A stretch of DNA of 64,000 nt from Undaria pinnatifida (taxonomy: Eukaryota > Sar > Phaeophyceae > Laminariales > Alariaceae): assembly GCA_012845835.1 (NCBI GenBank), contig JABAKD010000026.1, forward strand, positions 3,302,199-3,366,198. The letters are read 5' to 3'. The notes beneath the pieces are model-generated. The model ran no database searches. It was not told the DNA's origin and saw nothing but the letters and a program-made list of their open reading frames with translations. Positions 1 to 64,000 of the stretch are shown one piece after another. Both the position numbers and the translations under genes were made by a program. Numbering within the stretch: the first letter of the stretch is position 1; each line of letters opens with the position of its first letter.

Positions 1-179
1 GAAAAACCATTAGCCACCGCACAAGTAACCCGGTAAGTAACGCCGACCCGTCTAGAAAAATTTATAGCATGTCTATAGTCGGGATCCGTGGAGACTGCCG
101 GGTGCGACGAGAGAACCCGCAACATCAATTACCCCTAGACTTGTACGGGTACAGACGAACAGGCGGCCCTGGGTCTTAC

Positions 180-3100
180 CTCATCTTCGCTGTCGGTCTC
201 GTCGTCGTAAGCCTGCATGACCTGCTCGAACAGTGTGGGCTCGTTGTCCAACTCAAGGTCGTCCGGGTGGGGTTCGTACTGGGGGAGGGTGGACGCGCTG
301 ATGACCTCGAACTGTACCGCCTTCTGCTGGTCCAGGCCGATGTAGCTGTCGCTCTTCACGAAGACGTCCAGCTTCACCGTCCCGGGCTTGTTGGGCGCCA
401 TCATCTTCACCTGGCCAAATTGAGAGCATGCCAACATAAAAGCACAAGTCAAGACAAAAAACACATATCATATAATGTCAGGTGTCGTATCGTATCGCAT
501 CATGTGATACGATACCTACTTTGTGATGATGTAACCATCCTCATCATTATCACCATCATTATTACTATCATTATCAACATCATCATCATCACCATCACCC
601 ATGCCAATGTCACGGTATAGACTACAGACACTACTTGTTGGCGTGCCATCATCTTCACCTCTGTTGATCGTACTCATGACCACGCCAACACAAACACACA
701 CATGTCACCGCGTAAACACCCAAGGGAAGTATGCTACTGGTGCCTGTTTTGAGACAATCGCGTTGGTTTCAGGGAAAAGAGGCAATGCGAGAACATCATA
801 CTTCTATTCACCAGTCGAAACGATGACCACGCCAATTCAGACACACCTATCTATGTCACCGCCTGAACACGCACGGTGATACAGTACCTATATTCCTGAC
901 CATGGGCTACACTAGTTTTTTAATATGCATATCACGATATATCAAGACATAGGCACATGGGGTTATATCAGTTTTGTGACTAGGAATGCGCGGGGTGTCA
1001 AGTAGAAAAACGCCGGTTCAATGAGAACACAAACCCACACGCACACACCGACGTCCACGCCCACACCCACACCAAAAACACAGAAACATACCCACACCAA
1101 AAACACAGAAACATACCCACACCCGAAAACACCCACCTACGCCCGCCTCCACCCACCACAAACCCAAACATACACACCCACACATCACACGCCCATGCAA
1201 CCAGCTACACGTACGTACCTCCTTGGATACGACTTGGCCGTTGTCCGCGATGCGCTCAAAGCTGAAGATGGTCTTGCGGTTCGTATCCCCCACGAGCACC
1301 CACCACCCCTCGTCCGCGAAGAGAGGGTACTTCGGGGCGTAGACCGGTGGCACCGTGCCCCCCTCCTTGACGTTGTTGCGGGTGAGCGTCACCTGTTCCA
1401 TCAAGGGAAGGCGCAGCACACGGTGGTCGATGGTTGGTTGCAACACTCATTTAACAAGCGGCTGAAGACAGCACTTCTGCGCGTAGTCTAGTACACGGGG
1501 TTAGGGGCGACCCCTGAGGGGGCATAGGTGATTGGTGATTGCATTGTCGAACGAAGATAAGAATGGGGTATTATGCAGTACAGTACTACAGTAGTACAGA
1601 ACTAGAGTACTAGAGTGCGTGCCATGTACGCCGTTGGCGATAGTGGACAATGTCTAGTATAACGTACCAAGGAGCTTTCAAAAGTGTACCAGGTGCCTGG
1701 CAACTCCTGAAAGTACACCAGGTAGTGTACCTGGAATCTGGTAGCCCTTGTTGTTTTCACTTTCACTCGCATAATCAAGTCCGCGGTCACTGGACAGGCT
1801 CCAGTCACCCCGCAGTGAAAGGATGCCCCAGCCAGGGAAAAAACACAAGCAAACCCTAACCCGAAGCCCTTTCAACGACAACTACTGCTACAACCACTGC
1901 TACAACTACAACTTCTAAAAATACGCAACGTAGCTCCTAAACGTGCAAGAGCACCAGGTCATATTATAGCTAAAGTACTAGCAATAGGAAGCTTTAAAGG
2001 AATGCCGGGTACCCAAGTACAACGAGTACGCGGTAGCTTCTGTAGGTGCACGAGGTACGAACAGCTCCTGCATGCAGTACAAGATTCACCAGGCACAACG
2101 TAGCTCCTAAAAGTAAGTCAGGTAATAGGTACCAGGTGAATATACAAGACAGCTAAAAAAAGGACGCAATGACGACAATACGATACGATCTGACACGTTG
2201 ATGGTGACCAACAAGTCGTTCTGCGCGATCTCCCCCTCGTCTTCTACGAAGTTCTGGCATGATATGATACACCATGATATAATACGACACGATACGATGA
2301 TGTGACATCATATGGCACGACACTATACGATACGAGACGATATGGTAAAACACCTTGATGGTGACCAAGTCGTTCTCCGCAATCTCCCCCTCGTCTTCTA
2401 CGAAGATGTCGACCTTGACTTCAACGTCCGGAATGATGTCACACACACGGTGCACTTCCTCCTGCTGCGCCGAGGTCAGCTTGTCCAATCCCTGCAAAAA
2501 AAAAACAAAAAACGTTTATATAAAAAAAAGATAAAATCGTTTATGGGAGGGTATGGCAGGGTATGGCAAAACACGCGGGGGCGCCGAGAAGGGAAGGGAA
2601 TGCAAAGGAGGCGCGTGCTATGATACAAAGGGAGCAGCACATTTGGGCAGAAAATAAAAACGACCGACGGCTTGACAGCGAGGACTCCCTCCTCAACCGA
2701 CGTACTACACGAAGCCGCTACCAAATGCCGCGTGCCAGCTATGCGTAGAATCCCGTTAGCGTTTTGTCAAATCATTTCTGTCAACACTACAGTAATCCTT
2801 GGGATCGCCCTCAGATTACGTGCTGTAGGTGCATCACTATGCGTTGAGGGGCGGGGTTGTTGGCGGCATTTCACGCTCGTATATGCAACGCTTGTGAAGG
2901 GCTTTTCCGCAACGAGTGAGTTTGTGCGGCATGGGTGAGACCCGAAGCACAACGTACGAGACTGATGGAGCATGCGGAACTATGAAGGGCCAACACATCC
3001 ACCATTGCGAGTGTATATGAAGTGCCAACACATCCACCATTGCGAGTGTGAAGATGCATGTCCGTGACGTTACCATGGGCAACGGGGTTTGCACGGTAAG

Positions 3101-6100
3101 CAGGGCTACCCGAGAACTGCTGCTGCACGCGGCGCAGACGACAACCAAGGACTGGTGAAAGGCTAGGGATACACGGATACACGGTACACTGGCATAACAT
3201 TCAGCACATCTTGTATGTACTTTCATGTGTATTTTAAATACGAGCATAGACTAAATGTAGCATAATAGGGTTTTCGGGGCATAATAATAGCAGAAGGAGC
3301 TCAACAGGCACAACCGGGAGACAACTAAGAAATCACAACTCTCGGCAGAAAAAATCAAACCATCTGGAAAAAAACGAGCAGAAAACTTTTATACGGAAAA
3401 ATACCAACGACGCCCACCTTGCGCTTCTCTCTTGGCAGCTTGATGTACTCCCGAATCCCCGCGGCAGCATCGCTACCGCTGGAGATCATCTTGGCCTCCG
3501 CTTTCCCGATGTGCGGCAACTGTTCGTACATAAACATGACAGCCAGGCGGACAATGTTCAGAATGTACACTTTCTGGAATGTGCGGCAAGTATATATAAA
3601 TAAACCGGATAACCACGCGGTCATGACTTTGCTTTCCACTTTGCTTTCCCGGGTGAGCGGCAACTGCCCGCACAAACACAGGACAAACCGGCGGGGATTA
3701 CATATACTAGAAGTATCATAGAATATCGTCTCCCCGAATCAAGTCAATATGTAAACGAAAATACCTTCATACAAGGGGTCCCCATGGGTTCCTGCATTCA
3801 CCGGCGCCCACGCGTCCGACGGATTAAACTCCCTGCACCATTTTTTGTCTCATGTTTTGATACCGGTATAAATATCTGTTTACACGCTTGCAGGATCAAG
3901 CATACACCAAACATGTACATGGTACCTGGTAAGTGTTACGCATGCCAAGGGTTATAGTAGTATGGAGACATTGCCCTATTCTGCAAGATTGCGGCAGCTC
4001 CAACTTTAAAAGAATGGAATCAAATCATAACTAGAATTAAGAAAATGGGACGTGCGCGGTGCACGACCAAGTAGCTGATCGGGATGACAGGACTCAGTAT
4101 CACTCATCAGTGCTCAGACTCGTTGCTGACGTTTTTGTTTTCTTCATGAGGCTCCCAAACTCGTTTAGTGTATCGTTCTCAACAACCAACACAACACAAG
4201 TTCTTCAGCCTACACAATAAGATACGCCTGTACCCTTCGGGCCACGCCATCAACGTATCCCGGCCTGCCCTATCACGTGAGCAAAGCACTGAACGACAGA
4301 GACAAGGTACTACTGGGCATTCAGGCATGAATAGGCACGGTTATTTCAGACATAAAAAGGTAACGCTTTCAATCATGAATATAATACAAATAATGCTTTC
4401 CGCCATCAGGATGGAATATTTTCATGCGTAGTTAAGGTTGGAGCGCCCCGCAAACGTCGACAACGGATCCACCGCACCTGCATGAGCGAGCTGTCCTCCA
4501 GCCACAACCCCTGCAGCACATGCTGGCTGAACTCGATCACATAAATCGTCGTCTGCAGCCACCGTCGGCTGCACGCTAGCTCAATCATGGCCTCGATCAG
4601 GTCGGGAGTCTTGATCAGCATCGTGTCCAGGTTCTGAATACACAGGCACCAACAACATCACCACCACCACCACCACCGCCACCACAGAAGAAGGAAACAA
4701 GGAAACATTCAAACAAGCGATACGAGTCCATGTGCCCAGGTGCATTATGGGGTACTCACTATCTGGCGCGTGGCCCAACATAACCTCGACCAGCACATGA
4801 CAACAACGACGAGCAACGTGAACATGACCATGACCAACACCACCAGCAGCACCACGAACCACGGGAGACCACCGCCACCATCACCACCACCGCCACCATC
4901 ACCACCAACGCCACCACCAGCCCACACCAGCAACAGCAACCGTAACCACCATATGCGCCTGCAAGAGCAGCAAGGTGCAAGGAAAGTGGCTCACCTTGCA
5001 AAGATTGGGGTCCATCGGCTTCTGTGCAAACATCAACACCGCCAACACCACCAACAGCACCCTCACCACCCTCACCACCCGACTAACGGCAACATGACCA
5101 CTCACACCAACACCACCACCAAAACCATCACCAACACGACCAAGAACCAACACCATCTGCAACAGCAACAGCAGCACAACAGCAGCAAGGACTAATAAAA
5201 GTGGCTTACCTTGCAGAGGTCGTTGCTCATTGGCTTCTGCGCAACGTGCGCGAAGACTTGCACGGCGCCCTTTTGGATAACCGGGTGGTCGTACTTCAGC
5301 TTGGGCATCAAGGCGCTTTCCTGAGGACGTTGCCGTACAAGGCAAATTGCAAGAATGCATAAGATATCACACGATACCACGAGACATCACAAGGCAAGGA
5401 TGAGGGTATTATCATGAGACATGCGTACCAACAGAGCGATTGGGGCCTGTCCTGTGACCACGCCCTAGATTGCGGCAATGGGGTCATGTGGGAACAATAG
5501 CAACAGCATCAACAAGGCAACGTCAAGGCAGACATCACAACGCAAGGTTGGTGAAGATATCACAAGGCAAGTTGACGGAAGACACTATTAATACGGCTTC
5601 AAGACATCACAAAGCCAAGTTAACCCTTTTAGCACCACACTCCCGATACGGGCACAAAAACACTTGGAATTAGACTACGGAATTTTTAGGAGTTGGAAAT
5701 GGGTTAAGCAAGACACGACAACACATCACAACACATCACAACACATCACAAGGCGGGCGCAAGGAACAAACACACAAGACGTCACAGGACAAGGTTAAGC
5801 AAGACATTGAATATCCATTTCTACAGCGGCGGCAGTCTAGACACAAAACGCACTTTGTGCATTTCAACCAAAGAAGGAAAACATGCGTCATGGGCTGAGA
5901 GAGAATTCGAAACGTTTTTGCGAAGCATGCTGCAACAAAGCACGGCAAAGGCAGCAACGCAGCAGGACCAGCTAACCCCTGTCCCCATCGAGTTGCGGAC
6001 ATCAGCGTGATCTCACTGCACTCACCTTGTAAAGTTGCCTGTACAGCCGAGTGACCTCCTTCCCCTCCTGCGGCCGGTCCTTGTCCGGAGTGTTCAGGGC

Positions 6101-9100
6101 ACGGAACTCGGCAGAACCAGCTAGCACCTACCGGGTATAGCCGATCAAATACAAAAAACACAGAACAGTGCACACTCAATGGACGGACGACAAACCATCG
6201 CAACAAAAGCGAAAATAGCAAAGCACAAGAGCGGATGAAACGAAATACACGGCGCCCACACGAGCACCTTGTAAGGAATACCACGCACAAAAAAAGAGGG
6301 GGGGGGAAACAAGCAAAAGATATACGTAGCGGCATATTATGTTTTTTTTTTCAACAAAAATCCACGAGTGCTACCTGGCAAATTTTAACAGTCCACATAA
6401 CCCTTTCCAACACCTCTGCAAACACAAGCGCGTGCCGAAAGCTCTCTCTACCCAAACCGCGGCGCCTATTTATCACCACGAAACCTATCCCCACGCCCCA
6501 AGTCTCTCTCGGGCCCGCACACAACTAATAGTCGCACCTCCGGCATGTTCTTCATCTGAGAGGCGTCGCTGAGCATGTGGTTGTACCAAGCGTAGCTGTC
6601 GTACATGACATTCTTCTCCCCGTATTTCTTAGACCGGGCGTACCACATGGCCACGATGGCTGGGATTGTACGAGCGGTCAGAAGGATGGAGATAGGCGAC
6701 CGAAGCGATGATTGGATTGGTGGATTGGTGGGTCGGTGGGAATGCAGCAGGTGATTAGTTGGACAACCAAAAGAAAAAAACTCGGGGCGGATGGGTCAAA
6801 CCACCTTTTTTTTGTAAGGTGGAAAAGGCAGTGCAAATAAAATACGCCCATGGGACGCAAAACAAAAAAAAAGGAGGTCTACCCTTACCAGCCAACACGA
6901 CATTCTTGTTTACACCGCACCAAAACAAAGCACCTCTTTCGAGATCGCTCGCTGTATTATTATTAGCACAACTCTACCATCGATCGCGGTACATTCTCAG
7001 ACGAGACAGAAAACCAGGACGGGCGATTTCGTTTTCGATTTTGTTTCTGCATTATCACAACGAACACTTAGCACAAAAAGTTGAAGATGGCTGAAAAAAT
7101 CCTGCTGCGCGAGTTCCTGGCGACATCTCAACTATCTTATAAAGTAGGTAACGTGGCTCACGTGCAACGATTACGACAGTCACGCAAACATCCTGCTGCG
7201 CGAACTAATTGCTAGCAGCAGCTGCTACTATCGGATAGGCTAGGCTAGGCGGGTCAATGATCGCGACAGTTGAAAAAATCCGAGTACCTAGCTGAAAGTT
7301 TACACCATCTTACATAGATGGCTGCTTGCGCTGTCACTACCGATTACAACGCTGGATTGCCAATAAAAATTAGTTAAATTGACACGATATGTAGGTATGA
7401 AAATACGTGGAAGCGTGGTGAGCTTTAGCTTTAATTTTCCCCATATACGTCTGATGATATACAAAAAAACGCCCAAGGTAACGTTGCTCACATGGAATGA
7501 CCACCACCATGGCGATGAGGTAGATGATGAGGATGGTGTTGTGGTGCTCCTTCTCCAGCAGGAAGGTGGGCAGAGCGATGGACACTTCCATCGGCTGCTT
7601 CCCGTCGGGGTTACCAAACTTTCGCCAGTTTTCCATCGCCTATTGACCCACCGCAAAAGATGAGCAACAAAACATAAAACGTGTCAACAATGAATAAGTT
7701 AAGTTTGACCTCAGAGAGCACGCGACAATTTTCTACACTGGCTCCATCTCTGTAGTCGGAAAGTTCGGAGGTCACCTTCACATGCATCATTAATTCATAT
7801 CTCGAAATCTTTCACGATCAAAAATAGGTACACAAAAAAAAGAAGATCTCGCGGGGTCGGTGCATTGTTGATCATGTGTTGCATGCCATGATCGTCGCAT
7901 GCCATGGTTGGAAGCGGGCCCCCATTACGCTGACAGACCTAGAACATAACACTTCTCCATTCGCTGACAGACCCAGAACATAACACGTCTAACACGTGGT
8001 TTTCCTTAGGCTGTGATACGAGATTCTCACCGTAGGTGTGAACCAATTTTCCACACGAACATCAGGAGGCGTCACCTCGAACAATTTATGCTGGCATTTT
8101 GCTTAGTCGCGTCGTGCTGTTGTGCGGTGTTCTGTTGCGTTATGGTTGTGCTACGTTGCGTTCCATAGTGCTGCTGTGTTGCGTTGCGGTGGCCGTCGTG
8201 CTGCCTCTCCTCACCTTAACGTCGGTGAGCGCCTCGTACGCCTTGGCAATCTTCATGAACATGTCCTCCGCCACCTTGTTGTCTGGGTTCTGCGAACACC
8301 ACCACCAACAAAAGCAGGACACACGAAAAATAAACACACCACCAAAATGAGTCAAAAGGCGTCAAAAGGCGTCGGTCGGGTAGGCAAAGCGACACTATTT
8401 TGAAAAGTGACGAAATAAAGGGGGAACCGGACAGTACACCAATCTGCAGCGACAGGGATCAATCGATCGTCAACTGCGACGACAACGTACGGCAGGCCCC
8501 ACGGTGGCGCTAAAAACATATACACCGTTTCGACATAGAGCAGCACTATACAGGGGTCCCCGAGTAAGGCCGGGGTGTGCTATACACTATATAGAGCAAT
8601 GTGACCGCCTTATTGAGGGAAGCCGCCTTATTCACCATATTCATTCCACGTTATCAGTGCAATTCCCCAGTCGCGCCAAGCGCTCTGGCCGCCTTACATA
8701 GGGAAGCCGCCTTAGTGGGAGACCCCTGCTGGATTACCCCACAATGCTGTAACGACGAGGCTATTACTACCAGTTATTGCAATAACAGGAATATCGCGCT
8801 GTTAACACCGACCGAGTTGGAGTAGGACAACGGTCGATCTGCTCTCCCACTACGACCCACACCACAGGGGTCAACAGCGGCCCGAGGATTGGCGACCACC
8901 TGCAGCAGTTAACTCTTTCACTACTGCAAAAAAGACCCCACACTATTTCCAAGTAGTTTGTCACAAAAAAAACGTGCGCGCAGTTCTACACGGGTTATCA
9001 TTAATAACCCTAACCCCGACCCAAATGTACCGGAGTACCCTGACCCTGACCCTGACCCTGACCCAATTTTATGGGACGATCCTAACCCTAACTTGACCCC

Positions 9101-12100
9101 CAAGTTATTGGAGGGTCGAAGCCGGCGCGGCGCCGACCTTGTCAGGGTGGTAGATGAGAGAGAGCGCTCGGTACTGCTTCTTGATGTCTCGCGCTTCCGT
9201 GGAGGGGGTGACGCCGAGGATGGCGAAGGGGTCGAACCCTTTGATTTCCGCGTCATCCGTCATGGAATTCAGCAGGTAGAAAAAACACGCCCATCCCGCC
9301 ACCAAGGTCAGCACCTGTCGCCATCGAGCGAGAGAGCGACAACAAAAGTTCCGGGGTGAGAAACACACGAGCAGAGGAGGCAAACCAACTATTAATATAA
9401 TATGAACCAACACAGAGTGCATGGGTAAGAATCGCATTGAAAAAGTTGAAAGCTCGTACAGAAGCGGTCTCATTCACGTGTCAACTATTAGATACTACGC
9501 AAGGAGGTTGTTAACTTTAATAGAAGCAACACTTTTTAAGCCCGTCTTTTTGTCGTTTCTTTCCAGTACGGAACAGTTTGATGTCTCAACGGGGGTGGCG
9601 AGTATGTATAGAGCAGCACCGCAGCCTACCGAAGTGAGTGCCGCTTTGGGCCCCAGTTACACAAGGTCGGCATGCCGGCGTCATCCCCTCGCTCTCTGTG
9701 TGCAGTTGCCGCCACCTCTCCAACGGGAAGCGAACGCTGAATGGCGGCACCAGCTCCTATAATGGTACTGGTACACATCAGCATATACTCAAATTACTGA
9801 AAAAAAAACAGCAGCATGACCTGTCAACTGGGTCGGTTCGTTACGAACGATGGACAAACAACTCCCTGCACCCCTACTCAACCAAAGAACAAGGGGGCAA
9901 TCTGCACCGTGGTTCTCTCACGAAAAACCGCAAACTTGCACTGGTACTGGTACACATCAGCATATATTCAAATAAATGAAAAAAATAGCAGCATCACCTT
10001 TCAACTTTTACCAGGGCACCAGGTACAGCGGAAAACACACCACCACCAGCACCAGCACCAGCAGTGGCACAAGCCTCGCCCCGTGGCCACTACAATACTA
10101 GTTGCACGAAAGCGGTACCAGGTAACTACCTGTGTGTAAAACAGCACTCCCACTATCCAACAAAGACGCACTCAATGTAGACTAATAAGAGATGGTGGTT
10201 TGACCCCGTGACTGACCGTCCTCCGACACGAAGACTAGTACTGAAGTATGCCAACCCCCGTGGCCAGTATCCACACGTACGACAGGTCACCGGTCCCCAT
10301 CTGATCATCTATCTCTTTCAGGGAAGATTCGTATGCTCTATATCGTATATATCGTATATAAGGTCTATATGATCTAGCTCATGTTACATCATGTTACCAG
10401 GTGGGAGCCGGAGCCGTACAATCTTCATGATCTAGCTACTGCTGTAATGGTTCCAGGGTTGAATATGTAAATATGTACCCCATCTATACAGATCCCTGCA
10501 CAGCATCACACAACGGCAAATATACAGCAAATACTGCAGATGATCTAGATCATGATCAGGAAATACTGTAGATGACCTAGGTCGTGATCGGCCCGATTAC
10601 AGCATCGGCCACACCAACCAGCCCGGGCTATTGGGGTATCACAACATGGCATGTGTCCAAACTTCAACGCAAGGAGCTGTACGAGACGCACGAAGCCTGG
10701 TGATTTCCGTACTGTTGCCGCGGCTGTATGCTCTTTCTATACCTAAATGGTTGATAATATCGCGCCCGTCTTTTTTTTGGGCGCTGTGCATGAGTTCCAA
10801 CGAATTTCCATAAGCGTTATCCAAAAGACGTCTTTACACGCCCAAGAAAGACCAGTCTCCTGGTAATAGCACCTACCTGGTACACAACAAGTAGTGCAAG
10901 GCCATAGGGGGCGTTAATGCGACCAAAACGACCGTTTTCCTGTTGATATTACTACACTAAAACTAGCATATTAAGGCCAGAAGAGCAAAACAGGTCTTCA
11001 AGCGCCCAAAGAGACCGTTCTTCTATTAATATTATGGCGTAGTACTTGTAGCTCTCCAACACCTTGGTGCAGAGTACCTGCAGACCAATAATGAATACAG
11101 CAATAACAGCAGTAATAAAAAAAACAGATCACCTCGGCGGCGAACTACCATTGCGTAAGCAGCGTGGCGAGTTCCACTTCGTCCTACACATATCATGCAT
11201 GGGTCCACAAGGGTGAACAACAGCACATTTCGAACCCCGGTACAATGTTTGCCACCGGTGACTAAAGTTCGCACATTTGCTCTTGGTTTATACTATGGCA
11301 TAGACTTCCTGGTTTCTTTAGTAGAAAAAACGAGCAGCAGTACGTAACAGCTCAAACAATAAAATAGCTGACCTTGGCGACGAAAGACCATTGCGTCAGC
11401 AGCACGGTCAGCCCCACTTTGTCCTTTTTCACCCTGCTGCATTTCGCCTTCTCCGCGTTGGTGCGGGCATTTTTTACCGCTCCTCGGGCTGGGATGACTG
11501 CGCGGAAGATCTGGTGAAAGCGCGACGAAAAGCGTCAAAACGTCAACAAGAGGCAAACAGCCGAGAGCAAAGAGCGATGAACGTGGGATATATTAATATA
11601 TTTAATACATACTGGTACCGTACGATGTTAGACTATAAAATTGACTACCGACATCCCCCTTCTCCTCTCCCTCCTCTATCCATGTCTTTCTCTGTTGCAG
11701 GCGCCTCGCGACACAGCCATGACCACCATGATTAGGGCCGCGAGTTGGCCGACTAAAGTCAGCCGACTGGCAATTAGTTGGTTAGGTACAACACCGCAGT
11801 TATTGAGTTGCGTGTGATCATTGCGGAGTTCAGCGTGTTTGTATCTGACCGGTGAGCTTGTTTGTTTTTATGGCACGACGTGCGTTCTCCATCGATAAAG
11901 GCTTGCTTCGCCACCCACCCAATCATTACGAGAACAGCTAGCCGCCAACTCCAGCCAAGATGCGTGCAATGATGAGAGGTGCAGAGGTAGCAGTTTCGGC
12001 TACTACGATGGTAAGGTTTGTCGGGCATGACGGGGTCCCTTAGAACTTTCCACAGATGTTCTGAGTATAATCTCATACTCCGAGTACTGAAAATACTTAC

Positions 12101-15100
12101 TGGCGGCCTAAATACTCGGAGTACTTGGAGTATGAGCAGTACTGATGGTCCACATACTGCGAGTACTGGGAGTATGAGCAGCACATATGCTCGAGTACAA
12201 GCAGTACCCGCAGTACAAATAGCTAAATAACTTGGGAGTACTCCGAGTATCGACAGTATTAAACCCCGAAACACTAAAGCAGCGTTTGACTAAAATACTC
12301 CGAGCAATACTCTAACCAGCAGTACCTCGCAGTATAAAACCCTGAATAACTGCGGGTAATATTTACTGCACCTCGCAGTATGAGATCGAGAAATATGCCC
12401 GAGTATTAAAAGTATTATCAGTACTAAATGCCGAAATACTGGGAGTAGTCAAAGTACGAGCAGTACAGGGTCCTCCAATACTTCCAAGTACAGAGAGTGT
12501 TCCACAAAGTATCGAACCCAAAAATACTTCGAGTACAGCAGTATTCCAGCGTATTGGATTCCAAAATGCTACGAGTACAAGCAGTATCCCCAGTAGTACG
12601 TAATACTGTGAGTACAGGCAGAATCAAGCCTGGGAGTCCTGCAGAATTGCCATTATCCCCATTAATACTATACCATGGTAGCAATAAAATAATACATACG
12701 AACCCTATACAGAGGGCGCGCGCAGTTAAGAAATTCGGTCGTACACGAGTGAAATGAGGTTCTTTGCGTCCCCATGTTATATACTGTGAAAAACATTTTT
12801 TACCGCAAAAACGGCGAAAGGTCGTTGGTCGTTGCGAAAGGTCGTTGCGAAAGGTCGTTGCGAAAGGTCGTTGGTCGTATGAATATCGAGGCTTGACGTC
12901 GCACGAAAAATAAGAAATTTCACCACAGAAACGGTGCGTGTTCAGGGTTGGGTGCTATACTGATTCCCATATGTGTGATATGTTTAATTGGCCCTTACAA
13001 GTATTAGTAGACTGTGCTCAACGGCCACAACTATATACCTGGTAAAAAACTGAGCCTCGACGCCAATTTGGCGTTTCTTACCATATTAATAACGGAAGCC
13101 TAAGCCTTCTTCTCGTGTACCTGGTAGTAAGTAACAAGTACGACTGCGAGAAAATTCATTGGTAGTGGTCGATCCCTATCAAATTGTGTTGCATTTTGTA
13201 TCCAATGTGGTCTTACAATACCTGGTACTCACAAAACTCAATACCCTGGTACTAACTGTAATTACGCAACATGATCAACCTGTTTTTATACAAATATTTC
13301 AAGGACGCCAGCCGTGAGTTCGACGAATTTCGGGTCAATACTCATCTTTGCAAGCTACGTTGTTGGTACTTGTAACATACTATGTGGGTGAGTTTTTTCT
13401 CAATTGGAGGGGTCATATTATTTTGTTGTTCGTCGGGTTTCGGCAAACTTTTCACCAAGAGTCCGATTGCTGAAAAAACGAATTAGTGAAAAATAAATAC
13501 TTCGAGTAGAAGTTAAGGTAGATACCTGGTATGTTTCAACTATTTCTCGAATTCGGGACCCCGACCGTTTTTGTTTCTTGCTTCTTGTTTTCTTGAATAA
13601 ACGAAACTAAAACTCGTATGTGCATTGGGGAAGATCCAGATTTTGCTGCAGCCTGCTGCTACGTATTATTGCAAGATTGTGTTCTGTAGGGTTTGCGGAT
13701 TCCGGGTAAGGGTATGGGGGTCTTACAGAACTTACAGAAACTCCGGGTACGGGTATGGAAGTGTCACAGAACTCACATAAGTTCGAGGTATTGTGGCACA
13801 GGCGTACAGATTCACAAAAGTTCCGGGTTCGGTATACAAAGGTTGTACCCGTACCCCGGGTATTGTTGCACAGGTGTACAGAACTCACAGAAGATCCAGG
13901 TACGGGTATGAATGTTATACATAACTTACAAAAGTTGCGGGTACGGGTATGGAAGTGTTACAGAACGCACAGAAATTCCGGGTACTGTGGCACGGGCGTA
14001 CAGAGCTCACGGAAGCTCCGGGTAGGCAGGAAAATGCTGTACACGTACCCCGGGTATTGTGGCACGCACGTGCAGAACTTACAGAAGTTCTTTGTAGGGT
14101 AATACCCGGGTAAATACCCCGGGTACGGTTCTGTGAGTACCCTGACACAACACAGCAATGTAGAGAAATTTCGGGTACGGTTACGAATTTCGTAGAAAGC
14201 TCACAGAAGTTCCGGGTAGGGGTAGTATACCTCGGTAAATATCAGCCTGAAGGAGGCCAACAAACAAGGTAATAACACCTACTGGTATCACGTACGTACC
14301 ACTGTAGCCCATGTTTTTCGTTGCGCTGTCTTCCACAATTTTGACGATAAGAACCGTTTCAACTTACTGGAAAACGACTTCCACGGTCGCCGTTTTTACC
14401 TCCCAAATTAAGATACTGTCGTTTAGGGGGGGAGGGGGGGAGGGGGGGAGGGGGGGAGGGGGGGGAGGGGGGGAGGGGGGGGAGGGGGGGGAGGGGTGGA
14501 GGGGGGGGAGGGGGGGGAGGGGGGGAGGGGGGGGAGGGGGGGGAGGGGGGGGAGGGGGGGAGGGGGGGAGGGGGGGGAGGGGGGGAGGGGGGCGGGGGGG
14601 GAGGGGGGGAGGGGGGCGGGGGGGAGGGGGGGAGGGGGGCGGGGGGGGAGGGAGGGGGGAAGGGGGGGAGGGGAGGGGGGGGGGAGGGGGGAGAGGGGGA
14701 GGGGGGAGGGGGGGAGGGGGGAGAGGGAGAGGGGGGGGGGGGGGAGAGGGGGGGGGGGGGGGGGAGAGGAGGGGGGGGGGGGAGGGGGGGGAGGGGGGCG
14801 TCCTGCCCAAGAGACTGAAGTCCGGGTCTGGCCATCATCGTTTTGAAAGTTGTGGGCCTTCCAATGGCCGTCACAAGATAGCGTAAGGCCGCTCTGACTT
14901 CTTCGCCTTGTTGCATTCTCTCCCCAGTGCCATTGATGCACTTGATACCCTCTGTGAGCCCAATGCCGTCTTTAGTCGGTTCCTCCGTAGGGTCTGTTAG
15001 TATGACGTTTTTTCTCTTTTCTTTTCCTTGCTTCCTCTTATCGTCTCGTCTTTTCTTGCTTTTCTTGTCTTTCCTTTTCTTTCCTTTCCTTTTTCGCTCT

Positions 15101-15557
15101 CTTTCCTTTCCTGAAGTTTTCCTTTCCTTTCCTTTCCTTTCCTTTCCTTTCCTTTCCTTTCCTTTCCTTTCCTTTCCTTTCCTTTCCTTTCCTTTCCTTT
15201 CTCTTATTATTTTTTCTTTGTTTTTTTTGTCCAATTGACTTGCGCTGACGTGCGTATGCGTAGTGATAGGTACTACGTGTAATATATACGTGGCAGTCTT
15301 GGGTTGCAAGCGGTATAGGCGGTTTTTCCAGGCGCGGGTAGTGAGACGTATGCACCAGTATGGACCTGGCGCATCGTAGGCTTACTCCCGATTTCACTTT
15401 GTAATTGTTTCTGGCGGAAGCGATAATTGCGTCAGCTGTGATTTATGCGTGTACTACCTTTGGTTTGTTTGTGTTTTTTCCCTGGGGTATTCCTCAGCTC
15501 CAGAGTGACTGGAGCCTGTCCTGTGACCACGGACTTCATAATGCGAGTTAATGTGAG

Positions 15558-15621
<64 letters not shown>

Positions 15622-18600
15622 GTGCAATACAAACGCAGCTACCGGCAATGGGGTCGACAGCTTGAAGAAAACGCTTCAGAAACCAAGCCCAGCAGCTCGG
15701 ACCTTGAAGCTGTCGCAGACATTTAACGTGACATACCAGGTATTTCATAGCGCGCTACGTATGTTGCAAAACCGGAAAATGGTGTAGACGCGGCGTGGAC
15801 CAGAAAACGCTTCATTCAGCGTTCAAACCCAGCGGCTCATCGTACATGGCAAGCGGTAAATCCTACCAGGTACTACTATTGTACGTACCGTGTAAAATGC
15901 AACATAATGCGACTCGCCCTGTGTGCAGGAGCGAACTTTTTCGTGCAGGTCGTTGGGGACTATTTGGTCGAGGCTGGCCTTTCGGCCACCGGTTTTTGTT
16001 GGGGAATACCCCACCCAAGCACGCGTCGGAGCCGCGCGACCGCCTGTGCCGACCATGAGCCTTCCAGGGATTGCTGATGAGGTTAGCGTTAATTCTGGGG
16101 TCGGGTTGGTCTGGGCCGACGTGCAAGGTTGAAATTGACCTCACACGACCAGCCTGCACCAAGTTTAACACACGCCGCTCATGCAGACGGGGCGAGCCAA
16201 AACAACACCCTCCACCTCGTACTTGTACATGGTAGTGCATGCCATACCATAATACGAAACCCGGGTATCGGTGTTGACAGGAGACGGGGTGCAGGCCATA
16301 GAACGCTCAATTAAAATATATACCTGGTACATATTAAACCCCGCGGGTGATCCTTCCATGGTACCTGGCAAGCGGTAAGCTGTAAAATCTACCGTTCAAC
16401 ACGCACGAGAACACAACAACCTGGGATGAATTGCAGAACTGACTTTAGCAACAACGGGCAGGGCACAAACCTGGGGCAACGCGTATGATAGTACGGTATA
16501 AATAACACATGTATACCCTAGGACGAACTCCAGAGCCTAATCTGTCTAACAACCAGGAGGGCACACACCACACACTACGGAAACGGCCGCTTTGGGAAGA
16601 TCTGATTTAGTCAAGACATTTCTACGAGTATGCGTCGCTTGGCGATCGCACTACTGCTGTTGTCCTAATTGTCGACAAAATACGGGTAACCTTCGAAATG
16701 GAGTATGCTGCGGGTTATCTTGCGTGTAACGTGGTTCGGAGCCAATCAGAAACACACAGCACAGAGTAGCAGGATAAACCTTACCGAACCTCTTGGTGGC
16801 TGATAGACTTTTTCGCTTTCTTTTTCTTTCCTCTTTTCTGTCTTTTCTTTTTTCCAATTAGAGTGTTTGCGAAAGTACGTTTTTAGAAATTTACTTCTTC
16901 AAAAATTGTCCCGAAGGCAATATTTGCGGTAAATTTTTGAAAAAAAGGCAAAAATGTACTTTGTCGAATGTAGGTTTTGATCAAAAGTTACGGTAAATTT
17001 TGTCTCTCTGTTTCATTGGCCTACAACACACCGAGCATTTGTCCGAGGCAGAACGCCTCTGCAAGGGTCTATAGCGCCCTAAGCAGGACCAGTTTGAAGC
17101 ACCACGGCTGTTGTCACGACACAAAACAAGCTACTAATACGAACGCACGGAGGATTGAGAGGGTAGTACCCTGAGCACGACGCGCAGGCGTAACATCAGA
17201 GATATGCAGCAGGCCGGTGATGAACCGTCTGTTGCTGCCCTCTGCGTCCGTGACCAAGGGTTCAGCGCTTGCTGCAAGCTGTGGTGAACTTCTCGCAGCT
17301 GGCGGAGTCGAACGCACGCACGCGGAGAGGAGCCTCAACGCAGAGAGCGACACCACGCGCCTTGATTGCGGCTATCGTGTGACGCATCTGGCAAGATAGG
17401 ACTCGTATCGGTCCATCTGTGCGACAGCAGCCACCGCGCTTCTCCAACATCACCGCGACTGAAGCGTGGCATGACTTTCGGTTTAGGGCAGAGGAGCGGA
17501 AACTCCTCTGCCCTAAACCGCTGCGTTCACTGCGGATTCTTCGCAGGGTGGTGCTTCGCAATAACAGGTCCACGTTCCATGGGGAAACTGCGCTTCGCCT
17601 TCCCTTCCGTCGCATGAGGAAGGCGTTGCTCTGCTTGTAGCACGTGTAATGAGGTAGTCCCTGCTCACAAGGAGTTTTTTACGCGCGAGACAGACCGCCA
17701 TACCTCTGATTTGTAGTCTGTTGGGTGCTTGCATGTACCGTGTTCCAGGTACTGCTGCACCTGAAACGAGAGGCTCGAGACTGGAGTACGTACAACGAGT
17801 ACTCGTATATCGTATAATACTACGAGTACTCGTACTGCTGCTGCTGTACTCGTACGTATGTTACAATCGCGCACATCCCCGTTTCCCTACTGAATTTCGG
17901 AGGCGTCGCCTGCAGGATTTTGTTTACCGCTAGCGCAAACACACCAAAAACTCGGTGGGAAGGCAATTCACTTTTTTTAGCGGAAGGCAAGTAAATTTTT
18001 AGAAACGTATTTTCGCAAACACTCTATTGACTTGAGTCTGACGTGCGTATGCGTAGTGATAGGTACCACGTGTATATGCATGGCAGTCTTTTCTGGGTGG
18101 CAAGCGGTGTACATGGGTCGTTTTTTTCAGGCGCGAGTAGTGCGACGTATGCACGTATCAGCATGGAAGCGGCACATCGTAGGCTGACTCCCGATTTCAC
18201 TTTTTATATTTTTCTGGCGGAGGCATGAATTGCGTCAGCCAATACATACGTACCCGGTTTTATAAAAATAAAATACACTCCAGCTGTGAGATCGAAGATT
18301 TTGTCGAAACTCATATTTGCAAGCTATGTGCGATACTACGATCGCGCGTTTTATGCGTGTACCAGGTACCCCTTTTGGTTTACTCGTGTTTTTTTTCCTG
18401 GGGTATTCCTCCACTCCAGAGTGACTGGTGCCTGTCCTGTGACGACGGGCTTGATTATGCGAGTTAATGTGAGAACAACAACAACAACAAGAGTAATCGA
18501 ATACCAGGAACAAATAACAATCGAATACCCTGGTACGAAGTAATTCCTATACCGGTCATATACTGCATTGCCGCTGCCGTGTGTGGGGGTGGGCTGCAAC

Positions 18601-19831
18601 ATCTAGTACCTGGTACTGCCGTACTGCTGTACCTGGTACTTGACGCGTGTACGCGTGTATAACATAAGTGGGTCGGACCAATATCGGCGAGACACGTGGA
18701 TCGTACACGTAGATAACCGTATTTTCTCAGAATATGCTCGTCCAACGAAATCAAAGCAAAATAAGAAAACAACAGGCCCATCGTCTGCCCTTTCGTACAG
18801 CAGCAGCACAGCAGCAGGGCGTGCGCTTGTAAACAGCAACGTGCATCAGACAACAAATAGTACAGCAGTTGTACCTGCCCCATAGAGCAGCAGAACAGCA
18901 GCAGTATCATACGGTGAACACGACTCTTACTCTTACTTTTACTACGAGTAACGCGTATCAATACCTGGTTTATCCACACTAGTAGGACAGATGCACCCTT
19001 GGCTCGTTTGCGGAGCTACACTCTCTGCTCGCACTGAACACAGACCTACATCACACAGTACAGGGCCGGCTACGAAGTCTGCACGTCTGCACACCACAGC
19101 ATCACAACCATCCGTCGATGAAGCGCCAATTCTGCGGCGAAATGCTGCTGCTGGTGTACAGCACGTACACTCGTTCGTAGACTGCATCAAATCGATTTGT
19201 CTGGTTATCACCATGGGAACCACAGCAGCGGCACGAACGTACTTATGCGCAATACTGCTGTCGTAATCGATCGACACAACACAACAAAAGTAAAATCCCC
19301 ATCATTACTATAAACCTATTAATAATATCGGAGGGGGGCGCGGAGCCAGGATGGTGACTGATGAGACATTTTGCCACAGGGCAGTTGCAGCATTACAGCG
19401 TTACCGCACCAGCAGTAGCTACTTGTCCGTGCTTATTGGCTCATTCTAGTCTGGATGTCTGAACAGGCCCACAGCAGTCACAGCAGCAGCTTGTAGTAGT
19501 CTACGTGTGCCGTAAACGGAAGTAGAGTAGTTTATCTTTTGCCAATAATAGTATATGCCGGACACAGCAGTGGTATACTGTTGCTGTAACTTACGCTTAC
19601 AACCTCCAACCCGGACTGATGCGAGCAGCGGTAGCTCCATGACTGCTGCTGCTGCCGATTACGGTGTAGAGCCATTTTACGGCTATTGTTGCTGTAAAGT
19701 CAGACGCAAAACAGGGTAGTAACAGGTGTTAATAGTACCTGTTGCAAGGAAACCAGCGTGACAGGCACGAGGTAGATGCTGATCAGCGACAGCGTGAAGT
19801 AGTAGAACGCGGAGTTATCATACTCAAGCAT
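180..19831 (-). CDS. SEC63: SEC63-type ER translocon J-domain protein, 13 exons, 3' end off the window
   Basis: Sec63 is an ER membrane J-protein that recruits luminal Hsp70 (BiP) to the Sec61 channel. Exons in transcription order: 19831-19739, 11510-11373, 9314-9138, 8289-8215, 7639-7492, 6659-6538, 6127-6026, 5320-5210, 4633-4478, 3519-3418, 2491-2354, 1392-1219, 410-180. All joins are GT/AG and in frame, giving 589 codons. Seen: TM1 in exon 1; Lys-rich stretch in exon 2; TM2 then the J domain in exon 3 with the catalytic HPD (IYHPDK); J domain end in exon 4; TM3 in exon 5 (IIYLIAMVVVIP); Sec63/Brl region in exons 6-13, including SDSYIGLDQ; acidic tail starting (DDETDSEDE). An in-frame TAG lies five codons upstream of the ATG, which fixes the start. 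Exon 13 ends in a GTAAGA donor, so at least one more exon lies left of position 1. Exon order and content match plant ERdj2 and animal Sec63. Confidence 0.95.
533..600. repeat. (ATC/ATT)n-rich microsatellite in SEC63 intron 12
   Basis: Trinucleotide-rich run of CAT, ATC and ATT about 65 bp long. The long Asp-rich and Ile-rich frames across it are artefacts of the repeat. Confidence 0.8.
1057..1132. repeat. 25-bp tandem repeat x3 in SEC63 intron 12
   Basis: Three consecutive copies of a CACACC-AAAAACACAGAAACATA type unit, directly downstream of the exon 12 donor on the gene strand. The surroundings are generally CA-rich. Confidence 0.75.
1744..1862 (-). repeat. Dispersed repeat R1, partial inverted copy C
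   Basis: The reverse complement shares GTGTTTTTTCCCTGG, the GTGACTGGAGCCTGTCC block and ATTATGCGAGT with R1 copies A and B, followed by AACAAC. It lies in SEC63 intron 11. A 40-bp fragment of the same block is also visible near 5430-5470. Confidence 0.75.
4645..5190. repeat. CAC/CAA-rich low-complexity tract in SEC63 intron 8
   Basis: A skewed tract rich in CAC, ACC and AAC triplets (for example around 4654-4684 and 4863-4920) fills most of intron 8 between exons 8 and 9. It gives rise to His/Thr/Pro-rich open frames on the plus strand that have no family resemblance. A decayed exon 8 end (4995-5030) is embedded in it. Confidence 0.7.
7325..7470 (+). repeat. Dispersed repeat R9, copy 1
   Basis: About 115-140 bp similar to 45165-45310 in the same orientation, sharing GCTGGATTG, GTTAAATTGACAC, TGAAAATACGT and TTTTCCCCAT. 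One copy lies in SEC63 intron 5 and the other in antiporter intron 5. No coding content. Confidence 0.75.
8995..9110. repeat. Telomere-like degenerate array (CCCTAA/CCCTGA)
   Basis: Interstitial array with TAACCCTAACC, a run of CCCTGA units, then CCTAACCCTAAC. It sits in SEC63 intron 3, only about 30 bp from the exon 3 donor. It is too short and degenerate to be a chromosome end. Confidence 0.75.
9315..11372 (-). other. SEC63 intron 2, with decayed exon copy and local duplications
   Basis: No gene is seen apart from the surrounding SEC63 exons. It holds a degenerate copy of the exon 2 end (11133-11191), a pair of ~75-bp direct repeats (about 9762-9835 and 9940-10015, sharing GGTACACATCAGCATATA), and three degenerate copies of a block containing cgcccaaagagaccg near 10840, 10915 and 11005. 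Confidence 0.65.
12054..12620. repeat. Minisatellite rich in ACTCCGAGTACT motifs
   Basis: About 570 bp of loosely repeated, partly palindromic units of the form AATACTC-CGAGTACT-AGTATGAGCAGTA. The many internal palindromes mean frames open in both directions; none is credible. Confidence 0.75.
12815..12885. repeat. GCGAAAGGTCGTT tandem array
   Basis: Four to five copies of a 13-bp unit, GCGAAAGGTCGTT, with GGTCGTT half-units at both edges. Confidence 0.85.
13690..14225. repeat. Higher-order minisatellite (ACAGAACTCACAGAAG / CCGGGTA)
   Basis: Short blocks (GGGTACGGGTATGGAAGTG, ACAGAACTCACAGAAGTTCC, CCCCGGGTATTGTGGCAC) alternate and repeat as a super-unit of roughly 200-230 bp, twice, at about 13700-13905 and 13925-14095. 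There are no constant-length spacers, so this is not a CRISPR array. Confidence 0.8.
14427..14800. repeat. G-rich array (G5-8 A)n, about 375 bp
   Basis: Nearly pure purine strand made of runs of 5-12 G separated by single A, with a few C interruptions. On the coding strand of SEC63 it is C-rich. Potential for G-quadruplex formation is obvious. The Gly-rich and Pro-rich long frames over it are translation artefacts. Confidence 0.95.
15057..15206. repeat. (CTTTC)n pyrimidine tract
   Basis: About 150 bp of TTTCC pentamers preceded by a less regular T/C-rich stretch from 15005. A shorter, related pyrimidine tract precedes the second R1 copy at 16800-16859. Confidence 0.9.
15222..15560 (+). repeat. 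Dispersed repeat R1, copy A (uninterrupted)
   Basis: Matches 16800-16859 joined to 18026-18480 over its length. Shared blocks include CTGACGTGCGTATGCGTAG, CATCGTAGGCT, TGGGGTATTCCTC, CCTGTCCTGTGAC and ATGCGAGTTAATGTGAGAAC. Its left part contains CCAATTGACTT, the undisrupted version of the site that carries a transposon in copy B. An AAC array follows. Confidence 0.85.
15557..15621. repeat. (AAC)n microsatellite
   Basis: About 21 perfect AAC units at the 3' end of R1 copy A. R1 copy B ends in a five-unit AAC run, so the array probably expanded from a short tail. Confidence 0.95.
16857..18028. mobile_element. Non-autonomous DNA transposon with ~38-bp TIRs and 3-bp ATT duplication
   Basis: Terminal inverted repeats begin AGAGTGTTTGCGAAA at 16860 and end with the reverse complement at 18025, matching over about 38 bp with a few mismatches. 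ATT flanks both ends (16857-16859 and 18026-18028). The element interrupts repeat R1, and the empty site CCAATTGACTT survives in R1 copy A near 15229. No transposase is recognisable in the 1166 bp, so it is a MITE-like passenger. A 3-bp duplication resembles PIF/Harbinger-type insertion, but the family is unproven. Confidence 0.85.
17479..17520. repeat. Perfect 18-bp stem, 6-nt loop hairpin
   Basis: CGGTTTAGGGCAGAGGAG is followed, after CGGAAA, by its exact reverse complement. It lies near the middle of the DNA transposon at 16860-18025. Confidence 0.9.
18026..18490 (+). repeat. Dispersed repeat R1, copy B (right part)
   Basis: Continues R1 to the right of the transposon and ends in a short AAC run. 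Relative to copy A it carries an extra ~110 bp around 18240-18352 that contains a copy of dispersed repeat R2, so this copy was hit at least twice. Confidence 0.8.
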
Positions 19832-21517
19832 GGTCGCCGCTAGCTAGCCCAAGGCACAGCTCCACCACGACTACCGCTGGTCGGTCCCTCCCTCCCACTC
19901 AGCACACCCGCCAGCACTTCCAAAAAAGCAGGCTCTGCGGACAGACGATTCCCTGATGATCTATAGCCCAGGGCGAACAACGAGCAATGCGTGAGGGTGC
20001 GAAGAGGAGTTAGAGTATTACAAATTATGGGGTATTCCCACTTTAGTGCGGTTATTATCTCTAGACCCAACCAATTTATACGTATTACAATAATGCACTA
20101 GTTCGGGGTCCCACTTTAATGCGTGCATTGTCATCTGGTAGGGAATCGAACCAACGACGAACCGTGGTGCAAAAAAAGTGATTTCCATACTATATCCCAT
20201 ATGTTAGCATACATGGATAGCGATGAGGAAAAGGCTTCACTCTGTGACGAGAGGTCGTAAACAGAACGCCATATATTGCCCTGGTCTGGTGCGAAGAGGT
20301 GGAGGGCGGTGCAACAGGCACGCCGTGAGCAGCCAGTGCTCCGTACTAAGCTATTTGACCGACACTTGGAGAGGGTTGCGGTGCCTATACACTGGCTTCC
20401 TGTGTGTTGCTGACGACCCACGGGCAACACACGGGAACGCTCGGCAAGGGTCGCGTGAAGCAGGGCGCTAGACGACGCTGCAGGTGCATCATGCTCACTC
20501 ACTCAGTCTCTCAACCACAACGAGCCAGCGAACTACAGCAGGAGCGTACCACACATTTACGAGTGAAGGGCTTCACTCACCCTTGGCTCACACGATGAAC
20601 GCTCTACCAGCTCTCTTCAGGAGGTGTAGCAACGATGTGTACGTCCGCACCGCATTGCACCACACCACAACGCAACCCACCAACACCCCACCTAATCACC
20701 CTCTCGCCGCCGCTCAAGCTCTTAGCTCACCTCAGACGATGAAATATAGTGCTTCCCACAGGCTAAAACCAAGGCCAACTCCTAGAGGGCTCACGACACG
20801 AGTCTACCCTCCTACGTGCTGCGCGCACGCGTATCTAGCTCGCTGCACACCCTCTCCGGCAACGGAGGATGGAGGGGACATGAAACGACCATCCCCTACT
20901 TTCGATGAGGCATTTTTATTTGATTGGACTCTCAATCTCAATTTGTTTTTCTCAATTCTTGATACTCAGTATATTTTTGTATCGCTCATACCGCGAACCA
21001 CCTACCTGGTACCCACAACGGTGCTGCTTGCTCTGTACCTATCTTATCAAGCTTTGTATCATGTCTGGTGCTAAGTAAGGAGCATAGGGTATCGGGGTAT
21101 GCATGAGGTGTAAGATGATAACTATTATACTCGTGCTCAAGGGTGTCGTCTTTCCTGGCACGAGAGGAACATATGAAGAGTATAGCAGCAGCCACCCGCC
21201 CCCCACCCTTTATTTAGTCTAGACTAGTCTATTACCAATACGTAGACCACATTTAGATGCAAGGCCACGTGAACCAACCAGGTTTCTCCGTCGCACGCAG
21301 TCTGCCCCGTGGCACCTTTGACTTATGTTCTGACTGGCCGAGATGTTGCGAAATTTTGGTAAATTGCTATTAATACCTCTCGCACGCAGCGCAGCTGCTA
21401 CTCTCCGTCTCTGTAGGAGCTGATGTGTGCATCACACCTTGGGACCTGGGAGCTCAAACGCCAACGCGTTGCGCAAGAAGGACATGCGAGCATCGAAGGA
21501 CGGCACGCCAGCACCCC

Positions 21518-21655
21518 CCCCCCCCCCCGGCGCTGCTTCCTCCTCCTCCTCCTCCTCCTCCTCCTCCTCCTCCTCCTCCTCCTCCTCCTCCTCCACCACC
21601 TCCTCCTTCTCCTCCTCCTTCTCCTCCTTCTCCTTCGCCACCTCCTCGTCCTCCT
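21518..21655. repeat. C-run followed by (CTC)n microsatellite
   Basis: About 14 C, then about 18 CTC units, decaying into CTT and CTC mixtures. It produces poly-Pro, poly-Ser, poly-Leu and poly-Glu frames that should be ignored. Confidence 0.95.
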
Positions 21656-22152
21656 CCTGTTTGTTGTTGTTTTAGATTTTTAGGGTCGATACTCATCAAA
21701 ATGTGCAAGCTGCGTGATACACCCCGGCCGCTCGTTTGTCCTAAAGATGGCTGTTGTTTACTCGCCATTCATGGACCCGCCGTCGCTTCCTTTGTTCTGG
21801 TTTATTTAGAACGGCGAGGAGGTACGGGCCCCTGTATGTCATTGTTGTGGTGCTTGCTGCTCGTTTTCGTGCCCTTAGCGTCGGCCGCAGACATGTTATT
21901 ATTTACATGGTTTGGATGCCCTCCTCCGCCCCCGCCGCTTTTGTGAAGTCCCAGTATCATTGTACGACCACGGTTGGGCTTTGGCTAAAGTTGCTCACCC
22001 CCACCTCGTTTTGATATTTGGTTTGTCCCCTTACATCGTCCAGGTCAACGCTCGGTCACACCGATGATCGCTATAATAACAATAAAAAAACGTCAAACAA
22101 ACAACGGGGGAAAGGACAAAACCCAAAAGGAAACAAAGCAAGGAATCTAGCA

Positions 22153-22192
22153 CTAGACTACTAGACTATTAGTCTAGTCTAATAGTCTAGTC
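22153..22192. repeat. Inverted repeat ACTAGACTATTAG / CTAATAGTCTAGT
   Basis: A 13-bp stem with a 6-nt loop, flanked by further TAGACT/AGTCTA units, so that alternative pairings are possible. A related TCTAGACTAG motif lies near 21220. Confidence 0.8.
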
Positions 22193-22800
22193 TATAGTTT
22201 ACGTCAATTTTTAACTAAAAAACTGTTACAATAATAGTACTGCTGTTGCACTGGTCAAGTTGGTTTATCTGCCTATACCTCCTGTCTGTCTGTAGTCGAT
22301 CTACCCTTGCTTGCTTCCTGCGGACCGGTGGTGGTGCTGACCTTCCTTCCCTTAAGGCACATCGTTTGGTATCAGTATAACACAGTCAGGAGCGACTGGG
22401 TGCCGACCCTCTCGCGGTGGTGCCAACCTACTACTACTGTATATAGTATGTACTGTTAATATGATACGAAGTAGCAGAGGCAACAGCGTCTATCTATTAT
22501 TAATAACGATACGTCAGTATTATAATATCACAAGGTAGTGAGTGGAAACACTACGTACCATTTATTGGTGTTTTTCTCGTCCGCGTGGTTCAATGTAAAC
22601 GCATACCAGTGCACAGCACAGTACCTGCATGTGTGTATTCCAACGAGGATCTACAGTCAAAATGTGGAAATGTTATCTTGTTGACGGGTTGCTCGATTGA
22701 TCGTGGACCAGGTATCATTTTTTCCGTAACGTTGAAAACATATGACTTTTTGCGGGTCAGGTCGAGTCAGGGTAACCCGTCCCGACTTGCAACATTTAAA

Positions 22801-22848
22801 AACCTCCTGACCCGACCCGACCCGACCCGACCCGACCCGACCCGATCG
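22801..22848. repeat. (CCCGA)n microsatellite
   Basis: Eight to nine CCCGA pentamers ending in CCCGATCGGG. Similar CCCGAC words occur near 22775 and, degenerate, near 33265. Confidence 0.9.
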
Positions 22849-22885
22849 GGACCCGTCCCGTCATATTTAAAAATGAAAACATATA

Positions 22886-22970
22886 CTTCAGCTGTGAGAT
22901 CGACCAAAAGGATTTTTGATCAACACTCAGCTTTGCAAGCTGCGTGTGATACTTCGATCGCGCGTGTTCC
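22886..22970 (+). repeat. Dispersed repeat R2 (TTTGCAAGCTG...GATCGCGCG)
   Basis: The clearest of six copies of a ~70-bp block with CAGCTGTGAGATCGA, CTCAGCTTTGCAAGCTG and ATACTTCGATCGCGCG. Others are at 13308-13365, 18283-18352 and 21672-21716 on the plus strand, and 41876-41950 and 49795-49880 inverted. Non-coding. Confidence 0.7.
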
Positions 22971-23106
22971 AGGGTGTAAATACCCTCGTGAAGGATACAG
23001 GTCGGTGACTCCCTTACTAATGCCAGGGTCAACAGGACTAAGACGTTCAACAAGACGTGCAACCTTGTTCTGCGCACGGAAACTGTATAACCCGCATTGA
23101 GGGGTA

Positions 23107-23838
23107 TGAAGGTGTGCCTAGCGGGATCCTTGACGATATGATCCTCAGAAGGGACAGGTGTGTCTATCGCGAGACCGCAGCTGACAGCAGTATAAAACCC
23201 AGATAGGTAGACTAGTAGATTATCTTATTGTTATCGAGCAAGGCTTGCTGATTTAGGTGAGGATACAAGAGTGAGAAAGAGAGGGGGGTGGGGGAAGTGG
23301 CTCGGCCATAGCCAAGCTACGAGAACCGACTCTCGTACTGGCAAGGAATACAAAGCGTCATCCAAGACGTCACCCGTGACGTAACTCCTGAGCGCAAGCT
23401 GATATCCGCCTACGTAGGACACTTCTACAAGGTCACGTGCGTGACATGCTGCATACTTGAAGAACTAAAGGCCAACCCCTAACACACCCAATCACATGGA
23501 GTCCTAGTGTTCTTCTAAAAACCATCCTGTCAGTAAATGCCGGCGCGCAGTTAGTTGTGTTATCTGGACCAATCAGCGCGGGGCGTGGCTCAAGGCAGGA
23601 TGCTACCATTGTTATACTCTTACTGAGCAGATTACCTGGCTCATTATACTGTCGTGCTCTACGATTCGTAGATCACACAAGAGTTTTTCTAAATCACACT
23701 ACCGATTCCGAATCCCACCGTCGATTTCGAATCACACGATAGTTGAATAACAGAAATCAGACCTTAATTAATCAACAGTGATGGGCGGTTGGTCTATTGC
23801 TCATACAGATGTCGCATACAAAGTGGAACACCATAACA
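23107..23838 (-). repeat. 3' LTR of the chromovirus
   Basis: In element orientation it begins TGTTATGGTG, directly after a purine-rich AGGATGGGCTAA, and ends ACCTTCA. It retains the canonical TG...CA ends. Confidence 0.92.
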
Positions 23839-23850
23839 TTAGCCCATCCT
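23839..23850 (-). promoter_or_regulatory. Polypurine tract of the chromovirus
   Basis: AGGATGGGCTAA on the element strand immediately precedes the 3' LTR. The block upstream (ATCTACGACTATTC) is shared with two neighbouring elements at 34519-34553 and 35382-35409. Confidence 0.7.
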
Positions 23851-24065
23851 GAATAGTCGTAGATTCAGATCACACGACGATATAGTGGTGGCTAACTAAG
23901 ACATATCAAGAAATCGGGAAGTGGATCGAAGATACTGCTATTCAAAACGACGACAGCTAATGAGGCTATAGATCAACCCACACCTCGCAATTGATGATTG
24001 ATGATCGATGATTAAGGCTAAGACGCCTCTGGTAGGGGGAATCCGTGGGCCTACTGCTAAACAGA

Positions 24066-24347
24066 GTGCTAACACGGGCGTGGGAAATGAATCACCAGAA
24101 AAGGTAGCATCCGAACTGAAAGCAGACACGTGCACTGCAGGATGCCAGCCAGCGACTGGATCGTTGTGCCTGAGACGCATGGGCGTGGGTGAAGGGGCAC
24201 CAGAACCAGGAAGGTGACACCCGAACTGGAAACAGACACGTGCACTGCAGGATACCAGCCAACGACTGAATCGTCGTGCTTGGAACGCACAGACGTGGGT
24301 ATAGGGGCACCAGAAAAGGTGACACCCGAACTGAAAACAGACACGTG
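24066..24347. repeat. ~117-bp tandem repeat (2.4 copies) near the 3' LTR
   Basis: Units share CACCAGAA-AGGTGACACCCGAACTG, CAGACACGTGCACTGCAGGA and CCAGCCAACGACTGAATCG. They lie between the chromodomain and the PPT of the chromovirus. The stretch 24348-24890 otherwise shows nothing recognisable. Confidence 0.85.
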
Positions 24348-24890
24348 CAAAAATATATATCCAGGTATAGTGAATGGCCATATCGAATAAGGGAAGCGAC
24401 AAGGTTACAGCAGCCCTAACGGCTCCGTAACTGGAACAACAAAGTTAGAGGATACCCTGAAGATGCCACAACTCATGAGGACGACGAAAACACAAACAAA
24501 AACATAAAACACTGAAGCTATGGTATACGCCAAATTCCCGACTTACTAACGGGGGGCTCCGCGGGGTTCATCGGCACTATGTAGGACACCGCGAGCCAGT
24601 CCCCCGGCCTGATGACGCTGAAGGCACCAGGATCCGTGGACGGCGCTCCGTGAAGTGGTGTAAGATGATGGCAGGAGGTCGATCGTGATCGGTCCTGGGT
24701 CATCGAAGAAGCGGACGATGTAGGAGTTAGCGGAAGAATTGTCGGTCGAGGCGCGATGGGCTACCTTGCCCAACCACCAGAGACCGTCGCGGGCTTTGTA
24801 CCAAAGGTGTGCCCCTGTGAGGAGGGTAGTAGAGCTGAAACGCTGGAGCCAGAGTGTGCGCGGGACGAGGCTGTACCCGGGAGCGACAAA

Positions 24891-25439
24891 TTAGTTGCCC
24901 CGGGCCCGCGTTAGTTCGCGGTGAGCGGCCCCGATGCGCATCTGCCGGTATAGGCGGTTGGACTGGCGGTGTTGTGAGGGGGTGCCCGACCAGTAGCGGA
25001 GGATGTGAAGCCGGTGGTGTTGTAGGTCTTGTTCGTGTTCCCATGAAGGGCTGAGAAGTCCGGGCCAATGGGTCTCGTACATAACCGCAAGGACGCCTCC
25101 CCGGCCGCGAACGAGTTGATGTCCCGAGATCTGGTCGACCTCGAGCCGTTCCGGCGGTGGAGCGACGTCGTCAAGGGTGGTGTTGAAGGGCGCGGACTTG
25201 GTGGAGAAGGAGTTGAGCACGTACTTGGTGAGGTCATCCGGAAGGTGCTCTGGTATGTCCTGAATGTCGTCGGGGCTCCGGCATGGTTTGCGGCGGAGAA
25301 TGGAGACGCGAGGCTTGGAGTCGCGTCCGGGCATGTCGGACGGGAGGTCGAAGTACAGGAGCTTGTCGTGAAGGGGCCGACCATCTGGGACAGCGGAGGC
25401 CGGCGCAGGGCCCATGGCGAGGATCTTGAAAGGGCCGAT
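24891..25439 (-). pseudogene. Chromodomain tail of the chromovirus
   Basis: In frame with the integrase after one TAG. It starts IGPFKILAMGPAP, followed by the region HDKLLYFDLPSD, and ends in a chromodomain-like stretch: LEVDQISGHQLVRGRGG, then VMYETHWPGLLSPSWEHEQD and LQHHRLHILRYW, matching the EVE..L..R...G...YLVKW.GY...TWE...L pattern. Chromodomains of this class are known to steer integration to heterochromatin. Confidence 0.75.
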
Positions 25440-26400
25440 CTAATTGAAGGATAGCTTGATCTTGAGAACTATCGCGTCGGTGCTCTTCCTGACGCCTTGG
25501 CGAATAGTAGCAGCGGAGTTGTAGATCCACGCCCAACCGTTGACGGAGCATGGGGGTAATGAGCGGAGGGTGTCCACAAGGGGAGCGTTGCGGCGGTCGA
25601 GACGCGATACGCAGATGGCGTGTAATTCCCGGACGGCGCGGTAGGCGCATTGTTGGCGGGCGATGGCGAGGTCGATATAAGCTAGCTTGTCCCCGTTGAG
25701 GCTTTGATGTCCACCGATGTTGGGGAGGTCAAAGACGGTAAGGGGGAGGCAGGGAAGACGACCCATGTGCACTTCGTTGGGGGCAAGTCCGGTGGCTGCG
25801 CTGACGAAGTTGTTGTACGCGCTCTCGACGCGTGGGAATTGAATATCCCAGTCATTTCTGTTCGTCGCCCACATTGGCGAGCATGAGGGCATGGTGTGGT
25901 TGACACGCTCGACACCGCCGTTGGTGCACGGGTGGTAGGAGCGGGTGGCAATCTTATTGATGCCGAGGCGGTTGTAGAGGACGAGGGAAAGTTTGGAGCA
26001 AAACTGGAGTCCGTTGTCGGAAAGTAGAGTTACGGGGCATCCCCAGAAAGGGATACATCGGTCGACAAGGATGTCGACGGTGCCGGAGGCGGTGAACTGG
26101 GCCTCTGTAGTGGCGTACATGTCGGTGCGACGGCTGAAGCGGTCCGTAAAAAGGAGGATGTAAGCGTTGCCCCGAGGCGTTAAGGGTGGTGGGCCGAAGT
26201 AGTCCACGCTGACGAGGATGCCGAGGTCGTTGGGTAACGACAAGGAAAGGTTAGGCCAGCGAATTGTTCGGCGCGAAGTCTTGCGCGCCTGGCACTTGAA
26301 ACATCAGCGGAGCCACCAACGGGTGGACATATCCATGACGATCTACCAGTAGAAACGCCTGAGCATGCTAAGTGTACGATAAACACCCAAGTGGCAAGAG
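25440..26400 (-). pseudogene. Chromovirus integrase (DD35E), zinc finger damaged
   Basis: The intact core frame 26243-25440 has VDYFGP (D14), LLSDNGLQF (D76) and GGVERVNH (E112), with 35 residues between the second D and the E. Upstream the HHCC zinc-binding part is recognisable as CFKCQARKTSRRT but contains two stops (in RFYW-stop and LR-stop). A TAG at 25440-25442 separates LKIKLSFN from IGPFKILAMG, where a GPFKIL motif normally continues the polyprotein. Confidence 0.88.
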
Positions 26401-26469
26401 GTGGTGGAGTGGCATGTGTGCAGGGCCCATGGGCGCATCAACATTGGAACGTAGACGCGGGGGGGTGAG

Positions 26470-28046
26470 TCAAGGGGTGGTGGTGTAGATCGCGGGCATG
26501 GCTGGTTGAATCCTTGTGTGGTCAGTGTACGAGAAGAACGGTGTTGTGGTGAGTGGTGTATAGCTGGCCTTTTGTGGCGAGGGATAGGACCTCGGCAAGA
26601 GGTGGACGACGAGTCGAGGGGATGTGGTCCAAGAGGTTGTCCGGTGGCGGCGAAGGTGAATCCAGGGAGAGGAACCGGAGGGTGGCGGAGCAGAGGGGCT
26701 CAGCGCGTTGTTCGCGCGCCCAGTCGGTGTAATTGTAGTGCTCGACGCAGGAACGGAGATGGGGGGCATCAATGGACTCGACAATGTGTTCCGGTAATCG
26801 AGGTGGTGCCAGCAGAGCAGGGGGGGGCGGGGGAGAGGGCCTTGGGTTGGTGGTCTGGGATGATGAGGGGGGTCCGGTTGGGGGGTGGTAGATGAGGTCG
26901 CGGTTGAAGGCGACGAGGTGTTGTGTATAGCGCGGCGTTGTGTGGTAGCAGGTCGCTGGGCGGCCGGCTTGGACCCAAGAGTAGGTGGCCGGCGCTGGGG
27001 AGACGTTGGTCTTGAAGCGGCGGTAGCCGAGGACCGACGGCCAAACCCGTAGTCCGCAGGAGTACGGGGAGTTCCAGCTGCAGCGGCGGAGTGGTTCCGG
27101 TTCCGAGAAGATATCAGGCCTGACGAGGTACGAGGAGAGATCGGAACCGAGACGCCCGAGGTGGACGATGGGGAGACGACGGGTGGCCTGCAAGCCAATC
27201 CGGGAGGAACGCCAGTGACCACGGCGGCTTTCTCGGAGCTGGAAGGAGATTCGTCGATGTGGTCGGAAGTAGAGATGTGGCCGACAGAAACTCTGCAAGG
27301 CGAGTTGACGGCGAGGTCTTGGGCAATGCATGGGCCGACGGGAACGCGGCGTGGCGATGTCGCGGCGGGGTCTTGGTCTTGGACAAACAGATGGCCGGTG
27401 GGAGCCCGTGAGGCGGTACCTCGACGGGGTCTTGGTCTTGGGCAACGTGGTGGCCTGCAGGAACACCGTGAGGCGATGTTGCGGCGGGGTCTTGGTCTTG
27501 TACAAAGCGGAGGCTGGCGGGAACGCCGTGAGGTGATGCCGTGGCGGAGTCTTGGTCTTGGGCAAGGCGGAGGCCGGCGGGAACGCCGTGAGGCGGTGCC
27601 CCGGGGGGTCTTGGTCTTGGACGAGGTGGTGGCCGATGGGAGCGCCGTGTGGCGGTGCCGCGGCGGGGTCTTGGTCGTAACGTGCACCAACGAAAGCGTG
27701 GTGAGGCGAGTCGGTGGTAAGGCCTTGAGCAAAGTGGGGCCGAAGGGAAGGCTGCAAGGCGATCCAGTGGCGGGGGCTTGGACCAAGCGGGGGCCGAGGG
27801 GAAGGCTGTGAAGCGAAGCGATGGCTGGGTGCGGGGCGGCGATGGCGGCCACAAATGGCCGAGTAACCTGGGCTGAATCCGAGGCGTCCATGCGCGGTCC
27901 GTGGCGACGTTAGTAGCCGAAATCATTATTGGTGCAGGGAAACGGGGGGATGGGGTGAAAACTGCTGGAGGCAGGTGAGACGAGCCCACCCAAGCCAATG
28001 CCCGGGGTAGACGGCTCGATTGCGGTGAAACCGCAGGCTTGGGCAA
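26470..28046 (-). pseudogene. Pol linker between RNase H and integrase, with expanded 60-bp repeat
   Basis: All three minus frames stay open for long stretches because the region is C-rich and repetitive. The original polyprotein frame is probably the one giving DWAREQRAEP and PPLAEVLSLATKGQLYTT just before the integrase, as expected for this position. The middle (about 27300-27690) is a tandem repeat. The long plus-strand frames across it are shadows. Confidence 0.6.
27300..27690. repeat. ~60-bp degenerate tandem repeat, 6-7 copies
   Basis: Each unit contains GGGGTCTTGGTCTTG, then a variable GCAAGGCGGAGGCC part, then GGCGGGAACGCCGTGAGG. Because the unit is a multiple of three, every reading frame carries a repeated peptide such as PRPRPR-type or KTKTP-type units. 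Confidence 0.85.
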
Positions 28047-29878
28047 GGTGGATGCTGACGGTGTCGCGGCTGGTGAGGCGGTTGGGTCCGGTGCGGTCGA
28101 GGTCGGTAGCCGGTTGCGGGAGGCGGGAAAAGGAAGTCGGCGTTGCCGTTTGACGAGCCTTTCCGGTACTGCAAAGTGTAAGTATATGCAAAGAGGAACT
28201 CCAACCAGCGCTGTACGCGGGCGTTGTGCTCGCCGACCTTGGTAATATTCTCAAGCGCCTTGTGGTCAGAGTAGGTGAGGAACTTGGTAGACCAGAAATG
28301 ACCGCGGAGACGTTTGATGGCCCAGACGATACCATCGGCTTCGAGGTCGAGGGGTGTCCAGGTTCGTTCGTTGTCGAGGGTGGTACGGCTGATGAAGATG
28401 ATAGGGCGGACAGAGCCGCCCGGTTGTTGCTGCTCGAGAGTGGCGCCAAAACCGTCGATGCTGGCGTCGCAAAAGAGGCAGAAATGGCGGGAGTTGTCGG
28501 CGACGGCGTCCCAGTCCGGATAGACCAGGTTCGGAGGAGTGGCGAGGTCATGAAGGATGCCACGGACGATGGCGTCCATTCCCGGGTTGAAAACCAACTT
28601 ATCACCTTGCTTCCGCAGGGCGTTAATGGGGCGGAGCCGGGTGAAGATGTTCTTCAGGAATTTTCGATAGTACCCAATGCCTTCAAGGAGTGAACGGGTC
28701 TGTTTAGTGTTCTTGGGCATGGGCATCTTGGTGAGGGTGGCGACCTTATCAGCGTTACGACTAACGCCGGAGGAGGAGATGGTATGTCCCAGGAAATCGG
28801 CGTCGGTGGCGCCAAGCTTGGCCTTGGCGGGGGAAAGTTTGAGGTTGTACTTCCGAAGGCGTTCGAAGCGAGAGTGGATGTTGGCGTCGTGAGCCGTGGG
28901 GTCGGGGTCGAAGACGATGACGTCGTCGAGGTACGCGGCGACGCGTTCGAGGTCTTTAATGACCTCGTTGATGACCTTGGCGAACCACCCGGGCGCCGCG
29001 TTGCTACCTTGAGGCATGACGAGCCACTCGAAGAGGCGGGTGGAGGTGCAGAAGGCGGTGAGTGGTATGGTGACCTCGTCGATGTTTATCTGGTGGAACG
29101 AAGACACAAGGTCGAACAAGGAAATTTTGCGTCCTTTTGCCGGGGAATCAAGAACCTCGTCAACGCGGGGGATGGGGAGCTGCCCCAAGGAGCTGATGGC
29201 ATGGAGCTTTTGGTAGTTCACCGTTATCTGGACGTTGCCTTCCTTCTTGGGGATGGCGACCATGGGGCTGGCGTACGGAGAGGTCGAGTGCTGAATAAGG
29301 CCTACGGCCAAGTATTAGTCGAGCACAGCATCGATTTTCTTGGCGAGGATATGGTAGATCCGGTAGGGGCGGGAGAACACGGGGGCGCTGTCCGGGAGAA
29401 TGGAAATCTTGAACGGAATAAGTGAGCACGAGCCAATATCGATTTTGGATGTGGAGAAGACGTCGGCAAACTCGCAGAGGACGTGTCCGAGGTCTTCGAT
29501 GACCGAAGGGGACCAGCCAGAACCGTGGAGGTCGAACGTAATGTTGCGTAAGTGTAGGGGTAGCCGATCCCAGAGTCGGAGAAAGCTTGTCCGTTGGTCA
29601 CCGCTCAGGCGCTGTAAGAGCTTGGGACAAGGTACCTTTGGTAGAGGGGGGGGCTCGGTCCGGGGAAGTCCGTCGTCGGCCACGGGGATGTTGTCGTGAA
29701 GGGCGTGGACGCCGGTGGGTAGTGGTTCCGTGGTAATGTTCTGAAGGGCCGATGTCGGAATTTGTATGAGAGCCATCCCACGGTAGGGTTGCAGCAGAAA
29801 GTCCCTGAACTCCTCACATGAACAACTCAATATCTCACCAGAAAAATGACTTCGAAGGCATTCGTTTGCACTACCCAA
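27926..29878 (-). pseudogene. Reverse transcriptase and RNase H of the chromovirus, split by a stop
   Basis: Two in-frame pieces, 29878-29315 and 29311-27926, are separated by a single TAA directly before the RT core (KIDAVLD, stop, YLAVGLIQHS). RT motifs seen: PYASPMVAIPKKEG, FDLVSSFHQI, LVMPQGSNAAPGWF, the catalytic AAYLDDVIVF (YLDD, residues 127-130 of the second piece), and FLGHTISSSGV. RNase H follows with LFCDASIDGFGATL, LEADGIVWAI and TYSDHKALEN, the three acidic sites. Homology fades near 28100, where the linker begins. Confidence 0.9.
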
Positions 29879-30115
29879 CCAAGCTTCTATGCCTTAGTCC
29901 AAAAATATAACGTAGCCGTGAAAACACTTAATTGACCGGCAGTTCCTCACATGAGGAACTCAATCGCCCAGGGACGTTTTGGCGCCAAACGTGCAACCCC
30001 TACCGTGGGACGACTCATGAGTGGCGAAGAAGAGGTTCAAAGCAGGTCACCCGGTTCAAGGTCAGTGGATCCCGAGAGCGGGATTGTTTGGTGCCTATTG
30101 GCCACGAAGATTCCA

Positions 30116-31045
30116 TCAGAGGAAACGCCGTAGCGGGGGAGCATGTCTACCAGGTAGTGGCCGGTGAGGGCTAGAGCACCCGAAGAGCGGACCAGAGTTG
30201 ACTGGGACAAGCGACGGCGTGGACGAAAGCGAGATTGCGTGCACGCCGGCGAACTCGAGGTGGAAGGTGTCGGTGGTTGGTCGGTCGCCGGTGATGAAGG
30301 TGGTGAGGCCTTCGGCGCGAGGAACCGAGAGTGAAAGTTCGCCCAAGATCGGTTGAGAGGGCTGACGGAGCAGGATGGTATATGTGCGCTGTGCAAAACG
30401 CATCCAGCTGTCGCATCCCAGCAGGAGGATAGGATGTTGCATGGTGCCCGCTGGAACAATGCACGCCCAAACCGCGAGCTCAGCGGAAGGGGTATCGCCA
30501 TGCAGAAACTGGATGCTGGGCCTGTTGGAGGTCGAGGTGAGGAGGGGGGCCGAATTGCCGAAGCCTCCCCAAGAACGAGGGGGCGCGTGTCGTTCGCAGA
30601 CGTTCGATCCGGCGTTGTTGTACTTTGTGCGGGTCCAGGCTTCAGCAGAGATACATTTCTGTGGAGAGTCGGTGTCCAAGAGGACTACCAGGCCGTAAAG
30701 GCTGGAGGCGGAGGGTGTGCTGTGTATTTTCATCCTGGTGTTAAAGGAGGCGTCATCGATGGTGGCAATGCCGTTCGAGAGGCCAGGTCCATCTTCGGCG
30801 ATAGGGGGCGGTGGGGTGTAAGAGGGGTCAAGTCCGGGTGTAATGGTAGAGAACAAAGTGCATGCCGGAGTTGTTTCTGGAAAGAACTGGGGCAGGATTT
30901 GGTCCAGTACGAAGGTTCCTGTAGGGGGTGCCATGGTCGTGCGGATCTCGTGGGTACCATTGTCCGAGGGCGAGACGCGAGTGGGGAGGGATGGAGGGGG
31001 GGAGTGGTCAAACTGGCGGCGGATCTTCATGAGGATGTCGCCCAA
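30116..31045 (-). pseudogene. Retrotransposon aspartic protease region
   Basis: Open frame of 309 codons that overlaps the NADAR end and runs into a retropepsin-like domain. The active-site loop reads VLLDTDSPQ (about residues 121-129), where DTGSP or DTDSP-like loops are expected. A later HPILLLGCDSWMRF fits the second conserved hydrophobic-Gly motif. The N-terminal part is Pro/Ser/Thr-rich and resembles no nucleocapsid. The frame ends before the RT, so the polyprotein is interrupted. Confidence 0.75.
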
Positions 31046-31649
31046 ATGGTTGAGTCCTCGCCACTGCTGAGGTCGGAGGGCTTGTCAGTCAGCAACCCTG
31101 AAGCCGATACCCCAGACGAGATCGTGCGGGCTGGCTTCGGCGAGAAACTTGTCTCCGGTTTCCAGTAGGTGCTGGCGGAAGGAAGGGGTCGAGAACTGAT
31201 GAATGTTTAGATAGAGGTGGTACTTTTCGCGTAAATTGTTTTCTGAATGACGAGGCTCCTTAACCCACAATCTACGGAACTAAGTCTTTTTTTTTTCCGC
31301 AAGATTCTCGTTGTGTACCTAGGCCATGGAATTTTCATCCGGTCGCAGTTTTATTTTTCTCCCAGTCGGGTTTCGGGAGAGGTCTCAAGTTCCCCAATGG
31401 AATGAACCTCAGATAAAATCAAAGGTTGGTGCACCCCAATCAAAGGCGAGGTTGCTCTTGTAAACAATGCCATAGCGATGATGTTCCCAGAGCCCTTGTG
31501 GTTGAAGTTGGATACGGAGCGTCCGAGACGTTTCTGGCGCGCAGGGTCTGAGGGGGATATCCCGGCGGATGGCTGCATCGCCAAAACTCTTGGCCTTCTC
31601 CGACATCATGCAATTCGGCGCAGTTGTAGTGCTCGTTGTCGACGGTAAA
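31012..31649 (-). pseudogene. NADAR (YbiA/DUF1768) domain in the gag position, broken
   Basis: Family landmarks appear in order on the minus strand: FTVDNEHYNCAE (31649-31614), then in a shifted frame MMSEKAKSFGDAAIRRD, then SDPARQKRLGRSVSNFNHK in another frame, WEHHRYGIVYKSNLAF (to about 31440), FRQHLLETGDKFLAEASPHD and VWGIG (about 31185-31105), and WRGLNHLGDILMKIRRQF (about 31067-31012). This matches the NADAR pattern EHY..AEQYMM..KA..FGD...W...R...L.STGD..L.EASP.D.IWGIG...W.G.N.LG..LM..R. The known roles of the family are linked to ADP-ribose and N-glycoside chemistry. Two frameshifts, one stop and a ~200-bp insertion (about 31220-31430) disrupt it here. No separate gag or CCHC knuckle is seen. 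Confidence 0.8.
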
Positions 31650-31656
31650 GGACGAT

Positions 31657-31674
31657 GTCCTGCCTACGACGCCA
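31657..31674 (-). promoter_or_regulatory. Primer binding site of the chromovirus
   Basis: TGGCGTCGTAGGCAGGAC lies 4 bp inside the 5' LTR on the element strand. It starts with TGG, the complement of a tRNA CCA end, and differs at two positions from the PBS of the small element at 33895-33912. Confidence 0.75.
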
Positions 31675-31678
31675 AATA

Positions 31679-32408
31679 TGAAGGTGTGCCTAGCGGGATC
31701 CTTGACGATATGATCCTCAGAAGGGACAGGTGTGTCTATCGCGAGACCACAGCTGACAGCAGTATAAAACCCAGATAGGTAGACTAGTAGATCATCTTAT
31801 TGTTATCGAGCAAGGCTTGCTGATTTAGGTGAGGATACAAGAGTGAGAAAGAGAGGGGGGTGGGGGAAGTAGCTCGGCCATAGCCAAGCTACGAGAACCG
31901 ACTCTCGTACAGGCAAGGAATACAAAGCGTCATCCAAGACGTCACCCTTGACGTAACTCCTGAGCGCAAGCTGATATCCGCCTACGTAGGACACTTCTAC
32001 AAGGCCACGTGCGTGACGTGCTGCACACTTGCTGTAGAACTAAAGGCCAACCCCTGACACACCCAATCACATCGAGTCCTAGTGTTCTTCTAAAAACCAT
32101 CCTACCCATAAATGCCGGCGCGCAGTTGTGTTATCTGGATCAATCAGCGCGGGGCGTGGCTCAAGGCAGGATGCTACCATTGTTATACTCGTACTGAGCA
32201 GATTCCCTGGCTCATTATACTGTCGTGCTCTACGATTCGTAGATCACACAAGAGTTTTTCTAAATCACACTACCGATTCCGAATCCCACCGTCGATTTTG
32301 AATCACACGATAGTTGAATAACAGAAATCAGACCTTAAATAATCAGCAGGGATGGGCGGTTGGTCTATTGCTCATACAGATGGCGCATACAAAGTGGAAC
32401 ACCATACA
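31679..32408 (-). repeat. 5' LTR of the chromovirus
   Basis: Direct repeat of 23107-23838. In element orientation it begins TGTATGGTG and ends CACACCTTCA. Compared with the 3' LTR it lacks one T in the TGTTA start and a 4-bp GTTA, plus about two dozen substitutions. Confidence 0.92.
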
Positions 32409-33639
32409 TGGCAGGGGGACAAAACTAGACATCTGTGTTATAGTGTGAGTAAACTTTTGGAGTGGGCTACTTGCGTCTACCGGGGGTCCGTACGCAAGTT
32501 CCTGTGTACTCCCTGTACATGTGACAGATCGGCGGAGGTCCAGCCCAGGCCTGATGCTCGGGTTGTTCGTGATGTCGAGTCATCATGGAACATGCGGTGG
32601 ACGTCGATCCCTACTGTTCAGAAGTGATATCTCTTCTGCTCTTGATGTAGTGCAAAGGCACACTCACACACCTGTATTGGTCGAGTGGATGGAGACCGAC
32701 GAGTGAGATCTGGCGTGCTGCATCAGGCGTCGGACGGTGCACACTTGGTCCTAAAGCTCTCCGAACGCCCATCTCACACATTACCAAGGAATAAAGAAGC
32801 TAAAGCATGGATCAAAACCGCCAGACCCCTGCACTTCTACAGATGGAAGCTCTTAGCTTAATAACACTGAATGATCAAAGGTGCGTGTCGCGGAGCAGCC
32901 GATTGTTTTTGCTAATCCAGAGAGCCTCCGTGGTCATTTCCGGGTGGAGCACCCGCAGGTCACAAATTTTAGCTCACCTGTGTAAAGGTGTTGTGGAAGG
33001 TCGGAATTCATGTAATTAAAACCACGGAACAACTTGCTCCATAATTAAAAAAAAAATGAACTGTTTGAATGTTAATCGAAGCTACAGCAAACAAGAAATT
33101 CTCGGATGGGTCGATTCCTCAGAAGAGTCGACGTGCTAGAACGGGCATCACTAGAAGCGTGAGCCATGCGTGGCCACCAGTTTTCTCGGCACGCTCAGGC
33201 TACATCGTGGAGCCAGCACTGAGCGCTTGATATAGATTTTAAAATTTTTGAAACACCTCCTGACACGAACCCACTCGACCCGCGAGATATAGAGAACCTC
33301 CTGACATGACCGGCGGGTCGGGTTATGGCCCGTGGAAAACGCCGGAAAAAGAAAAATAAGAAAGCGTGCATGAGTTATGAAGCGCCACAACCGGTATATC
33401 AAGTCTTTAACTTAACTACATGTATAAAGTCTAGTACACCAGGTAGTATAGTCTCGACCACTCCATCTGCCCTCGAACACGGCATCCAGTATAACGTAAC
33501 AAGGCTACACATTATATATATACCGATTCAACGGTACTTTCGTCTTTAACCTCAAAATGTCAGCATGATGACAATGTATCATGAGACAAGATAGCTGACA
33601 GGCGGGAAAAGGACACACCTTACCGAGAAAACAGAGTAT
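32409..33639. other. Gene-free region between two retroelements
   Basis: Nothing coding is supported. The sequence is moderately AT-rich with short open frames only. GTAT at 33636-33639 is the left target duplication of the next element. Confidence 0.6.
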
Positions 33640-33892
33640 TGTTAAGATACGGCCTCGAAAGGCTTGAGATCATTTGGATGGGTTTCGTATGATAAGGTTG
33701 GCGTTTTATATTCGGAAAAGTTAGGAAGTAGATCGGAGGCACGTGCCTCCGATCTCAGAAGCTATCCGGGGCTCTGGTGGAAACGAATAAAGCTACGTCT
33801 CTACAAAGGAAAAGGAAGCGAGTACTCTCCGAGGACCTGCTCAATTCACAGACCTGCAGGGGGCACTCTGTGTCCCCACCTATAACTTCACA
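33640..33892 (+). repeat. 5' LTR of the TRIM-like element
   Basis: 253 bp. It contains a 24-26-bp perfect palindrome centred near 33745 (left half GATCGGAGGCAC). It lacks a 17-bp stretch (about CTTTAAGTACCTAAATT) found in the other LTR near 34580. Confidence 0.88.
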
Positions 33893-34553
33893 TGTGGCGT
33901 CGACGGCAGGACCGATGGCCGGCCGGTAGAAACGTAACGCATCATGGCGTGGCCCGTCGGCTCAGCGTGCTGCTCTCGCTTCCAATAGTCATGTGAATAA
34001 CGCGCGACGGAATCAGCGAACCGCAATTCAGCAGCGTTGTCGACTAAACACTTCCCTCCCTAGCTGGGCTATAGGTGTTGCCACCTTCCATCCCGGGTAT
34101 TTGTCGTTTCCTCGTCTAACCCCCCGCCATGCCGATGGCCCGCGGGAGGTTTTTCACATGACTTCTCACTTGTGTTAGCGCCTGTATTCCCCTCCATATC
34201 GACGAGGGATCGCGTCGCCATAGTACCTTATCTGTGATTGGTTTGCCGTAGAGCCTTTCCTGCCGCCTCCCGCCACACCGGCGACATGCAGCAGGTTCTG
34301 GAGCCTTTTCTGCCCCCACCCGCCACACGGGCGGCACACGGCAGGTTTTGATGGGTGACTTTTGCCTTGTTGTAGGGTCTGCCTTCCTTTCAACTGCTTT
34401 TCTTCGCGTGTTCCTGGCTCCATAGCCAGAAGGATAGAGGTGTGGGAGTGGGTTCTGAGGAGCCGCATCTTCGACTCATGGTTTAGCTCGTAGAACCGGA
34501 ATTTCCCCGAATCTCCCATATTTCTGCATATGCGACTCATCAGGGTGGGCTAA

Positions 34554-34822
34554 TGTTAAGATACGGCCTCGAAAGGCCTTTAAGTACCTAAATTTGAGAT
34601 CATTTTGATGGGTTTCGTATGATAAGGTTGGCGTTTTATGTTCGGGAAAGTTAGGAAGTAGATCGGAGGCACGTGCCTCCGATCTCAGAAGCTATCCGGG
34701 GCTCTGGTGGAAACGAATAAAGCTACGTTTCTACGAAGGAAAAGAAAGTGAGTACTCTCCGAGGATCTGCTCAATTGGCAGACCTGCAGGGGGCACTCTG
34801 TGTCCCCACCTATAACTTCACA
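34554..34822 (+). repeat. 3' LTR of the TRIM-like element
   Basis: 269 bp, near-identical to 33640-33892 apart from the small insertion near 34580 and a handful of substitutions. It carries the same GATCGGAGGCAC palindrome. Confidence 0.88.
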
Positions 34823-34829
34823 GTATGGT

Positions 34830-35640
34830 ACATACAACTCTCGGTAGCAAGTTGACTTGTTTGTGGTGAAATACACGCCGCAGACTTTCTTCTGAACAAT
34901 AGCCAAGGTGGAGCCCTCGAGACTGTACTAGAGAGAAAGACATTTCGTGCCCGCAGTTTCCTGACTGGTACATACTGTATTAATATTAACTTTGTAAATA
35001 CGTGATTTCGCTTATTTCCAATAGGTAGCGACTGCCTGTGATGCTCCATAACTCGCACGCGTTCTTTTCTTTCGTTTTTGCAATATTACGGAATGATACT
35101 CGCCCAATCCGCGCTAGAAGGTAATGTTTCCGCGTTTTGAACGACTCAGCCCTTCGTGTTTTCGTAGACCGATTGCTACTGGTAAACCGTAGGTACATAC
35201 CCTTTCTCGAGCTTTCACGGTTGTGAGCTCCACCATAGGGTTGTGAGCTCCACCTAGCATCATTATTACGAGGTGTGGGGGAATCTATAGCCTCATTTTC
35301 GTTTGTTTCGAATAGCCGCATCTTCGATCCCCTTTCCAATTCTGGATGTTTTGTTGACGACCTTTGATTGCCATTTGAGCTGCATCTACGACTATTCAGG
35401 TTGGCCTAATGTAATGGAGTGCCCTCCTCCGTAAAATGATAGTTTAGTCTATAGATTCGACGTGAAACCATGTCACTGTTGAGGTGAAACCACGTGATAT
35501 TAGATGTCACATTCACGTCAAGGCCATCATAGATGGGCGATAATGTAGGTGACGATGATGGGACGAGCAGGACGCCCCTCATCTCACTACCCTGCACTAC
35601 CCTGCACTACTCCAGCCCTGTTTTGTCGGCGTTTTAGCAT
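34830..35640 (+). mobile_element. 3' part of a third related LTR element, fragment
   Basis: At 35382-35409 a CTGCATCTACGACTATTC block and AGGTTGGCCTAA reproduce the PPT region of the two neighbours. Directly after it TGTAATGGAGTGCC resembles the chromovirus LTR start TGTTATGGTGTTCC. Internal text such as GCCGCATCTTCGA (35310) is also shared with the TRIM interior (34460). The second LTR and both outer limits are not identifiable. Confidence 0.55.
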
Positions 35641-37022
35641 TCTCTATGTTGGGAAATACTGCATAATAAGCTTTGAGTCTAGCCAGCGAGCCATGAGGAT
35701 AGATTACCAAAGACACCGGAACCCAAGAGGGGCACGCTTCCCAACACCGACCAACCACGCATACCATACTCGGAGTACATGTCTCATTTTCCTGTTATTA
35801 ACACTAGATAAGGCGTTTGCGATTTCCAACTCCTATTGGGTTGGAAAATTTGCGAAAACAACATTGAAACAGACGAACTTCATTGACCCAAGGCCAACGA
35901 ACTATAGTCTAATAATGAGATTAGGTTAGAACTAGAAGAAAATGCCACGAATGAATGCGTATTTCTAACCTATTTTTTTGCTGATTTTCGGGCGCGGGGT
36001 TGACATTAGATTGTGATGTACGACGGTTTCAACGCCATCTCAATGAATGTTATATGTTTCCTGCCCAAAGTGCGTACATCGCAAACATGCCAATGTTTCC
36101 GATTGTTGATTGCCAAGCTACTTTTCCTATTATGAATATGTAGCACGCCCACAATCAATACGGGCGTGTCGGTCGACACCAAAACTATCGTCCCTTGACC
36201 TCATTACAGCCCTAAATCCCTTCCCTATACTAATACCAAGTAATTCCCCCCAAAACACGGCTTTCCAGTTGCAAAGGCGTTAAGCTATTAATAGCAGCTT
36301 GCGTTGCTTCGTGTGGTTGGGCGACGCTGTAATCGTCAGATTAGTTTTGTCACATTTTCCCCTCTGCGCTTCCGAACGGGTTACGTTATAGACCAAGACT
36401 ATGATGCTAGTTTTTGTCACTTATAGAGCTCGCACCCGGCTACACTTTTGGTTTTGGTCGCAATCCTAGTAAGTTCTCGTGCTTTTCTGTTTAGTTATAT
36501 GCACCGCCGACATGAGATACTATGTTTCGCTGCGCCGGCACATTATTTTTGAATCTGTCCCTGAGCAAGACACACAGCCAGCCACTCGCGCGCGAGTAAA
36601 CGATTGCCGATAGTAAAAAAGGAGGTACCTCCCTACAGTAGCCGTGGGCGTTGTTCTTGCAATTCATGCCAAACCAGGTACCAGGTATTGCCGATGACGC
36701 CGGGAAAAAGGAGTTCCCTGGCGGCGTTTTGGTGGCAACTGCCTCTCCTACACCAAGTGCGTCATATCGCCACAAACATGTCAACAAATTTAGCATAGAG
36801 CCTATATATTTTCCATCGTCGTCCTCAGAGCTGCCCGCTAAAGCTGCTGCATGCGACTGACCCACAGACTAAGGCGCAGGACGCCATGTATTTGAGCATA
36901 TTTTCACTAGCTAGGAAAACATGTCCACGTGTCGCACATATAAAGCTGTCTTTTCTGCTTCACCATAGCTATACCATGAAGTACACGACTAAAATTCAAA
37001 ATAAGTGTAACCGAACACTTAA

Positions 37023-37410
37023 CGTATTCGGTGGTGAAAGCTCCTTGTAGGAACCACCGACCGCTGAGCTCAAGTCAGCTCCATCCCGTTTCCCATCATA
37101 ACGAAGGTTCTCATTCCGCAGGCAGAAGTGTCGCAAAAGGGTTCCTTCAAAACTAGCCAGGCAGCCTAGCCATCCTAATCATAATCGGATCGATCAATGT
37201 CAACAGGATTGGTTTGAAACCAAGCATTATGAAAAAAAAAAAACAATAAAAAAAGCAACGGAACCTTGACGACGTATGTATTTGGTGGTGAAAGCTCCTT
37301 GTAGGAAACATCCACCGTCCAGCTGCACTCAGATCAACCACGCTCCAACTCGCTCATCACTACGCTCATATCGCAAGCACCACAGCATCGCGACATCATT
37401 CCTTCAAAAA
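37023..37410 (+). repeat. Direct repeat pair R11 (~135 bp each)
   Basis: The copies 37023-37155 and 37273-37410 share GGTGGTGAAAGCTCCTTGTA at the start and TTCCTTCAAAA at the end. They are separated by about 120 bp containing an A-rich run. Confidence 0.8.
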
Positions 37411-37734
37411 CGGAACACAAGCAGCAAACGTCGTTCGTGGAAAAAAAGGAACGAAATTCCGACACCCAAATCGGATAAAATATGAAGAGGAATGGTTTGC
37501 CACCAAACTACAACGCCCATCAGAAGAGGTATGCATAACACAATCCATTGCGTGCCTCTGGCAATTGATTCAACACGCAACAACAACAACGAATTAACCA
37601 CGTGTTTGCCGCCCCCTCGTCTTTTCTTTGGCACGCGGAGTGCGAAGAGAAGCACCCGCCGCACACCCACACCCCACGCCAATCTGGCGACGAAAACCTC
37701 ACTACCAAAGTCTACGGTATGAAAATAGTACTAC

Positions 37735-37840
37735 AGTACTATTATACTATCATGATAGTATTATAGCATTATTACAGCATTGTGTAATAGTATTATAACA
37801 GCATAATGATAGTATTATAACAGTATTATTATAGTATCAT
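37735..37840. repeat. AT-rich TAGTATTATA array
   Basis: Loose tandem of TATTATA and CAGTATTAT words with a palindromic TACTATCATGATAGTA near its start. Confidence 0.8.
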
Positions 37841-38309
37841 ACGCCAATTTTCTCTGGCGAGGTTAGGTAACTCGCGCCAGTGGCTCTGCACCTCATTGCA
37901 AACCACATACTTCAAACCAGTACTAGAGTAGTATACTAGTATTAATACCTACTTTGCTTGGCGCAGCGCAACAAACCACTCCATCGTGGCGCATATCACA
38001 GGTAGTCAGTCACTCGCGGTGGTAACAGCAGTGGTTTCGAGCCGCTGAAAAATGAGTCCCTAATATAACTACTATTAATAGCGACCCCCCCCATGATATA
38101 CTGAGGGCTCAACTGTTTGAGGTGTCTCTATAAGGAGTATGGACGGTGCTCCGTATCGAAAGGGATACGTGGTCGATGATCAAATGACCAAGGCAAGCAA
38201 CACATGAGTACCCGCCCCCTATGATATTACAGCCTTGGTCCCAGACGCAAGACCACAAGTACCAACAGGCCTGCTCCGTCGCAGCCCGACCAGTGGCACC
38301 CCGTCGCGT

Positions 38310-41300
38310 CTAATCGGTTTTGTCGGACTCGTCCTTGGGCTTCCTTCCGAGTACGTAAACGAGGATCGTCATAACCACTGATCCCAGCAGCAACGCCGTC
38401 CAGGGTCCATACAAACCCATCCCGACCGGTAAGCTCCCGACCACGATGGATAAAGTGGCCACTAAGAACGTGTACGGGCTGGTCGTACGCACGTGCTCGC
38501 CGAGGCCACAGCCTGGGGGAGGCAGGGCGGGGGGAGGGCGGAGGGTTCAATGTGTGCTCTCACTAGCGAGATACGATACAAGGCCGGCGGCAGCGGGGCG
38601 GGGGCAGAGGACTTAATATTTCTCGCACTATCAATAGCTGGGATACAAGGCCGGCGGGCGGGCGGGGGGGTAATCATTGTTGTGGGTCGCCGTTGTCAGT
38701 CAGACCATAGTGGTATGACCCGCGCATCCCTACAAAGTTGGGACGGAGCATGTCGGCTTTTCACCGACCTGGCAGACATTGTTTGCACCAAGCGAGAAGC
38801 GCCGGGGGGGGGGGAGGGGGGGGGTCAATCTTCTCTAGCACAAGCAAGATATTATACAATGGCGGAGGCGGGGGCGGATAGCTCGATGGTTGCTCTCACT
38901 AACCAGATACGATTTGCAGTGTTTATGGCGACGTCGGATATTTGTGGGCGACAAACGTTTTGGAGAACCAGCCAGTAGCAGGATGACCACTGCATGAGTT
39001 CATAAATATGATAAGCAAGGTGAGTGTCGCAAAATCGAAAATGTGGCGGCTAACACGACGAACACGGTGACAGAGTTAGGCGCGTACGCGGGCATGTATA
39101 GTATGAATAGTAGAAACTGGGTAAAAAACCCGTGCGTAGAGGCTTGTGCGTACGGCGCCACCAAACGACGAGAAAAAAAAAGGTGCCGACTCCAGCCATC
39201 ACCACCATCCACACTGCGGCTGTCTACCACTAACCAACTTTACTGATCCATTATTATTACTGTTAATAATACAACTTACAACTATAATAATAATACCACC
39301 CTGGCTCAAAATATAGGGACCGTTCGGACATTCATGTCACTATCTTGGCAAGGCGAAAAAAAACAAATCGGGATTTTTTTTTTCTTCTCTATTTGCGATG
39401 AGCTGGCCCTAAATCACAACGCCAGAAACGTCCAGAATGACAAAACAATAACTTTCGTTTGCTCTCAGTGAGCAAGGACACTCGGAGCTTACCTCACGTT
39501 TGGTTTGCTCCGGTTGAAGGTCCTTCCGATGTTTCGTTTTTTTTAATTATTTCTTTACACCGAAATTGGAACTTTTCCCCCGATTTAAAGAAAACAAAAA
39601 AGTAGCGATAAAATCAAACGCGACCACCATTGGTCGTGTAATTGTTTCAGTTGTGCTTCGGTTAAGCGAATTCTAGGTAGCCCAGTCACTTTTCAGAGCG
39701 CGGTCAACGCATATTCTGTGCTGTTGATTACACTGAATAAATTTGATTGGGAAAAAATGTCATTTTGTTTTGGTCCAAAAAATTCGGAAATCGAAAATTA
39801 AACTGAGGTCGAACGAAAAACCGGGGACTTTACTGTCGTGTCTCCTGTACAAACTTAAGAATGTTCTACTTTCATGAAATAAACAAAAAAACACGACTAC
39901 CTGTATCGAGATGTAATCTTCGTCGTATCAAGCCAAACCAAAAATATATCTTATATTATGGGCGAAACGAAGTACACTACTATTAATACTACAACAACTA
40001 CTGCTCTACTACTACTGCTACTACTACTACTACAACAACTACTACTACTACTGCTACTATTACTACTACTACCGCCATATAAACATCAACACTACTCAGC
40101 TCCAAAAAGTAGACCTTACCGGTAGCCAGCGAGGTAAGAATAGTAGTGTCCGAAATGGGCGAACACACGTTCCCGAAAATCGACCCGCCGAGGATGCAGG
40201 CGAAGCAGTGGTGGAGGAAGTCTGCATCTCCACCCCCCAACCGCCACGCCAAGGGTCCGACGAGGGGAAACACAATGCCCATCGTCCCGAAGGTGCTTCC
40301 GCAAGCGTACGAAATCACGTAGCACAGAACCTGGTGAGGCGTCGTTGGCCGAGGGAAAGCACGGAGACTAGTTGATCAGCGCAAGATACCAATGTGCGAC
40401 TTTTCCTCCCTTGTGTGCCTTTAGCCCCTTGAAAACTACAGCCGCGTATTGGGGGAAGTACTTTTGCTGTGGTAACAAGATAAGAAGCAAAAGTTGCCAC
40501 GGCTACCCCGTGCAACACCTGTATTATTTTGGGTGATGGGTCTACCCCGAGACAAGACCCGCCGCAGGAGTAACCCCAAGCTGAGGAAGGATTGCATGTG
40601 CTGTGCTCGCTGAGCTCACCGATATCATTGCCGGGAGCACGTAGGCCTGAATGCCCGTCTCCAACGCGCCCGAAAGGTACTCCGCGGTTTGGACGTCTTT
40701 AACAACGCTTCCGAGAGCCCATGCGAGGATAAGCACGAACTGCGGCTCCAATACTTCCTATGCAGAAGGCGATGTCAAAAACAAGCAGCGGGGGTAGGAG
40801 GAACGGAGCACGAAAACCTCAGAGTGCTTTACTGGGAATAAAAAGGTTCAATTGCTGTGTCATGTATCAACTCGATTTCGGAATAGGCGGTGAAATTATG
40901 ACAGTAATGTCGCTCTTTGCAGCATTAACCATGCCGCAACAGCCCGCACATGCAACACCAAGTCAGAAGACGGCACATCCGATCTACGCGCGCCTTGCCG
41001 ACAGCACGCTTTCAAAACTCATAGTCCTCCGACTGGGATCGAGGCCATTGGCACGACCAATAAGGTATACGTAGACACCCCATTCCCCCCATCCCACCCT
41101 CCTCTGCTTGCCGCGAAACACCAACGTGCCACGAACGCCCACATATGCAGGATATGCAGACGTGTGTTACTATATATCGTGGAGGTAGCACTTTTTGGCT
41201 GAAAGTTTTTTTTTGTGAATGACGGGCTCTTTAACCAAAAATCGTTGGAATTTGTTATTTTTTGCAACGTTTTGTTGCATACCTACAGTAGGCCACGGGA

Positions 41301-44300
41301 CCGTTCATCGTCGACCATATTCGATTTCTTCCAAATCAGTTTTGCCTCAAAGGAGTATTATAGTATTGTAATATAGTATTATACGGTAGTATAGGGTATT
41401 ATAGGGTATTATAGGGTATTATAGTACCTATAATACCCTATAACACCCTGCTGCCTACCTACAGTAGGCCCAGAAATCGAATATGGTCGACGATGAACGG
41501 TCCCATGGCCTACTGTAGGTAGGCAGCAGGGTGTTATAGGGTATTATAGGGTATTATAGGGTATTATAGGGTATTTTAGGGAGTTATACGGTATTATAGG
41601 GTGTTATAGGGTGTTATAGGGTGTTATAGGGTACTATATGGTATTATAGGTACTACAGGGGCTTCGCCGGCGGCCTTAAACGGTCGCCGGTCGCAGACTG
41701 GCGTGATGCCCAAAATATTAGTAGCAGCTACTTGTATGGATGTGGTGAAAAATGGAGGTCACTACTTAATGCCAAGAGTTGAGAGTGCTCTCTATACTAT
41801 AATAAGTGGCGAGTTCGTTTGGTATGAAGACTGCCAGAAATAATTGTAGATCGCCATCCAAAATCCTACACACTCCGTAGTACGCGCGATCGAAGTATCA
41901 TACAGAGTTTGCAAAGATGACTTTCAGGAAAAAAAAAAAGTACGCTCACAGCTCATGTTTTCCACGACCTCGGATGTCTTCGATCTCTTGGCCGGAGACC
42001 GACTCAGCGGGCCCCTAAGGAAAGCTTGACAGTTGAAAAGATGCGAGAGAGTGGGAGAGTACTACTGCTGTTGTAGTGCGCAGCAGTGTGCTGACGATGG
42101 TCGTGGCAGCTGATGGGCGGTGGGCGACAACATCTAAAAAAAAAGTGGGACATAGCGGGCGCTTAGTCCCGCACCGCCAAGCACAACAGCACAGCTGAAT
42201 TTTTTTCACCAACAGGTACGCATATTGAGGTGTGAAAGGACACACGATACGTACGCGTGAATCATTGCCTTCAAGACAACCTGCGCGCACCAAAAGCAAA
42301 CAGCAACGAACAGCAACAAAACACAACCCCGCATACAAAAAGAAAAATTGTCTGGAATCGGTGGAATGGCCATTTTTCTCGATTGACCGCGAAATTATCG
42401 ACTGTCGATCGACTGATGCCTGGAACACAGCACAGCAGTTGTTGTGAAAAAGGACGTTGAGGTTGCACCCATGCAGATGCCTAGCAGGATCTTAGGCGAC
42501 ATGTGCCATGCCTCAGCATCCCCGTTGGTACTACCCACTATAGTGGCCCATGGCCGGTGCCCTCGTCCCAGTTGTCGCGAGTTGCAGGCTATACGCCTTG
42601 TCCAAAAAAACAAAAAAAGGAACCTCGCAGAGGTCTCCCATGTTTGCTGACACATAGCACATACTCCGGAGTACATGACATCACTACATCGTATATACGT
42701 CATCGCCACGAAACATGGACGGCGTGTTTGTGCCGGGCGGGCGAAGCATGTCGTAGACCTCGACCTTGCCGTCGCTCGCACAGGTCCCCACGAGGTCGGC
42801 GCAGGCAGGGCGGCCGACCCTTCCGGGGGAACGTAGGTAGGAGACCACGCCCCCGAAGAAATCGCGACAAAAAAGAGTAGTTCCTGCGACGAGCGGTGTG
42901 GGTCAAAACGCTGAGCGCAAGGCTAAGAAAAGAGATTTATGGGTATATCTATAGGGTAATATAGGGTAATGGGGCGTCATGAAAAAATTGGCGTGCGTTA
43001 ACCTCACCGTAGCATGCGTCGACCACTCAGCTGATAGCCAGCGATTGACTACTATTAATAGCTCAGTGGGGATGGTGTATCAACTACAGCAGGTCGAATG
43101 CTAGCTCAGTGGTGACGGTGTGCATCTGACGAAAGCATAATCTTGGGTTGGAATCATGGTCGATATGCACCACAACCCCTGGGCTATCACCAAGTGATTA
43201 CTGTACTTCAGTGGTTATGGCACAAATGAGAAAACAGATGCGCACCACAAGCACTGAACTACGGTCAACGCTGGCTGACAGCTCAGTGGTCATGGTGCAC
43301 ATCGAACAAAAGCGTACGCCGAGGTTTGAAATCCCCTCGTGTTTTTTCTTGCACCCACAATACGGGCCACAACAGACACACGCCACGCCAGAGGTGCCCA
43401 ACCATTGTTTCTTGCCCTGCAAGGTTCTTGGCTTGATAAAACAATGGTTGGTATACCTCACACAAAAACCGACTTACTAGTAGAGTAAGCTGAAAGTGCA
43501 AACACGATGAACTAACCATCCCATGGCCTAGGCATACAAAAAAAGTCAGATCGCAAAACAAGAACACGATATTCCGACGATTTTTGTGTGAAGCAGCCCC
43601 GTCATTCAGAAAACGGTTTCGCCAAAAAAAGGTATACCTCATACCTTAGTACCGACATCATAGGAGGCGCCAATAAAACGCCGGCGAAAGGACAGCAGGC
43701 ACCACAAGGACGCAGTCTTAGCGCTTGTCACAATCGGGTTGGACGGTCGGATTAGATGTGAACCGCAAACTCAGCCGTCACGGCATATTAAAACAAAAGC
43801 ACACCCTGGAGGTCGAAACATCCACAGACGGAATCGCAATAAAACGCTCGGCGATAAGACAGCAGTCTCCGCAAACAGCACACACAGTAGTCTTCGCCCT
43901 CGACGCGTGCTACGTTATGAGAAGGGTATATTAGGCACACCGGGTATACTATCACTAGGTATAGCAACCAATTATTCTGAGGTTTAGTACATGAGGAGCC
44001 CCATTCCGCACCCAAAATTTTGCCGTGGAGAGAAAATATGAAAGCTCAACCTGACAAACAACTCTCATCGCCTATTATATAAATATTGTGTAATATATAT
44101 ACGTCATCACGAAGAGTATTGTCAAACACAAACGGTGCTATTCGAACGATATTTGCAAGATATTGCGGTACTCCTTCACTTGGGAAGCCGTGTTTTTCAC
44201 ACATATTCACACATAGTTACATCCAAAAAATCTCCCCGTATCGTGCTAAAGTGGGTCCCGACGATGATATCGGGCGGTGTAGTCATTTGTTGACTATTGG

Positions 44301-47300
44301 TTAGTCAGACATGCTTCGGAAATAAAATGTTTCCCGTATGGTGTTAAATGGTATCCCGATGAAAGTAGTTTGTTAGTCTAATAGAGGAGCCGTGTTATCC
44401 AGAAATGCTTAGGCGCGAATTGATTGTTAGCCGTGTCGTGTTAAATTGTGTCCTGCCGATATTGGGCATCATAGATATTTAGTCTCATTGAGCAGCCGCG
44501 TTAGTCAAAAACAGTTTGGCCTAAAGTATTACCCGTGTCACAGCACGCGTCGCTTGCCACAATCGTGCTATACGGGCTGTACAGTACAACACAGTAGGGG
44601 GTTCCCAATAGTACCGGTATGTGCCAGCCCGATATACCCGCACTATTCAGGGCACCGGCACTACGGGAATAGGGCTACTTACTTATACGTAGAGACCTCC
44701 AGCGGTGCCAAGCGAATTCACCTGCACTATAGAGAGCAATGGAACTATTAAACCCGCAGTAGCGGGAGCCCCCCACTGTACCTTCATACCCTCCATCCAC
44801 GTGTCCATGGCCTCGGGCAAGGTAAGAATCCCTTGACCGCACACAAGGAGCAGTGACGCCATCCACCCCGCCGCGCTCGCCCAGATGAGCACCGACACGC
44901 TGTCGCAGTTGCTCAGGATGTTCACCAGCGTCTTGGGCACCTGGAGCGAGCGCAACAATCGTGGAACGAATAGTTACACGTTGCTCATTGCGTGCACGAA
45001 ATAAATGCCTTCGTCAGGGAAACCGAGCGATAAAGGGCTAGGGGGAGCAGCGGTAGAGCCGAACAGCGGCGCACGTTGAACACAAGCATGTCGTCATCGA
45101 TTCATCAGTCGACCGCGGGTGTTGACAACTCGCGATGACATTACGACGGAAACTGAAGGACACGACACCTATCATAGACACCTATCATAGAGCTGGATTG
45201 CGCATACAATTGAGTTAAATTGACACACGACATGCATGAAAATACGTAAAAGCGTGGTGGGCTTCAGCTTTATTTTCCCCATCCGCCGGAGGACGTATAA
45301 AAAAAAATAAAAACAGCCGACAGCCGCAAACGGGTTCCAGTATGGACGTAAACACAGGGATCGTTGGGAGATTATTATGAATACAAAACAGCGTGTACGT
45401 TTCCTCGGGCAGTAACACAACGTCGCTCATTCATCTACCGCCCTCCGGTCGAATGCGGAGGTATGTAGTACTTATCATCTACTCATAATCTCCCACAACT
45501 AAGTTTTACACCTAGTTGTTTGGTTGTTGGTTTGGTTGTTAGTGTTTGTTTGTTGTGTCCCCGAGAGGACCAGCCTCACGAGCCGGTAGTGAAATACCGA
45601 GGAAATCCAGCCAGAACACCGCAAGCAGTGCTAAAAAGGGGAGAACATGACGCTCTGCACCGCTTCCCCAAGCAATCACTTGCCCTGGCCTGAACTTCAT
45701 CAATCACACAATCCGCAAGTGGCGTAGCCTGGGATGTGTTTCAACGAAGCTGCCGATCTCACAGCGCACGTTTCTTTTCATTGTTAATTACTGTAAAAAA
45801 ACTGTCTCCCGTACATACGTAGCACAAAACGCCAACCTCACCTCATTTCCACCAGCTTCGATTTTGGAGATGCCATCCAAGATCATTCCTGCAAACGTCA
45901 CAGCAATGACGGTCGCGAATGGAATGAGCGCATTCCTCGACCTCAAAGGAGTTCCAGCTTTCGGCGTTATTCCTCCTTCTCCTCCGCCCCCTCCCACCTC
46001 CCCTTCAGGCTTCGACTCTGTTGCCGGGGTATTTCCGCCGCAATCCTCCGCGCTTGCCATCGGCCCGAAATCTCGCCCGCTAACCAACACAATCAGTATC
46101 AGGAGGAGGTAGAAGACCGGGAAGAAACGGTAGGGGAGGGACCGAAGGACGACGAGAAAGCCGTCCAGCGGTGGGGAAATCCCGAGCGCATCGAGCACCG
46201 CCTTGGTGTAACCGATCTGAAGTCCAACCCAGGAGGAGATAGGGGAGAGGGAAGCCAGGGCGACGCCGACGCTGTGGACCAGCCATGCAAACTTAGCGGG
46301 GCTTACCTGGAACAGGAGTAGCAAACCAACCGGTCTTTTGTTAGGGCGGAGGGAATAACATGTGACGTAACTATTAGTAGGCTCATATATTATGCTAGCA
46401 CTTACTTGGGCATTACAATTTTGTTGTTTGGGCATAACCGGGCATGGGCAAGGGCATAAACGATTGTAATATAATAACGTGACAAAATTGGGCTTTGCTT
46501 CGAGCACTAGGCTTATACCCATTACGCTAGCAATCACTTTTTCATAATCAGGCATTTATCACGGGCAAGTAAGTACCATGATTGCTTGCTTCTATTTCCA
46601 GCACAACGAGCACAATTGGGGGGGAAATGGCAGCATACTTTGTTAGGCTTCTCATCCAGCAAGAGGCAATACAAGGTACCTGGTATGCATTTAAGGGGAA
46701 GTAGCGGATACGAGCACACCCCACCCCAAACCTCTGAGGACAGCATCTTAAATAATCGACAGCAACTTCTCGTCAACGTGCCCCCCTGCCTGGCAGGTGA
46801 AAACCCGACGTGCTCCCTCTCAGCATTGTGCGGGTGCGAGGGTCATACCACTATGATCTCAACTCTACGGCCGTGCAGGATAACGAGTACCCCGCGCCCC
46901 TGCCCCCGACCCAGGTACATCATTTCAAACAATGGATAGCAAATGGCGGGGAAGCGGCCACGCAACAGACCCCCACCAACGATAACGCGAAATGAAAAGC
47001 AAAGGCATGCTGGATACTACTGTAGTGGTCTCTCTATAATAGAGCCGGTTGGCTGCTACAGTAGTGCCTGTGAAGCCGCATGGCGCAGATGGAGACAACT
47101 ACCACGTACTCAGTATGCGGAGTAGTGCCGGTTGCCGATATAGTGCCGTTATATCCCTCTACAGTGCACATACCGGTGGTACGTATACAGGGCCCTTTCT
47201 TGCAACACGACAACCATGGGTAGACTGATAAAACACAGCAGCTTTGGCGTAGATTTGTTTTTGCATTGAAATAAAACCACCCACAACGTTAGAAGAGCGA

Positions 47301-50300
47301 TTTCATCAACCGCGCATTGATAGGAAGGAGCGTGTCGCAGTACGAGCACCATTGAGCTGCGCTCGTATCGCACATCTCCCTTCACAATACTTTGAACGCA
47401 CCCCCTATCCCAGCAGCCCGCGGTAGTTGCGGTGGGTCGGTGCTGTAGCCATTATTTCTATTAAACAGGTTTTCCACCTTCGGTCTTGACCCCTTTAGAG
47501 CCCCAAAAATTCTCCTTATTATAATTCCAAGTAATTAGTCCCAAAAAAGAGTTTCCAGTTGCTAAGGCTTTAACCACCAAAATGGTTTCACGAATCACGC
47601 ATCAATAGCTCGCTCGTTGTATCTTGACAAGGACATATTCGATCGCCAGCCAAACTTCGCACGTGTGGACAACTGTTCGGGCGGAAGGCGGAAAGCGGCT
47701 ATTATAGCCTGCGCCCCCACCCCCCCCCTCACAAGCGGTTCTTATTAGACTAACACGCAGCTCACCCTTCATACGACCCGCCAAACACCTCACGACGCTT
47801 CTCGCTTGGTGCAAGCAATGTCTACCTGGTCCGTGACAAGCCACATACTCCGTCTCGGCATTGCAGCGATGCAAGGGTCTACGGTCTGACAGACTACGGT
47901 AACGCATGTCAGATAATACACTCCCCCGCCCCTACCTTCCCAAGCCTCAAGGGGGTGAACCAAAACCGGCGGAAAACTAAAGTGCGTCTTACCCCGACAG
48001 CCTTGACAACATCCCGAAGGCTGTTTCCGACGATGAGAATGCTAGAGTAGTCGTCGAAAAAAATTAGCCCGCCCAACGCCACCGTGCAAGCTTGCCCCCG
48101 AGTCCTCGTGCCTGCGAGCAGTTGACCATTTCAAAGGAACACAACTAGGGCTGTAAGCTGGCTTGACATAATTAACACAAAAACACATTGAACAGTCACG
48201 TTCACTTTCTTCCAGCTCAACTCGCAGGAGATGTTACCCCCAGTGACTTTCTGGACAAGCCGAGGCCACAGGTGTCACCCCTTCCCCCCCGGTACATGCC
48301 TTCTCTATTTTCGCGCGGCGGGTTCAGCATTCCCACTGCTCGTCGATTTGCATCGAAACTTAAGTCGCCGGCTAGATGTTAGTTGGTCGCCGACTATATA
48401 TTAGTTGGCTGGGCATCACAGTTAGTTGTGTAAGGTAATTTGCGGAGTTGAGCGCTTTCGTATCCGACTGGGTGCGTTCAAGGCTCGCAATGTGTACTGT
48501 ATTTTTATCGAGAAATACTGAAGTCGGTTGGTTCATGTACTTCGCCAGCCAAAGAATAACTGCCCTGGTACCTTTGTAGAGCCGTCCAGCCCGGGCAGGT
48601 CACAGCCCTAAACACGAGAGAGCACCTGGGGACTATGCTATGCTATGCTATGCTATGCTACACGGTAGCGGGTGCGCTGATTGTTTTCAAATTCTAGCCC
48701 TCACTTGAGGGGGCTATGAAAACAGACACAACAGACACATGCCTCGTACGGTGTTATGGAGGTGACATCACCCTCTTCCTTTCTTCCTTCTGAGGGTGGT
48801 GGCTTGAGGAGCTCTATACCCCACTCTATACTCTACATAATTTTGAGAACGATGAAAGTGCAACCCGACGAACCATGCCAAGGCCTATTATGTTAGGTAT
48901 AAGAAAAAAAATCATATTGCGAAACCACAATGACGGTAATTCCGACCATTTTGGGCAAAGAAGCCACGTCATTCAGGAATTGAAAAAAATGGCAAAAAAA
49001 ATGCCACCCGTGTCGTAGCAAGCGTGAAGATACTCTTACAGAAGAGTACCACTTCAACGGAATTATTGGCATTCTGCATCGAGCGACATACAGCAGCGGC
49101 ATCACACCTCCCTGCCCGCGGACATGGTGTCAGGGTATTTGCAGCGGAAGAACAACTAACTCAATATGATGTTTGGAATTGGTACCGTATTGTCAGGCGG
49201 TTCACTTGGATATGAAACCGCTGGTGAAGGCAGCGTGGACATCTGTGCTGTGAGCCATTCACGCTGTTTTTACTCTATCCGAACCTCTACTCATCGTCAG
49301 CTACGGCATGCTCTACTACTGCAGCGCCGTCACATGGTACCAAGCAGCAAAAGCATAATATGGCAATGCCGGGTACTCGCCCTTTGACATATTTCCTACA
49401 TGTGTTGAATCTCATTGGTCTAGGTTTCGCCGCATTTAGCTCTGGTTGCATTGCATTTCTTTGCATAATGTATCACGTCTATCAGATAACCGCGAGTACA
49501 GTTCTTGGTTGGACATATACAGCTGAAGCTCAGTTGTTCGTTGGTTGGACATATACAGCTGAAGCTCAGTTGTTCGTCAGCCTTTTCTGGGATTGCGACA
49601 ACAAGCGTATCACCACAAGCGTATCACCGACGACCCCGTACGATATTCCACAGCGGGCAGACATTGTTTCCCTAAAAGCGGGATGTATTCATTTTTTTTT
49701 TGTGAGTAAAATCATTAAGAATCGCCCTCTGACCCTGGTGCTAGCTAGCACTAAGGGGAGTCACCGACCTATATCCTCCATGAGGACATACACACCCCGT
49801 AGCACTCTCAATCGCAGTATCACACACAGCTTGCAAAGATGGGTTCCGACAAAATCCGCGATATCACGGCTGAAGTGTATTTTTTATTTTAATTAAAACA
49901 AAACACCGTCCTCACCCATAAACCTCTTGAGCGCGTTCGCGAGGCCCAACGCCCCTCCGCTCCTCTGGACCAACCCTATCGTGCCGCCAAGCAGGAAGGT
50001 GAAGAGCAGCACATGAGCGTTTCCCTCGCCGACAAATGCTCCCACCACGTACGTGTCGAATGTCCTGAGGAAGGCGCTAAGGGGGTCGAAGCCGGAGACG
50101 AGCAGGGCTCCGGCCCAAATTCCCACAAGCAGTGCGACTATCACCTATCGGTTGGGTGGGGTACAAAAATAGTACAGGACATTTACATCTATAAGCGAAA
50201 AAACAAGGGAGTTGGCCTGGGCTATGTTTTCTACTTGGGAAAGAGTGCGCTCTACACTAACTGCAGTGCGCCGTTAAACGCAGAGGGAAATATCAAACCT

Positions 50301-53300
50301 TGACGGACAGAGAGAGTTATTCGAGTACGACTGCACAAACAGTAGGTGTGTATATATAGGCGTATGCGTGATGGGTGATGGGGTGGGTCACGTGTCGACC
50401 GACCTGAACGTACCGACCTGAACACGCCTTCAGGTGCCGCAAGTGTCAAACTACGTTCGATCATGCTGTATTTAGCCCTTTTGAGGTCCAGGCAAGCTAT
50501 AAACTCGTCTGGGCTGGTCGGTGTTACTTGTCGGCTTACTTGCCATGTCGGCCGGGTGGGCATTGCTATTAATGGGTTCCAACGGTCTCCCCCGCCCCTT
50601 TTCTAGTTGCGACATCCCTGGGATCTCAAGCTATTATAACAATCATAACACCCCGAAGGGGAAGCTTGTATAAGGGCCGTTTTTAACGCCATTTATTTGG
50701 CAAGTTTCATGCCAATTTTTGCCTATTTGGCAAGTTTATGGAGATTTGGACTTGCCACAATAGCAGAAAACTTGCCGAACTCTTCTTTGGATATTTCCGT
50801 TCTGCTTCGTTGGCAAGTGTATGGAAAGCGATACAAGCATTTGCTTTTTTTTCGCCATTTTAACTCAATAACGCCAACGCAAGGCTGTACAAACCAGACC
50901 ACCCCACGCTAGACTCGCTCCAACTTGTGCAATAAAGGGAGACACACATGGTGGAATTGACAGCAGCGATTATATGGTCTGCGACACTGCCGTTGGGCCC
51001 GTGTGGATGCGGCATGGGTGTCGTTTTGAGCTGGTGCTAAAAACAACCACCGACAGCAGCCGCCCGAGTTTCCCAGGGCATTTTGGCCGGGCTGGAAGGA
51101 TGGCCGACCTCTGAGGTACACGGGCTGTGCCGGGAGTCTTTTCTTCGCCGGTATTTAATCCATAGAGAGCGTTGGCGCGCCGTCGGCTACCTGCTGCTGG
51201 TGCTGTACGGGGTTTGAATAAAATCTGGGGGTGTGACGATGCGAAAAATCGCCAAATATGCAACGTTTGTCGAAAGAAGGGTTTTGGCAATATTATGGAA
51301 CTTTTGACTTGCCAAAAAAGGATTTTATTGTTTTTTCTCTTTCATTCGTTCGTTGAAAACGGCCCTTAAGCGATAAAATACACGAGAAGCAAGTGCGATC
51401 TTGAGCGTGCGGCACACGGCAGTTCATGCTACCCTTGTGTCTTGTGGCGTATACAACTCCTTGCATCGGAGCCCGACGTAGAAAACATCTTCCCCCAAAC
51501 CATCCTGGGACCGGTCGCCCCGGTGGCGTACCAGGTTATCCTCGAACCTGGTATAGGTCAGTTTCGTGAGTTCGAGCCCCGCCGAGTGCATACTCGTATA
51601 CATTCGTTGGGACTTTTTCTTATGCACAAATTGACTTGCGGAAACGCGAGAGCGTGAGTTAGCAAGCACTCGATGAAAAATCGACGAGCAGTGGGATTGC
51701 TGAACCCTATGCGCGATAAAAATGGAAGGCAAGAACCGGGGGGGCGAAGGGACGACACCTGTGACCACGGCTTGTCCAGAAGCTGGAAAGTAGAAGTGTG
51801 AGAAAAAAACAAACTAGTAATGGTAGTACTAGTCCTCGTAGAGGTGCACCATAAGTATGTGTTCTGAGGCTCTTAACATCATGAGGAGCTCTACACGCAA
51901 CCCAACCACTTATTTCTTATTTCGAGAAAACTGAAAGTGCATCCCGATGAACAACCTCATGCCCTACTACTGTAGGTACGGTATAAACTGAAAAAAAAGC
52001 CTCTTCTTTGGGGGAAATTCAAGCGATACATATCGGGGTTAAGGAGTTCCGAGATTCATACCGTAATTATTTCCGCCAAAACGTGCTACGGGCGATGCCT
52101 CTATCGTGGCAGGCGTGTTGCTTCGTGTTGCTTCGTGTGGCCGATGCTGTCAAAATCGTCATTTGTTTTGTGCGACATTCGTCATGCTTTCCGGTTTCCC
52201 TCCCAAGTCCCGAAAGGCAGGCTTTCCAGCAAAATGAGAGATTCGGCAACAATACTGAAATCGTACATACCTGTTGGTACATGATGGAGATGGCCAGAGT
52301 TGCCAGCGGGGGCAACAGTGTCACCCATCCGGGAACGCACGTTACCGGGATGTCGTGCGTTTCGCCGGCCACCCGAAGTCGGATGGTGCTTGTGCCGATC
52401 GAGCTGTTATCCGGCAAATAGCAAATACCAGAAGCAAATATCCAGCGGAGAGAAATGAAGGTACTGAACGTGCGGTTGTCCGCGAACAGCAGAACAAGAG
52501 ACGCAGCAGTGTTATCCACCGTATACATATAATACGAAAGTTCATGTGTTCGCCACTATGGGCGTTTTGTTGAATCATAACAACAGCAGCAGCAAGCAGA
52601 AGATATGTATGCACTGCTGCTGCTACTACTGCTGCTGCTATTAGGGTGCGACTACTGACTACCTGGTACATAAACTTTGCTGCTCGGCAATCTGGGTCCT
52701 CGTCCCTCGTCCGCTACGAGCATAATAGTAGTACTGCTGTTGTTCATGTTGAGTTGTGGAGTTTCATCTCCGGTTATCATTATATGTTGAAGTCATGGGC
52801 TCACATTTCAAACACGACCGACCGATCAAGCGCAAGATGTACTCGTACCAGGTACCGCCTCATCATTTCGGCCGTATCATATCTTACGCACGAGACACAA
52901 ACAAGGATGATATGCTGCAGACCAAAAGATATCCCTGCCGACTTTCGACAGCAGCTCTCGACGGACAGGGCAGGGCAACAATAGCACCAGCCGCACGTAT
53001 ACTACGAGCCAGTCCAAGCGCTTCGGCTTTGCTGATCAAGCTGATGTACCAGACACCACCAATATGCACCAGGCGCGCTGGTTCCGGAAACATTCGCTCA
53101 TGAGCAAATAAATGATCAAATAAGGACCGTATCATACAGACAGAGCAGGGTGTGCTTTCAAAAATCCTACCCGTAACCTACTCGTACCGGTATGCACTAC
53201 GCACCCGATCAGCAAACCCTCCAGCTCGTGCTCCAGAAGCACTTCTCCACGAGCGGAGACCACGAATTTCTTCGTTGCCAATGGGATCTCCTCTCGCTGC

Positions 53301-53512
53301 CCATCCAAGACAGAAGCCGCGACTTCCACGCCTGCTTTTGCGACCTTGGGAGGCAACGTCGCTGGGAGCCGCACCAGGGCAGAGAACGGAGCGCTTTGAT
53401 GCACAACTGGGGATATTTCAACAACGACCGTTGATCCCGTGGACTGCGCACAGGTCAGCGCCACCCACGACAGTAACAGAGCGCATGCCCTAGCGATGGC
53501 CACCATCGCCAT
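38310..53512 (-). CDS. NhaC-family Na+/H+ antiporter with N-terminal ectodomain, 9 exons, complete
   Basis: A secondary transporter that exchanges Na+ for H+ across a membrane. Exons in order: 53512-53205, 52403-52271, 50144-49916, 48111-47993, 46306-45842, 44940-44782, 40757-40620, 40330-40120, 38512-38310. All borders are GT/AG; the sum is 1965 nt, giving 654 aa and TAG at 38312-38310. Seen: signal peptide (RACALLLSWVALTCAQS), a ~100-residue Val-rich ectodomain, then family motifs VPGWVTLLPPLATL, GIWAGALL, LLGGTIGLVQRSGGALG, GLIFFDDYSSILIVGNSLR, ISSWVGLQIGY, LAWALGSVVKD, YACGSTFGTMGIVFPL, FGNVCSPISDTTILTSLATG and HVRTTSPY, ending in a TM and a charged tail. A Gly/Glu-rich hydrophilic loop (about GEVGGGGGEGG) lies in exon 5. 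Which membrane it serves cannot be told. Confidence 0.93.
38513..38925. repeat. Degenerate tandem repeat (CACTAGCGAGATACGATACA / GGCGGGGG)
   Basis: Three units combine TGCTCTCACTA-CGAGATACGAT-type text with G-rich GGCGGGCGGGGGGG stretches, near 38520, 38590-38680 and 38800-38920. Confidence 0.7.
39980..40078. repeat. (ACT)n microsatellite
   Basis: Mostly TAC/ACT triplets with ACA and GCT interruptions, in antiporter intron 8. Confidence 0.9.
41345..41645. repeat. AGGGTATTAT minisatellite around a perfect 40-bp inverted repeat
   Basis: Decamer-like GGGTATTATA units run on both sides of a hairpin whose arms are 41431-41470 and 41507-41546. The arms pair without mismatch over 40 bp around a 36-nt loop. 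Part of the loop and arm (41456-41516) is also the inverted partner of 41281-41330. Confidence 0.92.
42700..42890 (-). pseudogene. WD40-repeat-like exon fragment, frameshifted
   Basis: On the minus strand FFVAISSGAWSPTYVPPEGS reads in one frame, and CADLVGTCASDGKVEVYDML in another a few bases on. Together they look like the end of one WD repeat and a full D-to-YD strand set (GTCASDGKVEVYD). GC-rich composition and absence of stops contrast with the surrounding intron. It is probably a captured piece of a WD-repeat gene; the parent cannot be named. Confidence 0.4.
43055..43345 (+). repeat. tRNA-like (SINE head) units, 2-3 degenerate copies
   Basis: CTAGCTCAGTGGTGACGGTG (43101-43120) and CAGCTCAGTGGTCATGGTGC (about 43280) match a pol III A box (TRGCTCAGTGG). 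TTGGGTTGGAATC (43143-43155) and GAGGTTTGAAATCCC (43321-43335) resemble a B box at the correct distance. The stems do not close, so these are not functional tRNA genes. Confidence 0.55.
43480..43645 (+). repeat. Dispersed repeat R5, representative copy
   Basis: About 165 bp: GCTGAAAGTGCA, GATGAACTAACCATCCCATGGCCTA, an A-rich run, TTCCGACGATTTTTG, CCCGTCATTCAGAAAACGG. Other copies are 31220-31430 (inverted, inside the NADAR region), 41170-41345 (inverted), 48838-49005 and 51895-52000. Confidence 0.75.
45165..45310 (+). repeat. Dispersed repeat R9, copy 2
   Basis: Partner of 7325-7470. Shared blocks include GTTAAATTGACAC and GAAAATACGT, then AAGCGTGGTG. It lies in antiporter intron 5. Confidence 0.75.
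46307..47992 (-). other. Antiporter intron 4
   Basis: No exon is seen. It contains R6 copies (46785-46905 and 47760-47890), R7 (47481-47575), one TACCTGGTA (46677) and unassigned sequence. Confidence 0.6.
48190..48375 (-). repeat. R3 body, inverted copy
   Basis: The reverse complement shares the CGACGAGCAGTGGGA-type block and CTTGTCCAGAAAGT with the R3 body. It lies in antiporter intron 3. Confidence 0.75.
48632..48660. repeat. (CTATG)n microsatellite
   Basis: Five consecutive CTATG units. Confidence 0.9.
49503..49577 (+). repeat. Exact 37-bp tandem duplication
   Basis: Two adjacent copies of a unit containing TTGGTTGGACATATACAGCT and GAAGCTCAGTTGTTCG, with no difference apart from the first bases. 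This indicates a very recent event. Confidence 0.9.
50145..52270 (-). other. Antiporter intron 2
   Basis: No exon is seen. It includes the R3/SINE-like element at 51480-51805, R5 (51895-52000) and a stretch around 50670-51360 in which TTGGCAAGTTT / AAACTTGCC words recur in both orientations. Confidence 0.6.
51480..51805 (+). repeat. SINE-like element: tRNA-like head plus R3 body
   Basis: GGTGGCGTACCAGGTTATCC and GAGTTCGAGCCCCGCC (B-box-like) sit about 50 bp apart, followed by the R3 body (GCGAGAGCGTGAGTTAGCAA, GCGCGATAAAAATG, GGCTTGTCCAGAAG). The body recurs at 55165-55345 (plus) and 48190-48375 (minus), where the heads are lost or diverged. Confidence 0.65.
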
Positions 53513-53741
53513 GGCTGTGTCCGCCCGTAGTAATGCGCGAGAGTCCCAGTGGAAGGGTGGCGGAAAACAAACTTTGCAAACTGTGCTGAGCTTACCTGCG
53601 AAGAGCTCCCTACCTTATACCGCCTCCGAATATCTCATGAACAATTGCAGATTTCGATTGTTCCGCCTACGAGCGCTCACGAGTGTACTCGGCAACACAA
53701 GGCAAAAGTCACCATAGGACTACAGCAAGCAGAGCAGCACC
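53513..53741. promoter_or_regulatory. 229-bp divergent promoter region (antiporter / USO1)
   Basis: The two start codons face away from each other across only 229 bp, so both promoters and both 5' UTRs must fit here or in unseen upstream non-coding exons. No convincing TATA box is visible. USO1 begins AGCAGCACCATGGAG, a good start context. Confidence 0.75.
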
Positions 53742-56700
53742 ATGGAGTATCTGGGACCCGGTACCGAGGGCGTAAGTCCCCGGGCCGCGGCAGGTATTCT
53801 CATGGAGAGGCTGAAGAACGCAGGTGATATGGGAGACAGACGCGATGCACTTGATGCTCTGCTCAAACTCTCGCAACAGCACCCTACAGAGGTGGGCGAG
53901 GCTGGCATGCCCATCTTCACGGACGTGTTGCAAGCTGGTGTTGCAGATCGACCCATGATACAGACCATAATGGAGATCATGCTCAACCTGGTTGCGGAGC
54001 GGGAGGGAACAGGGACGGGCGCGAATGTGTCGTCTTTTCTGAAGGACGTTCAAAACGTGCAGAACCTGCTGGACTTGCTTGAGAGCTCCGACACGATGGC
54101 TGCGCTATCGGCGGTACAGGTGTGTATGTACAACATGACACTCTCCTACGAGCACTACTGCTACAAGTAGAGCTACTGCTGCAGTCTACTGTTTGAACGA
54201 CCGACTTATACGAATGTTTCCGCAGGGTATCACCGCTTGGGCTGCAGCATGGGCCGCTTCCGCATAGAAAACGAGGCCCTCGTTTTGTGAAACGCATAGT
54301 AGTGGTCGCTCGAAGATTATCTCCGGTACATCAGCGTATTGTGGTTTGTCCGCTGGTGGTGTCGGGTGTCTGTGTCGGGTCGCCTTCACTCCGTTAGTCC
54401 TTCAGCATTGGAGAGGACATATGGACAGGGGACGTACCGGTAATTGCGTAAAAACAACCTTCTCAAAATTCCTCATGCAATGGGGGCGATCGGCGTAAGA
54501 CACAGGTCAATTTCGCTTGGCACACGTTCTGTTTGAATGTGACACCCCCTCTCTTACACTGGGCGTGTCCGTTGGGAGCTCACGCCTATGACACGTACTG
54601 CTGTATAACTGAAGCAAGAGGAAGACGTGGACATCAGTAGCAGCGGTGGTCTTACAGGCTCGAGGTGTCGCAAAATTCATGTGTGGTCAAGCTATTAATA
54701 TGTTGGCTGGATGAGAAATGACGGGTCCTATGGGCTACGATGACGGTAAAAAATTTTCTCACTCAGGGTACCGTACCCTGGACCCAGCCCTATCCCTAAG
54801 TAGCCTAACCCCAACCTTAGCCCTAACCCTAACCCTACGGTAAGAAAAAATATTTCCGTCGTATGGCCCCCATAGGTATAGGTTTACGGTGAGGCTAACC
54901 CGAACCCTCCTTTTCTGACCGCCATATTATAGAATTAGAGTTAGGCCCAGTGGTTGGGTCTAGGAGAACGAACTAAGCAATATTATCAGATATTTACGAC
55001 ACCGAGGCGGTCTCTCTAGTACCGATGTGTGCCGGCCACAAATGCCGGCACTGTTGGGTATAGTACTAATACTGGTAATGGTGCCAGGCGGTTCTACTCG
55101 TGCCACGCGCTTTCGCCGGCACTACACTGGCAATGTGGACTATTCAACCCGCCTTGCGTAATAATTGACGTGTGGAAAGCGCAAGAGCGTGAGTTAGCAA
55201 AATTCGATGAAAATTAAAAGCTGAAAAGTGGGAATGTTGAACCCTACGCGCGATAAAAATGAAGGCATGTACCGGGGGGGGGGGAAGAAGGAAAGACGCA
55301 TGTTACTACGGCCTGTCCAGAAGGTCGCTGAAGGTGAAACCTCTTACGGGTTGAGCTTGCGAGCAAAAGGGATTATTTAAAAGAAAAAAAGCACAATAGG
55401 GAAACCTCCACTCTCTGGTAGTATACAAGGTTTCAGTCAAGCCAAGCGATTTCACCGGCAACTACCGGCGATAGACACTAGTCTAACGGCACTATCGGGA
55501 GACCCGCACTGAATACTAGCTTATGTATACTGCCTGGACTGACACCACGCCACAATTTCTTCATCAGGTGCTGCAAGCGCTGCAAAATGCTGCCGCCGAT
55601 TCGTTGGAGAGGTGCATCCTGGAGTGCCACGCCGGCCTGCAGGCGCTGGTGGAAGTCTTGCGAGACCCGAGGGAGGAGATTCGGAACGAGGTCATCGTGT
55701 TCTTGGGACATGTGAGTATGATAACGACAGCCGCTGCAGCAGTAGAGCATGCAGTAGATGATGATGTGCAGAGGTTCGCGTAGAGTAAAAACAGAGTGAA
55801 TTAGTATCTCACAGCACTGGCGTGCACGCTGCCTGCACTCTGGCGGTTTCATATCCAAGGACGCCGCCTTACAATACAGTACAAAACCCAAATGCCCTCG
55901 TATCATGTTGAATTCTTGATATTTTTCGTGTTCCTGTTTTGCCGACGAAGGTGTTGCACCACGTGCACAGACTTGTCGGTGGTGGTTGTCGATGTCATTG
56001 ATTTTTCCAACTTAGTCCCCAAACACGTTAATGTTTTTTGTTGACTCCTTGAGGATGCGTGCCTGGAATGCCACACATTGTCCTCCCATTGTCGTTACTG
56101 CAGCTGACTTCCAGCAACCTGGAGGTGAAGAAGTTCGTTGCGTTTCAAGAGGGATTCGAGCGTCTGTTCGACATCATGTCCAGCGAAGGAATGCTGGAAG
56201 GAGGGAGCGTTATCGTGAAAGATTGCCTGTTGGTGTGCACCAACCTGCTCACCGGCTCCTCACTCACCAAGGTGGGCTTTTCATAATTTGTCAAATATTT
56301 CCATAGTGTTTCGAAGGCAAGCCGATCATTATCGTTTGGAATTGGACTAGGATAGTGTTTGCAGCAGTCGGAAGGGAGGGTTGACCACCAGTGTAATTTT
56401 GTTTTGTTTGCCGCAACTTACATTACTATGGTGCCAACTTCTCTCCGCCCCTTTACCGTTCGTGTTCCGCCTGGGTTGTGAATGTGAATACTGCGGCAGG
56501 CGCTCTTTTGCCAAAGCAACTGCTTGAAGCGCTTCCACCAGCTGATCGATGTCAGGGCGCCCGAAGGACAACAGGAAACGCCGCACGCAATAGCAGATCC
56601 GTTAATGGACCAAGCGGAGACGGCCGAAGGCCAGGAAGGCCAAGGCGGAGGGCAAGCCAATGCGCACGTGAGGACGTACCTGGTATACAGTACGGACTCT

Positions 56701-59700
56701 CTTATAAGAAATCGACATGATATTATTTGGTTTTAGGCTAGATTTCTTACTCAAGAAGAGGGTGTGTCCTGAACTAACTTCAGTATAACAGGTGTCGATT
56801 TTATTTTATTTTCCCATGATGTTTAAGCTTGGTTTCTTGTGAGGCTTTTTCTTATGAAAGGGCCGGTAGTAAAGACACAAGGTAACACGCCTTCGGGCGG
56901 ATTTCTAAGCTAAATTTAGCTGCAACGAGGGAAGGAAGTGCAAACGCCGCGCGAATTTGTGTATGGAGCACCCTCCGCGACATGCTCCCAAAGCCTTCGT
57001 TTTCGTTGTGTGTCCTCTCCTGTTTTGGAGAAAACGCGCTCTCAAATTTCTCCTTAGAGGTGTTTCACCGTGCATGTTCTGCGGGGTCCAATGCCTCGAT
57101 TGGCGCGATCAATCACCCTGGTTCTGTATCCATCCATTGAACAAAATGCCTTCCTCCTCTCCCCGACCATATACCCCCCATAGATGCTATATCTGGCCCG
57201 AGTATACACCCCACCCCAATATATGTTTTCCAAGATACGACCTCCGCCTATGATAACTCTCTCACAGCCTTGTAATCAACCCCACGCTAGCTCCAACTAC
57301 TTTGACCCCGAAAACGCGGGTGGAGCTCCAAAGGCGTTAATTTCCTTATTTTGCCGACGGAGCCGCTGTTTTTCAAACCACAAAAACCTGTCCCACACGC
57401 CTCTCGCGTATATCGCGTCTCCCACGCCACTACTCTGCCAGGCTGAGACATTCTTCTATACCTCCCCCCCCCCCCCCCGGTTGGTGAAAACCCAACGTGC
57501 TCCGTCCCGGCATAGTAGGGATGCGAGGGTCTATAATCATACGACTACGGCCATGCACAAACTGAGTGCACCCCCCACCCCCATTATATATATTCTTCAA
57601 GATACAGCCTCCTTTCCCTTACGTACGGAACTGATTTTCGAGCAAAAAAACACCCTACAGGCACCCCCCCTCACGTGTATCTCTCGGCGCCGTCACCGGT
57701 CCTATACCAGCAGGTCGAGGCAAGCTTCATGTCCGAGACGCGAACGGACATCGCTTGCCAAGCTCTGGACCTCCTTCTCCTCCTGCTCGCGCGCGACGAC
57801 GACAGCGACGCAGCCAAGAGAGCAGAAAGGCAATCCGTTGTTGCCGGCGCGGAGCAAGGCCTGCTGAGCGAGATGCTGGCGCACGTGGCGTTCTCAAGGG
57901 CGGAGGCGTTTTCGTATGCGCCGGTCGCTTCCCGGGAGCGGGCGATGAGGGTCGTGGGGGCGTTGGTGCAAGAACATCCCACGAACCAGTACAACGTCGG
58001 AGAGGTAAGCCCTTGCTCGGAAGAAGTGGTTGTCGACAGCACATTCTGCGATCGGGATAGCTTTTTTTGGTCAAACTATTCGAGACTGAGGGGGCGCCCA
58101 TTGGACGAGGAACTGCCCGCTATCTTGTGTAAAAAATTCCATTCGTGGTGCACGATAATGTTCCTGTCATACCTCGGCCATGATATTCATCGTTTTTGCA
58201 CTGTCGTATTTTCTTAAAGTCAGTTTTTGTGTGAGGCATGGAGCTCCTCAAAACGAGGAGCCTCTTGAAAACACCGGTGCACCCCTATATTTAGATGTAT
58301 TTACAAGGTTCCCCTCCGGGAAGTGCCTAGGGGAGTGGCGCAAGAACGAAATTCAAGCATCCAACATCTGACTGTCTGTGGGCAAATAAAATGTACCTGG
58401 TGGTAGCGAAAGCTAAGTTCTTGTCCGCAGCTCGAGAAGCGGAGTGTGGGGAGGCGCCCTCCCGGGGACGGTTCGCTCTCTCCCCGTCGTGGGTGAGAAC
58501 CGTAATGAAGTGATCCCATCAGTACGTTTCCAGCACGAGTACTCGTACGATGAGGACTTTTTGTACGGGTGACTCTTATGCACTAAAAGTTGCTTGAAAA
58601 TTTGCGTGGTGAACAAAAAATGGACGAAAGATAGATTTTCAACCGGCAAAAAAACAAAACAAAACATTTTTTGTACGCGCGACTCTTATGCAGTAAAATT
58701 TTGCGTGGTAAAAAATAAATGGATCAAAAGTTGGATTTTCAACCGGCAAAGAAAAACACAGCAGTGTCTTGGCAGTTTAGTTGTTTCGTGCGCGGTGGTT
58801 TTGACTTTTTTTCCTCTGTTTCATATGGGAATCTGCCATTCATTTCACTTCTTGTCTTGTTGAGCCAGATATTGAACTTCACGACGACTGATCCACGCCA
58901 GGATGGGCAATCATCCCCACCACCACATATACGAAGCAGGCCTTGAAAAAAACAACTAACCACAGCAGTACGGCGCTGCTGGGTGTGCCGCACACGCACG
59001 GTGTTACCTTACCTGCTGGTGCTGCTGCTAGGCGGCAGTTTTTTTACGTTGTGCTCTCTGCGTGTTGGCTGTTGTCATGGCTGTGTTCATGAGAGGGCAA
59101 AACACCAGCAAAAAAATACCGAATGTTACCTCGGGGTCTGGCACGCGCGCAAAGGGTATACCATAACAAAGGTATACCCTTTGTACGCGCCCATTATGCT
59201 GGATGTTGCGGAAACCCGGAGATTTGCCCTAAATATGCCCGAGGCCAGAAAAGTTAAAAGGGCTTGCCACGCGCGACACACAGCACGGATCGCACCCAAA
59301 CCTCCGGCAACGTGACCCCAACGGTCGAATCATGCCCACCCCCCCCCCTAACGTTTCGGATAAAGGTGCGAGCACGAAAATATGTGTCCGAAAAAAGAGG
59401 CACAAAGGACAATTATACGTATATATATATATTTATATTTTTATATACACCGTAGCATGTGTCCAGCGGAGAAGGTGGGGGGTCTTATTCTGGGGTAATG
59501 TTGTTAGCGGTTCGTTCCGCACTGCAGATTAATCCTTAAGAACTCCACGTTCGTTTTATGGGGGAATATAGGTGGAGTTAGAATAGGAACTTTTTTTTGC
59601 AGTAGTAATAGTAAAAAAGTTAAGAACTGCAGCAGCAGAAATGAACATGTTGATGAAAGCTATGGGCCATGGGGGGTGTGGGGATGGGATGGGGATAGGG

Positions 59701-62700
59701 ATGGGGGACGGGATGGGTTGCTGTGTCATGATGTTATGAAACCCAATGTGATAGGGCTGTGAGTTGGCTGTACTTGACGGCTATTGATTGATGGTACCTG
59801 ACGGTTAGGTGTTAGTTGGGTGGGAAGTAGAAGCCAACTGACTGGTTTAGTCTGTATTAATAAGCAGCACACGTCGAGCCACAAACGCGCCAGTCAGATG
59901 ATGCCAAGATGTATATAGAACCTTGCAAAATTCTGCACGCAGCTAACTGCGATAACTACCCGACCAACCACTCCTGAAGTCGGCGGCTTATAGGCTGTCC
60001 ACCCACAACCCTGCAAGCCGCTACCCGTCTCCTGACCTGTGGACTAACTTGTTATGATGTCAACAATGGTCGTTTCGTTCTACCAGTAATGATTACTTCG
60101 TTTTATCAAAAGTGATCGCTTTGTTCTACCAGTCGTGGTCTCTTCTACCTTTGCCTCTTCTCATTCATTCTCGTTGTTCGTTCTTGTTATTCGTTCTCGT
60201 TGTCCATACTCATTGTTGACTATCGTTGTTCATTCTCGTTGTTCGCTACATTCGTTTTAGCTGCTGATTCAAGACGTGGGGCTCGATTCGGTGGCCCTCG
60301 CAACACTCGTCATGAAGGGAGCTTTGGGGGAAAGCGAGGCCGACTCAACCATAGGCGAGGCGTTTCAATGGTGGGTGCCGAGCAAATACTGTCGTTGTCG
60401 ATACTCTTGCTCCTTGACGGACAGCCGTCAAGGAAATACGTCAAGGACAACCTTCAAGGACCTTTACGACACTAAAACTAGTATAACGAGTCTTACGAGG
60501 TTTTGACGGGCCAAAGCTAGACCGTCTTGCCGGGCGCTTGTCAAGGATATCGGTAGAGGACCTCGCGAGACTAAACTAGTATATCAACTCTTAAGAGTCC
60601 TTCACGGGACAAAACTACCAATTGACCGTCAACCGACATCTTAGTGGTGGGTGTCGGGTGCGTGGGAGGGGGGTTCCGCTCTCCCTGGTAGTCGCGGAGT
60701 TCGCTACGCGTGGTATATAGCGCTGCCGTGTGTAAGGTTTGTGATGGCCGCATCCCAGTAGTAGCGGTGGGAGGGTTAATAATAGCGATGTCTTGCGTCT
60801 CCTTCGATGTGATTGTGTACGTTGGTAACCCTGCCGAGTGATGGCATCGTGGTCGATCCTGGTGGTGTCGGCAACGAAAGTGCTGTACTGCACAATCTGT
60901 GAGAAAACAGTCGCCCGTTGTTGGTGGCGGCGGATGTCGAGCGCAACGAACAGTCCCGGCCTTTCGACCAGTTGAGGCTGATGCATGTATCGACTAAGCT
61001 ATCCACACATACCCGCTCGGTGCTGTTTCTCACGGCCTTTCTTACCCAGCGAGTCTCTTATTGGGACGATTGATCGTGCTGGTGCCTTGACTCCTCGCTA
61101 CTGAGCCAATCTCTACACAGCGAACCTCTTGAATGCAGTCGATCGCCCGTGGTGATATGTTGACTTGACTCGCCGTTGCCGCCTTCCTCGGTCAGGGTAC
61201 TGGGGTGCTTGTTCCACGGCAACGAGCTGGTGTGCACCCAGGTGGTCTCGCACGTCGTCGCGCCGCCACCGCCGCCCCTAGAGCTCGAGGTACGCTCACC
61301 CGACGACGAGGCCATTTGCCAACCGTACCCATGCTTATCCCTGGCCCTCTCACCGGTTTTAGTGCCGTTGGCCTGACAACCCTTAACCTAACCCTAACCC
61401 TAAAGGCTATTCGCTGTCCTTCGGCTGACATGTTTTTGCCGCCGAGCACTCTCTTGCTGCGGCATCTGTCGTGAGGGAAGCCGGCGCGTTGTGCATTCGA
61501 TAATCAGAGCTCAAGAGCTGTGTGCTGTCTCGTGGCGTATCATGCCCTATTTCCCCTCCATGCGCTTAGTTTGGTCGTTCGGGTTCTGTATGCTGTAAGC
61601 TGGCTAACTAAAGGTCGCCGACTTGTCACAGCAATAGTCGGTTAGTCCTTGCAGTTAAATGTGTGGGGCAAGTTGCGGCGCTATGTGTTTTTGCGTGTGG
61701 CTGGCGCGTTTGTGGCTGGACGTGTGGTTTTTTATATAGTTGACCGTGTCACTAGGAACTCCCGCAGCAGGATGTTTGTCACTGTCGTTCGTGTTAAAGA
61801 CTACCAGGTAAGCTTTAGCCAGTACTATATTTGTTTTTTTCTCCGCCACCCGAGCAATAATTAGCTGTCAAGTTGAGTCAACTCGCGGCCCTAAATGTCG
61901 GGGTACTAATCTTACTCATGTTTCTCGCGTTGCTGATGTTACTCATGTTGCTGATGTTACTCTTGTTACTAATGTTACTGATCAATTGCTGATGTTTCTC
62001 ATGTTACTGATATGATGTTTCTCATATTACTGACATCATGTTTCTCATGCTACTGACTTAGGACATCGAGGCGTGGATTCCTCCCGTCCCGCCGGGCAAG
62101 GTGCTCTTGGACAGTCTCGCGGAGTCCGCTAGGGTGGTTTTCGATGGAGGCGATGTCGAAGGGGGGAGTGCTGGGCAGGACGGGAATACACGGTGGAGCT
62201 CGGCTGCTGCGCACGCCGCGGATGTCATGTCCAGAGGGTGAGGTCAAGAATGAGGTTGACATGTACATACCTGGTATATGTATATATATATATATATTAT
62301 TTGCTCATCCCTTCTAGTATATTTGCATATTTTCTTTCTCGTTATCCCTCCCTAGACGTAACTCGGATCCGGGGCCACTAAGCAGCCTCTTCTCCCCCCT
62401 CCCCGCTATAAACGAGGCATACTGGTACATATTTATTGTGATCGGCGCAACAGTCTTACGTAGTATACCATGGCGTTGGTGTTGTGTTCACGTTTTTGTT
62501 TCTTTTTGCGCTCACATGAGAGCTGACTTCAGTTATCCGGCGATTAGCGTTGCGCATAGCAAAGTGCTCAAGTGTTTTGATAGGAGGCGGTCGCAGCAAG
62601 GAAGAGGGCAGGAGGCTTGACGCGGCTTCGTGCTCTATCCGGACATTATATCTCCGAAAGTATCCAAAGTCGTCGGAGAGTTAAGTGTGCTCACGATTTG

Positions 62701-64000
62701 ATTGTCTGGACTTCTTCATCGGCCACAGCGCCCACATTTAGGTGCCCCCTTCCCCAACCCCCTTGGCCGACACGCCCACATTTTTATACCCCCCCTCTAC
62801 ACAACGCATAGTAGGGATGCGAGGGTCTATGTTCATACGACTACGGCCATGCACAAACTGAGTATACCCCCCCCTACACAACCACATGCGTTGAGAAGGA
62901 GATGAGAGATGAGGACGTTAGACGTATGTGACATGGAAGGGTCTGGTAGACTAGAGAGTAACGAGAAAGCGATCGCTATCCTAGGAGATAGATGGTGGCC
63001 GCAGACGGCGGTATAGGACGGGGATAAGATAAGCAAACAGCTTCTATGTAGTGTAAGAAGAAACGCAACGAGCGCCCAAATGTTGGAGGTGTCTCTATCA
63101 GGAGTAGGAACGGCGCCCGTCTCGAAAGGGATGCGTGGTCAATGGTATGGTCAAATCACTAAGGCAAGCAACAAATGAGTACGTCCACCCTTAACGTGCC
63201 CCCCCTTAACATGCCCCCCTAGACAACCTGGAAGTGGCCACACCAGAAAACAAATAAATTCGTTCGAAGCTGTTATCCGTATGCAAGAAAGTACGCGCAA
63301 GGTGCGGAAGCCCGCTCCGCAAGTTAGTAGTAGGATGCAGCTCACGCTTCAGGCGACTCGCAGAACACCTCGCGGCGCTTCGCGCTTGTTGCGCGCGATG
63401 TCTGCCTGTTCGGTGGAAACCGGACGTGCTCCGTCCCGGTGTTGTAGAGATGCGAGGGTCATACCACTGTGGTCTTGAGGCTACGGCTATGCATGAAATG
63501 AGTATACTTCGCCGTCCCCCTACACACACCCCGGTATTTTTCCTGTTCTTCTGTGCCGCTCATCCAGCTGCAAGGTCATGGCCATGCTGCTCACCCACGG
63601 GGGAGGACTTGCCAAAGAGATCGCCCTCAGGGTTCCCCTGTCTGCGGGACCCGATGCCCACCCGACCACCCTCCTCCACGTCCTGCTAAGGTGGCTCGAG
63701 CTTGCCGTGTCCCGCCCCCGCACGGGAGACTCCGACGACGCTCTCGCTTCTAACGGCGAGGGGGGCAGTAGCCCCGGTATACCCGGCAGCAACGGGATTG
63801 TCGCTGAGGGGGGGGAGGGGTCAGCGGAGGCCTTGGATGAGGGGGAAGGGGGGAGGAGCCCATCCCCGTTTAGCCCTGCTGGGGGGGGGGCGGGGGACGG
63901 GGGGACGCAAGCGGCGGCTGATATGAGTATTTCTCTCATGCGGTTGTTGTGCGGGTGGTTGTATGGGTGTCCGGCGGCAGTGCGAGAGCTGCTCGATAAC
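53742..64000 (+). CDS. USO1: USO1/p115 general vesicular transport factor, 9 exons seen, 3' end off the window
   Basis: Tethers ER-derived vesicles to the Golgi through an armadillo-fold head and a coiled-coil tail. Exons: 53742-54119, 55568-55711, 56104-56271, 56500-56667, 57714-58004, 60261-60370, 61196-61289, 62062-62237, 63568-64000 and beyond. All joins are GT/AG and in frame: 1962 nt, 654 codons so far. Seen: DRRDALDALLKLSQQHPTEV, LRDPREEIRNEVIVFLGH, KKFVAFQEGFERLFDIMSSE and VIVKDCLLVCTNLL, all typical of the p115 head; later GNELVCTQVVSHVVAPPPPP, LAKEIALRVPL and the head-end motif CGWLYGCPAAVRELLDN. Exon 9 has an acidic, Gly/Ser-rich insert (about 63720-63915). The coiled-coil tail must lie to the right. 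The exon 5-6 join passes the region where plant and animal proteins align, so no exon need be missing. Confidence 0.94.
54788..54842. repeat. Telomere-like CCCTAA cluster
   Basis: CCTAACCCCAACCTTAGCCC followed by CTAACCCTAACCCTA. A second small cluster, TTAACCTAACCCTAACCCTA, is at 61383-61402 in USO1 intron 7. Confidence 0.75.
55165..55345 (+). repeat. R3 body, second plus-strand copy
   Basis: Shares GCAAGAGCGTGAGTTAGCAA, GAACCCTACGCGCGATAAAA and GGCCTGTCCAGAAGG with the element at 51480-51805. It lies in USO1 intron 1. Confidence 0.8.
58005..60260 (+). other. USO1 intron 5
   Basis: No exon seen. It contains a pair of ~90-bp direct repeats (58550-58650 and 58665-58760, sharing GCGACTCTTATGCA-TAAAA and TTTTCAACCGGCAAA), a 13-bp stem hairpin at about 59155-59190 (CAAAGGGTATACC), an R4 copy and a CGTTGTTCGTTCT-type array just before exon 6. 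Confidence 0.6.
60160..60256 (+). repeat. TTCGTTCTCGTTG tandem array abutting the exon 6 acceptor
   Basis: About seven degenerate copies of a 12-13-bp pyrimidine-rich unit end less than 10 bp before the TTTTAG acceptor of USO1 exon 6. The array also supplies the polypyrimidine tract. Confidence 0.75.
61585..61695 (+). repeat. Dispersed repeat R4, one of four copies
   Basis: TAAGCTGGCTAACTAAAGGTCGCCGACT...GGTTAGT. Others at 11730-11880, 48350-48500 and 59755-59835 share AGTTGGC-GACTAAAGTC, TTAGTTGG and GCGGAGTT-AGCG words. Confidence 0.6.
61900..62052 (+). repeat. GTTACTGATGTTACTCAT tandem array abutting the exon 8 acceptor
   Basis: Eight or so degenerate ~18-bp units run up to the GACTTAG acceptor of USO1 exon 8. 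As with exon 6, a short tandem array forms the 3' end of the intron. Confidence 0.85.
63083..63185 (+). repeat. Dispersed repeat R8, partner of 38108-38215
   Basis: Shared: GAGGTGTCTCTAT-AGGAGTA, TCTCGAAAGGGATGCGTGGTC, AAGGCAAGCAACA-ATGAGTAC. The partner ends about 100 bp downstream of the antiporter stop codon. Confidence 0.8.
63335..63510 (+). repeat. Dispersed repeat R6, representative copy
   Basis: GAACACCTCGCGGCGCTTCG, GAAACCGGACGTGCTCCGTC, GATGCGAGGGTCATACCAC, CTACGGCTATGCATGAAAT. Related copies lie at 46785-46905, 47760-47890, 57475-57570 and 62800-62870; the core GATGCGAGGGTC...ACGGCCATGCA is common to most. Confidence 0.75.

Follow-up and report, generated by a model that had tools for sequence, protein, structure and literature searches.

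Here, the window, i.e., the whole 64,000-nucleotide stretch of Undaria pinnatifida DNA that was analysed, was found to carry what is probably a decayed, gag-deleted copy of a Ty3/gypsy element from a lineage whose Pol bears an N-terminal NADAR domain of the YbiA type, which would serve as an eraser of ADP-ribose on nucleic acid of the element. The pairing of NADAR with Ty3/gypsy elements, which a sequence-only reading of this DNA had regarded as possibly undescribed, is already known: a NADAR-bearing Gypsy lineage, e.g., Gypsy-12_Ec32, has been published for Ectocarpus (PMC12477816, Genome Biology 2025), and the window adds a member. Beyond that report, no further description of a NADAR-retrotransposon pairing was recognised among the papers listed in full-text literature searches; the passages of PMC7853720 deal with a nematode. 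Compared by published description, the Ectocarpus elements likewise have NADAR before the protease region, as do the window copy and its relatives; the window copy differs from that lineage, which is known here by description, in lacking gag and the Pol N-terminus and in having a broken NADAR.

The element lies on the minus strand between a 5' LTR at 31677-32406 and a 3' LTR at 23105-23835, which form a direct repeat with 96% identity over 730 bases (LTR divergence of the copy about 4%), and at least 57 pieces matching this LTR were found in the genome (40 scored places of 411 candidates). Directly inside the 5' LTR, on the same strand, lies a PBS-like sequence (31658-31674) within a conserved block that stands beside the LTR in other copies as well. 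This block was recognised in a junction search with 311 candidates: of 40 places scored, 22 show a match that covers the LTR end and breaks off at query positions 101-104, which correspond to window 31660-31657. A similar PBS-like block adjoins the LTR of a long relative (C30:20922308-20936313), and the exact PBS 17-mer was found in 0 of the 34 loci examined. Neither a tRNA in the window nor any Rfam match was detected. Further along the minus strand follow a linker and an aspartic-protease-like region (30197-31009), for which a Pfam match is absent in the window frame and which was recognised by similarity to two related Pols (tblastn over 30197-31231, 42-47% identity); its motif reads LLDTDSP as compared to LLDTGSP in related copies. 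Reverse transcriptase and RNase H occupy a 462-aa open frame on the minus strand at 27929-29314 (PF00078, 4e-22; PF17917, 2e-25), the reverse transcriptase being 72-79% identical to its closest counterparts in other copies among the matches listed, and the integrase core lies at 25443-26303, minus strand (PF00665, 2e-8). The window element therefore shows the LTR pair, the PBS and the PR-RT-RH-IN order by which Ty3/gypsy elements (Metaviridae) are recognised, and the placement of NADAR between the PBS and the protease of such an element, as read from the sequence earlier, was borne out. An imperfect tandem repeat of about 60 bases is present at 27315-27701, in the RNase H-integrase linker.

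The additional assignment of the element to the chromoviruses found no support. A chromodomain-like stretch is present on the minus strand at 24894-25181 and is conserved in relatives, but its match to PF00385 (E = 0.042) is below the cut-off, neither of two related Pols matched PF00385 at E values up to 5, and the sister lineage of Ectocarpus is reported to be unrelated to chromoviruses (PMC12477816). Next to it on the same strand, 24555-24890 encodes a conserved C-terminal stretch that is weakly PWWP/Tudor-like (PF00855, E = 0.19, below cut-off); it was aligned with eight related copies, PF00855 was likewise not matched by the two related Pols at this threshold, and such a stretch goes unmentioned for the Ectocarpus lineage in the passages of PMC12477816 that describe it. 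Two reader-type domains within one Pol would be unusual, if true. The sequence of the Pol C-terminus after the chromodomain-like part, WYKxxDGLWWLGK ... RFLDDPGP, is common to the window and its relatives. Predicted structures were poor, with a pLDDT of 35 for Gag and of 42 for the Pol C-terminus.

The presence of a NADAR domain on the minus strand, as claimed in the sequence-only reading, was confirmed by profile searches. DNA homology to the NADAR of relatives begins at window 31658. The first piece, FTVDNEHYNCAE (31614-31649), holds the first catalytic Glu; the second, MMSEKAKSFGDAAIRRD ... GIVYKSNL, is in another frame (31448-31630; PF08719, E = 9e-4, 19.9 bits, profile positions 37-98); and the third, DPARQKRLGRSVSNF, is in the third frame (31504-31548), the third piece having been read against the NADAR of relatives. 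The frame 31351-31605 by itself gave no Pfam match. Thereafter the domain is interrupted by an insert of about 247 bases (31198-31444, no strand assigned) that is absent from relatives, which match query positions 143-356 and 604-820 as neighbours, so that the insert has no counterpart. The fourth piece, LLETGDKFLAEASPHDLVWGIG (31094-31197), gave the best Pfam match (PF08719, E = 2e-8, 35.1 bits for 31094-31207, profile positions 97-135), and the fifth, WRGLNHLGDILMKIRRQF (31010-31075), a weaker one (E = 0.008, 16.9 bits, profile positions 141-162); all five pieces are on the minus strand. The curated cut-off of PF08719 is 35.1 bits for a whole protein, and the single window pieces are at or under it. 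With our own, window-free NADAR profile, pieces of 31000-31680 scored 44.7, 25.0, 22.0, 15.7 and 9.0 bits, as compared to 3.8 bits for the highest-scoring among 60 first-order Markov resamples of the same region and 6.3 bits for the next-best piece elsewhere in the window (4.2-kb tiles). The domain is frameshifted, its parts falling into three frames and being separated by the insert, and has no single open frame; the catalytic Glu, the catalytic Lys seven residues from it and the last-strand Glu are all readable, in different frames. A working protein is not expected from the window copy, which has decayed and contributes no function by itself.

The place of NADAR in the lineage was derived from related copies in the genome (511,146,479 bases in 68 contigs). 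In a search with PF08719, all 150 scored places, of 1454 candidates, were above the cut-off, and 22 of them lie in open frames of at least 2000 aa. Twenty of the 150 places, chosen for long frames and spread, were taken as 10-kb stretches, and gag homology was found upstream of NADAR in 19 of them (the exception being L019) as well as in seven of the eight shorter loci L001-L008 (the exception being L001); the gag of related copies includes a CCHC knuckle. The border between gag and Pol was inspected in ten copies picked for a frame boundary there (L009-L015, L020, L021 and L024). In all ten, which belong to two families, a UGA follows RQPG[TI]FRT at the end of gag, and in nine, L011 being the exception, the long gag frame is in the frame of Pol, which would be compatible with a possible stop-codon readthrough. 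The open frame of Pol extends over 2302-2473 aa in eight of the ten copies, over 1907 aa in L021 and over 692 aa in L024. Two Pols that were scanned show a Ser/Pro-rich spacer, NADAR (residues 408-557 and 319-469, respectively; PF08719, 5e-50 and 2.7e-48), the protease region, RVT_1, RNase H, H2C2 and rve. Since related copies show an upstream gag and NADAR before the protease, NADAR is assigned to the N-terminal region of Pol, and the lineage is considered to have an ordinary gag. The earlier statement that no gag-like or CCHC sequence is present thus holds for the window copy, in which tblastn with two gag sequences (E up to 1e-3) detected no gag, but not for its relatives. These do have the ordinary gag that had been named as grounds for giving up the association, whereas the loss of the NADAR-like text that had been named along with it is not seen in them, NADAR being present before their protease. 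In the leader of one family-A copy (L033, 398-2287), a tandem repeat of about 84 bases was observed.

That NADAR itself occupies the gag position, as first proposed, is explained by a deletion. In the long relative C30:20922308-20936313, the LTRs of which are 84% identical to those of the window, the PBS block and a leader lie just inside the LTR, spacer sequence precedes NADAR, and about 5.4 kb separate the LTR from NADAR. By contrast, in the window and at C2:11857796-11858149 the PBS block runs directly into NADAR without these 5.4 kb, the two junctions differing by about 15 bases. The leader of the C30 relative and the start of its NADAR share a six-base stretch, ATTTTC, which fits a deletion at microhomology and would be compatible with such an origin of the junction. 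A gag-less lineage in which NADAR replaces gag as a particle or RNA-handling protein could draw on the fact that both the window copy and the C2 copy (C2:11852762-11858770) leave no space for gag between LTR/PBS and NADAR. Moreover, the C2 copy is flanked by a separate LTR pair with 81% identity to that of the window, and because of this 19% difference the gag-less form is present in at least two insertions. However, among the 40 places scored of the 311 candidates in the junction search, the window alone spans the junction (the C2 copy being outside those 40), the C30 relative retains its 5.4 kb and has ATTTTC in its leader as well as at its NADAR start, and 19 of the 20 long stretches carry gag homology before NADAR. 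On account of the upstream gag with CCHC in related copies, a gag function of NADAR was rejected for the lineage and is regarded as very improbable. Judged by these alignments, the missing gag of the window is a deletion in this copy, which also lost the Pol N-terminus. A third candidate for a gag-less junction, C19:11977024-11977542, was rejected, since about 190 bases without NADAR homology follow the PBS there before NADAR sets in with its second half.

Purifying selection on NADAR was observed between divergent copies. Among the 55 pairs formed by 11 copies, 14 had saturated dS and gave no ratio, and all 25 computable pairs with dS above 0.3 had dN/dS values of 0.13-0.37. This range comprises nine pairs within family-A-like copies (0.13-0.31) and 16 pairs between families (0.13-0.37, with dS near saturation). 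The remaining 16 of the 55 pairs, with dS below 0.3, gave 0.28-1.5, as dead copies would. These values also bear on the suggestion that the domain could be a captured host fragment. A host gene or fragment that was captured or had landed beside the element, and that has no role in it, might be assumed from the window itself, where a broken NADAR stands directly at the LTR and PBS, and from the short, apparently stand-alone NADAR proteins of brown algae, which share 56-60% identity with that of the elements. Against this, NADAR has been reported in all families of the published sister lineage (PMC12477816), it lies within Pol-length open frames in the genome studied here, and it is under purifying selection between divergent copies. 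With the number of places above the cut-off in addition, a fragment without a role fits badly; it was rejected on copy number, Pol-length open frames and selection, and we consider it the least credible of the readings, with hardly any probability left to it.

The best solved relative of the element NADAR is PDB 8bau (E = 1e-14), which is presumably the Phytophthora NADAR that hydrolyses guanine-ADPr. Both 8bau and E. coli YbiA (2b3w) belong to the same domain family, and their catalytic Glu and Lys and last-strand Glu align with the element NADAR; unlike the Pol-borne domain, they are stand-alone enzymes. Eleven active-site positions were surveyed in 18 distinct element NADAR sequences, with E88 and K95 of the E. 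coli C7 NADAR, the YbiA-type Glu and the ADP-ribose contacts of the Phytophthora enzyme as reference residues (PMC11543638); the numbering of 8bau_A equals that of the paper with a shift of two, and this numbering and the last-strand Glu were assigned from our own alignment. Eight of the 11 positions are identical in 16-18 of the 18 sequences, namely the catalytic Glu (17/18), the catalytic Lys (16/18), the last-strand Glu (17/18) and the ADP-ribose contacts Lys75 (17/18), Arg79 (18/18), Trp89 (17/18), Asp130 (18/18) and Trp133 (16/18). At the other three, Tyr84 of the Phytophthora enzyme is Phe in all 18, Arg93 is Lys in ten and Arg in eight, and Asp86 is kept in none of the 18, this position also being different in all bacterial rows but one. 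As judged from the alignment, most active-site residues are retained in the element NADAR.

NADARs are described to remove ADP-ribose from guanine in DNA (PMC11543638; PMC11125620) and to act on guanine-ADPr in RNA (PMC11833690), and guanine-ADPr hydrolase activity has been described for the Phytophthora NADAR (PMC11543638). Following this, we propose that open copies give rise to Gag with CCHC and, beyond the in-frame UGA, to a Pol consisting of spacer, NADAR, protease region, reverse transcriptase, RNase H, integrase and a chromodomain-like end, so that NADAR, as part of Pol, would be carried into the particle together with reverse transcriptase and integrase. There, as its likeliest use, it would free the guanines in the RNA or cDNA of the element from ADP-ribose, and reverse transcription would consequently not be blocked. 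It is also possible, though in our view less likely, that NADAR is kept for another task, such as RNA binding, a structural role or the folding of the polyprotein, or small-molecule chemistry. This would be in line with the suggestion by the authors of the Ectocarpus study that the domain has a role in the processing of RNA intermediates (PMC12477816). Likewise in its favour, exon-wise searches of the genome, which can miss spliced genes, found no DarT-type writer (PF14487) and one exon-length PARP match over the cut-off. Moreover, some NADARs function in riboflavin metabolism. Plant and fungal NADARs in particular are named as the riboflavin-metabolism type in PMC11543638. Contrarily, the retention of eight of the 11 active-site positions argues against another task, as does the fact that every NADAR tested in PMC11833690, as described there, removed ADPr from guanine-RNA. 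The removal of ADP-ribose from element nucleic acid is therefore the function that we retain for NADAR, as the probable one.

Besides the Pols of this genome, NADAR was found in two Pol proteins from the protein searches. P0001 (1680 aa) is a Pol of the window's type with a NADAR that is 52% identical. P0002 (1415 aa, ENA source) has NADAR at residues 33-183 and a protease-like match, below the cut-off, at 207-295, followed by reverse transcriptase, RNase H and integrase; its reverse transcriptase is 29-33% identical to those of family A, family B, the window and P0001, which are 62-77% identical among themselves. A tree with the P0002 NADAR forced into one clade with the others was rejected (p-AU 0.016), the group having been named after the tree was seen and the branches being long. 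These sequence comparisons suggest that the NADAR of P0002 could represent an independent capture into the same place of Pol. A search with the first part of P0002 (three matches including itself) revealed no further Pol of its kind, and no relatives of P0002 were found in viral contigs. Furthermore, Tx1 LINEs of Crassostrea gigas likewise have NADAR in a retroelement by published description, although these are non-LTR elements with NADAR in ORF1, unlike the window element (PMC12477816). It is conceivable, as a tentative extension, that Ty3/gypsy elements acquired NADAR on at least two independent occasions, in the brown-algal lineage and in P0002, in each case next to the protease in the N-terminal part of Pol. 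Together with the Tx1 LINEs, such a convergence would point to a general strategy of retroelements in which a guanine-ADP-ribose eraser is taken into the particle against the ADP-ribosylation of element RNA or cDNA by a eukaryotic writer. A NADAR that is under purifying selection in one Pol and present in a distant Pol alike makes ADP-ribosylation against eukaryotic retroelements a testable subject.

Regarding the origin of the domain, the NADAR tree comprised 54 rows, i.e., 36 chosen of 125 proteins and 18 distinct sequences from 28 NADAR-bearing loci, with long branches and with five rows, including P0079, called host. One clade of this genome's elements, P0001 and four element-like metagenome proteins was not rejected (p-AU 0.35), nor was a grouping of family A with the short brown-algal proteins (p-AU 0.55) or a tree with elements and short brown-algal proteins on one side (p-AU 0.085). 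The named eukaryotic relatives of the window NADAR among the 120 matches listed are from Pylaiella, Ectocarpus and Scytosiphon. The short NADAR proteins of these algae (P0069, P0086, P0108 and P0113), with 227-252 aa and a Cys-rich N-terminus, are apparently located outside elements; this short stand-alone type was not found in the genome studied here among 150 scored of 1666 candidates. Since these brown-algal proteins (56-60% identity to the element domain) and myxobacterial NADARs of Nannocystis (59-61%, among the matches listed) are equally close, identity does not separate a bacterial transfer from the capture of a host gene. P0125 was dropped as a retroelement-like protein because Pfam gave it no reverse transcriptase match at E values up to 5. 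Many metagenome proteins (P0004-P0068) are 60-91% identical to the element NADAR, which implies that elements of this type are common elsewhere among sequenced material, and the NADAR domains encoded in seven viral contigs (L052-L058) share 45-51% identity with the one in the Pol of a copy from the genome studied here.

Additionally, sequences of other elements were observed near the 5' LTR. A second, small LTR element lies on the plus strand at 33640-34822, with direct repeats at 33664-33892 and 34594-34822 that are 96% identical. Its PBS-like sequence (33895-33911) has two mismatches to that of the large element, a similar PBS-like sequence precedes its 3' LTR, and a reversed piece of 47 aa at 33904-34044 is 77% identical to a Pol linker of family A. 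Finally, 35367-35423 is an inverted copy, with 81% identity, of 23825-23881, where the 3' LTR of the large element begins, and by this similarity it likely represents the end of a further related element.
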